A DNA stretch of 64,000 bases, taken from Pontibacter fetidus (GTDB taxonomy: Bacteria; Bacteroidota; Bacteroidia; Cytophagales; Hymenobacteraceae). The position numbers and the translations under genes were made by a program. The notes under the pieces are model-generated. The model searched no databases. It had not been told where the DNA came from and saw only the letters and a list, made by a program, of their open reading frames with translations. Shown one piece after another: positions 1-64,000 of this stretch; the stretch's first letter is position 1; every line of letters begins with the position of its first letter. The stretch covers positions 124,001-188,000 of the forward strand of contig NZ_JAAEAA010000003.1 in assembly GCF_010119545.1 (NCBI RefSeq), written 5' to 3'.

Positions 1-1
1 A

Positions 2-799
2 GCCATAGCACCAATTGCTGGTTTGCTGGATGGTACCTTTAATACCAAGTTCAACTTTGCCGGTGAAATGGCCCCGGACATGACCCCGGTATTTAAGACC
101 ATGGATGGTGAAGGTATAATTAAGGTTTTAAAAGCTGCTGTGCGCGATGTGAAGATTGTGCAGCAGATAAGTACCCTGACGCACCTGGAGCAGTTGAAGA
201 ATTTTGTAGTGGAAAATAAAATGATAGATGCCCAGATCATAGACGGTAGCCTGGTTATTAAACCTTTCGATATGAAGATAGGCGATATGCAGATGACCGT
301 TGGAGGTAGCAACAACGTGAACGGGCAAATTGATTATGTAACTGCCCTGAACGTGCCAACCGGTAAAGTAGGCCAGGAATTAAATTCGCGACTGGCCGGT
401 ATAGTTGGCGGAAACCAGTTAAAAGCAGCAGAGCGTGTAACCCTGAACCTGAAAATTGGTGGTACCCTTGCTGACCCACGGGTAAGTTTAGCTGGCGGAA
501 GCGTAAAAGAGCAGGCAGCTAACCTGGTTAAAGAGGCAGTGCAAAGCAAGCTGAACGATGCCAAACTAAAACTGGACCAACGCAAACAACTGGCAGAAGA
601 CAGCATCCGGAACGAACTGAACAGAAGGAAACTGGAAGCTGAACAGAAAGCCCGCCTGGAACTGGAAAAGAAACGAAAGGAAGCTGAACTGAACATTAAG
701 AAGCAGGCAACCGACAAGATTAATGATTTTCTGAAGCCAAAAACCAAACCGGCACCCAAGCCTACACCTACTGACACCACTAAAACAGGTGCAAAATAA
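2..799 (+). CDS. AsmA-like family protein, C-terminal part (5' truncated by window edge)
   Basis: The frame is open to the left edge of the window, so only the last 265 or so residues are seen and the true start lies upstream. The visible part has the alternating polar and hydrophobic beta pattern and the G-G-T-L-A-D-P-R-V-S-L signature typical of the C-terminal region of AsmA-like proteins, which are large envelope proteins anchored in the inner membrane and thought to help lipid transport or outer-membrane assembly. The last 90 residues form a highly charged Lys/Glu/Arg/Ala helix, probably a coiled coil, ending in a Lys/Pro/Thr-rich tail. A hairpin terminator follows. The family call is fairly firm; the exact role is unknown. 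Confidence 0.8.
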   Translation, partial: AIAPIAGLLDGTFNTKFNFAGEMAPDMTPVFKTMDGEGIIKVLKAAVRDVKIVQQISTLTHLEQLKNFVVENKMIDAQIIDGSLVIKPFDMKIGDMQMTVGGSNNVNGQIDYVTALNVPTGKVGQELNSRLAGIVGGNQLKAAERVTLNLKIGGTLADPRVSLAGGSVKEQAANLVKEAVQSKLNDAKLKLDQRKQLAEDSIRNELNRRKLEAEQKARLELEKKRKEAELNIKKQATDKINDFLKPKTKPAPKPTPTDTTKTGAK

Positions 800-843
800 T
801 GCAATTTATAGCAATGCTATAATATATAATTGTTGTATTTGAA

Positions 844-880
844 GAAAGATGCCTGAAGTAGCTGCTTTAGGCATCTTTCA
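844..880 (+). terminator. Rho-independent terminator after the AsmA-like gene
   Basis: An 11-base perfect stem (GAAAGATGCCT paired with AGGCATCTTTC) with a 14-base loop lies 45 bases after the stop codon. The T-tract is weak, so this could also act as a 3' end stabiliser. Confidence 0.6.
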
Positions 881-1052
881 TATATAGGCTTACGTAATTT
901 CCTGCGGTTATCAGCGTTCTAACCCAACAAATGCTAACGTAGCATTACCGAACAACAAATATTCGGATATAAAAGATAGACTATTTCAGATCTTCATGTT
1001 GTCTTCATCTTTGTATCAGATATTTGAGCTGTAACTTTTAAATACAATAATT

Positions 1053-1850
1053 ATGAAAAGAAAACTGATTATTCCTTTCCTTTTAGGAGCTCTTACTTTT
1101 GGCTTTAGCTCATGCGACAGCGATTCTGATACAGACGGCAGCGGCACTTCTAAACTGCAGGTACGCATGACCGATGCACCCGGCGACTATGAAGAAGTGA
1201 ATGTAGAAGTTGTATCGGTGCAGGTAAACAGAGAAAACACAGATGGTGAGGAAGGCTGGATAACACTGGATGAAATTCATCCGGGTATCTATAACCTGCT
1301 TGATTTTGCCAACGGAAAAGACACACTGCTTGCAAGCGCAGAACTGCCTGCAGGTTCTATCTCTCAGATCAGACTTATACTTGGCGACGAGAACACAGTA
1401 AAGCTGAAAAGTGGCGAAGTGATCGATCTTAAAACGCCAAGCGGCCAGACATCAGGCGTTAAATTATCAGTAAATGCAACTTTGGAAGAAGATGTAACTT
1501 ATGTAATGCTGCTGGACTTTGATGCTGCTAAATCGGTCGTGGCAAAAGGCAACGGCGGTTATAACCTGAAGCCGGTTATCCGTGTGATTTCGCAGGCTGT
1601 GGCTGGTGGCATTAAAGGTAAAGTAGCCCCTGCCGAATATAAGCCAGGCATCTACGTTATCTCATCTGCTAATGACACGCTGGGTGGTTTTGCTAACGAA
1701 GCCGGTGATTTTATGATCAAAGGTGTACCTGCCGGTTCTTACACGGTTAAATTTTATACCGAAGCCGCCGCGCACGACACGACACTTACTGACATAGTTG
1801 TATCGCAGGATGCGATTAAAGACTTAGGCACAGTGCAACTGCCTGAGTAA
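1053..1850 (+). CDS. DUF4382 domain lipoprotein with C-terminal regulatory-like beta domain
   Basis: The N-terminus MKRKLIIPFLLGALTFGFSSC is a lipoprotein signal peptide with the lipidated Cys at residue 21, followed by an Asp/Ser/Gly-rich linker. Residues 33-175 match the DUF4382 pattern (KLQVRMTDAPGDYEEVNVEV near its start), a family common in surface lipoproteins of Bacteroidota. Residues 187-263 look like a carboxypeptidase regulatory-like (transthyretin-type) fold: GGIKGKV, then a GDFMIKGVPAGSYTVKF strand pair. The protein is probably exposed at the outer membrane, but no substrate is known. It is a single-gene unit with its own terminator. Confidence 0.82.
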   Translation: MKRKLIIPFLLGALTFGFSSCDSDSDTDGSGTSKLQVRMTDAPGDYEEVNVEVVSVQVNRENTDGEEGWITLDEIHPGIYNLLDFANGKDTLLASAELPAGSISQIRLILGDENTVKLKSGEVIDLKTPSGQTSGVKLSVNATLEEDVTYVMLLDFDAAKSVVAKGNGGYNLKPVIRVISQAVAGGIKGKVAPAEYKPGIYVISSANDTLGGFANEAGDFMIKGVPAGSYTVKFYTEAAAHDTTLTDIVVSQDAIKDLGTVQLPE

Positions 1851-1910
1851 ATAAACTTCTTCGGCTAAGTCCGGAAGATTTTAAATGAATTAATTTGTGA
1901 ACCCCCATGT

Positions 1911-1942
1911 AAAAAGGAGCTCTTTCTGGAGCTCCTTTTTAT
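1911..1942 (+). terminator. Strong terminator of the DUF4382 gene
   Basis: A 12-base perfect stem (AAAAAGGAGCTC with GAGCTCCTTTTT) closes on a 6-base loop and ends in five T. The A-tract on the left makes it usable in both directions. Confidence 0.85.
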
Positions 1943-1993
1943 TTGTAGTAACTATAGTTCGTTTGCCTATAGTTGTATTTATTGTGAGGTTTT

Positions 1994-2321
1994 AACCCAC
2001 CCCTTACCCCTCCAGGGAGGCAGGGCCGTTAAGTTCTGCCGAGAACTATCCCCTTGAGGGGATTATAGGGGTGTTATTCAGGGCCAAAATGCCAATTGTT
2101 AGCCAGTTTTAAATTCACCCGCTAATGCAAACACCCCTCTGCGCTCCCCTCAAGGGGAGAATTTGCTAGAACTTAACGGCCCTGCCTCCAGGGAGGGGAA
2201 TGATTATCTTGCAGTTTAAGAAATTATAGTTTCATAGATAGTATTTGCAGTAACTATATAACTATAGCTGAATGATAGCTTAAAGAGCAATTCCCCTCCT
2301 CGGAGGGGTTAGGGGTGGGTT
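1994..2321. repeat. MITE-like element with terminal and nested inverted repeats
   Basis: The outer ends form a terminal inverted repeat: AACCCACCCCTTACCCCTCC at 1994-2013 matches the reverse complement of 2302-2321 with one mismatch in 20. Inside lies a second, longer inverted repeat: 2009-2076 pairs with about 2130-2193 and includes a perfect 17-base arm (2021-2037 with 2168-2184). No coding frame is present. The whole 328-base unit fills most of the gap between the DUF4382 gene and dinB. I see no clear target-site duplication. Confidence 0.75.
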
Positions 2322-2352
2322 GAATATTGATTGTCTATTGTCTTATTCACTC

Positions 2353-2829
2353 TTAGTATACCTGGCCCATCAGCTCACGCACGTAGGTCACATAATCGGT
2401 GTTTGGTGGCGTGTGGCCGTTTTTGCGCAGGTCGGTGGCAACCTGGGCGCGGTGGTAAGTAGCATGGTTAAAAGCATGCGTTAAAATATCGAGTACACGG
2501 GTGCTGTACTTGTTGCCCTGGCTGTTAGTATAATCTATCAGGCGGTTAAATTCGGCCTCATCAGAGTTGGCCACCAACTCGGCAATTTTGTAAGAGGCGC
2601 TTTTGTGAAGTTCTTTTAACTGCTCCAGGTTATGCTCCTGCCATACTTTAACCGGGCTTGTTGTGCCGGTGATGCGGGCGATCCAGATGGCCTGTGCGTT
2701 CAGGGCATGGCTCATCAGGCGGGCAGCATTGTTTGGTACGCTCGGTAAGCTGCTGAAAACATCCAGCATGGTCTGGTTTGCCCAGATGTTATATTCTGAT
2801 AAGTTCTTTAATACGTCGTTTCCTGTCAT
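2353..2829 (-). CDS. DinB family protein (putative metal-dependent hydrolase fold)
   Basis: At 158 residues this is the usual DinB length: a four-helix bundle with a metal site made of three His. Candidates here are the His in RLMSHALNAQAIW (about residue 42) and two in HAFNHATYHRAQV (near 127-135), the last being the family's most recognisable motif. DinB-like proteins in Bacteroidota are mostly uncharacterised; some relatives act as thiol-dependent S-transferases. It lies 7 bases downstream of a small lipoprotein gene on the same strand, so the two are probably cotranscribed. Confidence 0.85.
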   Translation of the reverse strand: MTGNDVLKNLSEYNIWANQTMLDVFSSLPSVPNNAARLMSHALNAQAIWIARITGTTSPVKVWQEHNLEQLKELHKSASYKIAELVANSDEAEFNRLIDYTNSQGNKYSTRVLDILTHAFNHATYHRAQVATDLRKNGHTPPNTDYVTYVRELMGQVY

Positions 2830-2836
2830 TTCTAAA

Positions 2837-3205
2837 TTAGCTTTCGCGTTTATCTTCCCAAATTATCGTTTCGTTTGTGCGCTTCTCAAAAAAGTCTGCG
2901 CAGCGGCCATCTCCCCTGCCTGTTATGCCGCCATCCGGTTCGCAAAGCTGGTTGCCATCGTTATCAAACAGTTTAGAAGGAATATCGCAGCAGCGGCTGG
3001 TCAGGTAATATACTTGCTGGCCGTTATAAGTATAGCTGTAAATTTTAGCGGGTGGGTTAGCGGGTGCTTCCTTTTCCAGTTGCTGTATCAGGTCGGTTAA
3101 CCAGGGAACCTGCGCATTTGTTGTTTCCGGCGTAGCAGTTGGTTTGCAGGATACAGCCATGCAGAACAAAACTATAGGTATGATGCGGGTCAGTGTTGTA
3201 TACAT
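2837..3205 (-). CDS. Small lipoprotein, DUF6970-like
   Basis: The 122-residue product starts with a signal peptide ending MAVSC (lipidated Cys near residue 20). The mature part carries a conserved-looking core: IYSYTYNGQQVYYLTSRCCD, then LFDNDGNQLCEPDGGITGRGDGRCADF. That Cys-Cys-Asp and Gly-Gly-rich pattern resembles the DUF6970 family of secreted Bacteroidota proteins; I recall the family from memory and its function is unknown. A perfect -7 box lies 22 bases upstream of the start and dinB follows 7 bases downstream. Confidence 0.7.
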   Translation of the reverse strand: MYTTLTRIIPIVLFCMAVSCKPTATPETTNAQVPWLTDLIQQLEKEAPANPPAKIYSYTYNGQQVYYLTSRCCDIPSKLFDNDGNQLCEPDGGITGRGDGRCADFFEKRTNETIIWEDKRES

Positions 3206-3227
3206 ATCCGTTTTTTTGAAGCGGCTG

Positions 3228-3235
3228 CAAAGGTA
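3228..3235 (-). promoter_or_regulatory. Bacteroidota -7 box of the lipoprotein-dinB unit
   Basis: TACCTTTG on the minus strand is a perfect match to TAnnTTTG, 22 bases before the start codon. I see no convincing -33 element. Confidence 0.6.
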
Positions 3236-3303
3236 ACCATTTTAATTCTGAATAAAGAAGTACGCATAAACTATAGCTAAAGGTGTTTAACGGCTATAGT
3301 TGG

Positions 3304-3681
3304 CTACCCGGCATTTACCAGGTCCAGCACGTAAGGGGTGAAAATGAGGAGCCCAACTATAGCTGCCGTGATGGCGGCCACCAGAACAGCTGCCGCGGCC
3401 AGGTCTTTGGTTTTGCCGGCAAGCGGGTTGTGATGTGGTGATACCAGGTTGGTAAGTGTTTCGATGGCGGTGTTAAAGATCTCGGCTGTAATAACCAGGC
3501 CTATACTCCCGGCCAGCAGGCACCATTCTGTTGCAGTAACATCAAACAGGAGACCGGCAACTATAACTCCAATAGCTGACAACACGTGCAGGCGCATGTG
3601 CGGCTCCGACCGCACAGCCGAGTTCAGACCCTGTAAGGCAAACTTAAAACTGTTGTAGCGCTTCTTAAAGTAGCTGTCCAA
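3304..3681 (-). CDS. Diacylglycerol kinase family protein (DgkA/undecaprenol kinase type)
   Basis: The 125-residue membrane protein has the DgkA layout: an amphipathic N-terminus (KKRYNSFKFALQGLNSAVRSEPHMRLH) and three membrane helices, with the catalytic Glu region EIFNTAIETLTN in the second and a KTKDLAAAAVLVAA segment before the third. These enzymes phosphorylate diacylglycerol or undecaprenol at the inner membrane and recycle lipid carriers. The start is a TTG: an in-frame TAG lies 12 bases before it and the next Met falls inside the conserved domain. Confidence 0.88.
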   Translation of the reverse strand: MDSYFKKRYNSFKFALQGLNSAVRSEPHMRLHVLSAIGVIVAGLLFDVTATEWCLLAGSIGLVITAEIFNTAIETLTNLVSPHHNPLAGKTKDLAAAAVLVAAITAAIVGLLIFTPYVLDLVNAG

Positions 3682-3793
3682 GTGGGATGACTAATGTAGA
3701 ATGATTAATGACTATAGTTCGTGTATTGGGTTTCGTGTTAATTCAAAAATACATTAGCAAAACGAAACACCAAACACAATATATTAAACACGA

Positions 3794-4333
3794 TCAACTA
3801 TACTCCGGCTTCAGTTTGTCTTTAAATACTTTCCGGAACTTGTCAACTTTGGGGCGCACTACAAACGCGCAGTAGGGCTGGCTACCGTTTCTCAGGAAGT
3901 AGTTCTGGTGGTACTTTTCGGCTGGGTAATAGTTGGTGAACGGTTCTATAGTTGTCACGATCGGGTCATCAAAAGCGCCGGATTCGTCTAAAGCCAGTTT
4001 ATAGTTTTCGGCCAGCTGCTTTTGCTCCTCGTTGTGGTAGAATATGACCGAACGGTACTGCGGACCAACGTCGTTACCCTGACGATTTAAAGTGGTTGGG
4101 TCGTGGGTTTCCCAGAACACGCGCAGTAGCTCTTCATAACTGATCTGTTGTGGATCGTAGGTTATCTGTAACACCTCTGCGTGGCCGGTTGTAGCGGTGC
4201 AAACCTGCTCATAGGTTGGGTTTTCCACATGGCCGCCTGCATAGCCCGATTCTACTTTTTCCACACCTTTTAATTGTTGAAAAACTGCCTCTGTGCACCA
4301 GAAACATCCATTCCCGAACGTTGCTATTTCCAT
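3794..4333 (-). CDS. msrA: Peptide-methionine (S)-S-oxide reductase MsrA
   Basis: The 179-residue protein begins with the MsrA active-site motif GNGCFWCTEAVF, whose first Cys (residue 10) is the nucleophile that reduces the S-epimer of methionine sulfoxide in proteins and free methionine. Other family marks are YAGGHVENPTYEQVCTATTGHAE and the FWETHDPT segment. There is no signal peptide, so it acts in the cytoplasm. It is the last gene of a minus-strand cluster, 21 bases after an msrB, so both epimers are repaired from one locus. Confidence 0.95.
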   Translation of the reverse strand: MEIATFGNGCFWCTEAVFQQLKGVEKVESGYAGGHVENPTYEQVCTATTGHAEVLQITYDPQQISYEELLRVFWETHDPTTLNRQGNDVGPQYRSVIFYHNEEQKQLAENYKLALDESGAFDDPIVTTIEPFTNYYPAEKYHQNYFLRNGSQPYCAFVVRPKVDKFRKVFKDKLKPEYS

Positions 4334-4354
4334 TTATCTGTTTTCTTAAGTAAG

Positions 4355-4663
4355 CTATAGTTTATACTTCAGCGCATCGGCATTTATGCAGTAGCGCACG
4401 TTGGTTGGTGTACGGTTATCATCAAACAAATGGCCCAGGTGCTGCTCGCATTGGCTGCATAACAGCTGTATACGCTCCCGGCCATACGTGTGTAAGGGGT
4501 TTTGCCGTACATTCTCCCCTACCTGCTTCCAGAAACTCGGGAAACCGGAGCCAACTTCAAATTTAGCACTCGCTTCAAACAAAACCTGTCCGCAACCGGA
4601 GCAAGTATAAAGCCCTCGCTCGTTTCCTGTCAAATCTATCTTCTGATTGCGTACGAATGTCAT
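4355..4663 (-). CDS. msrB: Peptide-methionine (R)-S-oxide reductase MsrB, short form
   Basis: The protein is 102 residues, shorter than the usual 130-150, because it begins almost directly at the first zinc motif. It has two CxxC pairs (CSGC and CSQC) that bind structural zinc, the GSGFPSFW segment, HLGHLFDD, and the catalytic Cys in RYCIN near the C-terminus. MsrB reduces the R-epimer of methionine sulfoxide. The gene ends inside a CTATAG motif, which supplies its TAG stop. It differs clearly from the second msrB upstream, so this is an old duplication or two separate acquisitions. Confidence 0.92.
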   Translation of the reverse strand: MTFVRNQKIDLTGNERGLYTCSGCGQVLFEASAKFEVGSGFPSFWKQVGENVRQNPLHTYGRERIQLLCSQCEQHLGHLFDDNRTPTNVRYCINADALKYKL

Positions 4664-4684
4664 TTAATTTATCTGCAAAAGCTG

Positions 4685-4790
4685 TCATCCCCCTGCCCCC
4701 TTCCAAGGGAGACTTTGTCTACTAACGTCAAACTAAAAATGTGAATTACGCATTGCTGAATGTCCCCCTTGGAAGGGGGCAGGGAGATGA
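4685..4790. repeat. C-rich inverted repeat between the two msrB genes
   Basis: The arms at 4685-4710 and 4763-4790 are reverse complements with about two mismatches; each holds a run like CCCTGCCCCCTTCCAAGG. They surround a 52-base spacer. The type is related to the C-rich units at 1994-2321, 12510-12680 and 20798-20833. The hairpin could separate transcription of the two msrB genes. Confidence 0.7.
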
Positions 4791-4806
4791 TCTACGTTAA
4801 CAGAAA

Positions 4807-5208
4807 CTAATCTTCCTTCTCCAGGTCTTCCACCGGCACAAACTTCATCGAAAGCGAATTTACGCAGTGACGGATGTTCTTTGGTGTAAGATACTCGCCT
4901 TCGAACACATGGCCCAGGTGACCGCCGCAGTTGGCACACACAATTTCGGTACGGCGTCCATCTGCATCGGGAACGCGTTTTACGGCACCGCTTATCTCGT
5001 CATCAAAACTTGGCCAGCCACAGCTCGACTCAAACTTGTATTCTGAAGTATAAAGCGGGGCATTGCAGCGACGGCATAAATACACGCCTTCAGCTTTGTT
5101 CGTATAGTATTCGCCGGTGCCCGGGTATTCTGTTCCTTTGTTAACTATAATGCGGGCTTCTTCCGGGGTAAGTACGTTGTAATCGGATGGGTCTTTCGCT
5201 ATTTTCAT
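4807..5208 (-). CDS. msrB: Peptide-methionine (R)-S-oxide reductase MsrB, full-length paralogue
   Basis: The 133-residue protein has the complete MsrB fold: an N-terminal [20 protein letters not shown] helix, zinc-binding CRRC and [23 protein letters not shown], and the catalytic Cys in RHCVNS. It is cytoplasmic by the lack of a signal. Unlike the shorter paralogue downstream it keeps the N-terminal segment and an extra Cys at SSCGW. It is first in the minus-strand repair cluster msrB-msrB-msrA, separated from the next gene by a C-rich inverted repeat. Confidence 0.94.
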
Positions 5209-5422
5209 AATCTATAGTTGTGCTGTTTTCTGGTTATACGTGTGGTTTTAAGAACAGCGGAAAGGTAAGAAGGTTTTCGGGAAACCATGCTGCCAACTAT
5301 AGCACAATTACTCTATCGCTGGTATAGGGCTACTAACTATAGTTTGATAACCTTCCCGGCGGTTGCCTGTTGTTTAAGAATATCGTAATCAATAAATCGA
5401 CAACCTAAATTTAGTAAACAAC

Positions 5423-6286
5423 ATGAAGATAGGAATAACCGGAGCCACCGGGCAACTTGGCCGTCTTGTGGTTAGCAAGCTCAAAAATAAAGTATCGGCA
5501 GATAACATAGTAGCACTTGCACGCTTGCAGCAAAAGGGTGCAGACTTAGGCGTAACCGTGCGCGAAGCCGATTACACAAAACCAGAAACGCTAAACAAGG
5601 CACTGGAAGGCATAGACACGCTGCTGCTGATCTCATCGAGTGAAGTAGGGCAACGTGCCACGCAGCACCACAATGTAATTGAAGCAGCAAAAAAAGCAGG
5701 CGTTAAATGGATCGTCTATACCAGCCTGCTGCACGCTGATACGTCGTCGCTGAGCCTGGCAGAAGAGCATCGCCACACAGAAGCAGAGCTGAAAAAATCC
5801 GGTATTCCGCACACTATCCTCAGAAACGGCTGGTACACCGAAAACTATGCAGGCTCTATACCAGGTGCACTTGCCGGTGGTGCTCTTATAGGTAGTGCAG
5901 GTGAAGGCAAAATCTCATCTGCCTCGCGCGAAGACTTTGCTGATGCGGCAGTTGCTGTGTTGACCGGAGAAGGCCACGAGGGCAAAATTTACGAACTGGC
6001 CGGCGACGAAGCCTACACGCTCAGCGACTTGGCTGCAGAAATCTCCCGCCAAACCGGAAAAGACATACCTTACAAAAACCTGCCTGAAACAGATTATGCA
6101 ACCGCGCTTGCCGGCTTCGGCTTACCGGAAGGACTGGCACATGCTATTGCCGGCTGGGATGTGTCTGCATCAAAAGGGGATCTGTATGACGACAGCCGCC
6201 AGTTATCGAAACTTATCGGCCACCCGACCACGCCTATGAAAGAAACAGTAGCGCAAGCGCTGAAAGCAACCTCAAATGCCGGGTAA
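5423..6286 (+). CDS. qorB: NAD(P)H-binding reductase, QorB/YtfG-like (NmrA-type SDR)
   Basis: The 287-residue protein opens with the Rossmann motif GITGATGQLG and keeps long stretches typical of NAD(P)H:quinone oxidoreductase 2: VREADYTKPETL, LLLISSSEVGQR, VYTSLLHADTS and LRNGWYTENYAGS. Enzymes of this type are cytoplasmic and reduce quinones or act as redox sensors. There are no close partners on the same strand. A very clean terminator follows at 6321. The family is firm; the natural substrate is not known. Confidence 0.85.
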   Translation: MKIGITGATGQLGRLVVSKLKNKVSADNIVALARLQQKGADLGVTVREADYTKPETLNKALEGIDTLLLISSSEVGQRATQHHNVIEAAKKAGVKWIVYTSLLHADTSSLSLAEEHRHTEAELKKSGIPHTILRNGWYTENYAGSIPGALAGGALIGSAGEGKISSASREDFADAAVAVLTGEGHEGKIYELAGDEAYTLSDLAAEISRQTGKDIPYKNLPETDYATALAGFGLPEGLAHAIAGWDVSASKGDLYDDSRQLSKLIGHPTTPMKETVAQALKATSNAG

Positions 6287-6320
6287 TTTTATAGTTAAAC
6301 TATAGCTACTCCTGATTAAT

Positions 6321-6348
6321 AAAAAGCTACTTCGGTAGCTTTTTGCTT
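6321..6348 (+). terminator. Terminator with a TTCG tetraloop
   Basis: A perfect 10-base stem (AAAAAGCTAC with GTAGCTTTTT) closes on TTCG, an exceptionally stable RNA tetraloop, 34 bases after the qorB-like gene. Its A- and T-ends allow use from both sides. Confidence 0.88.
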
Positions 6349-6429
6349 TTGTACCAACGCTCAAACTATAGCATTACGACTATGGATTAACTATAGCGCC
6401 CATTAGTTTAAAGGCAGCCTTTCCTATGT

Positions 6430-6510
6430 TGTCATTTCGAACAGTGTGAGAAATCTAATTAAGCTATACCGGGGTGTTTTAAATAGATCTCTCCTTTTGT
6501 CGAGATGACA
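6430..6510. repeat. Dispersed TGTCATTTCGA-type inverted repeat, copy 1
   Basis: The unit starts TGTCATTTCGA, continues with GTGAGAAATCT, and ends with the inverted counterpart ATCTCTCC...TCGAGATGACA. The gap 6287-6628 holds this repeat, the terminator and five CTATAG motifs. Related units lie near 11270, 13040, 21193 and 44899. Confidence 0.75.
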
Positions 6511-6628
6511 GTTTCAGTTGATGGCATTCTATAGCCGCCTGCTAAACTATAGTTAATGGCAATAAAAAATCTGGCAGCAACTATAACTATGGGTTACGCT
6601 GCTGCCAGATCTATATCAAAAGGTAATC

Positions 6629-7576
6629 TTAAAGGTTCTGATTCTCCTGGCCGTTTATCTTGTTTTCCTTTCTGGTTTTCAGGAAAGATAGCACCACACT
6701 AAACACCAGGATCAGCGCAATTACAAGCAGGGAGATGAATGTAGGGATCTTGTAAATATCAACCATTACCATTTTTAGCCCTACAAATACAAGTATAATG
6801 GCCAGCCCGTATGACAGGTAAACGAAGCGATCTACGACGTGGGCAAGGGCAAAATACAGTGAACGCAGACCCAGAATAGCAAACACGTTGGAGGTATAAA
6901 CTATAAACTGGTCCTGGGTAATGGCAAGGATGGCCGGAATACTGTCGACTGCAAAAATAAGGTCAGTGGCTTCGATCAGTATCAGCACCAGGAAAAGAGG
7001 AGTTGCAAACCGTTTGCCGTCCTGCTTTACAAAGAATTTATCGCCGTGTAACTGATTGGTTACCGGCATTATTCGTCTGAAGAACTTTATAACCGGGTTG
7101 TTTTCAGGATCTATAGCGGTACCCTTCTCGGTAAACATTTTGTAGCCGGTATAGATCAGGAAGATACCGAAGATGTAAACGCTCCAGTGGAATTTCTGGA
7201 TAAGGGCAACACCGGCGAAAATAAAGATGATTCTCATGACCAACGCGCCCAGGATACCCCAGAATAGGATCTTGTGCTGATAAATGGCCGGTATCTTGAA
7301 GTAGCCAAACACAAGCACGAACACGAAGATATTATCGATGCTCAGGGATTTCTCGATCAGGTAACCAGTCAGGAATTCTACCGCTTTAGCCTCCCCGAAC
7401 CAGTAATAAATAAGCCCGTTAAAAATTAAGGCAAGACTGATCCAGACACCCGACCAGGTTAATGCTTCTTTTACCGATACGACATGTGCTTTCCGGTTAA
7501 ATACACCTAAGTCGAGCGCAAGCATAAGAAGTACAAATGCATTAAACCCAATCCAGAATGTGGCATTTACTTCCAT
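6629..7576 (-). CDS. TerC/Alx family integral membrane protein
   Basis: The 315-residue protein has eight or nine predicted membrane helices and the TerC signatures: an acidic pair in the first helix (MLALDLGVFNRK), EKSLSIDNIFVFVLVF, and AVDSIPAILAITQDQFIVYTSN. The Alx/TerC branch exports manganese and helps metal loading of secreted proteins. The C-terminus is a short Lys/Asn-rich cytoplasmic tail. I looked upstream for a manganese riboswitch of the yybP-ykoY type and saw no convincing one. The gene appears to be a single unit. Confidence 0.9.
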   Translation of the reverse strand: MEVNATFWIGFNAFVLLMLALDLGVFNRKAHVVSVKEALTWSGVWISLALIFNGLIYYWFGEAKAVEFLTGYLIEKSLSIDNIFVFVLVFGYFKIPAIYQHKILFWGILGALVMRIIFIFAGVALIQKFHWSVYIFGIFLIYTGYKMFTEKGTAIDPENNPVIKFFRRIMPVTNQLHGDKFFVKQDGKRFATPLFLVLILIEATDLIFAVDSIPAILAITQDQFIVYTSNVFAILGLRSLYFALAHVVDRFVYLSYGLAIILVFVGLKMVMVDIYKIPTFISLLVIALILVFSVVLSFLKTRKENKINGQENQNL

Positions 7577-7835
7577 AAAGTGTTGCTATAGTTTGATTAA
7601 AATACAATTGTTGCCGGGTGTTTGTTATAAGTAAACCCGTTTTTAGTTACAAATTTAACCAGATAGCGTTCTAAGAAGTTAGTATGTTTAGCTATTGGCC
7701 TTAATACAAGATAGAAAGCATAATATGCAGCCCATACAACAGCTACTTTTCCTTTAACTGTAGTTCCTGTAAGTACCTGCCAGCACCGGTTCAGGGCCGC
7801 ACCGCTACTAGTAACCCTGGTTTCCAGATGCCCGG

Positions 7836-8627
7836 TTAAGGATTTCCGTACATATTTGACTCGCCACCATCAATTGCTATAGTTTGCCCATTTACATAAG
7901 AGGCCGCCTCACTTAACAGAAAGGCTACTACTTTAGCTACTTCTTCGGGTAGGCCCAGGCGCCTGGTTGGGTTGTGTTGGGCATAGTCGGCCTCGGCAGC
8001 TTTGGGGTCTTTGGGGTTTACTTCTCTAAAGGCTTCGGCAACCATAGGCGTAAGGATGGCGCCTGGGGCAATGGCATTGGTTATGATGCCGTCTTTGCCA
8101 TATTCCAAGGCGGCGTTTTTTGTCATGCCCGACACGGCGTGTTTGCTGGCTACATAGGCTACCTGGTTCAGCACACCCCGTATACCACCCACCGATGCCA
8201 CATTTACAATACGGCCATACTTCTGCTTCTGCATAACCGGAATTACATAGCGCATGCCGTAATAAACGCCCATCAGGTTAATGTCGATCACCTTTTTAAA
8301 CATCTTGATATCGTACTCGATCATAGGCGCCTGTTTGCCTTCTATTCCAGCGTTGTTATACAGGCCATCTATCCGGCCAAAAGCTTTCTCTGTTTCAGAA
8401 ACATACCTTTTAACGTCTTCCTCATTCGATTCATCGCCCACCACTGTTATGATCTTTGAAGAAGAAAATTCTTTGGTCAGGTTGTTGGCCGCTTCCGAAA
8501 GCTGCTCTTTGTTGAAGTCCATTAAGGTTAGGTTCGCCCCCTGACTTGCGAGCTCCTTTGCTGCCGCCAGCCCCAGACCCATAGCAGCCCCCGTGATAAT
8601 AATAGATTTCTGGTCGAATGTTTTCAT
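7836..8627 (-). CDS. SDR family oxidoreductase
   Basis: The 263-residue classical short-chain dehydrogenase has the cofactor motif TGAAMGLG near residue 13, NNAG at about 90, a Ser around residue 143 (VASVGG), the catalytic YVASK (Tyr about 157), and a C-terminal VNGQTIAIDGGE segment. An acidic residue after the second strand (LMDFN) suggests NAD preference. The substrate cannot be inferred. No same-strand neighbour is close. Confidence 0.88.
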   Translation of the reverse strand: MKTFDQKSIIITGAAMGLGLAAAKELASQGANLTLMDFNKEQLSEAANNLTKEFSSSKIITVVGDESNEEDVKRYVSETEKAFGRIDGLYNNAGIEGKQAPMIEYDIKMFKKVIDINLMGVYYGMRYVIPVMQKQKYGRIVNVASVGGIRGVLNQVAYVASKHAVSGMTKNAALEYGKDGIITNAIAPGAILTPMVAEAFREVNPKDPKAAEADYAQHNPTRRLGLPEEVAKVVAFLLSEAASYVNGQTIAIDGGESNMYGNP

Positions 8628-9034
8628 AGTAACTTATAGTTAAGTGTAAAACTCGGTGCGTGAGGCAGGCTCCTTTATCTGCTTTTCAGAAGTGCAGTGT
8701 AGAAGCCCGAAAATAACCTGGGGTGATGAAGGGAAACTATAGGGATGTGTGAACTATGGAGTATACGATGGAAGGCAAGTTTCCGGTAGAGCAAACTATA
8801 GTTGGGCGCTTTGAGAGTAGTGTTGCGCAGCTATGAAGAGTACTCATCTCCTTGCCGGCCCATGTTGGCGCGAGCTTGTAGCTCGTGCCTTACTTTATAA
8901 TGTAAATAAGTACGAGCTACAAGCTCGCACTAGCGGGAAAAGTAAGAACATGAAAAAGGTCAGTTACAAACTGGCTTCAAAGCTTACCCACAAGTTGCGC
9001 TGACGCTAAACTTGCAGGATGGGAATAACTGTAA
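8628..9034. other. Gene-free region (407 bases)
   Basis: No credible gene. It holds two CTATAG motifs (8741 and 8797) and the palindromic repeat at 8870-8928; the rest shows no structure I can name. Confidence 0.6.
8870..8928. repeat. Palindromic repeat with 17-base perfect arms
   Basis: GCGAGCTTGTAGCTCGT at 8870-8886 pairs perfectly with 8912-8928, with a 25-base AT-rich spacer. Each arm is itself nearly palindromic (GAGCT-TGT-AGCTC), so a cruciform with two side hairpins is also possible. Confidence 0.8.
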
Positions 9035-9667
9035 TTAAATCCTTGTAACCTTAAGCGTGTCAATTTTATTACTTTCTGCAATAGAGGCTATATCTTCTAT
9101 TGAACCTATTTCTAAGATTAAAGGATGAGTTTCTTTTCTTTTTATGAAGAACCTAAACTCGCTTTGATAAGAGTAGCGAAGAGGTTTCTTGAAGACTGAC
9201 CATTTCCCATGGAATTGTTTCAGATCAAAATATTCTACAGGTGAATAAATTAATTCGTACCCTGCGCTCTCAGCAGCTTTTTTAACTCTACTAATGAACT
9301 CGTTTATATCAAGTATGAAAACACATGTATCTCCAAACTTTTTACACTCCTCATCTATTTTTATATCTGTTAAATTTTCACGTGTCTTTAAAGCATACAT
9401 AGAAAAGATATTTCCCATAGGCTTATCATACCAAAGCTGAAAAAGGCCTTTCTCAGCAACTCCTATTTTATTCTCCCCTAGGAAAATTCTAACATTATTA
9501 ATCTCGCTTTGCTTGTATAAAGCTTCGTATTTATCCCCTCTTAAATCACCATCTTCAGTTTTTCTAAATACATCCAAGTTATTCATAAAGATGACTCCCT
9601 TCTCATAGAAGCTTTTCATATGAGGTTCTTCACCAAACTTAATTAAAGAGCAGACATCTATTTTCAT
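9035..9667 (-). CDS. Uncharacterised protein, AT-rich orphan gene
   Basis: The 210-residue soluble product has no signal peptide or membrane segment. It starts MKIDVCSLIKFGEEPHMKSF and continues YEKGVIFMNNLDVFRKTEDGD with RGDKYEAL; this K-G-E...M-N-x-L-x-x-F-R...D-K-Y-E layout is one I associate with small hypothetical proteins of accessory regions, with no function I can assign. The coding sequence is visibly richer in A and T than its neighbours and lies alone between a palindromic repeat and fumC, which suits recent acquisition. An inactive or partial toxin is possible but unsupported. Confidence 0.7.
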   Translation of the reverse strand: MKIDVCSLIKFGEEPHMKSFYEKGVIFMNNLDVFRKTEDGDLRGDKYEALYKQSEINNVRIFLGENKIGVAEKGLFQLWYDKPMGNIFSMYALKTRENLTDIKIDEECKKFGDTCVFILDINEFISRVKKAAESAGYELIYSPVEYFDLKQFHGKWSVFKKPLRYSYQSEFRFFIKRKETHPLILEIGSIEDIASIAESNKIDTLKVTRI

Positions 9668-9710
9668 GGTTGAGGCTTACCGGTTATTGATTATCAAATA
9701 AATATAACAA

Positions 9711-9742
9711 AAAAGCAGCCCCAAACGGAGCTGCTTTTCCTT
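9711..9742 (-). terminator. Terminator of fumC (minus strand)
   Basis: AAAAGCAGC (9711-9719) pairs with GCTGCTTTT (9730-9738). Read on the minus strand it follows the fumC stop and ends in a run of six T. Confidence 0.75.
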
Positions 9743-9780
9743 TATGTATCAAGACGCAAAGCATTGCGGCTCTACAGTTC

Positions 9781-11178
9781 TTACTTCTTTAAGCTGCCGA
9801 TCATGTCTTCCGGCTTCACCCACTCGTCATACTGCTCGTTGGTTAGCAGGTCAAGGGCGATAGCTGCCTGGCGAAGGGTTGTGCCTTCTTTGTGGGCTTT
9901 CTTCGCAATTTTGGCGGCGTTGTCGTAACCGATGTGTGGGTTAAGGGCCGTTACCAGCATCAGCGAGTTCTCTAAATTCTCTTTAATGCGGGCCGTGTTT
10001 GGCTCTATACCTATGGCGCAGTGCTTATCGAATGAGTCGCAGGCGTCGCCGATCAGCTGGGCGCTCATCAGCAGGTTAAAGATCATTACCGGCTTAAACA
10101 CGTTCAGCTCGAAATGGCCGTTCATGCCACCAACCGAAATAGCCACATCGTTACCGATAACCTGAGCACACACCATGGTCATGGCCTCTGCCTGCGTTGG
10201 GTTAACTTTACCCGGCATGATAGAAGAACCCGGCTCGTTCTCAGGGATCAGGATCTCAGCAATACCGGAACGCGGACCAGAAGCCAGTAAACGGATGTCG
10301 TTGGCGATCTTCATTAAAGAAACAGCCAGTTGCTTCAGCGCGCCAGACGTCTCAACTATAGCATCGTGTGCAGCAAGTGCCTCGAATTTGTTTGGAGCTG
10401 TTATGAACTCATGGCCAGCGTACTGAGAGATCTTTTCAGCAACCAGTACATCGTAACCAGCCGGTGTGTTAAGGCCTGTACCTACTGCAGAACCGCCAAG
10501 CGCCAGTGTGCTCAGGTGTGGCAATGTGTTGCGAAGCGCCTTCATGCCATAATCCAGCTGGGCTACGTAACCAGAAATCTCCTGGCCCAGTGTAAGCGGC
10601 GTAGCATCCATCAGGTGCGTACGACCGATCTTCACCACATCCATGTAAGCTTCGGCTTTGCTGTTCAGCGTGTCGCGCAGTTTCTTAACTAATGGCAAGG
10701 TATGCTCTACCACTTTTTTGTAAGCGGCAATGTGCATCGCCGTCGGGAAGGTATCGTTAGACGACTGCGACTTGTTTACGTCGTCGTTCGGGTGGATCTT
10801 CTTTTTCTCATCCATCAGGTTGCCGCCCAGCAGTACGTGCGCGCGGTTAGCCACCACTTCGTTCACGTTCATGTTCGACTGTGTGCCCGAACCTGTCTGC
10901 CAAACTACCAGCGGGAATTCGTCAGCCAGTTTGCCCTCTAAAATCTCGTCGCAAACCTGCGAAATGATATCTGCTTTATCCTGAGCTAAAACGCCAAGTT
11001 GTGCGTTAGCCTGAGCAGCCGATTTTTTAAGAATAGCAAAAGCCTCGATCACTTCTTTCGGCATCAGTTGGCCACCGATGGTAAAGTTTTCTTTAGAGCG
11101 CTGCGTCTGAGCACCCCAGTATTTGTCTGCAGGCACCTCTACAGGGCCCATCGTGTCTTTCTCTACGCGAACTTGCAT
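9781..11178 (-). CDS. fumC: Class II fumarate hydratase
   Basis: The 465-residue enzyme carries the fumarase/aspartase signature [15 protein letters not shown] in the catalytic loop, the [16 protein letters not shown] block with its active-site His, and [12 protein letters not shown]. It interconverts fumarate and malate in the cytoplasm as part of the TCA cycle, without an iron-sulfur cluster. The length is normal and the start [20 protein letters not shown] is the typical one. It is monocistronic, with a terminator downstream. Confidence 0.96.
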
Positions 11179-11269
11179 ATCGATTTATGTTTGGTTTAAT
11201 GGATCAGTTTGATTGCGGCAATATTACGAAAAAGAGTTAAGACTTATAATTTGTCATTACTCCCACATT

Positions 11270-11344
11270 TGTCATTTCGAGCCAAAGCGAGAAATCTTAA
11301 TCGGATTTTATCTGAGATAGATCTCTCCTATCGTCGAGATGACA
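11270..11344. repeat. Dispersed TGTCATTTCGA-type inverted repeat, copy 2
   Basis: It begins TGTCATTTCGA at 11270, has GCGAGAAATCT, then AGATAGATCTCTCC, and ends CGTCGAGATGACA. Layout and length match the unit at 6430-6510. It lies between fumC and the next minus-strand gene. Confidence 0.75.
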
Positions 11345-11393
11345 TTAAAGGACTGCCAACTCGTAACTCAGCATTCGTGGCTAAGAACTATAG

Positions 11394-12440
11394 TTACTCT
11401 CCGAAAAAAGGTATCTGCCGTTGCTCTATTTTAACCGGTTTGCGCACCTGCTTGTTTACGTACTTCTTTTCCTGCTCAAAGGCTACAATCTTTAATGTTA
11501 TATCCAGGCCGGTTACCGTGTTGCTGTTCCGGAAAGTGGCGTACAGCGTGCCGTCGGTAGTTTTAGGTGTTTCGGAGGACAATACTTTTTTATAGTCTGA
11601 GATAATGCCCGTGCCCTGTGCAAACGTGTAAGGTTTCCAGCCCTCCTCATCGGCCACAAACTTCTCTGCCGACTGCTTATTCATAAAGTAATAATCAATA
11701 TTTCCGCTGGCGTTAACCTGTGGCAAACTTGGGATCAGTCCCAACCCAAACCCAACCACAGGGCTCACCGTGGAGGACGCAAGCACAGAAGCGCCTTTTG
11801 TAACCAGTTTAGTCATGTTCTTCAGGTCCTCAACCGACTGCTGTCCCACACCAACCCAGTAAACCCAGTGCACCGTATTGGCCGGTAACTTAAATGGCAC
11901 CGACACACGGCTTGGGTTCAGGTTAGTCATAGAAGCCACCCGAAATGTTTTATCAACTATAGTTACCGGTGTCAGTTCACCTTTTACCAGCACTTTTTCG
12001 GTGGTAGTGGCCCAGGTGGTGTCGGCTATAGTTTGCCAGGTAATGTTGGAATTGAAGTGGCGGGTTTCGTTTTTTTCAGGAAGGCGTTTAATGCTTAGGC
12101 GGGCTGGAGTGGCCTTGTCGGAGGTGGATGAAACTATAAACTTATACACCAGCTTTTGCGGCAGGGTCAGCTTGAGTTCTTTCACCTTTTTTACCGGCTG
12201 CGAACTATAAACTATAGCCCCTGAAGTATACTCCTGCACTTCCAGGTTAATTGTTTGTCCGGGCTTGTCAGGTTCTATGGTTATAACCGCTACATCGCCC
12301 TTCTGGAAACCATAAAAGTACACTGCCTTCTGGCCAGCCGCTGGTATGGCTATAGTTTGCTCGGTTACCGTAATTGCTTTCTTCTGCGCTATAGTTGCCA
12401 CGCTCCATAGCAACATCAGCATCAGTAATTTATATTTCAT
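11394..12440 (-). CDS. Secreted protein of unknown function
   Basis: The 348-residue product starts with a clear signal peptide (MKYKLLMLMLLWSVATIAQ, cleavage probably after Ala-Gln) and is otherwise soluble. Residues 20-130 read as beta strands (FYGFQKGDVAVITIEPD, LKLTLPQKLVYKFIV), resembling a jelly-roll or pre-peptidase C-terminal type fold, but I cannot name a family. A Gly/Val/Leu-rich segment near 235-260 could be membrane-associated. A perfect -7 box lies 24 bases upstream. It is probably periplasmic or outer-membrane associated. Confidence 0.75.
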   Translation of the reverse strand: MKYKLLMLMLLWSVATIAQKKAITVTEQTIAIPAAGQKAVYFYGFQKGDVAVITIEPDKPGQTINLEVQEYTSGAIVYSSQPVKKVKELKLTLPQKLVYKFIVSSTSDKATPARLSIKRLPEKNETRHFNSNITWQTIADTTWATTTEKVLVKGELTPVTIVDKTFRVASMTNLNPSRVSVPFKLPANTVHWVYWVGVGQQSVEDLKNMTKLVTKGASVLASSTVSPVVGFGLGLIPSLPQVNASGNIDYYFMNKQSAEKFVADEEGWKPYTFAQGTGIISDYKKVLSSETPKTTDGTLYATFRNSNTVTGLDITLKIVAFEQEKKYVNKQVRKPVKIEQRQIPFFGE

Positions 12441-12464
12441 TTCAGATGTTCAGAAATCCGGGTG

Positions 12465-12472
12465 CAAAGATA
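12465..12472 (-). promoter_or_regulatory. -7 box of the secreted-protein gene
   Basis: TATCTTTG on the minus strand, a perfect TAnnTTTG match 24 bases before the start codon at 12440. Confidence 0.6.
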
Positions 12473-12509
12473 AGCGGTAGGAATTTTAAGATGGAAATAT
12501 TTTAAGAAT

Positions 12510-12680
12510 TACCTCACCCCAGCCCTCTCCTTTTAAAGAGGGCCCCTACCCCCAAAACAGGAGAGGGAGTTTTTCTACTATTCCTTCCCCTTTTTTGTCA
12601 TCCTGGAAGGATCTTGTGCGAAGGGGGAATTTAGCCTTTGCTTTAACACACCCCTACCCCTCTCAAGAGGGGACTTTCTG
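12510..12680. repeat. C-rich dispersed repeats with small hairpins
   Basis: Two short hairpins stand out: GCCCTCT...AGAGGGC near 12520-12545 and CCCCTCTCAAGAGGGG at 12657-12672. The ACCCCTACCCCTC phrasing links this to the units at 1994-2321, 4685-4790 and 20798-20833. Confidence 0.6.
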
Positions 12681-12690
12681 CCTCAGCTAT

Positions 12691-13024
12691 AGTTACAGAC
12701 CATGCGCGGACAGGTCGCGACCTGTCCCTACGAAACTATAGCCATGATAAAAGTCAAAGCGAAGAAAGTTAAAACGATAGCTACAGGTAGCTATCGAACT
12801 GATATCAGTCTTTGGGTTGAGCGCCTCGAGAGGTTCCGGTGCCGTTAGGCATTGCGACGTTAGGAGCAAAGGAAGCGAAAGCAGCGCGATGCCCGAAGAC
12901 GGGGCCTCCCGGCCCGGGAGGGAGCCAAGGTAGAAATGAAACTTTAGGTAAATAGAGCTCCCAGGATTGAAAGAGACTATGGAACAACGGCTTGTTTCCA
13001 ACAGTAGGCAAAGTTAACTATAGG
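12691..13024. repeat. Structured ~333-base repeat, copy A (candidate non-coding RNA)
   Basis: Copy A shares with copy B (20866-21198) the 20-base palindrome at 12708-12727, a 20-base block at 12807-12826, a 34-base identical block at 12881-12914 and the end sequence. Between the two blocks both copies fold alike. P1 pairs TTCC (12834) with GGAA (12871). P2 is TGCC-GTTA-GGCA (12840-12851). P3 is TTGC-10 bases-GCAA (12852-12869). Stem bases differ from copy B in a compensatory way. A further 9-base stem with a CAGG loop lies near 12775, and CCTCCCG pairs with CGGGAGG just after the 34-base block. The strand of any transcript is unknown; on the minus strand the P2 loop reads UAAC. Confidence 0.8.
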
Positions 13025-13039
13025 ACTTATAAGATCCCT

Positions 13040-13124
13040 CGACTAACGCTCGGGATGACATTAGTGGAAACTATAGCTTCAACTATTGTCTTAAATAGAT
13101 TTCTCACGTTGTCCGAAATGACAA
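13040..13124. repeat. Degenerate TCATTTCGA-type repeats
   Basis: CCTCGACTAACGCTCGGGATGACA is followed by a second half reading AGATTTCTCACGTTGTCCG and AAATGACA. The first part recurs beside structured element copy B near 21260. Confidence 0.55.
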
Positions 13125-13148
13125 AAGAGAAACTTTACTCCTAATCCT

Positions 13149-13868
13149 TTAACGAATCACTTTTTTCCCTGATTTTTCAGATAGCAGCGCGATCATCTCT
13201 AATTGCACCGGCTTCAGATAAGTAGTATTGATGTTAGAGTTGTCGTTAAAAGTGATCAGGTACTCCCCTTCATTGCCAAGATATTCGATCTTATCTATCT
13301 GAGACATACTATAGCTGCGTTCTTCCGAAAGGATGTTGGTAACTGTAAGTGTGTTCTCAAAAATCCGGACATGCCATTGCATAACATACCATATAACTAT
13401 ACCAGATAAAGCCAGCATCACCAGAAAGAGAATCCGATATAGCTTGATGGAACCTCGTCCTTCGGATTGCAGCAGGTAGTTTTGGTACAGTTCATAATCG
13501 TGGCCTAGCAACGATCTTTGTACTAGCCTTAGCGGAAGCACAGCTAAAGTTAGGCCCAGAAGTAAGCCCGGCGCAAAAAAAGCCCTGAAGTTAGGAGTAA
13601 GCAGGTGAATCCACCCTCCGGTTGAAGCATGAATAATACTTGAGAACATAGCCAATATACCAGCACTGAACACGGCAAGCACGCAGGCAAAAAAGAAGTA
13701 CGCAATGGTTAGTTTCCACTCCTTTTTCTGGATGTACTGTTGCTCGTCTCTGGTTAACTTTTCTCCTGTTGTACCGGTCAGCAAACGGCGCATTGCAAAA
13801 CGCACAACAGGCAATAAAACAGCAATAGCAAAGAAGCTGATCAACAGGCTTCGTAAGATCTCAAGCAT
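13149..13868 (-). CDS. Membrane protein with C-terminal PH-like domain, function unknown
   Basis: The 239-residue protein has about four membrane helices (residues 8-25, 55-78, 92-112 and 145-165). After the last helix, residues 167-235 form a soluble beta-rich domain (FENTLTVTNILSEERSYSMSQIDKIEYLGNEG...) like the PH-type or YcxB-like cytoplasmic domains of small bacterial membrane proteins. A loop carries LTRDEQQYIQKKEWKLT. It follows the DUF962 gene by 21 bases on the same strand and also has its own -7 box, so expression may be partly independent. Confidence 0.7.
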   Translation of the reverse strand: MLEILRSLLISFFAIAVLLPVVRFAMRRLLTGTTGEKLTRDEQQYIQKKEWKLTIAYFFFACVLAVFSAGILAMFSSIIHASTGGWIHLLTPNFRAFFAPGLLLGLTLAVLPLRLVQRSLLGHDYELYQNYLLQSEGRGSIKLYRILFLVMLALSGIVIWYVMQWHVRIFENTLTVTNILSEERSYSMSQIDKIEYLGNEGEYLITFNDNSNINTTYLKPVQLEMIALLSEKSGKKVIR

Positions 13869-13884
13869 AAGCGGGTATTTTCTG

Positions 13885-13892
13885 CAAAGTTA
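13885..13892 (-). promoter_or_regulatory. -7 box of the PH-like membrane protein gene
   Basis: TAACTTTG on the minus strand, a perfect TAnnTTTG match 16 bases before the start at 13868 and overlapping the end of the upstream DUF962 gene. Confidence 0.5.
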
Positions 13893-14372
13893 ATAGGGTA
13901 TACCCAATTTCCGGTAAATAAAACCGAGTAACCACGCCGGGCCTATCAGTAAAAATTGCAGGTCTTTCAGAAACGACGGCTTTTTGCCTTCTACCTTATG
14001 TCCGTAAAACTGCCCCACCCAGGCCAGCACAAAAACAACAAGGCATACCAGCCATAAAGGCGTTTCCAGGTTTACGTCAACTACATACACCAGCCAAAGC
14101 ACAAGGCTGCAAACTATAGCCATGCCTAAAAACATGGTAAACGATAGCCGCAGGTAAAAAAGCAGCCCCAGCAGTATAACTATAGTTCCGAAATGCACAA
14201 AAGGCCGCAATTGCTCCGGGAAAAGCATTTTAAGTGGTCCCGCTGGTATGCTTGCCAGCAACCCGACAATACTGAAGAAGATAAGCGGCACACATATCCA
14301 GTGGATCAGTTTATTTGTATGATTCTGGTGGCTCTGACCATATTCATCAAACCATTGTTGTATCGGTCTCAT
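13890..14372 (-). CDS. DUF962 (Mpo1-like) membrane protein
   Basis: The 160-residue protein has four membrane helices and the family marks: SHQNHTNKLIHWICVPLIF near the start, with the His pattern of the Mpo1 metal site, and AWVGQFYGHKVEGKKPSFL before the last helix. Yeast Mpo1 is an iron-dependent dioxygenase that shortens 2-hydroxy fatty acids by alpha-oxidation; whether the bacterial member does the same is not known. A second DUF962 protein is encoded at 60650. Confidence 0.82.
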   Translation of the reverse strand: MRPIQQWFDEYGQSHQNHTNKLIHWICVPLIFFSIVGLLASIPAGPLKMLFPEQLRPFVHFGTIVILLGLLFYLRLSFTMFLGMAIVCSLVLWLVYVVDVNLETPLWLVCLVVFVLAWVGQFYGHKVEGKKPSFLKDLQFLLIGPAWLLGFIYRKLGIPY

Positions 14373-14516
14373 TTGTAGTTTTTAAGGATAGTAAGTTTCA
14401 GGTAAACAATGTAAACTTTTTATAGTTAAGTTACAAGATGTGCTTTTAAACCGTATGCTAAAGATAACTACAGCCTTGCAAGTGCTTTAAGTAGTAGCGC
14501 ATGGCTTGTTTTTTTG

Positions 14517-14524
14517 TATATTTG
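14517..14524 (+). promoter_or_regulatory. -7 box upstream of the histidine kinase
   Basis: TATATTTG, perfect match to TAnnTTTG. It would give a leader of about 85 bases before the ATG at 14614. Confidence 0.45.
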
Positions 14525-14613
14525 AGTAAATACATACTTTACATTTTAACGTACTATTACAGCCTGAAGCAGACTACAAACTTTTGTATTGTTTGCTTTA
14601 TTAACAAAAGCAT

Positions 14614-17532
14614 ATGAGAGCAGCAAAAATTGTTTCTTTTATCCGGGATCATATTATTGCTGTATCTTCCTTCCTGCTCATTTTTCTGGTAACCATCTTC
14701 CTGTATTCTGAAACAAAAAAGAAAGCTGCGGAGCGTAACGTCAAGTTATTTGAGCTGCGCGCAGACCAGGCCACACAGGATATAAAAACAAGGCTAAACG
14801 ATTATATACAGATACTGGTAGGAGGCAAAGCGCTATTTACGGCATCCGATACTGTAGAGCGTAAAGCCTGGCATACCTACTACCAGGGGCTTGACCTTGA
14901 AAAGAAATATCCGGGTATACAAGGCTTAGGTTATACGCATTTTATAAGGCCTGATGAAATGCAGAAGCACCTCCAGCAAATACGTAACGAGGGGTTTAAA
15001 GACTATAAGGTTACACCCGAGGGCGACAGGCCAATCTATAGTTCCATCATTTACCTGGAGCCTTTTACCGGCCGTAACCTGCGTGCTTTTGGTTATGATA
15101 TGTTCAGCGAACCGATCAGGCAGTCGGCGATGCGCATTGCCCGCGACACTAAACAGCCAACTATGTCCGGCAAAGTGCGCCTGAAGCAGGAAACAGGCAA
15201 AGACGAGCAGGCAGGTTTCCTGATTTACCTCCCGGTTTACCGTAACAACGCCGACCCCGAATCGATAAAGGACCGCCAGTACCTTATAAAAGGGTTTGTT
15301 TACAGCCCCTTCCGGGCCAAGGATTTTATGTCGTATGCCCTGGGTGCAGACTATAATGACATAGACATTGAAGTATACGATGGCACCACCATGAACGAGG
15401 AAACGGTGCTTTACAGTACCGATTCGGTATTACATTATAACAAAGATGAGAAGCGACTGCGCAAAATAAACACCATTACAGTTGGCAATGCTACCTGGCG
15501 CATTTTAAGCACGGCCAAACCAAAATTTGCACAAACCTCCGACGCAGGCCTGCCCTACTTTATTTTGCTTGGTGGTACCATCATCAGCTTCCTGATGTTT
15601 TTTATTATCTGGTCCTTGTCCAGCACGCGCCGCTCTAACCGCTTAAAACAAACTATAACAGATAACTCCACTGCTGCCCTGTTTATACTAGACCCACAGG
15701 GTTACTGCACGTTTATGAACCCCGCCGCCGAAGAAATGACCGGTTACATGTTTGAGGAGTTACAGCAAAAGACCCTGCATGAAATGGTGCATTATAAGCG
15801 GCCCGATGGAACAAGCCTGCCTGTATCAGAATGCCATATTTACAATGCATTAAAGTCAAGGCAACCGGTACGCGCCCTCGAAGATGTTTTTGTCCGGAAA
15901 GACGGAACATTTTTTAACGTGCTGTGTGCCGTGCGTCCTATTATTGAGAACGACGAGGTAAGCTATACGATAGTAGAGATCAGGGATATAACCGACGAAA
16001 AGCGCACCCAGCAGGCTATTATAGAAAGCGAAGCCCGCTTCAGGGCCATGGCCGATAACGCACCGGTAATAATTGCGATAAATGATGAGACCGGGCAGTT
16101 TGTATATGTAAACAAGCAGTGGATAGATTTTACGGGACATTCCCTGAAAACCACGTTAGGCATGCAATGGGTTAACTACCTGCACCCCGACGACAGGGAA
16201 CTTGCCGCTCAAAAATATAAGAAAGCAGTTGATGAAGGTCGTAGTTTCAGGATGGAGGTGCGCATGCTGCGCCTGGATGGGCAATACCGTTGGGTAGCTA
16301 CTACCAGCACACCACGTTTTGGTGGTAACGGCGAGTTTATGGGCCACATCAGCTCTATTATTGATATTTCGGAAATAAAGGAAGCCGAGCGCCGGGTAAA
16401 ACAGAATGCCGAACTGTTGCAGAAACTCTTCCTGGAGGTGCCTGCCCTGGTGGGGCTGGTTCGCTCTCCGGACATGCAGTACGTGCTGGCTAACCCACTA
16501 TACCGCAGCCTGTACGGCAACCGCCCCTTGGTAGGCAAAACCATTTACGAAGCACACTCCGGGCAGGAAGGCGATGGTTTCTTTGATAAAATAGAAGAAG
16601 TATTTAAAACCGGCGAGCCCTACATTGGTAACGAAGTGCCCGTAACTATAACCCCCGCTTTTGATGGCCCACCGATGCAGGCTTATTTTAACCTGGTATA
16701 CCAACCCCTGAAAGATGTAAATGGCATTGTAGAAGCGGTATTGGTTTTTGCTATAGAAGTAACAGAACTGGTAACTGCCCGGTCGGGTTTGTTGGGGGCT
16801 AACGCAGAGTTGAGCGAAAAGAACAACGAGCTACTCCGCATCAACAACGACCTCGATAATTTTGTGTATACCGCCTCCCACGACCTTAAATCGCCGATTG
16901 CTAATATTGAGGGCCTGGTAACGCTGCTGCGCGATATACTGCAAGGCAAAATGGACGCTGAAGATGAAAGAGTGCTGGATATGGTAACCAACTCGGTTAA
17001 CAAACTGAAGCAAACAATAGGCGACCTTACCGAGATAACAAAAGTACAGAAAGACCTGCAGTCTAAACTGGAGCCGCTTAAATTTAACGAAACGCTGCGC
17101 GACGTTCTCTCCGATATTAACGGCCTGGTATATGAGACCGGAACCCTTATTAAAACCGATTTTGAGGTGGATGCTATACTTTATGCCCGTAAGAACCTGC
17201 GCAGCATTATGTATAACCTGGTATCAAACGCAGTAAAGTACAGATCGCCGGAGCGAACACCCGAGGTAAATGTTAAAACCTACCGGCAGGATGGCTATAT
17301 AGTACTGGAAGTGGCCGACAATGGGTTAGGTATAAAGCCCGAGCATCAGCACAAACTGTTCAGTATGTTTAAGCGCCTGCACACACACGTAGAGGGCACC
17401 GGTATAGGGTTATACATTGTAAAACGCATTATAGAGAACAACGGCGGCCGCATAAAAGTAGAGAGTGAACTGGGTAAAGGCACTACCTTTAGGGTATACT
17501 TTAAAGAGGTGCCCGTTGAGGCCAAAGTATAG
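14614..17532 (+). CDS. Hybrid-free sensor histidine kinase with CHASE and three PAS domains
   Basis: The 972-residue membrane kinase starts with a membrane helix (about 14-33), then a periplasmic CHASE sensor domain (about 45-300, with YPGIQGLGY and LEPFTGRNLRAFGYDMFSEP), and a second helix near 313-335. Three cytoplasmic PAS domains follow at roughly 345-460, 468-590 and 600-725. The phospho-acceptor His is His756 in YTASHDLKSP. The ATPase domain has NLVSNAVKY, ADNGLGI and GTGIGLYIVKRI. CHASE domains sense small ligands outside the cytoplasm; the ligand here is unknown. No response regulator is adjacent, so it is an orphan kinase. Confidence 0.93.
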   Translation: MRAAKIVSFIRDHIIAVSSFLLIFLVTIFLYSETKKKAAERNVKLFELRADQATQDIKTRLNDYIQILVGGKALFTASDTVERKAWHTYYQGLDLEKKYPGIQGLGYTHFIRPDEMQKHLQQIRNEGFKDYKVTPEGDRPIYSSIIYLEPFTGRNLRAFGYDMFSEPIRQSAMRIARDTKQPTMSGKVRLKQETGKDEQAGFLIYLPVYRNNADPESIKDRQYLIKGFVYSPFRAKDFMSYALGADYNDIDIEVYDGTTMNEETVLYSTDSVLHYNKDEKRLRKINTITVGNATWRILSTAKPKFAQTSDAGLPYFILLGGTIISFLMFFIIWSLSSTRRSNRLKQTITDNSTAALFILDPQGYCTFMNPAAEEMTGYMFEELQQKTLHEMVHYKRPDGTSLPVSECHIYNALKSRQPVRALEDVFVRKDGTFFNVLCAVRPIIENDEVSYTIVEIRDITDEKRTQQAIIESEARFRAMADNAPVIIAINDETGQFVYVNKQWIDFTGHSLKTTLGMQWVNYLHPDDRELAAQKYKKAVDEGRSFRMEVRMLRLDGQYRWVATTSTPRFGGNGEFMGHISSIIDISEIKEAERRVKQNAELLQKLFLEVPALVGLVRSPDMQYVLANPLYRSLYGNRPLVGKTIYEAHSGQEGDGFFDKIEEVFKTGEPYIGNEVPVTITPAFDGPPMQAYFNLVYQPLKDVNGIVEAVLVFAIEVTELVTARSGLLGANAELSEKNNELLRINNDLDNFVYTASHDLKSPIANIEGLVTLLRDILQGKMDAEDERVLDMVTNSVNKLKQTIGDLTEITKVQKDLQSKLEPLKFNETLRDVLSDINGLVYETGTLIKTDFEVDAILYARKNLRSIMYNLVSNAVKYRSPERTPEVNVKTYRQDGYIVLEVADNGLGIKPEHQHKLFSMFKRLHTHVEGTGIGLYIVKRIIENNGGRIKVESELGKGTTFRVYFKEVPVEAKV

Positions 17533-17659
17533 ATTTTACCTCCTGAAAAATAGTATATTTAAGCTGCAATTATTGACCGTTTTATACCCAAAAGTTGTTT
17601 TAGTCTGATGGGAAATAAATCCCTTTACCAACTATAAAAACAACGACAACCAACCTTAG

Positions 17660-19039
17660 ATGGCTAAAATAAAAACATCCTACTTCTGCCAGAACTGTGG
17701 CGCCCAATCAGCAAAATGGATTGGCAAATGCCCGGCCTGCGGCGAGTGGAATACCTACGTAGAAGAAGTAGTACAGCGCGAAGAATTAACGCCAACCAGC
17801 ATCTGGAAAGTAGGCAGCAGCTCGGGACAGGTGGCTAGCAAACCAAAACCTATCGCCGACATTACTTTTCAGGAGCAGCAACGCATTAACACCACCGACC
17901 AGGAACTGAACCGTGTACTGGGTGGTGGCATTGTGCCTGGGTCTATGGTACTGATAGGCGGCGAGCCAGGTATAGGTAAATCTACCTTGATGCTGCAGAT
18001 AGCGCTGAGTTTGCGTAGCCTGCGCGTGTTGTATGTAAGCGGCGAGGAAAGCGAGCAACAGATTAAAATGCGTGCCGAACGCATTGGAGCCCCTACCTCC
18101 GACTGCTTTATACTTACCGAAACCGGCACCCAGAACATCTTTAAACAGATAGAGCAACTACAGCCACAAGTACTGATCATAGACTCCATCCAGACGCTGC
18201 ATTCATCTTTTATAGAGGCGGGTGCAGGCAGCGTGAGCCAGGTGCGGGAGTGTACAGCAGAGCTTCTGAAATTTGCCAAGGAGAGCGGAACGCCTGTATT
18301 TCTGATAGGCCATATAACCAAAGAAGGAAGCCTGGCAGGTCCTAAAATACTGGAACACATGGTGGATACGGTGTTGCAGTTTGAAGGCGACCGCCATATG
18401 ACCTACCGTATCTTACGCACTACCAAAAACCGCTTTGGCTCTACTTCTGAGCTGGGTATTTACGAAATGATGGGCGCCGGCCTGCGCGAAGTAAGCAACC
18501 CTTCGGAGATATTGATAACGCAGCGCGAGGATTCGTTTAGCGGCATTTCGATTGGTGGAACCCTGGAAGGCAACCGACCGCTTTTAATTGAGGTGCAAAG
18601 CCTTGTTAGTCCGGCTACGTACGGCACGCCGCAACGAGCCAGCACGGGCTTCGACGCGAAACGCTTAAATATGCTATTGGCTGTACTGGAAAAACGCGGT
18701 GGTTACAGATTGGGCGCCCAGGATGTGTTCCTGAATATTGCCGGCGGCCTGAAAGTGGAAGACCCTGCCCTGGATTTAGCCGTTTGTGCGTCTATACTTT
18801 CGTCGTTTGAAGATATGCCTATACCGGGTACGTCTTGTTTTGCAGCCGAAGTTGGTTTGGGTGGTGAGATACGCGCTGTAAATCGTGTCGAGAACCGCAT
18901 CACCGAAGCCGAAAAGCTAGGCTTTACCGATATCTACATCTCCAAGTATAACAAGAAAGGCCTCGACTTCAGCAAGTTCAACATTAAAGTGCATGCTTTC
19001 AGTAAACTGGAAGATGTTTTCAGCGAACTATTTGGGTAA
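17660..19039 (+). CDS. radA: DNA repair protein RadA
   Basis: The 459-residue protein shows the full RadA order: an N-terminal four-Cys zinc finger (CQNCGAQSAKWIGKCPACGEW), a RecA-like ATPase core with Walker A GGEPGIGKST, the RadA-specific KNRFG motif followed by STSELGIYEM, and a Lon-protease-like C-terminal domain. It is a cytoplasmic helicase-like ATPase that extends branches during recombination. The length is normal. It follows the histidine kinase on the same strand after 127 bases and is probably separately expressed. Confidence 0.97.
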   Translation: MAKIKTSYFCQNCGAQSAKWIGKCPACGEWNTYVEEVVQREELTPTSIWKVGSSSGQVASKPKPIADITFQEQQRINTTDQELNRVLGGGIVPGSMVLIGGEPGIGKSTLMLQIALSLRSLRVLYVSGEESEQQIKMRAERIGAPTSDCFILTETGTQNIFKQIEQLQPQVLIIDSIQTLHSSFIEAGAGSVSQVRECTAELLKFAKESGTPVFLIGHITKEGSLAGPKILEHMVDTVLQFEGDRHMTYRILRTTKNRFGSTSELGIYEMMGAGLREVSNPSEILITQREDSFSGISIGGTLEGNRPLLIEVQSLVSPATYGTPQRASTGFDAKRLNMLLAVLEKRGGYRLGAQDVFLNIAGGLKVEDPALDLAVCASILSSFEDMPIPGTSCFAAEVGLGGEIRAVNRVENRITEAEKLGFTDIYISKYNKKGLDFSKFNIKVHAFSKLEDVFSELFG

Positions 19040-19195
19040 CAGCTTGCAGTTATAAAAGAGAAACTATAGCAATTCTGGTTTTCTGAAGTAAAATTTATAC
19101 TTCCCGGAATTTATAGGTAGGAGGTTGGTGTTCAGCTACATAACTTTTAATATCTTAAGGTTACGTAGCTTAACATTTCACTTCCTATCTTTTTT

Positions 19196-20614
19196 ATGAA
19201 GCGCATACACTTACTGCTTTTGCTGGCTGCATTGCTTGTTGTGAACTATAGTTTCGGGCAAGGGAAAGCCGTTATTACCGGCAAAATAACCAATCCGCTC
19301 TCCGACGAAATTACGATTATCACCTATCCTAATCCGCTTATCCCGCAAGAAAAAGAAACTACAGTGGAGTTATCCGGAAATAGCTTTAAACTGGAGGTTC
19401 CGGTTACTGAAACTACCCTGGCGGAGTTGGTGCATGGCAACGAAGTGGTGCCTGTTTACCTGGAGCCTGGCTATAGTTTAGAGCTGAACTTTAACGGTGA
19501 TAAATTCCTGAAAACGATAAAATTTGAAGGCAAAGGCGCTAACGAGAACAACTACCTGGCACAGTACACCCGACGTTTCGACGAAGTGGAAGATTACCAG
19601 GTGTTGCCTGAAAACATTAAACTGAACGAAAAGGAGTTTACCGAATTCCTGGATTACCGCAAAAAAGATCAGCTGAAGAACCTGGAGAAGTATAGCAGCA
19701 AAAGTCCGGTTTCAGATAAGTTTAAAACGTTTGCGCTTTCCGAGATCGAGTATGGTTATACCAATGATAAAGTAACATACCCGGCCTTGCGCCAGCGCGT
19801 GGGTGCCAGCAAAGGCTATGTTGCCCCTACCGCAGCATTCTATACTTTCCTGAACGAGCTGGATATGCAGAAAGGGTTGGCCATTAGCCCGGCGTATATC
19901 GCTTTTCTTCGCAATTATGTAGCACACTATACCCAAACCGCAGGCCTCTCTGAAACCGATAAACTATACTTTAAACAAAGCTATGCAATAGCCGCTCAAA
20001 AATTACAGGGTAATGCCCGTTTATTAGCGCAAGCCAATATTCTGAAACAAGCTATCCAGAAAGGTCACATCGGTTACACTGAGGAAATACTAAACAACTA
20101 TAAAAACAGCGGCGCAAAACCTGAAGTAGTTACTTACCTGGAAAACTACATGGCGCAAAACAGCAAAAATGCGTTGGGTAGCCTGGCTCCGGATTTTAAA
20201 CTGAAAAGTATAGATGGTACTGACGTTACCCTGAGCGATTTTAAAGGTAAGCTGGTATATCTTAATTTCTGGCAGGTTGGCTGCGGGTTGTGTATGATTG
20301 AATTGCCACATATACAGGCCTTAACCAAACAGTTGCAAGGTAAAAATGTGGTAGTAGTAAATGTTGGCTTGGATGAGGATGAAGCAAAATGGCGCAAAAC
20401 GGTAACTTCGAAGCAACTGTTAGGCACGCATTTATACATGAAAGGTTTGGATGCAGAGCTCGTGAAAAAGTATGACCTGAAAGAAGTACCTGCCTATTTC
20501 CTGCTTGATGAAGAAGGCCGTTTTTTAACCACAAAAGCCCGCCGCCCCAGCGACCGCGAAGCTATAAATGATATTCTGCATCACCTGAACCAGGAACAGG
20601 CCAGTACAAAATAA
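19196..20614 (+). CDS. TlpA-like periplasmic thioredoxin-fold protein with large N-terminal domain
   Basis: The 472-residue protein has a signal peptide (MKRIHLLLLLAALLVVNYSFGQ), a beta-rich N-terminal domain of the DUF4369 kind (about 25-120), an alpha-helical middle (125-325) and a C-terminal AhpC/TSA-type thioredoxin fold. The active site is WQVGCGLCMIE with Cys363 and Cys366, so the usual WCGPC is replaced by GCGLC. A cis-Pro is present in KEVPAYFLL. Such proteins are envelope thiol-disulfide reductases that supply electrons to secreted or haem-binding partners. A terminator follows. Confidence 0.85.
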   Translation: MKRIHLLLLLAALLVVNYSFGQGKAVITGKITNPLSDEITIITYPNPLIPQEKETTVELSGNSFKLEVPVTETTLAELVHGNEVVPVYLEPGYSLELNFNGDKFLKTIKFEGKGANENNYLAQYTRRFDEVEDYQVLPENIKLNEKEFTEFLDYRKKDQLKNLEKYSSKSPVSDKFKTFALSEIEYGYTNDKVTYPALRQRVGASKGYVAPTAAFYTFLNELDMQKGLAISPAYIAFLRNYVAHYTQTAGLSETDKLYFKQSYAIAAQKLQGNARLLAQANILKQAIQKGHIGYTEEILNNYKNSGAKPEVVTYLENYMAQNSKNALGSLAPDFKLKSIDGTDVTLSDFKGKLVYLNFWQVGCGLCMIELPHIQALTKQLQGKNVVVVNVGLDEDEAKWRKTVTSKQLLGTHLYMKGLDAELVKKYDLKEVPAYFLLDEEGRFLTTKARRPSDREAINDILHHLNQEQASTK

Positions 20615-20640
20615 TACCAACTAACCCTTTAACCCCGTTC

Positions 20641-20678
20641 AACTGCCCGCTGCCTTTGGTTTCGGGCAGTTTTGTTTT
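20641..20678 (+). terminator. Terminator of the TlpA-like gene
   Basis: AACTGCCCG (20641-20649) pairs with CGGGCAGTT (20663-20671), followed by TTGTTTT. Confidence 0.8.
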
Positions 20679-20797
20679 AACTATAGTTAGAAGGATAATT
20701 CTATAGTTACCGTTGGTTCAACCAACTCCTCCTTGTCTAAGGCGGAGAGCTTTCTGCATTTACTATAGTTACAGTTATAGTTTCATAGTTGCTGCTG

Positions 20798-20833
20798 GTC
20801 ATCCCCCTACCCCCTTCAAAGGGGGACTTTTCG
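20798..20833. repeat. C-rich dispersed repeat
   Basis: TCATCCCCCTACCCCCTTC followed by AAAGGGGGACTTTT forms a short hairpin and matches the unit upstream of the other structured element. Confidence 0.6.
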
Positions 20834-20865
20834 GTCTTTACCACTTCACAAACTATAGTTTCATA

Positions 20866-21198
20866 ATTATAGACCACGAATCGGACAGGTCGCGACCTGT
20901 CCCTACAGAACTATAACCACGATAATTCTCGAAGCGAGCAAGTTTAAACTATAGTTACAGGTCAATAGTAGAAAGATCACAGTCTTTGGGTTGAGCGCCT
21001 TTGACTTGTTGCGGTGGCGTGAGCCAATCCGAGGCACGAGGATAGCAAGAAGGCAGCAGCGCGATGCCCGAAGACGGGGCCTCCCGGCCGTGAGGGCACC
21101 AAAGCTATAGTTGAAACGATAGGTCAGTAAAGCTCCCAGGAATATAGAAAGTTTGAAAAGAAGGCTTGGTTTTGATAGCAAGTAAAGTCAACTATAGG
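20866..21198. repeat. Structured ~333-base repeat, copy B (candidate non-coding RNA)
   Basis: It matches copy A in length (333 against 334), in the palindrome at 20883-20902, and in conserved blocks at 20981-21000 and 21056-21089. Here P1 pairs TTGC (21009) with GCAA (21045) and extends outward through CTTG with AAG. P2 is TGGC-GTGA-GCCA (21015-21026). P3 is ATCC-9 bases-GGAT (21027-21043). Every helix keeps its pairing in spite of base changes from copy A. On the minus strand the P2 loop is UCAC, which with the UAAC of copy A fits the UMAC tetraloop class. Confidence 0.8.
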
Positions 21199-21386
21199 CT
21201 GCGATAGATTTCTCCTTTCGTCGAAATGACAAAGAAGGAAATATAGGGCAATTAGGATACCTCGACTAACGAGTGGGATAACAATATAGAAACTGTAGAA
21301 CTATAGTTCTGACGCTAGCAGGAGCTACGCACACTGCTAGGTCTTCGAAACCTCAGATTTCTCGCTGCATTCGAAATGACAGAAGA
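21193..21386. repeat. TCATTTCGA-type repeats, rearranged copies
   Basis: ATAGATTTCTCCTTTCGTCGAAATGACA (21205-21232) is one half unit; CCTCGACTAACGAGTGGGATAAC follows near 21260; CAGATTTCTCGCTGCATTCGAAATGACA ends near 21382. The middle piece matches the one beside copy A at 13040. Confidence 0.6.
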
Positions 21387-21524
21387 GAAACTATAAACCA
21401 ACATTTAAATCCAAAATAACCGTTGCTACTGCTACTGCGTACTTAAAATTCACACCTCTGAAAAAATACGGGGGTTTTGATGAACAGAATTAGTACCACT
21501 ATCAATTCTTAAAAGGCAAAGCAT

Positions 21525-22712
21525 ATGGCATTAATCCACAAAAAAGACATTGAGAAATTGCTCAATGTGCAGCATAACACGCAGAATGCACTGTGCATCT
21601 CTATTTTTATACCTACACACCGCGCCGGCCACGAAACCCTGAATGGCAACGACCAGATACTGTTTAAAAACAAGATAAGGGAAGCTAAAACGTTACTGGC
21701 AAAGCACGATGTGCCCGAAACAGAAATAGAGGCTTACCTGAAACCAGCCGAGGAATTATTGGCAGATGGGAATTTCTGGCGTCATCAGGCAGAAGGATTA
21801 GCGGTATTTATCACCAAAGGCTTCTCGGCGCATTATGTGTTGCCAGTTACGATGCCCGATGTGGTGTATGTACTCGACCAGTTCTACTTCACACCTATCA
21901 TCCCGTTGCTGAGCCAGAATGGCCGCTTCTTTATACTTTGCCTGAACCGTGAAAAGATCGGTTTCTATGAAGCTACCCTTGATAAAATGCGCCCGGTAGA
22001 TATCAGCGCTTTTGTGCCGGAAAGTATGAACAAAGCCCTGAAATTCGATATAAAAGGACACGACCAGGATTTCACGAACTCGACAGCTACGGTAAACGGC
22101 TCTAACATTGTGCACGGGGCAGGCTCTAATAAAAGCGACGAAGAATATGAGCGCGTACGTGAGTTTATGAATGAAGTGGACAAAGGCCTGCAGCAAATAC
22201 TACACGACGAACATGTACCGCTGGTACTGGCTGGTGTAGACCATTACTGCAGCATATTTAAAGCCAACAGTAAGTATAAAAACATAGTACCGCAAAACGT
22301 GCATATAAACGAGAATGCAGATGCAGCCAATGGCAACGCCCTGCACGAAAAAGCACTGGCTATAGTTAAGCCACTAATGCAGCAAAGCCATACCGATTCG
22401 CTTTCGCGTTACGAAAATGTGGCAGGAACCGGCGTAACGTCCGAAGACCTGGCAACCGTAGCAGCCGAAGCGGTACATGGCCGCGTAGAAACCCTGTTTA
22501 TAGCACCAGGCCAGCCGGTTTGGGGTAAATACGATGCAAAAAATGCCGTAGCGGTTATACACGACGAGTACCACCGCGGCGATGATGACCTTGTAAACCT
22601 GGCAGCCATGAAGACACTTGCGCAGGGTGGCAGGGTGTTCGTGAGTAGTTACAATGGCTTAACCGAAGGTGCAGAAGGCAGTGCCAACGTAAAAGCATTG
22701 TTCAGATACTAA
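21525..22712 (+). CDS. baeRF-type (release-factor-like) protein
   Basis: The 395-residue soluble protein begins with a helical segment and CISIFIPTHRAGHETLNG, then FWRHQAEGLAVFITKGFSAHYVLP and a C-terminal VETLFIAPGQPVWG with a DDLVNLAAMKTLAQGGRVFV ending. That order matches the bacterial families related to archaeal and eukaryotic release factor eRF1 (baeRF), which have three domains and are suspected to act in ribosome-linked stress responses. The exact subfamily is uncertain. It lies alone after the largest repeat region and is followed by a terminator. Confidence 0.7.
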   Translation: MALIHKKDIEKLLNVQHNTQNALCISIFIPTHRAGHETLNGNDQILFKNKIREAKTLLAKHDVPETEIEAYLKPAEELLADGNFWRHQAEGLAVFITKGFSAHYVLPVTMPDVVYVLDQFYFTPIIPLLSQNGRFFILCLNREKIGFYEATLDKMRPVDISAFVPESMNKALKFDIKGHDQDFTNSTATVNGSNIVHGAGSNKSDEEYERVREFMNEVDKGLQQILHDEHVPLVLAGVDHYCSIFKANSKYKNIVPQNVHINENADAANGNALHEKALAIVKPLMQQSHTDSLSRYENVAGTGVTSEDLATVAAEAVHGRVETLFIAPGQPVWGKYDAKNAVAVIHDEYHRGDDDLVNLAAMKTLAQGGRVFVSSYNGLTEGAEGSANVKALFRY

Positions 22713-22751
22713 CTTGTAGAAATTGGGCTTTAAAGTCTAATAGTTTATCTT

Positions 22752-22786
22752 AGGGGCAGCCGGAAAAGGTTGCCCCTTCTTTTTTC
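22752..22786 (+). terminator. Terminator of the baeRF-type gene
   Basis: AGGGGCAGCC (22752-22761) pairs with GGTTGCCCCT (22768-22777), one G-T wobble, then TCTTTTTT. Confidence 0.8.
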
Positions 22787-22814
22787 GATCTGGTTACTGT
22801 GCAAAGCTACACCC

Positions 22815-23837
22815 ATGAAACTATACTTGACAGACGGTTTTAATTTTTTGTCGAAGATGACGTGGAAGCGGGCGTTTAACGCAGTGCAGGTAGTAAGCAG
22901 TTATTTGTATGCCAAAGCTACAGGCAAAGCAGTGCACTGGGGTATGCCGGTCAGTATTTCCTTAGAGCCAACTACCTCCTGTAACCTGCGCTGCCCCGAA
23001 TGCCCCAGCGGTCTCCGCTCCTTTACGCGCCCAACAGGCATGCTAAACGAAACGCTCTATCGCCACATTATAGACCAGCTACACAGCAAACTTTTATACC
23101 TGATCTTTTACTTTCAGGGCGAGCCATACCTGCACAAGCAGTTTTTAGAGATGGTGCACTACGCCAGCAAAAAAGGAATTTATACGGCCACCTCTACCAA
23201 CGCACATTACCTGGATGATGAAACCGCCCGCAAAACTGTAGAGTCGGGGCTGGACAGGCTGATCGTATCTATAGATGGCACTACCCAGGAAACATATGCT
23301 GCTTACCGTGTAGGTGGCAAGCTGGATAAGGTGCTGGAAGGCACACGCAATGTGGTAAAATGGAAGAAAGCCCTGAAATCTAAAACGCCGCATATCATGT
23401 TCCAGTACCTGGTGGTCAGGCCAAACGAGCATCAGCTGGAAGATGTAAAAGTACTGGCTAAAGAGCTGGGTGTAGATGAAGTAGTATTTAAAACTGCTCA
23501 GATCTACGATTACCAGCATGGCTCCCCGCTTATTCCAACTATAGATTATTACTCGAGGTATAAAAATAACGGCAACGGAAACTATAGCATCAAAAACAAA
23601 CTGCTGAATCACTGCTGGAAAATGTGGCACTCCTGTGTCATCACCTGGGATGGGTTGGTAGTGCCCTGCTGCTTCGATAAAGATGCCCAGTACCGTTTCG
23701 GAGACCTGAAAGAAGAGCAGTTTGGACAAGTATGGCGTGGGCCGAAGTATAGCCAGTTCAGGCAAACGGTGCTGCGCTCCAGGGCTGAAGTAGAGATGTG
23801 CCGTAACTGTACAGAGGGAACTAGAGTATGGGCTTAG
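22815..23837 (+). CDS. Radical SAM protein with SPASM domain
   Basis: The 340-residue protein has the radical SAM cluster motif CNLRCPEC (Cys56, Cys60, Cys63) and a C-terminal SPASM-type region with several Cys: HSCVITWDGLVVPCCFDKD and MCRNCTEG, expected to bind one or two more iron-sulfur clusters. I start it at the ATG at 22815; an upstream TTG would add 15 residues overlapping the preceding terminator. SPASM proteins often modify peptides, but no precursor-like small gene is visible next to it, so the substrate is open. The mscS gene follows by 37 bases. Confidence 0.85.
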   Translation: MKLYLTDGFNFLSKMTWKRAFNAVQVVSSYLYAKATGKAVHWGMPVSISLEPTTSCNLRCPECPSGLRSFTRPTGMLNETLYRHIIDQLHSKLLYLIFYFQGEPYLHKQFLEMVHYASKKGIYTATSTNAHYLDDETARKTVESGLDRLIVSIDGTTQETYAAYRVGGKLDKVLEGTRNVVKWKKALKSKTPHIMFQYLVVRPNEHQLEDVKVLAKELGVDEVVFKTAQIYDYQHGSPLIPTIDYYSRYKNNGNGNYSIKNKLLNHCWKMWHSCVITWDGLVVPCCFDKDAQYRFGDLKEEQFGQVWRGPKYSQFRQTVLRSRAEVEMCRNCTEGTRVWA

Positions 23838-23874
23838 ATACCGTCACCATCCTCCGGTAAAAGACCTCTACTTT

Positions 23875-24801
23875 ATGAATGACATTGACAAGGCCTTAGA
23901 ACTGCTGCTTACCAAGCTGGAACTATGGGGCAGGCACCTGGTACTCATGCTCCCGAACCTGTTCCTAGCTCTTCTCATCTTAATTATTACCTTTTATGTT
24001 GCCCGGCTTATCCGGAACGGGCTGGATAAGGTAATAACCCGCTTTTCCCATAGCCCTGCCCTCAACAACCTGATCTCTACGCTGCTGTACCTGGCCATTG
24101 TAATGGTAGGCTGCCTGCTGGTGCTGAGCGTACTGAAGCTGGATAACGTGGTGGTATCATTGCTGGCTGGTGTGGGTATAGTTGGTCTGGCATTGGGTTT
24201 TGCTTTTCAGGATATAGCGGCCAACTTTATTTCGGGTACCATTATAGCCGTGCAAAAGCCGTTTGGCGTGGGCGATATGATCGAAACAAACGACTATTTT
24301 GGTGTGATAGAACGCATCACTCTCCGGACTATAAATATCCGGAAAGTGACCGGCGAACTGGTTATGCTGCCTAATAAAATGGTGTTCGAGAACCCGGTCA
24401 CCAACTTTTCTTTCCACGGTATCCGGCGCATCGACCTGGACGTAGGCATTTCGTATGGCGAAGACCTGGAGCAGGTACAGCAAATTGTAATAGAGGCGCT
24501 GCAGGATGTAAAGAACCGTGTAAAGACCCGCGATATAGAAGTGATGTATGATGAATTTGATGAGAGCTCGATTAATTTTAAAGCGCGTTTCTGGGTAACC
24601 TACTCCCGGCAGTTCGATTATGTGAGTGCTAAAAGCGACGCCATTATCCGCATAAAAAAGGCTTTTGACGAACGAGGCGTTATTATCCCGTTCCCGGTTC
24701 GTACCCTGGATTTCAATATTAAGCGTGGCGAAAGATTATCAGATCACCTGGGTGCTATTAAAGTGGCGATAAGATCAGATGATACACCAAAAAAGGACTG
24801 A
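23875..24801 (+). CDS. Mechanosensitive ion channel, MscS family
   Basis: The 308-residue inner-membrane protein has three membrane helices (about 20-40, 60-85 and 92-120). The third carries the Gly/Ala-rich pore helix VSLLAGVGIVGLALGFAFQDIAANFISG, the family hallmark. The beta domain follows with QKPFGVGDMI and VMLPNKMVFENPVTNFS. These channels open under membrane tension and release solutes in osmotic downshock. Length is close to the small E. coli MscS. A perfect bidirectional terminator separates it from the convergent gene. Confidence 0.93.
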   Translation: MNDIDKALELLLTKLELWGRHLVLMLPNLFLALLILIITFYVARLIRNGLDKVITRFSHSPALNNLISTLLYLAIVMVGCLLVLSVLKLDNVVVSLLAGVGIVGLALGFAFQDIAANFISGTIIAVQKPFGVGDMIETNDYFGVIERITLRTINIRKVTGELVMLPNKMVFENPVTNFSFHGIRRIDLDVGISYGEDLEQVQQIVIEALQDVKNRVKTRDIEVMYDEFDESSINFKARFWVTYSRQFDYVSAKSDAIIRIKKAFDERGVIIPFPVRTLDFNIKRGERLSDHLGAIKVAIRSDDTPKKD

Positions 24802-24822
24802 AGCGTAAGTGCTGCAAGTATA

Positions 24823-24862
24823 AAACAAAAGAGCCGGTTACTGCTAACCGGCTCTTTTGTTT
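24823..24862. terminator. Bidirectional terminator between mscS-like and a convergent gene
   Basis: An 18-base perfect stem (24823-24840 with 24845-24862) with a 4-base loop CTGC. A- and T-tracts at both ends serve the plus-strand channel gene and the minus-strand gene at 24861, whose stop lies inside it. Confidence 0.92.
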
Positions 24863-25199
24863 ATTTGTCTCTTTTGTCAAGGTTCTTACCTAAGTCCTCT
24901 ACCTGTTTCAGGAAGCTGTCTACGCCGGTGTCGGCATACGGGCCGTAAGAGTTGGATATAGTACCTTTCAGGCCGCTGCTGGTTTCCACAGCATATAGTA
25001 TCGACATATCATCTGGGTCGCTTTCACCTTCGAAACGGTAAAAGTCTACGATGCGCACCTGGTCTGGCCCAAACTCGTCTTTGTTATCCATGTTACAAAG
25101 CTTGCCCTCTCCGGATACTTTAAAATCATACTTGTAGCCATCTTTACGCAGGCGGTTAAGTACGTTTACCAGAGATCTTTCTTCTACTTTATCTTGCAT
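24861..25199 (-). CDS. Small conserved-type protein of unknown function
   Basis: The 112-residue acidic soluble protein has no signal peptide. It shows LVNVLNRLRKDGYKYDFKV at the start, then VRIVDFYRFEGESDPDDMSILYAVETSSGLKGTI and a TGVDSFLKQVEDL end. I recall similar Bacteroidota proteins that databases label loosely as phosphoribosylpyrophosphate synthetase, but no such catalytic motif is visible here. Its stop codon lies inside the shared terminator. Confidence 0.75.
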   Translation of the reverse strand: MQDKVEERSLVNVLNRLRKDGYKYDFKVSGEGKLCNMDNKDEFGPDQVRIVDFYRFEGESDPDDMSILYAVETSSGLKGTISNSYGPYADTGVDSFLKQVEDLGKNLDKRDK

Positions 25200-25335
25200 A
25201 ATATCTTCAGTTAAGATGATTAAATTCTATAGTTATGTTACAGATTGTGGCTATAGAACTATACGCAAAAAATAGCTTTGGTTATGTACTGGAGTATAAA
25301 TTTTACGGATAGGGCAAAGTATAAACGTACCTATA

Positions 25336-25374
25336 AAAGAAAGGCGCCACCCTGTACGAGGTAGCGCCTTTTAT
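25336..25374 (-). terminator. Terminator on the minus strand
   Basis: AAAGGCGC (25340-25347) pairs with GCGCCTTT (25364-25371); on the minus strand it follows the small Cys-rich gene at 25397 and ends in TTTCTTTT. Confidence 0.8.
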
Positions 25375-25396
25375 AGTTTACAACCTAAGCTATAGT

Positions 25397-25588
25397 TTAT
25401 ACGTTGGGTAATGCAGCCTTTTTCCTGCGCTCCATCTCCTGCTCTATCTTTTTAAAGTCGATACCGCCACAAGCGCCGCAGCTTTTGGCACAACCTTCGG
25501 CTTTGCTGCTAAAGGTGCGGTAAAGCATACGAACCATGTACGCGACTGCAACTATAAAAAGTAGGAGAATGATGATTTGCTGTACCAT
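25397..25588 (-). CDS. Small Cys-rich membrane protein, FeoB-associated-like
   Basis: The 63-residue protein has one N-terminal membrane helix (IIILLLFIVAVAYMVRML), then a Cys cluster CAKSCGACGG and a short charged helix. This layout matches the FeoB-associated Cys-rich membrane proteins that usually sit next to ferrous-iron transporters. No feoA or feoB is present in this window; instead it follows the inositol phosphatase gene by 31 bases. The role may be iron-related, but the context does not show it. Confidence 0.75.
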   Translation of the reverse strand: MVQQIIILLLFIVAVAYMVRMLYRTFSSKAEGCAKSCGACGGIDFKKIEQEMERRKKAALPNV

Positions 25589-25619
25589 ATTGTTACAACT
25601 ATAAGCAAGTATAAAAAGT

Positions 25620-26423
25620 TTAGGGTTGCGGCTTTTTCCAGTGCTGGGCTATAGTTTGCAGCATTTCGGAGTGTATGTTGCCGTTGCTGGCTACAATCTC
25701 CCGGCCAAAAACATAATCGCCGCCCTCGGTAAATTTAGAAAGTTTTCCGCCCGCTTCCTGCACTATAACTGCGCCGGCAGCCACGTCCCAGGCATTCAGG
25801 TTATACTCAAAAAAACCCTCGAAACGGCCGGCAGCTACATAAGCCAAATCTAAGGCGGCAGAGCCTATACGACGGACTCCATGCGAGGTAGCCATAAAAG
25901 CGCCCAATACCTGTAAATACTGTTGCGTCAGGCTAAAATCATAGTATGGGAAGCCGGTAGCGATCAGCGAATCTTTTAACGCAGGAGCATCAGATACCTT
26001 GATCTGTCTATCGTTCAGGTAGGCGCCGTTGCCCTTGGTAGCATAAAAGCATTCGTCCTGCATGGGGGCATAAATTACGCCCAGCACCATTTCATCTCCT
26101 TCCATCAGCCCTATACTTACGCCAAAGTGCAGCAAGCCGTGAGTAAAATTTGTGGTGCCATCCAGCGGGTCGATGATCCAGTTATAGGTTTCGCCGCGCT
26201 CGGTGGCTGTTTCTTCTTCGGTTATAAAGCCAGCTTCAGGCAGTAGTTTCTGCAGGTCGTTTACCAGTTGGGCTTCGGCCTGTTTATCTACATACGATAC
26301 CAGGTCGTTAAAGCCTTTCATTTCTATTTTAGAGCGATCGAAGGTGGCGGCTTCCTGTTTAATAAAAGCCCCGGCGCTTCGGGCAATTTCAGTTACGCTT
26401 TGGCAAAGTTGCTGCAGATCCAT
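25620..26423 (-). CDS. Inositol monophosphatase family protein
   Basis: The 267-residue enzyme has the metal-binding motifs of the family: ITEEET (about residue 70), WIIDPLDGTTNFTHG (about 85-99) and WDVAAGAVIVQEAGG (about 218-232). It hydrolyses inositol phosphates or related sugar phosphates such as 3'-phosphoadenosine phosphate in the cytoplasm with magnesium. It follows lnt by 39 bases in a minus-strand row rsmI-lnt-this gene-Cys-rich protein. Confidence 0.92.
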   Translation of the reverse strand: MDLQQLCQSVTEIARSAGAFIKQEAATFDRSKIEMKGFNDLVSYVDKQAEAQLVNDLQKLLPEAGFITEEETATERGETYNWIIDPLDGTTNFTHGLLHFGVSIGLMEGDEMVLGVIYAPMQDECFYATKGNGAYLNDRQIKVSDAPALKDSLIATGFPYYDFSLTQQYLQVLGAFMATSHGVRRIGSAALDLAYVAAGRFEGFFEYNLNAWDVAAGAVIVQEAGGKLSKFTEGGDYVFGREIVASNGNIHSEMLQTIAQHWKKPQP

Positions 26424-26462
26424 AGTTTATAGTTTGGTTGGCAAAGCTTATAGTTACGTAGC

Positions 26463-28145
26463 TTAGGCGCGTGTTGCTACTTTTGCTGCAGGAGTTTGTT
26501 TTTTTCTGTTTACAAAACCGGCAACTATAGCCACCACAAATAGCAGCAATGCCAACCACAAAGCTGAGTTGCCAATGTACTCGCCCATGCGGGTATAAAA
26601 AGTAAGATCCGTGTTGGCAAGTATAGTTTGCGACAACGACGCCTGTACCCACCAGCCAGATCGGTCGGTTATCTCCCCTTTCTGGTTAATAAAGGCAGAG
26701 ATACCGGTATTGGCAGCACGGGCTATACTTCGGCGTGTTTCGATGGCGCGGAGTGTGGCGTATTGTAAATGCTGTTTATAGCCTGGTGAGTCGCTCCACC
26801 AGCCATCGTTCGTGATCACAAATATCAAACTGGCCCCGTTCTTCACATACTCCGATACATATTCACCATAGATAGACTCGTAACAGATAACCGGCGCTGC
26901 ACCTAAAGCTGCATTTTGTGAATGCTTAAACACATCGCGGGTTTCCTGACTTCCCTGGCTGCCAACTGTTCCGCCCAAGTCTATCGCTAATGGCCCCAGA
27001 AATTTGAAAACCTCCGGATAGGGCAGCTTCTCTACACCAGGCACCAGTTTAGACTTATGGTACAGATCTATCTCATTTTTGCGATTTATGTGCATGGCCG
27101 TATTAAAGGAGTCGTAGTACCCAAAGCCCTCCAAGTGGCGTATAGTTGGGCTGGCGTCCTTGTTATCGCCATAGAAAGTATAGCTATCTAGGCCAGTGAC
27201 CAGTTCTATATCCGGGTGGCGCTGCACAAACTCTTTTAACTCTTGTATTGACTGATAACTGTGCAGTTGCTCTTCCCAGTAACCGTTATCCTGGCGCAAA
27301 GCTGTTTCGGGCCAGACCACAAATTTCGTTTTCGGCGTGATCTTTTGCTCCGAAAGGCTGATCATGCGCTGCTGCTGCTCCTCGTAAGGTATAAAGTTGT
27401 CGTGGCCGGAGAATTTCTCGTGATAAGGATCTATGTTCGGTTGTACCACCACTACTTCAGTAGGCGTACCTTTCTCTTCGTAACCGGCAAGTATAGCATA
27501 AGAGATAACGATAGGCACAACTATAAGCACCAATGGCAACCATAGCTTTTTAAACTCCACGCGTTGCTGAGGGTAATCTTTGATGATTAAAAAGATAAGC
27601 AGGTTAACCAGCAGCACCCATACCGAGCCTCCTAAAAAGCCAGTATACTCATACCATTGCACCCATGTGTTAAGCGTTGCAAAACCATTGCCCAGCGTAA
27701 GCCAGGGCCACGACAGATCCCAGTTCAGGTGAAATTGCTCGAAAGCTACCCAGTAAACTATAAAAGAAATGTAGCCAAGGGTATTGCCCAGGTATTTGCG
27801 GGTAAAGTAAAAGGCCGTTAGCGGAATGCACATCAGCAGCGCATTAAGCAACACGGCAAAAATACCTCCTGGTAAAGTAGAGTGCATCACCCACCAGGTT
27901 GTAAATAGGTTCCAGAGCATCATGGCCAGGAATGACCACTTAAAAAAAGTAAAGCCCGGCGATCTATACTTGCCACTTTCAACTATAAGCTTCTCCATGT
28001 AAAGCACAGGCACAAACCCGACAAACAGGAAAAAAGCCAGCGGCTTGGTAGGCCAGCCGAGCCAAAGTATAAGCCCTGATAAAAGAGCGAGGAACGGAAG
28101 TATATAAGGGCTATTTACTACCCTGTACAACAATGACGAATTCAC
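26463..28145 (-). CDS. lnt: Apolipoprotein N-acyltransferase
   Basis: The 560-residue inner-membrane enzyme has about eight membrane helices and a periplasmic nitrilase-type domain with the Glu-Lys-Cys triad: Glu in VWPETALRQDN, Lys in YHKSKLVPGVEKLPYPE, and Cys in APVICYESIYGEY. It adds the third acyl chain to lipoproteins, which matters for the many lipoproteins in this window. The start is a GTG that overlaps the end of rsmI by 35 bases; the next Met is far inside the membrane region, so the overlap is probably real and the two are coupled. Confidence 0.93.
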   Translation of the reverse strand: MNSSLLYRVVNSPYILPFLALLSGLILWLGWPTKPLAFFLFVGFVPVLYMEKLIVESGKYRSPGFTFFKWSFLAMMLWNLFTTWWVMHSTLPGGIFAVLLNALLMCIPLTAFYFTRKYLGNTLGYISFIVYWVAFEQFHLNWDLSWPWLTLGNGFATLNTWVQWYEYTGFLGGSVWVLLVNLLIFLIIKDYPQQRVEFKKLWLPLVLIVVPIVISYAILAGYEEKGTPTEVVVVQPNIDPYHEKFSGHDNFIPYEEQQQRMISLSEQKITPKTKFVVWPETALRQDNGYWEEQLHSYQSIQELKEFVQRHPDIELVTGLDSYTFYGDNKDASPTIRHLEGFGYYDSFNTAMHINRKNEIDLYHKSKLVPGVEKLPYPEVFKFLGPLAIDLGGTVGSQGSQETRDVFKHSQNAALGAAPVICYESIYGEYVSEYVKNGASLIFVITNDGWWSDSPGYKQHLQYATLRAIETRRSIARAANTGISAFINQKGEITDRSGWWVQASLSQTILANTDLTFYTRMGEYIGNSALWLALLLFVVAIVAGFVNRKKQTPAAKVATRA

Positions 28146-28797
28146 CTTTGATTGCTTTGGTTGTAAAGATTTGTATTAGTTCGTCGAGGGTGCCGTTTAT
28201 GGTCTCTTCGAACATTTTTGAGATTTCACGTGAAACGGAAGCCATGCGCTCGCCGCCAAAATATTCTTTAAACTGGGTTAAAGTCTTTAATAAACGGTGC
28301 GGCGACTCATAAAAGATCATCGTGCGCTCTTCTTCGGCCAGGCTTTGCAGGCGTGTCTGGCGTCCTTTCTTTATGGGAAGAAATCCTTCAAACGTAAACC
28401 TATCGGTGCTGAAACCTGATTTTACCAATGCTGGCACAAATGCAGTAGCTCCCGGCAAACATTCTACTTTCAAGTCGTTCTTCAAACACTCACGTACCAG
28501 GAAAAAACCAGGATCAGAAATACCCGGCGTGCCTGCATCCGAAATAAGGGCCATCACTTCTCCGGCTTTCAGACGGTCTATTAGATGTGAAGTAGCTTTG
28601 TGTTCGTTGTGCAGGTGGTGGCTGTGCATGCGTTTTTCAATACCCAGGTGCTGCAGCAGTTTGCCACTGGTCCGGGTATCTTCTGCCAGTATCACGTCCA
28701 CTTCTTTCAGTATTCTGATGGCACGCAGCGTTATATCTTCCAGGTTACCAATAGGTGTAGGCACCAGGTATAGGTTTGTTTTTTCGGGTTCCTGCAT
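28111..28797 (-). CDS. rsmI: 16S rRNA (cytidine-1402-2'-O)-methyltransferase RsmI
   Basis: The 228-residue protein has the tetrapyrrole-methylase fold with LYLVPTPIGNLEDITLRA at the N-terminus, EDTRTSGKLL, and the SAM-binding DAGTPGISDPG. RsmI methylates the ribose of C1402 in the decoding centre of 16S rRNA. A perfect -7 box lies exactly four bases before the ATG, predicting a leaderless transcript. It overlaps lnt downstream. Confidence 0.96.
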   Translation of the reverse strand: MQEPEKTNLYLVPTPIGNLEDITLRAIRILKEVDVILAEDTRTSGKLLQHLGIEKRMHSHHLHNEHKATSHLIDRLKAGEVMALISDAGTPGISDPGFFLVRECLKNDLKVECLPGATAFVPALVKSGFSTDRFTFEGFLPIKKGRQTRLQSLAEEERTMIFYESPHRLLKTLTQFKEYFGGERMASVSREISKMFEETINGTLDELIQIFTTKAIKGEFVIVVQGSK

Positions 28798-28801
28798 GCT
28801 G

Positions 28802-28809
28802 CAAAGATA
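28802..28809 (-). promoter_or_regulatory. -7 box placed for leaderless transcription of rsmI
   Basis: TATCTTTG on the minus strand ends four bases before the ATG (spacer CAGC). With the usual start distance for this box, transcription would begin at the A of the start codon. Confidence 0.6.
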
Positions 28810-28918
28810 CTACTTAATTGCTGATTGTTAATTGCTAGCTGCCAAAGCGACTGTAAGCGAAGTATAGCCATAATGTTTGTATTTATCCACAACTATAAAC
28901 TATACCTCCAACTATAGC

Positions 28919-29173
28919 CTACTCCTCCGTAGCTGTCATCTGATCGTAAATCTCATCGATGCGCTGGGCAAGTTTCAGGTCTCGTTTGGTTACCGTATTA
29001 CCGGCATCGTGGGTAGTCAGCTCAATTTCTATTTTGTTGTACACATTGCTCCACCACGGATGATGGTCCATTTCCTCGGCTACTTCGGCTACCTGCTGCA
29101 TAAATGCCATCGCTTGTTTAAAATCTTTGAAGGTGAGGCTGCGGTGCAATTTATTGTCTTCTTCTTTCCACAT
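28919..29173 (-). CDS. 4a-hydroxytetrahydrobiopterin dehydratase (pterin carbinolamine dehydratase)
   Basis: The 84-residue protein is a compact member of the PCD/DCoH family, with TFKDFKQAMAFMQQVAEVAE, the active-site DHHPWWSNVYNKIEIELTTHDAG and a C-terminal DLKLAQRIDEIY helix. It dehydrates the 4a-carbinolamine made by aromatic amino acid hydroxylases and regenerates the pterin cofactor. No hydroxylase gene lies nearby. It is shorter than the usual 95-105 residues at the N-terminus only. Confidence 0.9.
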   Translation of the reverse strand: MWKEEDNKLHRSLTFKDFKQAMAFMQQVAEVAEEMDHHPWWSNVYNKIEIELTTHDAGNTVTKRDLKLAQRIDEIYDQMTATEE

Positions 29174-29315
29174 AGTTTGTAGGTCTATAGTTGCTTATAC
29201 TCTGTAACCTGATTTAACGATGAGTTTGCATCGCTGGCAACGCATTAAAAATGGCTGGCGTATAGCATAACGCAACATTTAACTGCATCTATACTTTGTT
29301 AAAGCTACTAAAACT

Positions 29316-30176
29316 ATGGAAAACAAACCGAAAAAGCTGCCGGCACAAAAGCAGAAAACCCAGCCCGGCAAAGAGCATAAAATGACCCCGCAGCCCGAAT
29401 TTATCCGGGACAACTATAAAGGCAGCGACAAGCTTAAAGATAAAGTAGCCCTTATAACCGGCGGCGATAGCGGTATTGGCCGGGCGGTAGCTGTACACTT
29501 TGCACGAGAAGGAGCCGACATAGCTATAGTGTACCTGAACGAAGATCAAGATGCTGAAGACACAAAAGAACTGGTGGAACAGGAAGGAAGAAAATGCCTG
29601 TTGATTTCAGGTGATATCGGGAATGAAAAGTTTTGCCAGAAAGCGGTTGACCAAACTATAAAAAAGCTGGGCAAACTGGATGTACTGGTTAACAATGCCG
29701 CCGAGCAACACGAGCAATCCGAGCTGCAGGATATTACAAAAGCACAGCTGGAGAAAACATTCCAGACCAATATATTCTCGATGTTCTATTTCACCAAAGC
29801 TGCTTTGGGACACATGAAAGAAGGCAGCGCCATTATCAATACTACCTCAGTTACCTCTTACCGTGGCAGCCATCACCTCATGGATTATGCCTCTACCAAA
29901 GGAGCCATTACGGCCTTTACAAGATCATTATCCGCTAACCTGGCCGAGAAAAAGATACGTGTAAACGGCGTAGCTCCCGGCCCTATCTGGACCCCACTCA
30001 TACCAGCCTCTTTTGATGCCAAGGAAGTAAAAGAATTTGGCCAAAATGTACCACTTAAGCGCCCTGGTCAGCCTTCTGAAGTAGCTCCCGCCTATGTGTT
30101 ACTGGCCTCTGAAGATGGCTCTTATATTACCGGGCAAATAATTCACGTTAATGGTGGCGAGCAGGTAGGCTCGTAG
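29316..30176 (+). CDS. SDR family oxidoreductase, general-stress-protein type
   Basis: The 286-residue protein has a 40-residue hydrophilic N-terminal extension (LPAQKQKTQPGKEHKMTPQP) typical of the GSP39/YghA branch, then the NADP-binding TGGDSGIGRA, NNAAEQHEQ, catalytic YASTK (Tyr about 196) and an HVNGGE end. Members are often induced by general stress. Two small hydrophilic genes follow, which fits a stress-related group. Confidence 0.88.
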   Translation: MENKPKKLPAQKQKTQPGKEHKMTPQPEFIRDNYKGSDKLKDKVALITGGDSGIGRAVAVHFAREGADIAIVYLNEDQDAEDTKELVEQEGRKCLLISGDIGNEKFCQKAVDQTIKKLGKLDVLVNNAAEQHEQSELQDITKAQLEKTFQTNIFSMFYFTKAALGHMKEGSAIINTTSVTSYRGSHHLMDYASTKGAITAFTRSLSANLAEKKIRVNGVAPGPIWTPLIPASFDAKEVKEFGQNVPLKRPGQPSEVAPAYVLLASEDGSYITGQIIHVNGGEQVGS

Positions 30177-30257
30177 ATTTTACTCAACCATAACTATAGA
30201 AATGGAGTAAAAAGAGTTATGCTAAAGAATACCTAAGACACATAAATTTGATTGATT

Positions 30258-30557
30258 ATGGCTGATAATAAAGAAGATAAAAACTCGCAGAAAGATGTTG
30301 GGCATAACCGCCCGGTGCGGGTAATAGAAGACGATACAAGCGAACTGGAGATGCGCGCAGGGCACATTATACCAGGTGCAGATCCGCCAAAGAATGAGCA
30401 CCAGCGAGGTGGCTTTGGTAACCGCGATGGCAAAGAAGGTTTTGGTAGCGATACCGCTTCCGAAGGTCCATCTGCCACAGGGGTTAACGACTTCGCTGAC
30501 GACGGAACACCACCACCAGATAACATGCGCACCGAAGACGAAGGAAGAGGAACCTGA
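30258..30557 (+). CDS. Small hydrophilic protein of unknown function
   Basis: The 99-residue product is rich in Asp, Glu, Gly and Asn, lacks hydrophobic stretches and Cys, and is probably disordered (HIIPGADPPKNEHQRGGFGN, TPPPDNMRTEDEGRGT). I take the ATG at 30258 rather than the TTG two codons earlier. No family is recognised. Its position after a stress-type SDR and before a similar hydrophilic protein suggests a desiccation or stress role, by inference only. Confidence 0.7.
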   Translation: MADNKEDKNSQKDVGHNRPVRVIEDDTSELEMRAGHIIPGADPPKNEHQRGGFGNRDGKEGFGSDTASEGPSATGVNDFADDGTPPPDNMRTEDEGRGT

Positions 30558-30614
30558 TCTAGGGATAGATTTATACTTGCCGAATAGAAGTGGCGAGCAA
30601 TTTTAAATTTAAAG

Positions 30615-30621
30615 AAGGAGG
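30615..30621 (+). promoter_or_regulatory. Strong Shine-Dalgarno site (unusual here)
   Basis: AAGGAGG lies five bases before the ATG at 30627. Most genes in this window have no such site, as expected for Bacteroidota, so its presence suggests particularly strong translation. Confidence 0.7.
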
Positions 30622-30626
30622 ACAAG

Positions 30627-30854
30627 ATGCCATCATATAAGCACACCAAACCAAGCGGTGAAAACAAAGGTAACCCGGCAGGCAAAGGCCAGGACAAAGC
30701 AGGCGTAAAACCAACTGGACAGACAGACGATAAGTTAAAAAATAAGTACACCGAAGGAGCAGATGAAAAAGCAGCTCAGACAGGTAACGTACTTAAAAAC
30801 AACGACAACCGTAATACAAACAAGCCTGACCTGGATAAAGGAAAGTATAACTAA
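30627..30854 (+). CDS. Small Lys/Asn/Gly-rich hydrophilic protein
   Basis: The 75-residue product is almost free of hydrophobic residues (KPSGENKGNPAGKGQDKAG, NNDNRNTNKPDLDKGKYN) and resembles hydrophilin-like stress proteins in composition. No family is recognised. The start is supported by an AAGGAGG site at the right distance, rare in this window. A perfect terminator follows, so the gene is a distinct unit or the end of the SDR group. Confidence 0.75.
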   Translation: MPSYKHTKPSGENKGNPAGKGQDKAGVKPTGQTDDKLKNKYTEGADEKAAQTGNVLKNNDNRNTNKPDLDKGKYN

Positions 30855-30870
30855 GCATAACTGATATGCA

Positions 30871-30907
30871 TAAAAATAGCACCTGCCCACAACAGGTGCT
30901 ATTTTTA
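30871..30907 (+). terminator. Terminator after the small hydrophilic gene
   Basis: A 15-base perfect stem (30871-30885 with 30893-30907) around a 7-base loop, ending in a T-rich arm. Confidence 0.9.
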
Positions 30908-30910
30908 TGA

Positions 30911-30918
30911 TACATTTG
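30911..30918 (+). promoter_or_regulatory. -7 box of the metallophosphoesterase gene
   Basis: TACATTTG, perfect TAnnTTTG match, 25 bases before the ATG at 30944. Confidence 0.6.
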
Positions 30919-30943
30919 CTATACTTAACCTTATAAGTTTCTG

Positions 30944-31639
30944 ATGGCCCGTTACGCCCTAACTGATATACACGGTTGCGCTCAAACACTGAAAGCATTG
31001 GTGCTGGAGCAACTTAAGCTACAGAAAAAAGACGAGTTGTATATTCTTGGCGACCTGGTAAATAAAGGCCCCGACAGCAAAGGCGTTATTGATTTTATAG
31101 TTCATCTACAAAAACAGAACTATAATGTGCAGTGCCTTCGTGGCAATCACGACCAAATGCTCTTGAAGGCTGCTACCAAAGGAGAAGCAGCCTTGAACCT
31201 CTCCCCCTCAGAAAAAGAATTAGCTCTGCAAAGCTTCGGAATACGAACATTCGAACACCTCTCTCCCAAATATGTAGCTTTCCTGAAAAACCTTCCCTAT
31301 TACCTTGAGCTATCAGATTATTTCTTAGTACATGCAGGCTTCGATTTTAAGCAAACAGATATTTTTAAAGATAAAGAAGCCATGCTGAATATACGAGGCT
31401 TTAAACCTGATCCGGCCAAAGTAAATAACAAGAGGTTAGTACATGGTCACACACCAATTGCTTTGCATAGTATCAAAAAGGCAGTCGCGCATAATGATTA
31501 TGCTTTGAACCTGGATGCTGGTTGTGTATATTATAAAAATGCGAGCTTTGGTAACCTAGTAGCACTTGATTTAGATACACAGGAGTTATTCTCACAGCCC
31601 AATATAGATCGCCCATATCCTGTCCGCAGGAAAAGCTAG
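30944..31639 (+). CDS. Metallophosphoesterase (PPP-type serine/threonine phosphatase-like)
   Basis: The 231-residue cytoplasmic enzyme has the five phosphoesterase motifs: TDIHG (residues 7-11), GDLVNKGPDS (about 36-45), RGNHD (about 67-71), a His in FLVHAGF and HGHTP near 166. The set binds two metal ions and matches the small bacterial PrpA-like or Ap4A-hydrolase-like members. The substrate could be phosphoproteins or dinucleoside polyphosphates. Confidence 0.88.
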   Translation: MARYALTDIHGCAQTLKALVLEQLKLQKKDELYILGDLVNKGPDSKGVIDFIVHLQKQNYNVQCLRGNHDQMLLKAATKGEAALNLSPSEKELALQSFGIRTFEHLSPKYVAFLKNLPYYLELSDYFLVHAGFDFKQTDIFKDKEAMLNIRGFKPDPAKVNNKRLVHGHTPIALHSIKKAVAHNDYALNLDAGCVYYKNASFGNLVALDLDTQELFSQPNIDRPYPVRRKS

Positions 31640-32144
31640 GCTATGCAATAGTTTTTCCAGGTAGTGCACTTCTACCATAGCTAAATTTCATGATTTATGT
31701 TCACTCATTCTAAGAAGGCATACCTACAATTGGGTATAATCTCTTGCTATTTAGAATTGCATAAACTTTCTATACTACAATTCTATATTCAAAATTCATA
31801 TTAAGATTTTTTTTTGTACTTTTTATGTTTCATGTTGTGAGATATTTTTTTTTACTTCTTTTCTAGGAGCTAAAGTAAGACAGCTAAAAGATTTTATTTT
31901 AATAGTTAATGGTTTGATACACAGTATTATGTAGTCTTTTATTAGTGGCTAATATAGCTGTTATATAATATGCTGTATAATATATATTAAATATTATACT
32001 TTGTCGCTATGGGGGTGGTTTGTATAAAAAAATAGTTATAAAGACTTGCAATGATAAGGAATAAATTATCTTATTTTGCAAATAATTATCCGATCATAAG
32101 AGGCTAACTGACAATAAATTAATACTTGCTACAATTTTCAAGCT
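31640..32144 (+). other. AT-rich gene-free region (505 bases)
   Basis: Clearly richer in A and T than the rest of the window, with long T-runs (nine T at 31806 and again at 31847). It lacks the CTATAG motif that fills other gaps. A near-consensus -7 box, TTATTTTG at 32071-32078, lies 66 bases before the T9SS gene. I see no gene or terminator. Confidence 0.6.
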
Positions 32145-34847
32145 ATGGCACGTTTCTACACTCACCCTTTTAACTCACCGCTGGTAAGAACGCTGCTTAT
32201 TACAGTCTTATTAATGTTTGTTGCAGGCGTAAGCTCATATGCACAAACTGTTACTTCTTTTACACCATTATCAGGGCCAGTAGGAACGGAGATTACTATA
32301 ACTGGTTCTGGTTTCACAGAAGCTCATACAGTAGTAATAGGCTCAGGTTCTACTTATGATTTTACGATCGTTAGTGATTCTGAAATAAAAGTCAAAGTTC
32401 CAGCTTCAGCTTCCAGCGGTGTAGTTCGTGTTAGCTCTAATCAAGGTTCTGGCACAGGTTCAGGAACCTACTCAGTAGTTAATGCACCAGCAATCACTTC
32501 TATTACACCTTCCTCTGGTCCGGTAGGAACAGAAGTAACCATTACAGGTTCGAATTTTTCAACAGTAATGGCAGTTTCAATTGGTAGTGGATCTACGACA
32601 AACTTCACTAAAATTAGTGATTCTGAAATCAAAGTTACAGTTCCGTCTTCAGCTTCAAACGGAAGTATAAGACTAAGTTCAAGTCAGGGATCTAGTAACA
32701 ATTCTTCAAGTTTTACATTAGTCAATGCCCCTATTATTACATCTTTTTCTCCTTCTTCGGGTCCTATCGGAACAGAGGTGGTAATTACCGGTACTAATTT
32801 TGCAGGAATTAGCCAAATTTATGTAGGCAATGGTCTTGTTTCAACTTTTACTGTTGAAAGCAGCACGCAGTTACGCCTTAACGTGCCTTCAACAGCTTCT
32901 ATAGGAAAGATTCAAATACAGTCTGCTCAGGGTTATGCATACAGTTCTGGAATCTTTAATATAACAGGAGTACCTGTAATTACATCTTTTACTCCTGCAT
33001 CAGGCCAAGTTGGAACAGAGATCACAATTATAGGGCAAAAATTTACTGGAACTAGTAAGGTTCATGTCGGCGGTTCTGCTACCAGCTTTACAGTAGTTAG
33101 CGACACAGAAATAATAGCAACAGTACCAACCACAGCTTCTACAGGAACAGTGCAGGTGCAAGCGCCAAACGGTATAGCTTACTCCTCGACCTACTTTACT
33201 GTTATAGGGGCGCCGGTGGTAAATTCTTATTCTCCGGCTTTAGGCCCTGTAGGCACTGAGGTAACAATAAAGGGTAGTAATTTCACAGGAGTAAGTAGAT
33301 TATATCTGGGAAGTATATCAATATTGGCTAGCGCATTTAGTTCGTTAACTGATACAGAAATAAAGTTTAATATACCTGCCAATGCATCATCTGGCTATAT
33401 AACAATATTTTCCTCCACAGGTAATGTGGGTGTAGGACAGTTTACTGTTACAGGCACACCAACTATAACATCATTTAATCCATCTTCTGGGCCTGTAGGT
33501 GCAGAAGTAACGATTCTAGGTACAAACCTTGCTGAGGTTTCCAGTATTTATGTGGGTGGAGCACTAGTAACTAGTTTCAATATAGTTAACAGTACTGAAA
33601 TAAAAGCGATTGTTCCTGCAGCTGCTTCTACAGGTGCCATAAAATTATCATCTAGCAAGGGGGGGAGTACTAGTAGTAATATTTTCACCGTTACAGGGGC
33701 GCCGATGGTAAATTCTTATTCTCCGGCTTTAGGCCCTGTAGGCACTGAGGTAACAATAAAGGGTAGTAATTTCACAGGAGTAAGTAGATTATATCTGGGA
33801 AGTATATCAATATTGGCTAGCGCATTTAGTTCGTTAACTGATACAGAAATAAAGTTTAATATACCTGCCAATGCATCATCTGGCTATATAACAATATTTT
33901 CCTCCACAGGTAATGTGGGTGTAGGACAGTTTACTGTTACCGCACCTGCCATTTTTCTTACTGCAAGTGAAATCAACTTTGCAGACATTCCAGTTGGCAG
34001 TACACAGGTTAAAGAATACCAAGTAAGTGGCTTAGGTCTTAAGAATGGAGAATCTGTAACTATCAACTTAGGCGTATCGAGCCCTTATACTATTTCTACA
34101 AATGCAGGTTCAGGGTTTGGTAAATCTGTTACATTAAATACGGTTAGCAACAACAAGTTAAATGCTACATCTATTTTTGTAAAGTATACGGCAGCAATTG
34201 CTGGAGAAAACACTGATGTGATCTTACACCAGCAAGGATCAACAGCTTCTAAATCTCTTAATATTAGAGGTAATGCTATTTCTCCTCTCCCAGTAGAGCT
34301 CGTAGCATTTACAGCTAACTTGAAAAATGGTCAGGTTAACTTAAACTGGACCACCGCATCTGAAAGAGACAACTCTCATTTTGAAATAGAGAAAGCAGGT
34401 GGTTCTTCAAGTAACTTCAGAAAAATAGATACTGTTAAGAGTAAAGTAGGCACTAGCTTTACTACAACGAACTATAGCTTCTCTACTTATTATAACAGCA
34501 ATGGTGCAACTGAATATTACCGTTTGAAGCAAGTAGATTTAGACGGTACTCCAAAGTATAGTAAAGTAGTTTCGGTTAAGCCTTCTGGTATTGTAAAACA
34601 GATGGAAGTAGCACCGAACCCGATAACCGAAGATTCTAAAATTTACTTTACTGCTGAGATTGAGGGCAAGGCAATTATAAGAGTTACTTCAGTTACTGGT
34701 AAGCAAGTCTACTTTGAGCAAATTGATGTGCATGGGGGAGAGAATGCAGTGCAGTTGTCTAAGTATAACAAACTTATGCCTAGTGTTTATATTGTAACAG
34801 TGGAACACGATGGAAAACGAGAATCAGTAAGAATAGAAAAGAAGTAA
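32145..34847 (+). CDS. Large secreted protein with seven IPT/TIG repeats and T9SS sorting domain
   Basis: The 900-residue protein has a signal peptide (to about residue 35), then seven immunoglobulin-like IPT/TIG repeats of about 82 residues (36-605), each opening with the S-F-x-P-x-S-G-P-V-G-T-E-V-T-I pattern. A beta domain follows at 606-725, another at about 727-815 with VELVAFTANLKNGQVNLNWTT, and a C-terminal type IX sorting domain (about 820-900: VAPNPITEDSKIYF, VYIVTVEHDG). It is probably surface-attached and adhesive. Repeats 5 and 7 are identical in DNA over 245 bases except for one base. The gene is AT-rich. Confidence 0.92.
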   Translation: MARFYTHPFNSPLVRTLLITVLLMFVAGVSSYAQTVTSFTPLSGPVGTEITITGSGFTEAHTVVIGSGSTYDFTIVSDSEIKVKVPASASSGVVRVSSNQGSGTGSGTYSVVNAPAITSITPSSGPVGTEVTITGSNFSTVMAVSIGSGSTTNFTKISDSEIKVTVPSSASNGSIRLSSSQGSSNNSSSFTLVNAPIITSFSPSSGPIGTEVVITGTNFAGISQIYVGNGLVSTFTVESSTQLRLNVPSTASIGKIQIQSAQGYAYSSGIFNITGVPVITSFTPASGQVGTEITIIGQKFTGTSKVHVGGSATSFTVVSDTEIIATVPTTASTGTVQVQAPNGIAYSSTYFTVIGAPVVNSYSPALGPVGTEVTIKGSNFTGVSRLYLGSISILASAFSSLTDTEIKFNIPANASSGYITIFSSTGNVGVGQFTVTGTPTITSFNPSSGPVGAEVTILGTNLAEVSSIYVGGALVTSFNIVNSTEIKAIVPAAASTGAIKLSSSKGGSTSSNIFTVTGAPMVNSYSPALGPVGTEVTIKGSNFTGVSRLYLGSISILASAFSSLTDTEIKFNIPANASSGYITIFSSTGNVGVGQFTVTAPAIFLTASEINFADIPVGSTQVKEYQVSGLGLKNGESVTINLGVSSPYTISTNAGSGFGKSVTLNTVSNNKLNATSIFVKYTAAIAGENTDVILHQQGSTASKSLNIRGNAISPLPVELVAFTANLKNGQVNLNWTTASERDNSHFEIEKAGGSSSNFRKIDTVKSKVGTSFTTTNYSFSTYYNSNGATEYYRLKQVDLDGTPKYSKVVSVKPSGIVKQMEVAPNPITEDSKIYFTAEIEGKAIIRVTSVTGKQVYFEQIDVHGGENAVQLSKYNKLMPSVYIVTVEHDGKRESVRIEKK
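33207..33451 (+). repeat. Intragenic repeat, first copy (IPT/TIG repeat 5)
   Basis: 245 bases identical to 33696-33940 apart from one G-to-A change (33216 against 33705, Val to Met). The copies are 489 bases apart, exactly two repeat units. Confidence 0.95.
33696..33940 (+). repeat. Intragenic repeat, second copy (IPT/TIG repeat 7)
   Basis: Second copy of the 245-base unit at 33207-33451. The repeat between them (repeat 6) is diverged, so this is not a simple tandem. Confidence 0.95.
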
Positions 34848-34865
34848 AAACAACTACATAACAAG

Positions 34866-34898
34866 AAAGCCAGGTACCTTAGAAGTGCCTGGTTTTTT
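34866..34898 (+). terminator. Terminator of the T9SS protein gene
   Basis: AAGCCAGGTAC pairs with GTGCCTGGTTT (two G-T wobbles), followed by TTTTGTTTT. Confidence 0.85.
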
Positions 34899-35011
34899 GT
34901 TTTAGGGCAATCAACGTATAGAATACCCGATTTATAAAGCGATTAAATCCGATTGCTTTACTCGCAGCGTATATAAAGTTCTTAATCATTGGTTTATTGC
35001 GGGGCATGCTT

Positions 35012-35019
35012 TAATTTTG
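35012..35019 (+). promoter_or_regulatory. -7 box of the glyA-tatC-rpiB unit
   Basis: TAATTTTG, perfect TAnnTTTG match, 24 bases before the ATG at 35044. It overlaps a possible TTG start, which argues for the downstream ATG. Confidence 0.6.
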
Positions 35020-35043
35020 AATGATCATAATTCCACTAAAACG

Positions 35044-36318
35044 ATGCAGAAAGACACCGCTATATTCGACCTTATTGCTAAAGAAAAAGCCCGCCAAATA
35101 CATGGTATAGAGCTTATTGCCTCTGAGAACTTTGTTTCGGAACAGGTAATGCGTGCTATGGGCAGCGAAATGACCAACAAGTATGCGGAAGGCCTGCCTG
35201 GCAAACGGTACTATGGCGGCTGTGAAATAGTAGATCAGTCAGAGCAATTGGCTATTGACAGAGCAAAGGAGTTATTTGGAGTTGAGTGGGTAAACGTACA
35301 GCCTCACTCAGGGGCGCAGGCAAATGCAGCTGTTATGCTGGCTGTTTTGCAGCCCGGCGATAAAATTCTTGGTTTCGACTTGTCGCATGGTGGTCATTTA
35401 ACACATGGTTCCCCGGTTAACTTCTCTGGTAAACTATACCAGCCTTCTTTCTATGGTGTAGAGCAGGAAACAGGCCTGATCGATTTTGACAAAGTTGTAG
35501 AAACTGCCAGAAGAGAAAAACCAAAACTGATAATCTGTGGTGCTTCTGCTTATAGCCGCGATTGGGACTATAAAAAACTGCGTGCCGCTGCAGACGAAGT
35601 AGGAGCCCTGTTGCTAGCCGATATCTCGCACCCATCAGGCCTGATAGCAAAAGGTTTGCTGAATAACCCGTTTGAGCATTGCCATATTGTTACAACTACT
35701 ACCCACAAAACATTGCGTGGCCCACGTGGCGGTATGATTATGATGGGGAAAGACTTCGAGAACCCATTTGGCTTAAAAACTCCGAAAGGCGAAACACGCA
35801 TGATGTCATCGTTATTGGATGGTGCTGTATTTCCGGGTACACAAGGCGGGCCATTAGAGCATGTGATTGCAGCTAAAGCAGTAGCATATTTTGAAGCTCT
35901 GTCTGATGACTATTTAGGTTATGTGAAGCAGGTGCAGCAAAACGCACAGGCTATGGCAAAAGCATTTGTAGAGCGTGGCTATAATATCATATCTGGCGGT
36001 ACTGATAACCACATGATGCTGATCGATCTTCGCTCAAAAGGCTTAACCGGTAAACTAGCAGAGAACACATTGGTTAAAGCGGATATCACGATTAACAAAA
36101 ACATGGTGCCGTTTGATGACAAATCTCCGTTTGTAACGTCTGGCATGCGTGTTGGTACGGCTGCTATAACTACGCGTGGTTTAAAAGAGAATGACATGAT
36201 GCGTATAGTTGAGCTGATAGACGATGTGCTGATGAACCATGAAAATGAGTCGAAGCTTACCGCTGTTCGCAACGAAGTAAATAACTGGATGCAGCAATAC
36301 CCGCTGTTCGCTTACTAA
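35044..36318 (+). CDS. glyA: Serine hydroxymethyltransferase
   Basis: The 424-residue PLP enzyme has the lysine motif [14 protein letters not shown] (Lys about 225), [16 protein letters not shown] near the start and GQxNAAVML-like [14 protein letters not shown]. It converts serine and tetrahydrofolate to glycine and methylene-tetrahydrofolate in the cytoplasm. I prefer the ATG at 35044; a TTG nine codons upstream overlaps the promoter box. tatC follows after 17 bases. Confidence 0.97.
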
Positions 36319-36335
36319 TTACTGGATTCTAATTG

Positions 36336-37175
36336 ATGGATCAACAATTCCTGGATGAGGAACCGAAAGAGATGTCCTTTGTGGACCATCTCGAAGAGTT
36401 GAGATGGCATCTTATAAGAGCGGTCGCCTCTATTGTAGTATTTTCGATTATTGCTTTTCTAGCCAAAGATATTGTCTTTCATGACATTATACTGGCCCCT
36501 GCCCGCACAGACTTTTTAAGCTATAGACTGCTGTGTGAGTTTGGCCAGTCGCTTGGCATGGATGCATTTTGTATAGACGAGATAGGCTTTACGTTGCAAA
36601 GCAGGCAAATGAGTGGGCAGCTGTCCATGCACATGCTTGTTTCGGGGGTAATAGGATTGGCTTGTGCTTTCCCATATGCTTTCTGGGAAATATGGCGATT
36701 TGTAAGTCCGGGGTTATATCAACAGGAGCGAAATAACTCGCGCGGTGCAGTTTTCTTTGTATCCGTTTTATTCATATTAGGTTTGCTGTTCGGATACTTT
36801 GTGGTGTCGCCCATATCTATCAATTTCCTGGCAGGGTATCAGGTAGACCCATCTATTGTAAACGAGTTTGACCTGAACTCCTATGTTTCTACGCTCACAA
36901 CACTTTGCCTTTCTTGTGCGCTGATGTTCCAGATGCCGGTTATAGTATTCTTCTTTACAAAAGCGGGCCTGTTGTCGCCGGAAGTAATGAAACTATACCG
37001 CAGGCATGCTATTATCGTAATATTGGTTGTAGGCGCTATTATTACCCCTCCGGATGTTGTCAGCCAACTGCTGATATCTATACCACTGGTAATGCTTTAT
37101 GAAGCAAGTATATTGGTGTCGCGCTATATCCGGAAAAGTGATTTAAAGAAACTGAACGAAAACAATACGATCTGA
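36336..37175 (+). CDS. tatC: Sec-independent translocase subunit TatC
   Basis: The 279-residue membrane protein begins with the TatC signature MSFVDHLEELRWHLIRAV and has six membrane helices, including the FRPALFxxE-type segment in variant form (YAFWEIWRFVSPGLYQQER). TatC is the receptor for twin-arginine signal peptides and exports folded proteins. It lies between glyA and rpiB; its TGA shares one base with the rpiB ATG (TGATG). Confidence 0.96.
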   Translation: MDQQFLDEEPKEMSFVDHLEELRWHLIRAVASIVVFSIIAFLAKDIVFHDIILAPARTDFLSYRLLCEFGQSLGMDAFCIDEIGFTLQSRQMSGQLSMHMLVSGVIGLACAFPYAFWEIWRFVSPGLYQQERNNSRGAVFFVSVLFILGLLFGYFVVSPISINFLAGYQVDPSIVNEFDLNSYVSTLTTLCLSCALMFQMPVIVFFFTKAGLLSPEVMKLYRRHAIIVILVVGAIITPPDVVSQLLISIPLVMLYEASILVSRYIRKSDLKKLNENNTI

Positions 37176-37612
37176 TGGCTTATATTATAGCAATAGGTGG
37201 CGACCATGCTGGCTATACTTACAAAAAGATGCTGATTAAACTGCTGACTGAGCTTGGACACCAGGTGCAGGATTTTGGACCAGGTTCTGAGGCGTCTGTT
37301 GATTACCCGGACCATGTGCATCCTTTAGCAAAAGCTATAGTTAATAAAGAAGCGGATTATGGGATACTTATTTGCGGAAGTGGTAACGGAGTAGCCATGA
37401 CGGCTAATAAGTACAAACAAATAAGAGCCGCCCTTTGCTGGAAGCCCGAGTTAGCTAAACTTTCGCGGGAGCACAACGATGCAAACGTACTATGCATACC
37501 GGCCCGTTTTGTTTCGGAAGAGGAAGCCGAAGAAATGGTAAGGGTTTTCCTGAGTACAGCATTTGAAGGTGGCCGACACCAGAACAGAGTAAACAAGATT
37601 GCCGACTGCTAA
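37175..37612 (+). CDS. rpiB: Ribose 5-phosphate isomerase B
   Basis: The 145-residue enzyme has GGDHAGYTYKK at the N-terminus, SVDYPDH, and the active-site CGSGNGVAMTANK (Cys near residue 65). It interconverts ribose 5-phosphate and ribulose 5-phosphate in the pentose phosphate pathway. Translation is coupled to tatC through a one-base stop-start overlap. Confidence 0.96.
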   Translation: MAYIIAIGGDHAGYTYKKMLIKLLTELGHQVQDFGPGSEASVDYPDHVHPLAKAIVNKEADYGILICGSGNGVAMTANKYKQIRAALCWKPELAKLSREHNDANVLCIPARFVSEEEAEEMVRVFLSTAFEGGRHQNRVNKIADC

Positions 37613-37622
37613 GCAGCGGCAA

Positions 37623-39026
37623 TTATTGTTTTAGCTCATAAATGTTAGGCTGTGCGGTAGGGTTATACCTGCCGAAAACAGCTGGAATTTTATACTTCAG
37701 CTCTTTCATTAACCCAGCCTCATCTATAATGTAAGCTGGCATTTCTACTTTCAGGTTAAGGTAGATATTATACACCGCGTCATATTCGTTGAGGTTACCA
37801 AAGTCTTGTTGCGCCAGTTGCCAGTTCAGGTATGGAGTGGCTGGTTTATTTTGAAGGTAATACTTGGTCTGGTTTCCTAATACAAGTACAGATTGACCTT
37901 TTGGTGCTTCAGGTAAAGAGGTTTCGGTCAGTAACTGCGAATCGGAAAGCTGCAGCAGGTTGCTGATCCCAAACAGGTCGCGGTAGCGAATAAGCAGCGT
38001 GCCCACTAAAAGTAACACAAAAGCGACGCTAAGCATCCACTTCTTCACGCTGATGCTGAACAAATACTCCCCAAAATAAGCAATAGCAGGTAGCAGCAGT
38101 AAAAACGTGTTGGCTGAGATCTCATCGCGGGTAATGATGAGGATGATACTGACCAAGAGCCAGATCCACATTACCTGCTGGAATTTAACCTGGAACACCA
38201 ATCGCTGCGGCAGCGATAAGCTTGATAAAACGGCAAACAGAAGAACGATTAAAGGTAACGCCATTAACTTGGCCAGATCAGCGGGTGGCAAGGCTAAGGC
38301 AACTTTAAACTGCCAGGGGCGCAGCAAGTGCATGGTGGCAAACTCATCCAGGGTGCCGGTGTAAAAATAAAAAGTAAGCAGCACGGCATACGGAAACAAG
38401 AACCCGCAAAGCATGAGCAGTATACTCCGGAAGGTATTAGAGGCAAAAAGCAGCACCGCAAAAACACCAACTGCCAGGTATAAGCCAAGCGGCAAATAAC
38501 ACAAAGCGGCCAGGCCAAGTATAAATCCGCCCACAAAAAGCCGGTTACTCTCAATCCCCTCTCTTGAAACTGTAATCAGATACGGCAACGAAAGTATAAC
38601 AAAAGTATGGCCTATAAGCAGTGGTGTCAGCATCCCGAACTCATAAGTTATACTTCCGAGAACCAGGTATAGCAGGGCTGGTATATACGTGCGGGTGGCA
38701 AAAACCTGGTGGCGGTTAAGTATAAAGTTAAAAGTTAGGGCCTGCACCAACACTAACGTAAGCGCAACTATACGGTAAGCTAACACAGATCGTCCCGTTA
38801 TCAGGTCTATAAGCCAGTAAACCATGGCAGAAAGCGGCGCCGTGTTATCGTAAATCTGCTGGTACATGGTATACCCGTCAGCCATGCGCTCGCCTATCAG
38901 CATGTATAAAAGCTCCTGTACCGTGCCAGATGTAAGCAACAGGTATAAAGGCAACTGAATAGCCAGAAACAGGAAAACCAGCGATGAAAGTCGGGAAAGT
39001 CGTACGCTTCTGAAGTAACTAACCAA
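37623..39026 (-). CDS. Polytopic membrane protein, GT-C-type glycosyltransferase-like
   Basis: The 467-residue protein has about ten membrane helices. After the first comes a loop with ERMADGYTMYQQIYDNTAPLSAMVYW, the layout (acidic residue, then Y-x-x-I-Y-D-x-x-x-P-L) of GT-C glycosyltransferases that use lipid-linked sugars. The C-terminal 90 residues form a soluble periplasmic domain. The start is TTG at 39026; the next Met is beyond the first helix. It may mannosylate or decorate surface molecules, but the substrate is unknown. It converges with rpiB, 10 bases between stops. Confidence 0.75.
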   Translation of the reverse strand: MVSYFRSVRLSRLSSLVFLFLAIQLPLYLLLTSGTVQELLYMLIGERMADGYTMYQQIYDNTAPLSAMVYWLIDLITGRSVLAYRIVALTLVLVQALTFNFILNRHQVFATRTYIPALLYLVLGSITYEFGMLTPLLIGHTFVILSLPYLITVSREGIESNRLFVGGFILGLAALCYLPLGLYLAVGVFAVLLFASNTFRSILLMLCGFLFPYAVLLTFYFYTGTLDEFATMHLLRPWQFKVALALPPADLAKLMALPLIVLLFAVLSSLSLPQRLVFQVKFQQVMWIWLLVSIILIITRDEISANTFLLLLPAIAYFGEYLFSISVKKWMLSVAFVLLLVGTLLIRYRDLFGISNLLQLSDSQLLTETSLPEAPKGQSVLVLGNQTKYYLQNKPATPYLNWQLAQQDFGNLNEYDAVYNIYLNLKVEMPAYIIDEAGLMKELKYKIPAVFGRYNPTAQPNIYELKQ

Positions 39027-39127
39027 GGAAAGAGAGAGTTAGAGAGAACTATAAACCTGTGCGCCCGAAATGAATAAGGCGCTTTTGGGGTAAAAATGCG
39101 AAATTAATATGATATTTGCATCTTCGT

Positions 39128-39535
39128 ATGGAAAGTAAAAGACAACAGAAATTCTCACGCCTGATACAAAAAGAGATGGCGGAAATCTTTCAGAGAGAGA
39201 CCACGCACCTTTTTGGCGGTGCCTACATCTCTGTAAGTACCGTTCGGGTATCTCCTGACCTGGGCCTGGCACGCATTTATTTAAGTGTAATGCTGGCACC
39301 TAACAAGGAGGAACTGCTGCAGGAGCTGCGCGTGAACACCAAAACAATTCGCCATTTTCTGGCACAGCGCATTAAAAGCCAGGTAAGGGTTATACCGGAA
39401 CTGGTATTTTATTTGGATGACAGCGCCGATTATGCTGCAAACATTGATAAGCTTTTCACTGGAATCGAGATTCCGCCAGCAGATAAAGACTACAATACAG
39501 ACGACTATATCGAGGACATCGATAACGACAAATAA
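39128..39535 (+). CDS. rbfA: 30S ribosome-binding factor RbfA
   Basis: The 135-residue protein has the KH-like RbfA fold with QQKFSRLIQKEMAEIFQRE, ISVSTVRVSPDLGLARIYLSV and RIKSQVRVIPELVFYLDDS, plus an acidic C-terminal tail (YNTDDYIEDIDNDK). It assists maturation of the 16S rRNA 5' end. I use the ATG at 39128. A methyltransferase and a LolC/E-type permease follow on the same strand. Confidence 0.95.
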   Translation: MESKRQQKFSRLIQKEMAEIFQRETTHLFGGAYISVSTVRVSPDLGLARIYLSVMLAPNKEELLQELRVNTKTIRHFLAQRIKSQVRVIPELVFYLDDSADYAANIDKLFTGIEIPPADKDYNTDDYIEDIDNDK

Positions 39536-39559
39536 CAGCTATAGTTCCTACTCACCCTT

Positions 39560-40369
39560 ATGCATTACGACCCAATAAAGCGGGTGCTTGGAGATGTTTT
39601 CAACAAAACTCCGTTCCTGCGTCGTGTATTTTTTAACCTGTTAGATTTATTGCTGCTGCGTACCTGGCATGTGCACAAAGAGCTGCGCCAGTGGGCCGGG
39701 AACCGCCGTAATCAGGAGCAAAACATTTTAGATGCCGGTGCCGGCTTCGGGCAGTATACGTACCATTTATCCAGCATGAGCCCGAAGTGGAACATACTGG
39801 CTGTAGATGTAAAAGAAGAGCAGGTGTCGGATAACAACCAGTTTATGCGCGCGCTTGGCCGCCAGAATGTGCTGTTCAAGATCGCTGATTTAGTGCACTT
39901 CCGCCAGCCCGAGAGCTACAATCTGATCCTTTCGGTAGACGTGATGGAGCATATCCTGGAAGATGTGGATGTGTTCAAAAACTTCTATAGTTCGCTAAAG
40001 CCGGGCGGCATGCTGCTGATCTCTACACCATCGGACCAGGGTGGCTCGGATGTGCACGGCGACGATGAAACATCTTTTATAGAAGAACACGTGCGCGATG
40101 GCTACAACATAAACGAAATACAGGATAAACTACGCACGGCAGGTTTCAGTAAAATGGAAGCACGTTACTCGTATGGCAAGCCAGGACAGATTTCCTGGAG
40201 GTTATCGATGAAGTACCCGATGCTGATGCTGAACACCTCGAAATTGTTCTTTATCCTGCTGCCGTTTTACTATCTTGTTACGTTCCCGTTCAGCCTGGTA
40301 CTTAACTGGTTGGATGTGAATAATACCCATGCATCTGGTACCGGCCTTATAGTAAAAGCCTGGAAATAG
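39560..40369 (+). CDS. Class I SAM-dependent methyltransferase
   Basis: The 269-residue protein has motif I LDAGAGFGQYTYHL (about 54-67), an acidic VDVKEE after strand 2, LSVDVMEHILEDV for motif II, and LKPGGMLLISTPS for motif III. The C-terminal 60 residues include a hydrophobic stretch (FFILLPFYYLVTFPFSLVLNW), so the enzyme may bind the inner membrane and act on a lipid or glycolipid. It starts 24 bases after rbfA. Confidence 0.88.
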   Translation: MHYDPIKRVLGDVFNKTPFLRRVFFNLLDLLLLRTWHVHKELRQWAGNRRNQEQNILDAGAGFGQYTYHLSSMSPKWNILAVDVKEEQVSDNNQFMRALGRQNVLFKIADLVHFRQPESYNLILSVDVMEHILEDVDVFKNFYSSLKPGGMLLISTPSDQGGSDVHGDDETSFIEEHVRDGYNINEIQDKLRTAGFSKMEARYSYGKPGQISWRLSMKYPMLMLNTSKLFFILLPFYYLVTFPFSLVLNWLDVNNTHASGTGLIVKAWK

Positions 40370-40370
40370 A

Positions 40371-40455
40371 TTTAATTGTTGAATGGCTGATTGTTAAATT
40401 GTTGATCGGGAATATTAGAAAGAGCAATTTAACAGTTTAACCATTTAACCATAGT
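40371..40455. repeat. AT-rich dispersed inverted repeat, copy 1
   Basis: TTTAATTGTTGAATGGCTGATTGTTAAATTG on the left is roughly the reverse complement of GCAATTTAACAGTTTAACCATTTAACC on the right. A related unit lies at 50493-50545. Confidence 0.55.
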
Positions 40456-40462
40456 TAACTAA

Positions 40463-41686
40463 ATGAACGTCCCTTTTCTCATAGCAAAGCGCTACTTCTT
40501 CTCTAAAAAGAAGCGGAACATCATCAGCATTATATCTAATATTGCGATGATAGGCGTAGCTGTGGGCTCTATGGCGCTTATTATAGTTCTGTCTGTTTTT
40601 AACGGGCTCGAGGATCTCATCCGGAAAATATACTCCAGTTTTGACCCTGACCTGAAGATAACTATAGTTGAAGGCAAGGCTTTTGAAACAGACACCGAGT
40701 TTATGAACCGAATACGCCGGATGCCGGGCGTGGCGGTGGTTTCGGAAGTGATTGAAGATAATGCCCTGCTGCGTTACAACGACCGCCAGATGGTGGTGAA
40801 AATAAAAGGCGTAAGCGAGAATTTCTTTCAGCAGAACGATATAGATACTTCTATAGTTGAAGGTGATTACCACCTGATAAAAGACGACACCTACTATGCT
40901 TTGGTGGGCCGTGGGGTGCAATTCCAGTTATCTATAAAACCGGGCAGCCAGTTTGTGCCGATGCAGTTTTTATACCCGCGCAACACTAAGTTTAACCCCA
41001 TGAACCCCGAAGGGGCCTTTAACAGCATTCCTATATTGCCGGGTGGGGTGTTTGCCATTGAGCGCCAGTACGACGATGCCTATGTATTTGTGCCCCTAAA
41101 CTATGCTGCCGAGTTGCTGGAGTATGGCCGCAAGCGTACCGCCCTTGAGATTAAAGTAGAGGATGGCTACCGCATAGAGCAGGTAAAACAAGCATTACAG
41201 AAGCTACTGGGCGAAAAGTTCAGGATACAGAACAGCGACGAACAACATACCAGTTTGCTGCGGGCTGTTAAAGTAGAAAAGCTTTTTGTATTCGTGACGT
41301 TTGCTTTCATACTTTTCATTGCCTCGCTTAACATTTTCTTCTCCCTTTCGATGCTCGTGATAGATAAGAAGAAAGACATTGCTATACTTGCCTCTATGGG
41401 TGCAACGGCTACCACTATCCGGAACATCTTCTTAATGGAAGGCGCCTTGGTGGCTTTTATCGGTGCGGCTTATGGGCTGTCGATGGGTATGTTGATCTGC
41501 AATCTGCAGCAGACATTTGGTGTGATATCAATGGGGATGGCGACGTCGCTGGTTGAGGCCTATCCTATTAAAATGGAAATACAGGACTTTGTATTTACCG
41601 GTGTAGCTATAGTTGTGATTACGCTGCTGGTTTCTATCAGGCCGGCACGCAAAGCTGCTGCTATGTCTGTTACCGAAAATATTTAA
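40463..41686 (+). CDS. ABC transporter permease, LolC/LolE type
   Basis: The 407-residue protein has one N-terminal membrane helix, a large periplasmic MacB-like domain (about 50-265) and three C-terminal helices of the FtsX domain, with ILASMGATATTIRNIFLMEGALVAFIGA as the coupling region. The start MNVPFLIAKRYFFSKKKRNIISIIS is the LolC/E form. It would extract lipoproteins from the inner membrane for transport to the outer membrane; no ATPase gene (lolD) lies next to it. Confidence 0.9.
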   Translation: MNVPFLIAKRYFFSKKKRNIISIISNIAMIGVAVGSMALIIVLSVFNGLEDLIRKIYSSFDPDLKITIVEGKAFETDTEFMNRIRRMPGVAVVSEVIEDNALLRYNDRQMVVKIKGVSENFFQQNDIDTSIVEGDYHLIKDDTYYALVGRGVQFQLSIKPGSQFVPMQFLYPRNTKFNPMNPEGAFNSIPILPGGVFAIERQYDDAYVFVPLNYAAELLEYGRKRTALEIKVEDGYRIEQVKQALQKLLGEKFRIQNSDEQHTSLLRAVKVEKLFVFVTFAFILFIASLNIFFSLSMLVIDKKKDIAILASMGATATTIRNIFLMEGALVAFIGAAYGLSMGMLICNLQQTFGVISMGMATSLVEAYPIKMEIQDFVFTGVAIVVITLLVSIRPARKAAAMSVTENI

Positions 41687-41861
41687 CCCCACCCCACTTA
41701 CTTTACTATAGTTACTGCCCTGGCGGCAGGCAATTTTTAAACATTAGCCTGATACTTCAGGTTATTGACTGAAAAATTGCTTTCTGGCCCCTGAAAAGCC
41801 CGATTTTGATAGGTTATGACCTTTAAAATGGATAGATTCGTGGCCCGAAATAGAATCTGTA

Positions 41862-44789
41862 ATGAAAGTTTTTACCACGCAGCCTTTTCAGGTAGTTTAT
41901 TCCCTTTTCGAACACGAGTACCTGGGCTATTTGTTCGAGTCTTTTGTGGTGCAGATAAACTCGCGTGGGCAGCTTACTTTACAGCACCAGAACATATCAG
42001 CTAAAAACGCTTCAGAATTTGCCTCCCGCCTCGATGCAGATGACTTTAAGTTGATGCCACTGATTGACCAGATTCAGCAGGACGCCGTGCTTAAGCGGTT
42101 TTCGCCTAAAAAAATGTCTCCCGTAGATTTCTTTTTGAAAGTATACGACCCTGAAAAAGGAGATAAAGCTCTGCAGGAAACTATAAGCCACTACATACAA
42201 GGGCGCATGGGCAAAATACTGGAGCTGCTGCGTACCAAGCAGACCTTTATTATGGGCAAAGATGGCGAACCTACCTGGCGCAAAGTTTCTATTGCCCCCG
42301 AAAAAGCATCGGTGCTGTTCCACTTCCACCGGCAGCAGGATGGCAACACGCATTACTTCCCAACTATAAAGTATGCCGGCCAAAAGCTGGAGTTCATGTT
42401 TAAGAACGCCGCCCTGATCTGTTATGAGCCTGCGTGGCTGATGCTGAATGGCGTGATTTATAGTTTCGAGAAACCTATTGATGGGAAAAAGCTACAGCCT
42501 TTCCTGAATAAGCGGCAGATCATTATACCGCAAACTATAGAGGATAATTATTTTAGCAAGTTTGTTGCCCCACTGCTGGAGTCGTTTGATGTTTATGCCA
42601 CTGCTTTCGAGATCAGGAAGGAAAAGTATAGCCCTACACCGCAATTAGTTTTCTCAACTATAAAAGCGGCCAACGTACCCGGCCTGCTTGCCCGAACCCA
42701 ACCTGATACCAAAATAGACCGCGAGCCTGATAAGATACTGTTTGAGCTAAGCTACAAGTATGGCGACCAGGAAGTGCAGGCTGCTGAAAATAAAAAGATA
42801 AGTGTAAGCCTCGAAAAAACGGCTGGTAACTATGTTTTCCATAGGCTGGTGCGCGATGCCGTGCGCGAGAAAGAGCTTTGCAAAGAGCTTAATGCGCGTG
42901 GCCTGGAGCTGAAGAGTGGCAAAACAGTGCTGGAAAAAGGCGCTGCCTTTGCGTGGTTAGGCACTCATATTACTGAGCTGGAAGAGAAAGGCTATACGAT
43001 AAAGCAGTCTGATGTAAGCGGTAAAAATTACTTTATCGGCGATGTGGCCGTGGAAGTAGGCATAACCGAGAAAAACGACTGGTTCGATATTTACGGCATT
43101 GTGCGGTTTGGGGAGTTCGAGATTCCGTTTATAAAGCTGAAGAATAATATCCTCACCAAAAATAACGAGTTCCTGTTGCCAAACGGGCAGGTCGCCATTA
43201 TTCCGGATGAGTGGTTTACGCAGTATATTGAGTTGTTTGCTTTTTCGGAAGGCGAAGACCAACTGACACTGCGCAAGCACCACATGGCTTTGGTAAACGA
43301 CCTTTATAATGGCAATCTGGCTACGGTAACTATGAGCCGCAAGCTGGAAAAGCTACGCGAGTTCGAAACCATAGAAGACCACCCATTGCCAGCAGGATTT
43401 AAAGGCGAGCTGCGCCCTTACCAGAAAGCTGGCTACAACTGGCTGCATTTTGTGCAGAACTATAAGTTTGGTGGCTGCCTTGCCGATGACATGGGTTTGG
43501 GTAAAACAGTGCAAACGCTGGCCATGCTGCAACACCGCAAAGAACATGGCGCTGAGTCGGCTACCTTACTGGTAATGCCTACCTCGCTTATCTATAACTG
43601 GCTGTCCGAGGCGCAGAAATTTACACCGGATTTGCGCGTGCTGAGCTATACCGGCACGTACCGCAACAAAGATATGGCGCAGTTCCAGGACTATGATGTG
43701 GTGCTTACATCGTATGGCATTGTGCGCCTTGATGCAGAGTTACTGAAACAATATTACTTCGATTATATTATCCTGGATGAGTCGCAGGCCATTAAAAACC
43801 CGGATTCGACAACGTCTAAAGCAGTTCGCTCGCTTAAATCGAAACACCGGTTGATACTTACCGGCACGCCTGTTGAGAACAGCACCATGGACCTCTGGTC
43901 GCAGATGTCGTTCATTAACCCTGGCTTGTTGGGTAACCAGCATTTCTTCCGGAAGGAGTTTTTGAAGCCGATAGAGAAAAATAAAGACGAGCAGAAAACC
44001 CGCAAACTACACGCACTTATCAAGCCATTTATACTTCGCAGGCATAAATCGCAGGTAGCAAAAGAATTGCCTGAAAAGATTGAGCATACTACCTTCTGTA
44101 AAATGACGGAAGAGCAGGAACATGCTTACGAAGAAACAAAGTCTTATTACCGCAACAAGATACTGACCAACCTGGAAGAGAACGGCCCAGCCAATACACA
44201 GTTTATGCTCTTACAGGGTTTGATGAAGCTGCGCCAGATCGCGAATCACCCCCTGATGGCTGACCCGAACTATGAGGGAGAGTCTGGCAAGATAAAGGAG
44301 GTGTTGCGTATGACAAAGAATGTAGTTGGTAAAGGGCATAAAGTTTTGATATTCAGCCAGTTTGTGAGGCACCTGGAGATTGTGCGCACTGCCCTGGATG
44401 AACGCGGTATAACCTATGCTTACCTGGATGGTAACACCCGCAACAGGCAGGAACAGGTTGCGCTATTCCAGAACGATGAAACTATACAGGTATTCCTGAT
44501 ATCGCTGAAAGCAGGTGGTGTGGGCCTAAACCTGACAGCTGCCGACTATGTGTTTATACTTGACCCTTGGTGGAACCCGGCTGTAGAGGCGCAAGCCGTT
44601 GACAGGGCACACCGTATCGGGCAGCAGAACACGGTATTTACTTATAAATTCATCACCAAAAACTCGGTAGAAGAAAAAATTCTGGCCCTGCAAAACCGCA
44701 AACTGCAACTGGTAAACGACCTCATCAGCACCGATGAAAACGTGATCAAGAGCCTGACCAGAGAAGATATTGATAACCTGCTCAGTTAA
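41862..44789 (+). CDS. SNF2-family DEAD/DEAH-box helicase
   Basis: The 975-residue protein has the SNF2 ATPase core in its second half: Walker A LADDMGLGKTVQTLA (Lys about 548), LDESQAIKNP for the Walker B motif, LTGTPVENS, then the helicase C domain with FSQFVRHLEI, LISLKAGGVGLNLTAADYV and DRAHRIGQ. The first 480 residues are a long region found in bacterial relatives, without a SWIM zinc finger that I can see. It remodels or translocates on DNA, role unknown. A very strong terminator follows. Confidence 0.92.
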   Translation: MKVFTTQPFQVVYSLFEHEYLGYLFESFVVQINSRGQLTLQHQNISAKNASEFASRLDADDFKLMPLIDQIQQDAVLKRFSPKKMSPVDFFLKVYDPEKGDKALQETISHYIQGRMGKILELLRTKQTFIMGKDGEPTWRKVSIAPEKASVLFHFHRQQDGNTHYFPTIKYAGQKLEFMFKNAALICYEPAWLMLNGVIYSFEKPIDGKKLQPFLNKRQIIIPQTIEDNYFSKFVAPLLESFDVYATAFEIRKEKYSPTPQLVFSTIKAANVPGLLARTQPDTKIDREPDKILFELSYKYGDQEVQAAENKKISVSLEKTAGNYVFHRLVRDAVREKELCKELNARGLELKSGKTVLEKGAAFAWLGTHITELEEKGYTIKQSDVSGKNYFIGDVAVEVGITEKNDWFDIYGIVRFGEFEIPFIKLKNNILTKNNEFLLPNGQVAIIPDEWFTQYIELFAFSEGEDQLTLRKHHMALVNDLYNGNLATVTMSRKLEKLREFETIEDHPLPAGFKGELRPYQKAGYNWLHFVQNYKFGGCLADDMGLGKTVQTLAMLQHRKEHGAESATLLVMPTSLIYNWLSEAQKFTPDLRVLSYTGTYRNKDMAQFQDYDVVLTSYGIVRLDAELLKQYYFDYIILDESQAIKNPDSTTSKAVRSLKSKHRLILTGTPVENSTMDLWSQMSFINPGLLGNQHFFRKEFLKPIEKNKDEQKTRKLHALIKPFILRRHKSQVAKELPEKIEHTTFCKMTEEQEHAYEETKSYYRNKILTNLEENGPANTQFMLLQGLMKLRQIANHPLMADPNYEGESGKIKEVLRMTKNVVGKGHKVLIFSQFVRHLEIVRTALDERGITYAYLDGNTRNRQEQVALFQNDETIQVFLISLKAGGVGLNLTAADYVFILDPWWNPAVEAQAVDRAHRIGQQNTVFTYKFITKNSVEEKILALQNRKLQLVNDLISTDENVIKSLTREDIDNLLS

Positions 44790-44803
44790 ATTGATGATCT
44801 GAT

Positions 44804-44849
44804 AAACAAAAAGGCCGCTGCAACTATAAATGCAGCGGCCTTTTTGTTT
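44804..44849 (+). terminator. Very strong terminator with CTATAA in its loop
   Basis: A 19-base perfect stem (44804-44822 with 44831-44849) around the 8-base loop ACTATAAA, ending in T-tracts. Confidence 0.92.
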
Positions 44850-44898
44850 GAGTTAACTATAACTTTTATAGTTGCAGGTAGTTAATCATCAAATACCG

Positions 44899-44976
44899 TC
44901 ATTTGTCATGTCTAGGTCAGGAGATATCTATTCAGAATTCTAATTACATTTATCGCAGCACTCGAAATGACAGATA
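44899..44976. repeat. Degenerate TCATTTCGA-type repeat
   Basis: TCATTTGTCATGTC at the left and CGCAGCACTCGAAATGACAG at the right, related to the units at 6430 and 11270. It lies in the 220-base gap before the carotenoid operon. Confidence 0.5.
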
Positions 44977-45009
44977 AGCGATTGATAACCAGCAATCAGC
45001 CAGCACCAA

Positions 45010-45450
45010 ATGCAGATCCATCTTAAAACCAACGTTGCGCAAAACTATAGGCAGGTGTTTGAGGCTTTTGATGAGCAGCTATTCCGGAAACTGGCGCCGC
45101 CTTACCCAAAACTGAAACTGATACGGTTTGATGGCTCGGAGCCCGGCGATGTGGTGGAAGTGGAGTTGCAGACAGGCATAAAATCTTTCCGTTGGACCAG
45201 CATGATAACCGAGCGAACTATAACTGAAAGAGAAGCCTGGTTCATAGATGAAGGCCAGATCCTTCCGTCTCCGCTCAAACTATGGCACCATAAACACCTG
45301 GTTACTGCTAACAGCACAGGCACTATAATCCACGACATTATAAACTATAGTTCAGGTAATAAGGTGTTAGATTTGGTGCTTTACCCTTTCATGGTGGCGG
45401 CATTTGGCATGCGCAAACCAATTTACCAGGGGGTATTTGGGAAACTATAA
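45010..45450 (+). CDS. SRPBCC family protein (START-like), carotenoid operon
   Basis: The 146-residue protein has a START/Bet v1-type lipid-binding layout: a long first helix (YRQVFEAFDEQLFRKLAPPYP), a curved sheet (DVVEVELQTG, SFRWTSMITERTITEREAWF) and a C-terminal helix. Such proteins bind hydrophobic ligands. It precedes crtD- and cruF-like genes by 66 bases, so a carotenoid-handling role is inferred; similar proteins accompany carotenoid genes in other Bacteroidota. Confidence 0.82.
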   Translation: MQIHLKTNVAQNYRQVFEAFDEQLFRKLAPPYPKLKLIRFDGSEPGDVVEVELQTGIKSFRWTSMITERTITEREAWFIDEGQILPSPLKLWHHKHLVTANSTGTIIHDIINYSSGNKVLDLVLYPFMVAAFGMRKPIYQGVFGKL

Positions 45451-45516
45451 ATCCCGAAAACCTTTCTGTTCTGTTTCAGTTTAGCACACAGGAAGTATAA
45501 ATCTGTAAATTAAGGA

Positions 45517-46998
45517 ATGGCAACAGCAGCAGTTATAGGGGCAGGCATTGGTGGCATTGCAGCAAGCATCCGGCTGGCTGTAAAAGGCTACGATGTTACT
45601 GTTTTTGAAGCCAACGAAAGCTTTGGCGGCAAGATGCACGAATTCTGGCTGGGCAACTATAGGTTTGATGCCGGGCCCTCGCTGTTTACGCTGCCGCATT
45701 TGGTAGATGAGCTTTTTACCCTTGCTAACCGAAACCCAGCAGATTATTTTACCTATACCCGTTTAGACCCGATCACGCATTATTTCTGGCCCGATGGCAG
45801 TACGTTAAAAGCCTACGCCGACCCTGAAAAGTTTGCTAGTGAAGCAGAAAAGCAACTAGGTGTACCGCAGCAAACCGTACGTCAGGCCCTGAACAAAAGC
45901 GCGCGGCTTTATAAAGGCACCGCCGATACCTTCCTGCACAAATCGCTGCATAAGCTGGATACTTACCTGAGTGCGGATGTACTGAAATCGTTGCAATGTT
46001 TGCCTGACCTGGGTTTGACAACTACAATGCACGAAGCCAACTATAGTTTGTTTAAAGATACAAGGTTTGTGCAGCTACTCGACAGGTTTGCGACCTACAA
46101 TGGCTCTGACCCTTACCAGGCACCGGCTACACTCAATATCATTCCACATTTAGAGCATGGCATTGGCGCTTTTTACCCTAAAGGTGGCATCTATAGTATA
46201 GCGGCAAGTTTGGTAAAGCTAGCAGAAGAGTTGGGTGTGGAGTTTAAGTATAATGAGAAAGTAAAGCAGATTACAGTGCGTGGCAGCAAGGTAACTGGCC
46301 TGCAAACTGCAAAAGCAAAATATAGCGCCGATGTGGTTGTGAGCAACATGGATGTAATGCCAACATACCGCAAACTTCTGCCTGGCCAGCCAGCCCCCGA
46401 AACTACGCTGCAACAACCTCGTTCCAGTTCGGCGCTCATTTTTTACTGGGGCATAAAAAAAGAATTTCCGCAACTGCACCTGCACAACATCTTCTTTAGC
46501 CAGGACTATAAAACCGAATTTGAACATATTTTTCAGCACAAAACTATAAGCCCCGACCCTACGGTGTATGTAAACATTACCTCTAAACTGGAACCGCAGG
46601 ATGCCCCAGCCGGCAGCGAGAACTGGTTTGTAATGGTAAACGTGCCACACAACCAGGGGCAGGACTGGCAAGAACTAACTGCCGTTATACGTGAAACAGT
46701 AATCCAAAAACTGAGCAAGCAGTTAAACACTGATATAAGAGCGCTGATAGAACAGGAACAGGTATTGGACCCGCTAACTATAGAAAGCCGAACTTCGTCG
46801 TTTGCAGGTGCGCTTTACGGAAGCAGTTCTAATAACAGGTTGGCAGCGTTCTTACGGCATCCTAACTTTAGCAATAAACTTAAGGGTCTATACTTTTGCG
46901 GCGGCAGCGTGCATCCGGGGGGTGGCATTCCGCTTTGTTTGTTGTCGGCTAAAATAGTGGCGGACCTGGCTCCTGCAATTAAACAACACGAATCATGA
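45517..46998 (+). CDS. crtD: Phytoene desaturase family FAD enzyme, CrtD-like
   Basis: The 493-residue flavoprotein has the N-terminal FAD motif GAGIGGIAASIRLAVKGYDV and the C-terminal FCGGSVHPGGGIPLCLLSAKIVAD of the CrtI/CrtD family. Because it is joined to a CruF-like gene (4-base ATGA overlap), it is more likely the 1'-hydroxycarotenoid 3',4'-desaturase CrtD than phytoene desaturase CrtI. It would act at the membrane on acyclic carotenoid ends. The CrtI/CrtD choice rests on context, not on a diagnostic residue. Confidence 0.82.
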   Translation: MATAAVIGAGIGGIAASIRLAVKGYDVTVFEANESFGGKMHEFWLGNYRFDAGPSLFTLPHLVDELFTLANRNPADYFTYTRLDPITHYFWPDGSTLKAYADPEKFASEAEKQLGVPQQTVRQALNKSARLYKGTADTFLHKSLHKLDTYLSADVLKSLQCLPDLGLTTTMHEANYSLFKDTRFVQLLDRFATYNGSDPYQAPATLNIIPHLEHGIGAFYPKGGIYSIAASLVKLAEELGVEFKYNEKVKQITVRGSKVTGLQTAKAKYSADVVVSNMDVMPTYRKLLPGQPAPETTLQQPRSSSALIFYWGIKKEFPQLHLHNIFFSQDYKTEFEHIFQHKTISPDPTVYVNITSKLEPQDAPAGSENWFVMVNVPHNQGQDWQELTAVIRETVIQKLSKQLNTDIRALIEQEQVLDPLTIESRTSSFAGALYGSSSNNRLAAFLRHPNFSNKLKGLYFCGGSVHPGGGIPLCLLSAKIVADLAPAIKQHES

Positions 46999-47675
46999 TC
47001 AGAACGATAGAAGATAACGCTACAACTGTAACCAATAAGCCTGCTCGGGCGATAGGTTTCTGGGTTTGCCTGGCTGTGTTGGTTATTTTTCATGCAGTTG
47101 GTTTCTGGGGATTGATGTTCAGCGGGCGGCCTATGTACTTTCAGGAGCTTACACCGCTTAATCTGTTGCTTACCAATGCACTGCTTTTTAGCCTGCACCG
47201 CACCTGGAATGCGCAGTTTTTAGTTTTTGCCGTAGTCGTAACTATAGCCAGCTTTCTGGCAGAGGTACTAGGTATACATACCGGTCTGCTTTTCGGAAAC
47301 TATAGTTACGGCGCCGCGCTGGGCCTGAAACTATGGGATGTGCCTCTCCTGATCGGGTTAAACTGGCTTATGCTGGTGTACAGCACCGGAACTATAGTTA
47401 CTACTTTAAAAGTAAACCCGGTTGTAAAAGCGTTGGCTGGCGCAGGATTGATGGTGTTGCTTGACTTTTTCCTGGAGCCCGTAGCCATGCGTTTCGATTT
47501 CTGGGTCTGGCAGGACGGCGTTATACCTGTATCTAATTTTGTAGGCTGGTTTGGGCTGGCGTTTCTGTTGCAGCTATATTTTCATACTATTGCCGTATAC
47601 AAGCAAAACCCGTTGACACTGTTTGTGTATTTGGTGCAGTTATTATTTTTTATCGGGTTGTACCTGATGCTTTAA
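46995..47675 (+). CDS. cruF: Carotenoid biosynthesis protein, CruF-like 1',2'-hydratase
   Basis: The 226-residue protein has six or seven membrane helices and the DUF422/CruF pattern: FLAEVLGIHTGLLFGNYSYG, GTIVTTLKVNPVVKALAGAG and a conserved FFLEPVAMRFDFWVWQDG. CruF adds water to the 1',2' double bond of acyclic carotenoid ends. With CrtD it would give 1'-hydroxy-3',4'-didehydro ends, as in flexixanthin- or myxol-type pigments. It overlaps crtD by four bases. Confidence 0.85.
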   Translation: MIRTIEDNATTVTNKPARAIGFWVCLAVLVIFHAVGFWGLMFSGRPMYFQELTPLNLLLTNALLFSLHRTWNAQFLVFAVVVTIASFLAEVLGIHTGLLFGNYSYGAALGLKLWDVPLLIGLNWLMLVYSTGTIVTTLKVNPVVKALAGAGLMVLLDFFLEPVAMRFDFWVWQDGVIPVSNFVGWFGLAFLLQLYFHTIAVYKQNPLTLFVYLVQLLFFIGLYLML

Positions 47676-47778
47676 ACTTAAAGAAAGCAGGGTGTGTTGT
47701 GCGCTTGTACTTACCGCAAACTATATCTAATTTGCAGGCAGGTAATTATACCGGGTACAGTGTTCGTGCCTGCTTTTA

Positions 47779-48426
47779 ATGACGATGCTAAATGCTTTTG
47801 CTGCTACAGATAAAGGAATGACATTTTTAGAAACAATACTGGGGGAAATACTGCAGCTTTTTAAACGTGAAGGAATAGAAGCTAATTCGGAAGCCGACAT
47901 TATCCGGAAGCTGGATATCAGGCAATCTACCTACCACGAGCTTTTTGCCAGTAAGCAGGACATGGTTTTACAAGTAGTAAGGTATGATATTGAGCAGCAG
48001 AACCAGAAGCAGAAAGATCTACTGAAAACGGCAAATAACCCGGTAGAGGAAATTATGCTACTGCTGGCCGATGGTATTAAAAGCATGAAGGAGATAAGCC
48101 CGGTGTATATCGCTGACCTGCAACTATACCCTGAGGCATGGCGTGCAAGCCTGGAGAATGTAACTAATAATAACCAGCAGGTAAACGCTGAAATTCTGAA
48201 CAGAGGTATTTTGCAAGGTTATTTCCGGAGAGATATCAACCTGCAGCTGGTAACCAAAATTATCCTGGAGCAATTCTTCATGATGATAAACCCAGTTGTT
48301 TTTCCGCCAGATAAATATGACCTAGCAGAGGTTTTCAGGAGCATTTACCTGTACTATGTGCGCGGTATCTGCACCGACCATGGTGGCAAAATAGCCGAAG
48401 AGTTTTTCGCCAAAAATAACTTATAA
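47779..48426 (+). CDS. TetR/AcrR-like transcriptional regulator
   Basis: The 215-residue protein has a TetR-type DNA-binding region: residues 35-60, EADIIRKLDIRQSTYHELFASKQDMV, with the Y-H-x-x-F-x-S-K motif at the end of the recognition helix. The helical C-terminal domain would bind a ligand. It lies 103 bases after cruF on the same strand and might control the carotenoid genes. A terminator follows directly. Confidence 0.85.
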   Translation: MTMLNAFAATDKGMTFLETILGEILQLFKREGIEANSEADIIRKLDIRQSTYHELFASKQDMVLQVVRYDIEQQNQKQKDLLKTANNPVEEIMLLLADGIKSMKEISPVYIADLQLYPEAWRASLENVTNNNQQVNAEILNRGILQGYFRRDINLQLVTKIILEQFFMMINPVVFPPDKYDLAEVFRSIYLYYVRGICTDHGGKIAEEFFAKNNL

Positions 48427-48430
48427 TAAC

Positions 48431-48462
48431 AAAGGCCCGGAAGTTAACCCCGGGCCTTTATT
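48431..48462 (+). terminator. Terminator of the regulator gene
   Basis: AAAGGCCCGG (48431-48440) pairs with CCGGGCCTTT (48450-48459), extended by AACA and TGTT at the ends; it also suits the convergent minus-strand gene. Confidence 0.85.
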
Positions 48463-48482
48463 GTTATAGCATAAACAGGTTT

Positions 48483-48725
48483 TTAGCTGATAGAGACGCG
48501 TACCTTTTTAGTGTACTCGCGCAACGATGTTTTAAAGTCTTCGCCGGTATCCTGCATGTGGTTCAGAATCCAGATGGCGGCTAAAATATGTGTCAGCTGC
48601 TCGCCTTCATCCTCTCCTTCTACTTCAATCGCTAAAGGTTGCTCATCAATAATAGCAGCTTCTGCAGCCATTAACGCATCTACTTCCTGTGTTTCTACTA
48701 ATTTTTTAATCGCGGGTATCTTCAT
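48483..48725 (-). CDS. Small protein of unknown function, downstream of thioredoxin
   Basis: The 80-residue product starts MKIPAIKKLVETQEVDALMAAE and is acidic in the middle (VEGEDEGEQLTHILAAIWILNH), with a helical C-terminus. I start it at the ATG at 48725; a TTG two codons upstream would overlap the thioredoxin stop. It follows that gene by two bases and is surely cotranscribed, so it may take part in the same redox process. I recall a Bacteroidota family of this kind (DUF6952) but am not certain. Confidence 0.75.
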   Translation of the reverse strand: MKIPAIKKLVETQEVDALMAAEAAIIDEQPLAIEVEGEDEGEQLTHILAAIWILNHMQDTGEDFKTSLREYTKKVRVSIS

Positions 48726-48727
48726 AA

Positions 48728-49048
48728 TCAAGCGTCCAGTTTATGAATAAGTGAAAGAACAGCCTCTTCTTTGCTGGCGGCTATAGTATCAACTAATTTA
48801 CCATCTTTAAAAACGGCAAAGAAAGGCAAATTGGTAACGCCGGCCATTTTACGTGCCTCGGGGCTGGTTTCTGCATTCACATCTACAAAGGCAATGCTGT
48901 TAAACTGCTCATCGTCTGACAAACGCTTGAACTTAGGAGAGAACAAACGGCAGTTGCCACACCAATCGGCGTAATATTTTACCAGAACTTTTTTGTTTGA
49001 GCTTACAATGCTCGCAAAATCATTATCTGTTGCTTTTATAACAGCCAT
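48728..49048 (-). CDS. Thioredoxin family protein
   Basis: The 106-residue protein has a thioredoxin fold with active site YADWCGNCRLF (Cys30 and Cys33), where CGNC replaces the usual CGPC, a change that shifts the redox potential. The cis-Pro is in TNLPFFAVFKDG. It lacks a signal, so it is cytoplasmic. The small gene downstream is separated by two bases. Confidence 0.92.
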   Translation of the reverse strand: MAVIKATDNDFASIVSSNKKVLVKYYADWCGNCRLFSPKFKRLSDDEQFNSIAFVDVNAETSPEARKMAGVTNLPFFAVFKDGKLVDTIAASKEEAVLSLIHKLDA

Positions 49049-49316
49049 GTCGTATCGTTTATTTTTATGCGTAATTAGGTTTAAGACTACTTATAAACTC
49101 CTGTCAAAAGTAAATGTTTCAACTGAAAGTAAAGTAATAGGTTAGATAGATTTAATTTATGGCTTTATAGCTTTTGTCTATAATAGTAGTAGCTATAGTT
49201 GACAGTACCATTCTGAAACTATACGCAAGGGTTTAAAGTTATAGCTTTGAACTCATAATGATGTTACAATTACAGGATGTGGCAAAATGGATATAAAAAT
49301 CTAGACGCCAATTTTG

Positions 49317-49324
49317 TATCTTTG
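49317..49324 (+). promoter_or_regulatory. -7 box of prfA
   Basis: TATCTTTG, perfect TAnnTTTG match, with a 23-base leader before the ATG at 49348. Confidence 0.65.
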
Positions 49325-49347
49325 CAGCCAATAACCAGAAAAACCCG

Positions 49348-50424
49348 ATGTTAGATAAATTAGAAGCCATAAACCAGCGTTTTGAAGAGGTAAGCCAGTT
49401 GCTTATTCAGCCGGATGTGGTCAGCGACATGAAGAAGTATAAGGCGCTGAACAAAGAGTATAAAGACCTTGATAAGATTGTAGTTGAATATAAGAAGTAC
49501 CTGAACATCCTGAGCAACATCGACAATGCCAAGCAGGTAATTGCTACCGAAAAGGATGAAGATTTCAGGGAGATGGCAAAGGAAGAGCTGGATGAGCTAC
49601 TGCCGCAGCGTGAGGCGATGGAAGATGCCCTGAAAGAGCTTCTGATACCAAAAGACCCGAACGACAGCAAAGATATTATCATGGAAATACGTGCTGGTGC
49701 TGGTGGCGACGAGGCTTCTATTTTTGCCGGCGACCTTTACCGTATGTATACCCGCTTTGCCGAGAAAATGGGTTGGCGTACCGAACTGATCGATGCGACA
49801 GAAGGGACATCGGGCGGTTATAAAGAAATTATAGTTGGCATGTCGGGTGAGGACGTGTATGGCAAACTGAAATTTGAGTCGGGTGTGCACCGCGTGCAGC
49901 GTGTACCAGCCACTGAAACGCAGGGCCGTATCCATACATCGGTAGCTTCAGTGGTTGTATTGCCTGAGGTGGAGGAATTTGACATTGAGCTGGACATGAA
50001 CGACATCCGTAAGGACCTTTTCTGTTCTTCAGGCCCGGGTGGTCAGTCGGTAAACACGACGTACTCTGCTGTTCGTTTAACGCACTTACCAACAGGCCTT
50101 GTAGCCCAGTGCCAGGACCAGAAATCGCAGCTAAAGAACTTTGATAAAGCATTAGCGGTACTTCGTTCGCGTATTTACGAGCAGGAGCTTGCCAAAAAGC
50201 AGGAAGAAGAAGGCGCGCAGCGTAAGTCCATGGTTGGCGGTGGCGACCGTTCTGATAAGATCCGTACCTACAACTATCCGCAGGGCCGTGTTACCGATCA
50301 CCGTATCGGGTACACTGTTTACAACCTGCCAAACGTAATGGATGGTGGTATAGAGAACTTTGTAGAAGAGCTTCGTATTGCAGAAAACGCCGAAAGACTG
50401 AAAGAAGGCGCAACAGCAGAATAA
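49348..50424 (+). CDS. prfA: Peptide chain release factor 1
   Basis: The 358-residue protein has the stop-codon reading PAT tripeptide in [16 protein letters not shown] (about residue 186) and the catalytic GGQ in [17 protein letters not shown] (about residue 230). PAT rather than SPF identifies RF1, which reads UAA and UAG. The acidic helical N-terminal domain and full length are typical. A terminator follows. Confidence 0.97.
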
Positions 50425-50447
50425 TTGCTGTAACAGCGATAAACTAT

Positions 50448-50495
50448 AAAAGGATGCAGGAAGGCAGAATCGCCAAAACTGCATCCTTTTTCTTT
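50448..50495 (+). terminator. Terminator of prfA
   Basis: AAAAGGATGCAG (50448-50459) pairs with CTGCATCCTTTT (50479-50490), then TTCTTTTT. Confidence 0.88.
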
Positions 50496-50545
50496 TTAAT
50501 TGTTAAATTGTTTGATGGCTAAATGGTTAAATTGCTGAACTGTTG
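50493..50545. repeat. AT-rich dispersed repeat, copy 2
   Basis: TTTAATTGTTAAATTGTTTG followed by ATGGTTAAATTGCTGAACTGTT, the same word set as at 40371-40455. Confidence 0.5.
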
Positions 50546-50607
50546 TATAAGAATAGCTCTAAATCTATAGTTTGAGATAACGAATAAAGAATAACGAATA
50601 ACGAACC

Positions 50608-51984
50608 TTGAGATACCTGCTCGCCATCTTGCCCCTGCTGTTTCTGCTCTCAATGTTTAGTTGCGAGCCGAAGGACGAAGTGCTGACGACAGACCCGGGC
50701 GCTATACTTGAGTTTTCGCAGGATACGGTTTTGTTCGATACTGTTTTTGTGACGCAGGGAAGTGTAACCAAGCGGCTGAAAGTTTATAATCCTAACAAAA
50801 AGGCTGTCCGCATCAGCAACATTACATTGGTAGGTGCTGCAGCATCTCCTTACAACCTCATCATTAACGGCCAGGAAACTATAGTTCGCAATAACCTCGA
50901 GCTACGTGGCAAAGACAGCCTGTACATTCTGGTTAAAGTAAACATCAACCCCAACGATGTAAACTTGCCATTCCTGGTAGCCGATTCTATCCTTTTCGAA
51001 ACAAACGGGCAACGGCAAACTATAAAACTGGTAGCTTACGGGCAAAACGCCGTTTTCCATAGGAAAGAAACGATAGGAACCACCACCTGGACCAGCGACC
51101 TGCCACACGTGTTACTGGATACTGTTTTGCTGCGCGAAGGAGCGACACTAACTATAAATAAAGGCGCACGCATTGTGGCTGGTAGTAAAGGCGTGTTGCT
51201 GATTAATGGCACATTAAACGTAAATGGCACCCCTGAAGAGCGCGTAACATTTATTGGCTACCGTCGCGAGCCGGAATATGTACGGGCTCCCGGGCAGTGG
51301 GAAGGAATCCGGATACTGACCAAAAGCAGCAACAATAGCATTAAGTACGCTGATATCCGGAACACAACTTATGGATTGCGCATTGGTAACCCGGGTAAAG
51401 GCGGTACGCTGGTTGAAGGATGCATCATCTCACATGCGTTTCTGGATGGTATCATCGCGTTTACGTCGGATGTGCAGGTTATAAATTCGCTGATTTATAA
51501 TTGTGGGCAGTTTGGTTTTGGTGGCTTGGGGGGTGGCAACTATGAAGTGCTTTACTCCACTATCGTAAACTATAACAACTCGCTTCCCCGCGAGAACTCT
51601 GCTTTTGTAGTTACAGATTACATCCCGGATACCGAGATAAAAGATAAACCCACAAGCCTGCGACTGGTAAATACTATCGTTTATTCAGATAACTTTAGTG
51701 CCGAAGATGAGCTGTTGCTGGACGTAAAAGAAGGTACAGGTCTAGACATTGCTAATAACCTGCTGCGCACCGCAAAGTATAAAGATGCGCTGAACAGGAA
51801 TGGCAATATCCTTAACAAAGAGCCTAAATTTAAAGATATCGGCAAATTTATTTTCAGGTTAGATACACTATCGCCAGCCAGTAATGCAGCCAGGGTTTTG
51901 CCAACTATAACCAAAGATATTACCGGCACAAATCGCCATGCCACTACTCCGGATATCGGCGCCTACGAACGAACGATAGACTGA
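50608..51984 (+). CDS. Lipoprotein with parallel beta-helix repeats
   Basis: The 458-residue protein starts at a TTG; this is required because the signal peptide MRYLLAILPLLFLLSMFSC (lipid Cys at residue 19) begins there and no ATG is in place. An N-terminal beta domain (about 40-150) precedes a right-handed parallel beta-helix (about 165-420) with turns such as GVLLINGTLNVNGTPEERVTFIG and a final PDIGAYER tail, as in pectate-lyase-like surface proteins. No catalytic residues are evident. It probably sits on the outer membrane. Confidence 0.85.
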   Translation: MRYLLAILPLLFLLSMFSCEPKDEVLTTDPGAILEFSQDTVLFDTVFVTQGSVTKRLKVYNPNKKAVRISNITLVGAAASPYNLIINGQETIVRNNLELRGKDSLYILVKVNINPNDVNLPFLVADSILFETNGQRQTIKLVAYGQNAVFHRKETIGTTTWTSDLPHVLLDTVLLREGATLTINKGARIVAGSKGVLLINGTLNVNGTPEERVTFIGYRREPEYVRAPGQWEGIRILTKSSNNSIKYADIRNTTYGLRIGNPGKGGTLVEGCIISHAFLDGIIAFTSDVQVINSLIYNCGQFGFGGLGGGNYEVLYSTIVNYNNSLPRENSAFVVTDYIPDTEIKDKPTSLRLVNTIVYSDNFSAEDELLLDVKEGTGLDIANNLLRTAKYKDALNRNGNILNKEPKFKDIGKFIFRLDTLSPASNAARVLPTITKDITGTNRHATTPDIGAYERTID

Positions 51985-51990
51985 TTTGGA

Positions 51991-52084
51991 GTTAGAAAGT
52001 TAGAAAAGGGTAAGTTAGAAAGTTAAAGACCCTCTAACTCAAAAACTATAAATCACTTTCTAACATTCTAACTTACCAACTTTC
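51991..52084. repeat. TTAGAAAGTTAG-type palindromic repeat
   Basis: The left arm (51991-52028) holds tandem GTTAGAAAGTTAGAAAA words and the right arm (52055-52084) its reverse complement ACTTTCTAACATTCTAACTT. The unit fills the gap before yjbQ. Confidence 0.7.
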
Positions 52085-52096
52085 AAACTATAAAAA

Positions 52097-52525
52097 ATGA
52101 TTTGGCACCAGAAAGAGATACGATTACCGGCTGTGCAGCGGGGTTTCCATTTGATAACAGACCTGATAGAAGCCCAGTTGCCTGAGTTGGAGGATATTAA
52201 AGTAGGATTGGCGCACATCTTTATAAGACATACCTCGGCAAGCTTAACTATAAACGAAGATGTTGATCCCACTGTGCGCCAGGATTTTGAAAGCCACTTT
52301 AACCAAATGGTGCCCGAAAATGCCAGCTACTATCGCCACACCTCCGAAGGACCTGATGATATGCCTGCGCATTTAAAAGCAGCCATATTGGGTAGTTCGG
52401 TAACAGTGCCCATCACTAACGGGAAGTTTAACCTGGGAACCTGGCAGGGCATTTACCTGTGCGAGCACCGTAACCATGCCTCTAAACGCTGGATAGTCGT
52501 AACCTTAACCGGCACAACAGCTTAA
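52097..52525 (+). CDS. yjbQ: YjbQ family protein (UPF0047)
   Basis: The 142-residue protein has the family pattern: FIRHTSASLTINEDVDPTVRQD, YRHTSEGPDDMPAHLKAAILG and LGTWQGIYLCEHR, with several conserved His around a pocket. It is often annotated as a secondary thiamine-phosphate synthase because overexpression rescues thiE mutants; its normal role is unproved. It converges with the M43 protease gene with one base between stops. Confidence 0.9.
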   Translation: MIWHQKEIRLPAVQRGFHLITDLIEAQLPELEDIKVGLAHIFIRHTSASLTINEDVDPTVRQDFESHFNQMVPENASYYRHTSEGPDDMPAHLKAAILGSSVTVPITNGKFNLGTWQGIYLCEHRNHASKRWIVVTLTGTTA

Positions 52526-52526
52526 T

Positions 52527-54041
52527 TTACCGAACTATAGTTACTTTTTTAGTTTCTGTTCCTGCTGAGCTGGTAATGCGCATAAAGTATACACCACTTG
52601 GCAGGTTTGCTGTGCTCAGTTCGGCGGTTCTGGTTGTTACATCCTGGCTAAGCATTACTTTTCCTACCCTGTCTATCAGTTCCACGTGGCGCAGCTCTAC
52701 ATGGGCTGGCTGTTCTATTATAACATGGTCTTTAGCCGGAACCGGGTAAACAGTTACTTCAGTTGGAGTTACTTCAATAAACTGGCTTTTGGTTTCGGTG
52801 CTGCTCATCTGGGTGTTTGAGATGGTCAGGGTAACTTTATACTTGCCGGGTTTTTTGTAGGTAACAGTTGGGTTCCGGTCTGTAGATGTTGCCGGTGTGC
52901 CGCCTTCAAATTCCCATAACCAGGTTGTAGGCTTCACTCCGACTGATTTGTCCTGGAAGTTCATTGCTTCGCCGGCCTGTATCAAAGCTTCGGTAGCAGC
53001 TTCAAAGTCGGCACGCAGGCCACCGTTACAAGCCACCGATATCAGCAGTTTGCTCCTGGACGAATTTAGCACCGCCTGCATATAAGCGATCTGGTCATTG
53101 GTAAACATATTCATGCAGGCATCGTTGCTGTAATCCATGTAATTCTGCCACATATCGCCGTAAGGGCCGTTCTGGCACGAAACTATAGTTCCGGTTGGGC
53201 AGCCATAGTTTGGCTCGTACTGGTTTGGGGTGTCGTCTATGCCATCCGAATCGGAACAGGAAGCGTTGCCAGTGCCCCAGATATGCTGCAACCCAAGCCA
53301 GTGGCCAATTTCGTGTGTGGCAGTGCGGCCTTTGTTATATTCCCAGTTAAAGGGATTGTATGGGGCGGCACCAACTGTTTGGTAATGCAGCACCACACCA
53401 TCGTATTGTGAAGAGGATAAAGCACCCGGGAAAGTAGCCCAGCCCAGCACATCGTCCGAAATATTGCCTACCCAGATATTCAGGTACTGGTCGCGGTCCC
53501 AGGCAGCGGCTCCGCCTCTATCCTGGCGCTTAATGTTATTGTTGGCAACACTAAAAGAACTGGCTGTAGTTTTGGTGCGGGTAATGCCATTGGTCAGTTC
53601 GCCGTTAGGGTCAGTAGAGGCCAGGCAAAACTCTATGCCGGCATCGCCAGCCAACGATGCAAAGTGGCTGGGAGTGTTTACTTTATCAGCATTCGTTCTC
53701 CTGAAATCGGCATTAAGTACAGCAAGCTGCGAATAGATCTGCTCATCCGAAATATTTTGGGAGGCGGCATTATACACCACATGGAACACTACCGGAATAG
53801 TAATGCTACCAGCCCGGCGCATTTCCTGCCCTTTCTTCTGTTTGCTGATGTAGTGCTGTGCGACCTCTCTAGCCTGCTGCTGTAGTTGCTTTATACCGGG
53901 CCGTAGTTGCTCCAGTGTTTCCTGGTAGGCATCAGTTGCGCAGGTGCGGCCTTTTGGCTGGGTAACAGGAGTAATTTGGCCAAACCCCGGCAATGCTGCA
54001 AATAACAGCAATGCAAAGCATACAAGTGCACGAAATCGCAT
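52527..54041 (-). CDS. M43 (cytophagalysin-like) zinc metalloprotease with PKD and T9SS domains
   Basis: The 504-residue secreted protease has a signal peptide (MRFRALVCFALLLFAALPGFG), the metzincin zinc motif HEIGHWLGLQHIWG, and a Met-turn region NYMDYSNDACMNMF. A PKD-type beta domain (about 345-425) with WLWEFEGGTPATS follows, then a type IX sorting domain (about 430-504: VYPVPAKDHVIIEQ ... GVYFMRITSS). It would be exported by T9SS and degrade extracellular protein. Confidence 0.94.
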   Translation of the reverse strand: MRFRALVCFALLLFAALPGFGQITPVTQPKGRTCATDAYQETLEQLRPGIKQLQQQAREVAQHYISKQKKGQEMRRAGSITIPVVFHVVYNAASQNISDEQIYSQLAVLNADFRRTNADKVNTPSHFASLAGDAGIEFCLASTDPNGELTNGITRTKTTASSFSVANNNIKRQDRGGAAAWDRDQYLNIWVGNISDDVLGWATFPGALSSSQYDGVVLHYQTVGAAPYNPFNWEYNKGRTATHEIGHWLGLQHIWGTGNASCSDSDGIDDTPNQYEPNYGCPTGTIVSCQNGPYGDMWQNYMDYSNDACMNMFTNDQIAYMQAVLNSSRSKLLISVACNGGLRADFEAATEALIQAGEAMNFQDKSVGVKPTTWLWEFEGGTPATSTDRNPTVTYKKPGKYKVTLTISNTQMSSTETKSQFIEVTPTEVTVYPVPAKDHVIIEQPAHVELRHVELIDRVGKVMLSQDVTTRTAELSTANLPSGVYFMRITSSAGTETKKVTIVR

Positions 54042-54152
54042 GAGAGGAGTGTAAAAGTATAAAATAAAATACGGTTAAAACTGAAGCAGGATAAAGTACA
54101 AATCTATAAAAATTATAGTTGTTAGCGCGCTTTGTGCAAGGCTTTTATGTGT

Positions 54153-54728
54153 TTATAGATTAGCCTGAACGCTGTAATGCAACGAATCCCCGAAGATCAG
54201 TTTTTGTACGCCTGTAACCTGGTAACTTTCGAGGTTGCCGCTTTGCGGGTTTGCGTCAAGCATAGCTTTCCGGCGGGAGTAAAATAAAATGTTCTGGTCC
54301 AGTAATGTGGCTTCCAGGTGCTGTACTTTCTTTTCGGGGCTTAGAACTAAGTATAAATGTTCTACCGGTGCTTCAGCATCCTGCTTTTTAAAGTAGGTTA
54401 CAGCTATGCTGCCATCTGGTAGGGACTCTTCCTCACGGGTGTAGTATTCGCGCAGGGTTGGCTTGCTGATATCGGCTTCTTCAAAAACGGTAAGCTCTTC
54501 ATCCCAGTTCAGGCTGTCGGTCTGTAAGGTTTCGGCTGGTTCGTTTTCTGTCTGCACTGATTTAAGTACAGCAGGCTGCGTAGCCTGCAGGCGTTGCTTT
54601 TCCTGCTGTACATAAGCCGTCAGGTTATAGTAGTCATCGTCGGCAGAAGTACTGCGTGGCACAGGCTGCTCGCAGGCTACCAGCGCCAGAACTATACTTC
54701 CCAATAAGACTAAACTATAGTTTCTCAC
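54153..54728 (-). CDS. Lipoprotein of unknown function, downstream of gpmI
   Basis: The 191-residue product has a lipoprotein signal (MRNYSLVLLGSIVLALVAC, lipid Cys at 19) and an acidic mature part. The C-terminal half (YYTREEESLPDGSIAVTYFK, VEHLYLVLSPEKKVQHLEA, YQVTGVQKLIFGDSLHYSV) reads as an antiparallel sheet. No family is recognised. It follows gpmI by five bases, so the two share a transcript despite unrelated roles. Confidence 0.75.
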   Translation of the reverse strand: MRNYSLVLLGSIVLALVACEQPVPRSTSADDDYYNLTAYVQQEKQRLQATQPAVLKSVQTENEPAETLQTDSLNWDEELTVFEEADISKPTLREYYTREEESLPDGSIAVTYFKKQDAEAPVEHLYLVLSPEKKVQHLEATLLDQNILFYSRRKAMLDANPQSGNLESYQVTGVQKLIFGDSLHYSVQANL

Positions 54729-54733
54729 AGGTT

Positions 54734-56260
54734 TTAGTGTTTTATGAGTGATACACCGGTCATTTCGGCTGGCTGCGCAATCCCCATCAGCTCCAGTATA
54801 GTTGGGGCAATGTCGCCTAATTTGCCATTGTTCAGCTCACCTTTAAACGTATCACTTACCAGTATAAATGGTACCAGGTTAGTGGTGTGCGCTGTGTTTG
54901 GTGTACCGTCTTCGTTTATCATGCAGTCGGCGTTGCCATGGTCCGCTATAACTATAGTATCATACCCATTTTCGAGGGCGGTGGTTATAACGGCAGCGGC
55001 ACAGGCATCTACCACTTCGCAGGCTTTTACGGCTGCTTCAAACACGCCGGTGTGGCCCACCATATCCGGGTTTGCAAAGTTAAGGCAAATAAAGTCGGCA
55101 CTTTTCTGTTGTAGTTCCGGTACCAGTACATCGCGCAGGTCATAAGCACTCATTTCCGGTTTCAGGTCGTAGGTAGCTACTTTGGGCGATGGGCACAGCA
55201 AACGGCGCTCACCTTTAAACTCGGTTTCGCGGCCCCCTGAAAAGAAGAAGGTAACGTGCGGGTATTTTTCGGTCTCTGCAATACGGATCTGCGTTTTACC
55301 GGCTTTCTCCAGCACTTCGCCCAGCGTGTTGTTCAGATTATCCTTATCGAAAATCGGCGTTACATTCTCAAACGTGTCATCATAGTTGGTCATGGTAACG
55401 TAGTGCAGGTTTAGTTTGTGCATGTCCTGCTCCGGGAAGTCGCGCTGCGTTAATGCCTGCGTAATTTCGCGGCCACGGTCTGTCCTGAAGTTAAAACAGA
55501 TCACCACATCGCCATCGTTTATAGTTGCTACCGGCTCCCCGTTATTATCTACGCGAACTATAGGTTTGATGAACTCATCGGTTACGCCATTGTTGTAAGA
55601 CTCCAGTATAGAGCCAATTATGTTCTGAGAAGGAGTGCCCTCGCCTTTTACCATCAGGTCGTAAGCTAGTTTTACACGCTCCCAGCGGTTGTCGCGGTCC
55701 ATGGCATAATAGCGGCCGATTACCGATGCTACTGTGCCGGTGGTGCGCTCCAGGTGTTCGCTCAGGTCGTTCATGTACTTTACGCCTCCTTTTGGGTCGG
55801 TGTCGCGGCCATCGGTAAAAGCATGGATGTATACATTCTGCAAACCAGCATCAAAAGCAGCAGTGCAAAGTGCTTTCAGGTGCTCGATATGTGAGTGTAC
55901 CCCACCATCCGAAACTAAACCTATCAGGTGAGCAGGCTTCTTGTTTTCTTTGGCATATTGGTAAGCGCTTGCCAACGCAGGCATACTGCTTAGTTTGTGC
56001 TCGGCAATCGTTTTGTTTATCAGCACCAGGTCCTGGTACACAACACGGCCGGCGCCCAGGTTCATGTGGCCTACTTCCGAGTTGCCCATCTGCCCTTCCG
56101 GCAAACCAACTGCCTCGCCCGATGCCTGCAAGTGGGCGTGCGGGTATTTTGATAGGATAGAGTCGTAGAAAGGAGTATTGGCTTTATGGATAGCCGAAAC
56201 TGCTGGGTTGGTGGCAATTCCCCACCCGTCCAGGATCACTAAAAGTACCTGCTTGTTCAT
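54734..56260 (-). CDS. gpmI: 2,3-bisphosphoglycerate-independent phosphoglycerate mutase
   Basis: The 508-residue manganese enzyme has LVILDGWG near the start, the phosphoserine nucleophile in GNSEVGHMNLGAG (about residue 65), FTDGRDTDP, and the metal-binding NFANPDMVGHTG and IADHGNADCM. It interconverts 3- and 2-phosphoglycerate in glycolysis. I use the ATG at 56260, which gives the standard MNKQVLLVILDGWG start. A perfect -7 box lies four bases before it. Confidence 0.96.
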   Translation of the reverse strand: MNKQVLLVILDGWGIATNPAVSAIHKANTPFYDSILSKYPHAHLQASGEAVGLPEGQMGNSEVGHMNLGAGRVVYQDLVLINKTIAEHKLSSMPALASAYQYAKENKKPAHLIGLVSDGGVHSHIEHLKALCTAAFDAGLQNVYIHAFTDGRDTDPKGGVKYMNDLSEHLERTTGTVASVIGRYYAMDRDNRWERVKLAYDLMVKGEGTPSQNIIGSILESYNNGVTDEFIKPIVRVDNNGEPVATINDGDVVICFNFRTDRGREITQALTQRDFPEQDMHKLNLHYVTMTNYDDTFENVTPIFDKDNLNNTLGEVLEKAGKTQIRIAETEKYPHVTFFFSGGRETEFKGERRLLCPSPKVATYDLKPEMSAYDLRDVLVPELQQKSADFICLNFANPDMVGHTGVFEAAVKACEVVDACAAAVITTALENGYDTIVIADHGNADCMINEDGTPNTAHTTNLVPFILVSDTFKGELNNGKLGDIAPTILELMGIAQPAEMTGVSLIKH

Positions 56261-56264
56261 GGTG

Positions 56265-56272
56265 CAAATATA
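56265..56272 (-). promoter_or_regulatory. -7 box placed for leaderless transcription of gpmI
   Basis: TATATTTG on the minus strand, spacer CACC, then ATG: the same four-base spacing as for rsmI and nadC. Confidence 0.6.
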
Positions 56273-56482
56273 AGTATAATATGGCAATGGCAGCTTAATT
56301 TAGGTATACCTCATAACTATAGCTTGTCGTATCTCAGGTATCAGGGCCAGCGAAATGTGGCGGATTGGCAAACGCGGTAATTTTATATATCTCTTAAAAC
56401 ATGCTAACTTTAACACCCTAAACTATTGTGCATTAGTTGGCATAGTTTTAGCTTTAGGTGTGCAAGGTTACAAACAACATTT

Positions 56483-56884
56483 ATGAAAAATCTAAAACAG
56501 TTTGCTGTAGTATTCTTTTTGCTTGTAGGGGTTGTGTTTATGTCTGCTGGTCAGGCGGTAGCACAAGGTGGCGTAATGGATGGCGTAAAGTCTGCAATGA
56601 AGGCCGGCTCCTCTAAAGACCTGTCGCGCAACTTTAGTAGTGTGGTAGAACTAACCTTAAGCGGTAAGGATGCTACCAGTTACAGTAACACGCAGGCTGA
56701 GTTTGTGATGAAGAACTTTTTCAGCAAAAATGCGCCTGTCGACTTCACCTATAGCCATCAGGGGTCATCAGATAAAGGCCAGCAATACGCCATTGGTACC
56801 TATACTTCCAAGGCCGGAAGCTATACCGTGCTGGTGCGTATGAAGGATTCGAAGATACAATCGATGAATTTTATAAAAGATTAA
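56483..56884 (+). CDS. DUF4783 secreted protein
   Basis: The 133-residue product has a signal peptide (MKNLKQFAVVFFLLVGVVFM ... AVAQG) and a small NTF2-like fold with SRNFSSVVELTLSGKDATSYSN, FFSKNAPVDFTYSHQG and YAIGTYTSKAGSYTVLVRMKD. DUF4783 proteins are common in Bacteroidota next to nadC, as here; their role is unknown. A terminator lies 21 bases downstream. Confidence 0.88.
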   Translation: MKNLKQFAVVFFLLVGVVFMSAGQAVAQGGVMDGVKSAMKAGSSKDLSRNFSSVVELTLSGKDATSYSNTQAEFVMKNFFSKNAPVDFTYSHQGSSDKGQQYAIGTYTSKAGSYTVLVRMKDSKIQSMNFIKD

Positions 56885-56905
56885 CTATAAAGTGGATATT
56901 TTTAC

Positions 56906-56938
56906 AAAGGCTCGGGGTTTATCCCGAGCCTTTTTTTA
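56906..56938 (+). terminator. Terminator between the DUF4783 gene and nadC
   Basis: AAAGGCTCGGG pairs with CCCGAGCCTTT followed by T's. Its 3' T-tract merges with the nadC -7 box. Confidence 0.88.
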
Positions 56939-56944
56939 TTTTTG
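56937..56944 (+). promoter_or_regulatory. -7 box placed for leaderless transcription of nadC
   Basis: TATTTTTG ends four bases (CACT) before the GTG at 56949. The box overlaps the T-tract of the preceding terminator, so end and start of two transcripts share sequence. Confidence 0.55.
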
Positions 56945-56948
56945 CACT

Positions 56949-57812
56949 GTGAGACTTACCTACCTGACCGAAAAAAGTATAAGCGATTTTATCGCGATGG
57001 CACTTGCCGAAGATATCGGCGATGGCGACCATTCGTCGCTGGCTTCTATTCCGGCCGATGCGCAGAACCAGGCGCGCCTGCTTGTAAAAGGAGACGGCAT
57101 ACTGGCGGGCGTAGAGCTGGCCGGTTATATTTTTAACGCCGTAGACCCTACCCTGCAGGTAGAAGTGCTGATGCAGGATGGCGCAACTATAAAACATGGC
57201 GATGTAGCCCTGACCGTTAAAGGCAAAGCGCAAAGCATACTTACCGCCGAGCGACTGGTGCTTAACTGCATGCAGCGCATGAGCGGCATTTCCACCTACA
57301 CACATCATCTTACAGACCTTATTAAAGGCACCAACGCCAAATTGCTGGATACCCGCAAAACAACCCCTAACTTCCGGATCATGGAAAAATGGGCAGTTGT
57401 GATTGGAGGAGGCCATAACCACCGATTTGGTCTGTTTGATATGATCATCCTGAAAGATAACCACGTGGACTATGCCGGCGGCATTAAAGAAGCTATAGTT
57501 GCAACACAGCGTTACCTGCAGCAAAAAGGTAAAGACCTGCGCATAGAAGTAGAGACCCGCAACCTGGACGAAGTAAAACAAGCGATAGAAACAGGCGGCA
57601 TTCACAGAATTATGCTCGATAACATGACCCCTGAAATGATGCGCGAAGCCGTAGCCATGATCGGTGGAAAGTTTGAAACAGAAGCATCGGGTGGCATAAC
57701 TGAAACAACTATAAGATCTGTGGCCGAATGTGGTGTAGATTATATTTCGGTGGGGGCGTTAACACACTCTATTAAAAGTATTGACCTGAGCCTGAAGGCT
57801 TATAAACTATAA
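56949..57812 (+). CDS. nadC: Nicotinate-nucleotide diphosphorylase (carboxylating)
   Basis: The 287-residue enzyme has ALAEDIGDGDHSS, the MQRMSGISTYTH segment, DTRKTTPNFRIMEKWAVVIGGGHNHRFGLFDMIILKDNH with substrate-binding Arg, Lys and His, and DNMTPEMMREAV and EASGGI towards the end. It makes nicotinate mononucleotide from quinolinate and PRPP in NAD synthesis. I start it at the GTG at 56949; an earlier GTG at 56892 would read through the terminator hairpin. Confidence 0.95.
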   Translation: MRLTYLTEKSISDFIAMALAEDIGDGDHSSLASIPADAQNQARLLVKGDGILAGVELAGYIFNAVDPTLQVEVLMQDGATIKHGDVALTVKGKAQSILTAERLVLNCMQRMSGISTYTHHLTDLIKGTNAKLLDTRKTTPNFRIMEKWAVVIGGGHNHRFGLFDMIILKDNHVDYAGGIKEAIVATQRYLQQKGKDLRIEVETRNLDEVKQAIETGGIHRIMLDNMTPEMMREAVAMIGGKFETEASGGITETTIRSVAECGVDYISVGALTHSIKSIDLSLKAYKL

Positions 57813-57885
57813 TTTTGGCATCGCCCTGCAGCCAGAGAAAAGAAGCAGAAGAAACAGCAGGGCAACAAAATCTGATTTTACAAGA

Positions 57886-58473
57886 ATGCAACAACCAAAC
57901 AGAGGTGGCTTTCGGGCACAACAGGGACCTACCCCAGGCACGATCCGCACTAAAAAGTACCAGTTAGATAAAGACATGTTTACCAAGGTAGCCCTTGGCA
58001 AAGTATGGCGCCGCGAGTGGTGGTATGCCATGATCCCGTTTGTGCTATTAATGTTACCCGCGGTGTTCAGCTTTTCGTGGTGGTGGGTAGCAGCAGCAGT
58101 TATAGTTACTATTTTATTTGTTGCGCTTCGTTCGGCCCAGATAGTTGGGGTAACGCGTGTTGAGCAGGGTAACGTGTTGTTCGAGAAACTGACGTATGAT
58201 ATTGACTCGCGCCAGATAATTATGAAACGCAACGAGCGCGAAGGCATGACCATGACCTGGGACATGATAGAAAAAGCGGAACGTAATGGTGATGCATTTT
58301 TACTTTGGCTACAACCGCCAACAGCAGCACAGTTACCAGGTGGCTGGAAAGGCTGGGTAGCCCGCACGTTCCAGGCGCCGGTGTTCATACATTTGCCTTA
58401 CCGTATATTTGTAGGTGCAAACGATGTAAAACTGATGGAAAGCCTGCTGCGCCGTAAAAACCTGCTGGCTTAA
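57886..58473 (+). CDS. YcxB-like domain membrane protein
   Basis: The 195-residue protein has a basic N-terminus, two close membrane helices (about 50-66 and 68-84, with the Trp-rich SFSWWWVAAAVIV between) and a C-terminal beta domain of the YcxB-like type (VLFEKLTYDIDSRQIIMKRN, MTWDMIEKAERNGDAFLLWL, FIHLPYRIF). The layout is that of small membrane proteins with a PH-like cytoplasmic domain; function is unknown. Confidence 0.78.
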   Translation: MQQPNRGGFRAQQGPTPGTIRTKKYQLDKDMFTKVALGKVWRREWWYAMIPFVLLMLPAVFSFSWWWVAAAVIVTILFVALRSAQIVGVTRVEQGNVLFEKLTYDIDSRQIIMKRNEREGMTMTWDMIEKAERNGDAFLLWLQPPTAAQLPGGWKGWVARTFQAPVFIHLPYRIFVGANDVKLMESLLRRKNLLA

Positions 58474-58575
58474 CAAGTATAAAAACCTAAGCAGGTTAAA
58501 GAAGTTAAAGTATAAGATGTTGCTTGTTTTAATGCAGGCTCCATATCTATAGATGAAGTATAAAAACGTACAAAA

Positions 58576-58899
58576 ATGAATAAGAACGTAATAGCAGTAT
58601 TTGCCGCAGCGTGCGGTTTGTTTATGGCTTCGTGCGACACACCAAAGGACCAGAGACCAGGTGAAAAAGTATCTACAGACTATGTAGAGCCAGGTACCCG
58701 CAAAACTTTTAACGTATCGGATGCAGGTACTGCAGAAGTTGCTGAAGGTGGCGCTGTGCAAGGCGAAACTACCCACCAGGAAGTAATGCCAAACCATGAT
58801 GCAGGTGCAAATACCATCCAGCCAGGCGACAGCGTAAGCGAAGCAGCTGAAACAAACACTGCTGCTGGTGCCATTAAGCCAGGAACTACAAAACCATAA
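58576..58899 (+). CDS. Small low-complexity lipoprotein
   Basis: The 107-residue product has a lipoprotein signal (MNKNVIAVFAAACGLFMASC, lipid Cys at 20). The mature part is hydrophilic, rich in Thr, Ala, Gly, Glu and Pro and probably disordered (NHDAGANTIQPGDSVSEAAE). No family is recognised. A strong terminator follows. Confidence 0.75.
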   Translation: MNKNVIAVFAAACGLFMASCDTPKDQRPGEKVSTDYVEPGTRKTFNVSDAGTAEVAEGGAVQGETTHQEVMPNHDAGANTIQPGDSVSEAAETNTAAGAIKPGTTKP

Positions 58900-58921
58900 G
58901 GTTACCCAACCTTCTAAAAGC

Positions 58922-58965
58922 AAAGTCTGCCGTTGCTGTATAATCAGTAACGGCAGACTTTTTTA
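58922..58965 (+). terminator. Terminator of the small lipoprotein gene
   Basis: A 17-base stem (58922-58938 with 58945-58961, one G-T wobble), then T's. Confidence 0.88.
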
Positions 58966-59038
58966 TATTATGGCCTGCGTATAGTTGGTCTACCTACGGG
59001 CAAATTCTGCGTAGTACCCACCATCAGATAATTTAGCC

Positions 59039-59046
59039 TATATTTG
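59039..59046 (+). promoter_or_regulatory. -7 box of the methyltransferase-ZIP unit
   Basis: TATATTTG, perfect TAnnTTTG match, 29 bases before the ATG at 59076. Confidence 0.6.
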
Positions 59047-59075
59047 CAACTCATTTGCCTTTAGAACAAACTGCG

Positions 59076-59813
59076 ATGGCCCAACCGGAACAAGAGTGGT
59101 TCAGTACCTGGTTCGACTCTCCTTATTACCATATACTATATAATAACCGCGACGAGCAGGAAGCAGAGCTGTTTATGGATAAGCTGTTAGCCTACCTGCA
59201 CCCCAAACCGCACGAAAAGGTATTAGACCTGGCCTGCGGTAAAGGCCGCCACTCCGTTTACCTGAACCAAAAAGGATTTGATGTAACTGGTATTGACCTT
59301 TCGGAGCAAAGTATAGCCTATGCCAAGCAGTTCGAGAATGAACGCCTGCACTTTGCCGTGCACGACATGCGTGAAGTATACCAGCCCGAAACCTTCGATT
59401 TTATATTGAATATGTTTACCAGTTTCGGGTATTTCGAGAACGAAACGGAGAACGTAGTGGCATTGTGCGCGGTAGCCAAATCGCTGAAGTATGGCGGCAA
59501 GCTGGTGATTGACTTTATGAATACCGACCTGACCATCGCCAACCTGGTAGCTGAAGAAACGAAAGAAGTGCAGGGCATCACGTTTAACATACACCGTGGC
59601 GTAGAGAATGACTTTATAGTTAAAACGATCCGGTTTTCAGATAAAGGCAAGGATTATTGTTTTGAAGAAAGAGTGCGTGCCTTGCGCCAGGAAGATTTTA
59701 TGGAATACTTCGGGATGGCACAGTTGCGCCTGGCCGAGGTATTCGGCGATTACGACCTGCAGCCTTTTAACCCGGCAAGCAGCGAACGTATGATATTTGT
59801 TTTAAAGAAATAA
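59076..59813 (+). CDS. Class I SAM-dependent methyltransferase
   Basis: The 245-residue protein has motif I VLDLACGKGRHSVYL (about 47-61), VTGIDLSEQS, DFILNMFTSFGYFE and YGGKLVIDFMN. This NMFTSFGYF form is typical of a family of small-molecule methyltransferases in Bacteroidota with unknown substrate. I use the ATG at 59076, not the TTG at 59055. The ZIP gene follows after nine bases. Confidence 0.88.
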   Translation: MAQPEQEWFSTWFDSPYYHILYNNRDEQEAELFMDKLLAYLHPKPHEKVLDLACGKGRHSVYLNQKGFDVTGIDLSEQSIAYAKQFENERLHFAVHDMREVYQPETFDFILNMFTSFGYFENETENVVALCAVAKSLKYGGKLVIDFMNTDLTIANLVAEETKEVQGITFNIHRGVENDFIVKTIRFSDKGKDYCFEERVRALRQEDFMEYFGMAQLRLAEVFGDYDLQPFNPASSERMIFVLKK

Positions 59814-59822
59814 GCGCTCGGC

Positions 59823-60575
59823 ATGTTTATAGCCATACTGGTTTTGTTTTTTACCGTGCTGCTATCGGGCTTCCTGGTTAAGCTTTTTCCGCCGGATAAT
59901 GTGCGGTGGCTTAAAATGGCGCTGGCTTTTAGTGGGGCCTACCTGTTTACCATAACTATAACCCATTTGCTGCCTGATGTGCTGCTCAGTAACAAAGAGC
60001 CGCATGTGGTAGGTTACTGGGTACTGGCCGGATTTTTTCTGCAGCTTATTTTAGAGCTTTTCTCGCATGGGGTAGAGCACGGCCACATGCACACACACGC
60101 CCACGATCATCACACCGATACCATTCCGTTTCTATTGCTTGGCTCCTTGTTTGTGCATTCTTTTCTGGAGGGGAGTATACTGGTAGACCGCGATTACAGG
60201 GATGTTGGCCATATGCACCACCAGGGTAGTTTTTATTCTGTTTTACTGGGCGTAGCATTGCACCACGTTCCGGCAGCTTTTGCGCTTATGTCGGTGCTGT
60301 TGTCGCGGGTAAAGAACTTCAGAAAAGCGTTGAGTTGGCTGCTTATTTTTGCGGTAGGTTCGCCGTTAGGTATTCTGGTTAGTAATTCGCTGCTCGCACA
60401 CGAGGCGCCGGGCGGCATGGTATACACGGCACTTACGGGTTTGGTAGCCGGTAACTTCCTGCATATTTCCACCACCATCCTTTTCGAGACAAGCCCGGAG
60501 CACAGTTTTAACCGCAACAAACTTATTGCTACGTTGCTCGGCCTGGTGCTAGCCCTGCTCACTGATTTTATATAA
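59823..60575 (+). CDS. ZIP family metal transporter
   Basis: The 250-residue inner-membrane protein has seven or eight helices, a His-rich loop (GVEHGHMHTHAHDHHTD) after the third helix and the ZIP metal-path motifs SFLEGSILVD and GVALHHVPAAFALMSVL. It probably takes up zinc, iron or manganese. It begins nine bases after the methyltransferase gene. Confidence 0.92.
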   Translation: MFIAILVLFFTVLLSGFLVKLFPPDNVRWLKMALAFSGAYLFTITITHLLPDVLLSNKEPHVVGYWVLAGFFLQLILELFSHGVEHGHMHTHAHDHHTDTIPFLLLGSLFVHSFLEGSILVDRDYRDVGHMHHQGSFYSVLLGVALHHVPAAFALMSVLLSRVKNFRKALSWLLIFAVGSPLGILVSNSLLAHEAPGGMVYTALTGLVAGNFLHISTTILFETSPEHSFNRNKLIATLLGLVLALLTDFI

Positions 60576-60649
60576 ACCCGCACTGGCTCAACTATAGTTG
60601 AAAGTATAGTCGTAATTGTGTAAGTTGATAGTAATATACCTGATCAACT

Positions 60650-60982
60650 ATGGCAGATGCATCTAAACCTGAGCGCTATACTTCGTTTCGTGCGTTTTAT
60701 CCTTATTATTTATCAGAGCACCAGCATACCACCTCGCGGGTGCTGCATTTTACAGGTACAGCCCTACTGATTTTAGTGGCTATAGTTGCGTTAAGTACGG
60801 GGAGGTATAACTTGCTGTGGGCTCTTCCGGTTATTGGCTATGGCTTTGCATGGGTAGGGCACTTCTTCTTTGAGCGTAACAAACCGGCTACATTCAAATA
60901 CCCGTTCTATAGCCTGGCATCAGACTTCAAGCTGTTTTTTGATATACTGACCGGGAAGGAAGGCTTCAGAAGCCGGAAATGA
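60650..60982 (+). CDS. DUF962 (Mpo1-like) membrane protein, second copy
   Basis: The 110-residue protein has two or three helices and the short-form DUF962 pattern: FRAFYPYYLSEHQHTTSRVLHFTGTALLI, then GYGFAWVGHFFFERNKPATFKYPFYSL. It differs from the longer homologue at 13890. It converges with the next gene with two bases between stops. Confidence 0.88.
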   Translation: MADASKPERYTSFRAFYPYYLSEHQHTTSRVLHFTGTALLILVAIVALSTGRYNLLWALPVIGYGFAWVGHFFFERNKPATFKYPFYSLASDFKLFFDILTGKEGFRSRK

Positions 60983-60984
60983 AA

Positions 60985-61329
60985 CTATAGTACAGTGGAT
61001 AGCAGCGTAGCAACAAGCGCCTTTACTGTATTAACTACGGTTGGGGAATCGCTGCTGTTACTGTCTTCTTCTGATGTGAATGCCTCTTTAAAGTAAGATA
61101 ACGGGCTGTCTAAAACATCGGCATCCAATACAGATTTGTCTCTTGCTTTAGCTATAACAGGCTTGGCTTTCGTCTTGGTAGCAGCTTTTGCAGATGTGGC
61201 GTTATCTTCAGAGGTTACTGTGGCTTGTGTAGTAGCAGTACCGTTATGGGCTTCAACGGCAGGGCATGGCATCGAGAGCAATAGTGCTATAATCGCTACA
61301 GGTACTATCATCCGGATATGTTGCCACAT
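60985..61329 (-). CDS. Small secreted or anchored protein of unknown function
   Basis: The product (114 residues from the ATG at 61329) has a signal sequence (MWQHIRMIVPVAIIALLLSMPCPAVEA) and an Ala/Thr/Lys-rich low-complexity mature part, ending in a short amphipathic helix. A GTG at 61338 could give three more residues; it lies three bases after a perfect -7 box (61342-61349). No family is recognised. Confidence 0.6.
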   Translation of the reverse strand: MWQHIRMIVPVAIIALLLSMPCPAVEAHNGTATTQATVTSEDNATSAKAATKTKAKPVIAKARDKSVLDADVLDSPLSYFKEAFTSEEDSNSSDSPTVVNTVKALVATLLSTVL

Positions 61330-61341
61330 ATTTTTCACGCT

Positions 61342-61349
61342 CAAATGTA
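61342..61349 (-). promoter_or_regulatory. -7 box of the small secreted protein gene
   Basis: TACATTTG on the minus strand, perfect TAnnTTTG match, 12 bases before the ATG and three before a possible GTG start. Confidence 0.5.
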
Positions 61350-61456
61350 CATTTAAATTCTCTGTAATACAATTACTGGATTGTATATTTTAGAGAAAGA
61401 TTGTTTTTTTAAGGTTAACGTATTGTTACGTCAGGTAAGTATAGCTAAATAACTAT

Positions 61457-61876
61457 TTATTTTTTGGCTGCTGGTTTTATCACTTTCATTTTAACCGGCG
61501 CTACACCGTTATCAATATAGCCCAGCTTTTTGGCTGCTGCCTCCGAAAGATCAACTATGCGGCCGCGTACAAAAGGGCCCCGGTCCGTAATCTTCACTTT
61601 CACTGATCTGTTGTTAGCCAGGTTGGTCACTTTTACTTTGGTGCCCATGGGCAGTTTTTTGTGCGCTGCTGTAAGCTTATGCCTTTTATAGGGCTCGCCA
61701 TTGGCCATTTTGCGGCCCTGCAACTTTCGGCTATAATAAGATGCTTTGCCTTCTTCAGTGTAGCCCTTTTGCCCGAAATTAGCTTTGCTGCCGGCACACG
61801 ACACCAGGCTAAGGCTGATAGCAAGTACAAGTAAACAGGTAAAGAAAGATGGTAAACGTGTTATCCTTAAAATCAT
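61457..61876 (-). CDS. rlpA: RlpA family lipoprotein (septal ring lytic transglycosylase type)
   Basis: The 139-residue protein has a lipoprotein signal (lipid Cys in SLVSC at 27) and a double-psi beta-barrel with GKASYYSRKLQGRKMANGE, LTAAHKKLPMGTKVKVTNL, KITDRGPFVRGRIVDLSEAAAKKLG. RlpA cleaves naked glycan strands at division septa; no SPOR domain is present, so localisation may differ from E. coli RlpA. It follows a hydrolase gene by six bases. Confidence 0.92.
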   Translation of the reverse strand: MILRITRLPSFFTCLLVLAISLSLVSCAGSKANFGQKGYTEEGKASYYSRKLQGRKMANGEPYKRHKLTAAHKKLPMGTKVKVTNLANNRSVKVKITDRGPFVRGRIVDLSEAAAKKLGYIDNGVAPVKMKVIKPAAKK

Positions 61877-61882
61877 ACGGAA

Positions 61883-62593
61883 TTAAACTGGTAAAAGGGC
61901 CGATACACTGGCCATAAATATATCAATCTCGTGCTTTAACCGGGTAATAGCTATCGTTTCCAGGGGATGTTGTGTGGCTGGTAAAACGATAAGGCGGGCA
62001 TTGGGCAGGTTGCGGTATGCCTGTATAGTCTCTTCTATTGCAACCATGTTGTCCTGGTCGCCGACGGCTACCTGAACGGGCTGCGGTATGTGCGCAAGTA
62101 TAGCTGTAGTTAGTAAAGGCTGGCGGCCAAGCTGCTGCATCATATCTGCGGTTTTATGCATTACCTGTTCCCACAGTTGTGGCGTATGCCGGTCGGCAAG
62201 CATGGCTGCAAAACGGGGTACTTTCTCTTTTATCTTTTCAGGGTTCAGGAGCTTTACTTCTTTAACAGCAGCTTCTTCAGACCACGCAAATTTAGTGGCC
62301 AGCGTAAAAACGCTCTTAATACGTGTTGGGTGCTGCTGCGCCAGGTATAACCCCACATAACCACCCATACTATAACCAAAAATGTGAGCCTGCTGCAGCT
62401 GGTGCTGTTCCATAAAGCTGAGTACATTTTGGGCAAACAGTTCTATACTATAGCCCTGTTCCGGAATAGCCTGCCCGCCATGACCAGCAAAATCTAAGGT
62501 ATACACATGGTACGTGCCTGCTAATGCCTGTTGCAGCGCACCAAGGGTAGCCGCTGCGCCCAGCGCCCCATGTAACAGTATTAGGTTCTCCAA
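61883..62593 (-). CDS. Alpha/beta hydrolase
   Basis: The 236-residue protein has ILLHGALGA (oxyanion region), the nucleophile motif GYSMGGYVGLYLA (Ser about 93), a late Asp in VGDQDNMV and a His in PATQHPLE. The start is a TTG; the first strand begins two residues after it and no ATG is in place. The substrate is unknown. It belongs to the minus-strand row that ends with rlpA. Confidence 0.88.
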   Translation of the reverse strand: MENLILLHGALGAAATLGALQQALAGTYHVYTLDFAGHGGQAIPEQGYSIELFAQNVLSFMEQHQLQQAHIFGYSMGGYVGLYLAQQHPTRIKSVFTLATKFAWSEEAAVKEVKLLNPEKIKEKVPRFAAMLADRHTPQLWEQVMHKTADMMQQLGRQPLLTTAILAHIPQPVQVAVGDQDNMVAIEETIQAYRNLPNARLIVLPATQHPLETIAITRLKHEIDIFMASVSALLPV

Positions 62594-62641
62594 GGTGTTT
62601 AAAGTATAGCCGTTAGTTTCTGTAATGCAAAAAAGCGCAGT

Positions 62642-63361
62642 TTATTGTTGCACCTGGTAATTATAAACCTGCACTGCCTGCGTAAGCTTATCTTTCTGGA
62701 ACAGGTTAATCACGAAATGAGCCCCCACTACACCGGCACCCACATATAACAGCGGCGATAGCTTAACCGAGCCATTAGGCGATTGCTGCGAGTTGATAAC
62801 GCCCAGTGCCATAAGCCCTGCACCAACTATAGTAACCCCCGTGCTGATGTATTTTTCGCGTTTGTAGCGTTGTAAAAGCGTTAAGCTGGCAGCATTATCG
62901 CCGAGCGCTTCCTGCAGGTTTTCGTGGGTAAACAAGTATAAAGGACCACCATCTTTAGAGAAGTAGTAAATGCGCCGGCGGCTGGTGCGCGGCATACCGT
63001 AACCATAGCCATACGGCGAGTAGCCATAGTTCTCATAGGTAGTGCGCGACGTATAGAATTTTTCGACCCGAGGGCCTTCCAGGATGCGCTTGGCAAATGC
63101 CTCAGAACTGCTGCCTGGCTCTACACGTGCATAGTAGCCGTCTTCGTTCTGGTACGTGCTTACCTGTGCCGGGCTATACTTCAGCGTGTCGTCTACTAAA
63201 AAGTAATTTGATTTAAACAGCGGCGACTTAAACTGTAGTTTGTTGGCTTCTATTACTTCTCCGTTCTGTAGCTTTAAAAAGTAGCGTTGTGTGCGTTGTG
63301 CCGCTGCCTCTGCGCTGGTAAGCAGGCAAAATACAAGCAGCAGGTAAAGTTGTTTTCTCAT
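62642..63361 (-). CDS. Secreted or membrane-associated protein of unknown function
   Basis: The 239-residue product has a signal peptide (MRKQLYLLLVFCLLTSAEAAAQ), a beta-rich middle (YFLKLQNGEVIEANKLQFKS), a Tyr/Gly stretch (YGYSPYGYGYGMPRT) and two weak C-terminal hydrophobic segments (VTIVGAGLMALGVI, LLYVGAGVVGAHFVI). No family is recognised. It lies 55 bases after a small membrane-protein gene and 48 before the hydrolase. Confidence 0.72.
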   Translation of the reverse strand: MRKQLYLLLVFCLLTSAEAAAQRTQRYFLKLQNGEVIEANKLQFKSPLFKSNYFLVDDTLKYSPAQVSTYQNEDGYYARVEPGSSSEAFAKRILEGPRVEKFYTSRTTYENYGYSPYGYGYGMPRTSRRRIYYFSKDGGPLYLFTHENLQEALGDNAASLTLLQRYKREKYISTGVTIVGAGLMALGVINSQQSPNGSVKLSPLLYVGAGVVGAHFVINLFQKDKLTQAVQVYNYQVQQ

Positions 63362-63416
63362 AACATTAAAGTATAAACTATAATCCTTAACGAATATACG
63401 CAGCTATAGTAATATG

Positions 63417-63725
63417 TTAATTAAAAAGCAGGAGAAGCATAACCGGCAAACCGAGCAAAGCCATGTACACCCACCGCATTAGCTGGCCTCTGTGCTTGTT
63501 GGGCACCATGTTGCTTACTACCATAATAGCTATGAGCAGGCTTAGCAGGTATAAAAGTATAAAAACCACAGCTTTAACCCAGTTAGGCACCACTGTGTTT
63601 TCGGCCTGTAGCTGGTTGCTCTCGCCAAGTCCCGACAGCAGGTAGCTCAGCCCCATGTAAACCACTACCTCAAACAGGATAAAGTAAAAAAGCCACACCC
63701 AGAAACTATACTTGCCTTGCTCCAT
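63417..63725 (-). CDS. Small membrane protein of unknown function
   Basis: The 102-residue protein has three membrane helices (about 8-30, 47-70 and 82-101) joined by short polar loops. No family is recognised. Its ATG shares one base with the stop of the GNAT gene upstream (TAATG), so translation is probably coupled. Confidence 0.75.
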   Translation of the reverse strand: MEQGKYSFWVWLFYFILFEVVVYMGLSYLLSGLGESNQLQAENTVVPNWVKAVVFILLYLLSLLIAIMVVSNMVPNKHRGQLMRWVYMALLGLPVMLLLLFN

Positions 63726-64000
63726 TACAGTGTTTTGTAAAAATGATAGCCCTTTATATGAAATCCTTCCCTGAAATAAAATTTATGAGCCGCTGCATTG
63801 GTAGCATAGGCATCGAGCATAATGGTTTCGCAGCCTTCCTGTTCAGCTATAGTATGCAACCAATCCGATAGTTGTTTACCCAGCCGCTGCGACCGGTAAT
63901 TTGAGTCCACCACAAAGTTATCTATCTCCAGGTATTTGCCACTGTACAACTTTGTACCTATCCAGAAACCCGATAAGCCAACACACGCATCACCTGTAAA
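63725..64000 (-). CDS. GNAT family N-acetyltransferase (N-terminus beyond window)
   Basis: The frame is open to the right edge, so about 91 C-terminal residues are seen. They hold the acetyl-CoA site: LEIDNFVVDSNYRSQRLGKQL (the R-x-x-R-L-G-K form of motif A) and the LDAYATNAAAHKFYFREGF motif B. The enzyme transfers an acetyl group to an unknown amine. Confidence 0.88.
   Translation of the reverse strand, partial: FTGDACVGLSGFWIGTKLYSGKYLEIDNFVVDSNYRSQRLGKQLSDWLHTIAEQEGCETIMLDAYATNAAAHKFYFREGFHIKGYHFYKTL

Follow-up and report, generated by a model that had tools for sequence, protein, structure and literature searches.

A covarying, pseudoknotted, RNA-like fold in a high-copy intergenic repeat of Pontibacter and its relatives

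The window analysed here, a stretch of 64,000 nucleotides from Pontibacter fetidus, carries two related repeats, copy A (12691-13024) and copy B (20866-21198), both of which were found where the original prediction had placed them. They share a 20-base identical block, GGACAGGTCGCGACCTGTCC, at 12708-12727 in A and 20883-20902 in B, and a 34-base identical block, located at 12881-12914 and 21056-21089, respectively. The element itself is a core of about 125 letters (about 110-150 bases) with an RNA-like fold that includes a pseudoknot. The regions around the two copies (12500-13150 and 20680-21400) are intergenic mosaics of repeat types, comprising CCCCTACCCCC stretches, REP, the core, and AGATTTCTC...GAAATGACA, and these types are gained or lost as clusters. 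The parts of both copies are as follows.

12708-12727, no strand assigned: copy A, 20-base palindrome GGACAGGTCGCGACCTGTCC, then CTAC; on the minus strand GTAG plus a hairpin, REP-like
12808-12816, plus strand: copy A, P1 5′ strand, GTCTTTGGG
12817-12820, plus strand: copy A, conserved internal loop, 5′ side TTGA, opposite GATG at 12888-12891
12821-12824, plus strand: copy A, P2 5′ strand, GCGC
12825-12837, plus strand: copy A, P3 5′ strand, including the inner TTCC
12840-12851, plus strand: copy A, P4 hairpin, TGCC-GTTA-GGCA
12852-12869, plus strand: copy A, P5 hairpin, TTGC-GACGTTAGGA-GCAA
12871-12883, plus strand: copy A, P3 3′ strand
12884-12887, plus strand: copy A, P2 3′ strand
12892-12900, plus strand: copy A, P1 3′ strand, CCCGAAGAC
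12903-12914, plus strand: copy A, P6 hairpin, GGCC-TCCC-GGCC; loop CCC at 12908-12910 pairs with GGG at 12920-12922 (pseudoknot)
12920-12922, plus strand: copy A, pseudoknot 3′ strand, GGG
20679-21394, no strand assigned: entire repeat cluster round copy B, as one stretch without counterpart in the relative G192
20883-20902, no strand assigned: copy B, 20-base palindrome, identical to that of copy A
20982-20990, plus strand: copy B, P1 5′ strand
20999-21012, plus strand: copy B, P3 5′ strand
21015-21026, plus strand: copy B, P4 hairpin, TGGC-GTGA-GCCA
21027-21043, plus strand: copy B, P5 hairpin
21045-21058, plus strand: copy B, P3 3′ strand
21067-21075, plus strand: copy B, P1 3′ strand
21078-21089, plus strand: copy B, P6 hairpin; loop CCC pairs with GGG at 21094-21096
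21094-21096, plus strand: copy B, pseudoknot 3′ strand, GGG

The GGACAGGTCGCGACCTGTCC palindrome is kept next to the core in the window's species and is absent from the consensus of the named Pontibacter species. Elsewhere in the window, the octamer AACTATAG, an over-represented word of the HIP1 type, occurs at 109 sites on both strands, within and between ORFs, compared with 2.86 expected from shuffles; CTATAG occurs 104 times compared with 17.3 expected.

The outermost helix of the core is the 9-bp P1, separated from P2 by a purine-rich internal loop; P3 follows, then a three-way junction from which P4 and P5 branch, and last comes P6, a GGCC-loop-GGCC hairpin whose loop forms the pseudoknot with the bases just 3′ of it. 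P1 pairs GUCUUUGGG with CCCGAAGAC, P2 is GCGC/GCGC, two unpaired G lie between P3 and P4, and the P4 loop is mostly GNNA; the conserved internal loop is UUGA/GAUG, and in copy A (TTGA/GATG) it could hold tandem G.A pairs. The outer stem P1 is free in sequence, with GUCUUUGGG, GUUUGGCUG, GUCCCUGGC, GUUUUUGCG, and others each accompanied by a matching complement, while the P4 and P5 segments show single-base indels between copies. In L123, L138, L239, L117, L182, and L226, a nested insert, GGGGGTAGGGGCCCTC or its reverse complement, sits inside P1 or the internal loop. Three helices and four pair swaps between copies A and B had been predicted originally. The swaps are real on direct reading of both copies, and the helices are present: its P1 corresponds to the inner four pairs of P3 as named here (TTCC/GGAA in A, TTGC/GCAA in B), its P2 to P4 (TGCC/GGCA, TGGC/GCCA), and its P3 to P5 (TTGC/GCAA, ATCC/GGAT). 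They represent, however, only the apical and inner portion of the fold, the outer P1, P2, P6, and the pseudoknot having been overlooked. The fold was drawn by hand first and then by covariance model. An initial RNAalifold run on a MAFFT alignment had found little structure, which was blamed on misaligned inner segments, and was replaced by the hand-built structure; RNAfold on copy A alone agreed in part with the drawn fold (z -3.68). Flanks outside the core yielded no convincing covarying helices.

Pairing is retained across copies beyond what chance would give. Among 41 copies picked from 241 hits (201 segmentable, 86 within the length rules), 94.2% of 1531 cells were paired, where shuffles gave 85.0% and slid controls 38-45%; the corresponding values were 95.7% for 69 copies of the window's genome and 95.3% for 43 matches of divergent copies, all these alignments leaning to the structure as their copies were picked or model-fitted. 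The divergent matches had 29 of the 34 pairs altered on both sides, and none of 500 shuffles reached the same level on all five measures. Further pair types were no more numerous than in shuffles in four alignment tests, including the 41-copy and 69-copy sets, and the same held for doubly changed pairs in one, the test that included the pseudoknot pairs of alignment A2.

A tree-based null was provided by 30 alignments simulated column by column along the FastTree tree of alignment A5, which holds 54 broad matches from four families. Fifteen of 7381 column pairs exceeded this null at E ≤ 0.05 per alignment. Fourteen of them fall among the 34 tested structure pairs, the other 20 staying below the threshold, and the fifteenth, the top scorer overall, is the central pair of the pseudoknot, absent from all the models; the fitting of A5 to a nested-structure model biases it towards the 34 nested pairs and not towards the pseudoknot. 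Covariation above the phylogenetic background, which had been proposed as the check on the fold, is thus present. Pseudoknot pairs were kept in 96.7% of cells in alignment A2, as CG, GC, and UA, and in 90.3% of those in the 69 copies of the window's genome, where they scarcely vary. For P1, distant copies gave 111 of 117 positions paired, whereas swapping strands between loci gave 77.1 on average and 97 at most; here the 5′ start was taken from the model match, and a fixed rule placed the 3′ strand in 13 of 16 other-family copies, the 3 misfits being dropped. The predicted fold is established by covariation among the aligned copies.

The same alignments indicate which strand folds. Paired sites on the plus strand of the window held 50 G-T against 7 A-C combinations in alignment A1 and 44 against 2 in A2, with poorly aligned outer P3 pairs excluded, and 73:8 and 79:5, respectively, with all pairs included. 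Since G-T outnumber A-C on the plus strand, it is this strand and not the minus strand that folds, the reverse of what a minus-strand RNA would give; the minus-strand transcript favoured originally is therefore contradicted. P1 of the 13 distant copies, taken alone, has 2 G-T and 3 A-C, counts that are uninformative. As tolerance of G-T is compatible with RNA and with single-stranded DNA alike, it does not by itself separate the two. The folded molecule is most likely RNA, as the pseudoknot and the purine loop are taken to favour.

These results bear directly on the reading of the element as an ordinary DNA repeat or a miniature transposon, in which pairing would be coincidental or derive from palindromic DNA ends. 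Palindromic repeats are plentiful around the element, and head-to-head pairs of copies in some relatives resemble inverted ends, but neither the 14 structural pairs and the pseudoknot pair above the tree-based null nor the excess of G-T over A-C would be expected of it. It is scarcely credible, and covariation and strand bias refute it as far as sequence allows. No inverted pair of 12 bases or more, as in the terminal inverted repeats of a MITE of a DDE transposon, bounds copy A or B.

Known families and coding functions were also considered. Rfam 15 gave no match on the element at the gathering threshold, as the original prediction had anticipated, and a known RNA family is ruled out on this basis; the sole match above threshold in the scanned loci was a small SRP RNA in L281, outside the core, and in E-value mode the best overlap with the core was ceN115, at 26.5 bits compared with a gathering score of 44. 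The suggestion that the multicopy element holds a covarying structure not recognised before is borne out by the pairing, the covariation, and the lack of an Rfam match. A coding sequence was rejected, as no domain was found and the frame is not kept across the single-base indels of P4 and P5; the minus-strand ORF at 12693-13001 had no Pfam match. No description of the element was found among open-licence papers, and its novelty rests on this literature search and on Rfam 15. Plasmid and phage collections held no match to the element, five pattern matches in viral contigs being attributed to chance (best covariance model E 0.32 there).

The element is abundant within the Hymenobacteraceae. A covariance model from relatives of A and B detected 117 copies in the window's genome, which is a minimum given that 150 of 1158 candidates were scored; 69 of these copies were used in the comparisons. 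A pattern scan found at least 104 loci, all Pontibacter among the matches listed. The family scan found matches in 68 of 204 genomes and 4 of 6 genera, 8 of 50 Pontibacter genomes being without a match (of these, G005 and G185 also under a broader model), and 14 chosen genomes of the four genera contained 7 to 131 copies each, with 150 candidates scored per genome. With the first model, the order scan matched 27 of 390 genomes and 4 of 129 genera, all within Hymenobacteraceae. Broader models matched 4 of 395 genomes of the phylum, one being the window's, and 5 of 40 chosen genomes. Scans of more than 40 genomes used stricter filters and scored few candidates, so that absences there are provisional. 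Matches in other families of Bacteroidota came from G034, G221, G255, G263, and G884, with 1 to 5 each; five of these loci helped to build the last model, and the rest, including all from G255 and G263, did not.

Copies in G221 and G255 are unlike each other, and their similarity is confined to the core (from ...CA before P1 to GAGNNCAAAA); the inner domain differs, and most copies retain P1, P2, P3, P6, and the pseudoknot. In G884 and G034, the pseudoknot would hold an A.G mismatch (loop CAGC, opposite GAGCG). Some local arrangements were also observed. In G263, locus L363 carries two direct copies (1501-1616 and 1748-1863) 247 nt apart, and a GATTCCTCGC...GAATGACA repeat lies near related copies. 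At L355 (1750-2730), in G884, a gene encoding a SMODS (CD-NTase) domain (85.1 bits, cut-off 26.5) has a copy upstream of it. At eight loci of several species (L191, L203, L274, L275, L276, L280, L281, and L285), copies stand head to head with their 5′ ends facing, 115-555 nt apart; the 69 loci of the window's genome hold one match each.

Among 175 copies (69 from the window's genome and 106 from named Pontibacter species, 22 of them at locus edges), none lay inside an ORF of at least 1.2 kb, shorter ORFs over the core being excluded. The window's genome had 25 copies between convergent genes, 21 co-directional with their neighbours, 14 antisense, 2 between divergent genes, and 7 at locus edges; the named species had 39, 27, 18, 7, and 15, respectively. 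Compared with the background of intergenic orientations (32 convergent, 156 tandem, and 67 divergent), gene ends are preferred and divergent promoters shunned in both sets. Low-copy genomes contributed 16 copies; read by eye, 10 of them are placed 13-121 nt past a stop codon in the same direction, which suggests a 3′-UTR role, and 6 are not. The element could accordingly be a host-functional RNA, either a 3′-UTR element or a small RNA cut from mRNA ends, that turned multicopy and whose pseudoknot protects or processes transcripts. This reading is possible, if doubtful. It draws on the placement in both Pontibacter sets, on the low-copy positions, and on persistence in several families of Bacteroidota, and the divergence of the G221 and G255 copies outside the core would fit host and mobile RNAs alike. 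However, antisense orientation to both neighbours was seen in 32 copies of the window's genome and the named species, compared with 48 in the sense direction, and both the absence of the core at orthologous places and the private mutations within it speak against this reading.

At the copy B locus, for which 8 of 50 genomes were inspected (G207 was dropped for a different left neighbour), the core is present in G018, G188, G194, and G200 and missing in G192, G008, and G209, both neighbour genes being kept; in G192, it is the stretch equal to the whole cluster that has no counterpart. Comparison of other loci gave 142 rows with the core in both members and 9 rows without it in one. The latter reduce to 7 locus pairs after removal of one duplicate and of L264/L284, a false empty site with the core in L284, and 6 of these pairs were read. 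In a search for target duplications, the empty sites were too diverged for exact ends, and whole clusters were gained or lost; element ends and target duplications are not fixed because the copies sit in clusters of other repeats.

Private changes in 56 copies of the two common subtypes numbered 22 per 136 paired and 13 per 78 unpaired subtype-sites. The 22 changes at paired sites comprise 12 that break the pair, 7 that keep it by wobble or otherwise, and 3 that are compensated. Per site, the core has 0.447 private changes, within the 0.350-0.557 range of its surroundings, whereas mean entropy is 0.39 in the core, 0.63-0.70 in adjoining sequence, and about 1.0 farther out. These small counts suggest that private mutations in resident copies are unconstrained, and stems that are not spared speak against a host RNA; the P3, P4, and P5 types are mixed among copies, which suggests gene conversion, and such conversion could blur this test of neutrality. 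As private changes are alike at paired and unpaired sites and the core resembles its surroundings, selection would act on the spreading lineage and residents would drift. Together with presence and absence at one locus, the unconstrained private mutations suggest a non-autonomous dispersing element, the mechanism of which would involve a putative factor acting in trans.

Searches for recurring neighbours, Y1_Tnp, and RVT_1 identified no partner protein that mobilises the element. Clustering of 1155 ORFs from 241 loci revealed no recurring gene beside the copies; the largest cluster, of 55 ORFs from 54 loci (50 of the ORFs overlapped the core), was taken as chance reading frames over the core itself and rejected as an adjacent partner gene, and the next occurred in 12 loci. 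If an HUH (Y1) transposase, for example a RAYT, moved the element as single-stranded DNA, a strand-specific fold would also be needed, and the G-T bias is compatible with folded DNA. Y1_Tnp matches number 3-8 in each of the 8 element-rich Pontibacter genomes tested, compared with none in 5 of the 8 without a core match in the family scan and 1-2 in the other 3. The association fails in G048 (60 core matches, no Y1_Tnp) and G202 (3 Y1_Tnp, one weak core match), however, and short pseudoknots that show pair swaps are characteristic of RNA. None of 8 Y1_Tnp loci fetched, 4 of them from the window's genome, had a core match or cognate repeats flanking a RAYT gene; the six flanks read hold other palindromes beside the gene, mostly differing from gene to gene. 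No locus has both palindrome halves: CCTGTCC is found a single time in each of L338 and L345, and GGACAGG is absent from all eight. Movement by such a transposase is distinctly unlikely, and the RAYT was set aside as mover, its presence correlating in part and its flanks not matching. The loci L338-L345 carry RAYT-like Y1_Tnp genes, and in L339 and L345, from two Pontibacter species, the gene lies between the same neighbours, which we take to be dnaE-like and thioredoxin genes.

An RNA-like fold at high copy number might also bring to mind a retroelement copied by a reverse transcriptase, but RVT_1 had no match in the window's genome (G000), where it was rejected as mover, and was present in 5 of 12 element-carrying genomes searched; this origin is highly unlikely. 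On a different note, G044 contigs break at a shared TCCTAATCG site upstream of the core, and contig starts (L302-L309, L277, and L288) carry transposase-like sequence ending there. We read it as an IS that targets the repeat, inserted at one shared spot; Pfam gave a sub-threshold Tnp_DNA_bind match at one end of these fragments (20.3 bits, threshold 24) and nothing at the other.

Several known systems resemble the element in part. ERIC and BOX repeats of enterobacteria and pneumococci are likewise intergenic, high-copy, non-coding, foldable, and geneless, and we know of no agreed mechanism for their spread; the Pontibacter element differs in its three-way junction, its pseudoknot with independent pair swaps, and its low-copy relatives in other families of the phylum. 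The guide RNAs of IscB/TnpB elements (OMEGA/HEARO type) are pseudoknotted structured RNAs on mobile DNA too, whereas the present element has no Rfam match to any family and no recurring adjacent gene. Published candidate structured RNAs mostly occur a few per genome, in contrast to the at least 117 copies in one Pontibacter genome. They share with the element their discovery through covariation in bacterial intergenic DNA (PMC6429828, PMC2864571, PMC8040213). REP/REPIN palindromes with RAYT transposases are also high-copy and intergenic (PMC3733652, PMC2817692, PMC3116915). The 20-base block at 12708/20883, followed by CTAC, is a palindrome with a GTAG tag on the minus strand and agrees with the palindrome and GTAG/CGTC tag of REPs, unlike the core, which spans about 125 bases in a complex fold and differs from the palindromes read beside Y1_Tnp genes.

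Taken together, the best explanation of the whole, held with about even confidence, is a structured element folded on the plus strand, a non-autonomous intergenic repeat whose fold is recognised in trans, most likely as RNA. In Hymenobacteraceae, it would have spread as a high-copy repeat through a putative factor supplied in trans that reads the fold; selection for spreading would maintain pairing in the propagating lineage, and single inserted copies would drift. A broader proposal, speculative and rather unlikely, is that a novel type of non-autonomous mobile element, with more than 100 copies in Pontibacter and relatives, uses as its recognition signal a hitherto unrecognised class of pseudoknotted RNA present in several Bacteroidota families, and that its putative mobilising protein reads this RNA fold rather than terminal repeats. 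The element constitutes a large structured family missing from Rfam 15, with hundreds of natural variants defining its fold, and raises the question of what reads this fold, and whether as RNA or as single-stranded DNA. Its many similar copies, its low-copy relatives, and the existence of related species free of it make the family a good place to find the mechanism by which a high-copy structured repeat spreads.
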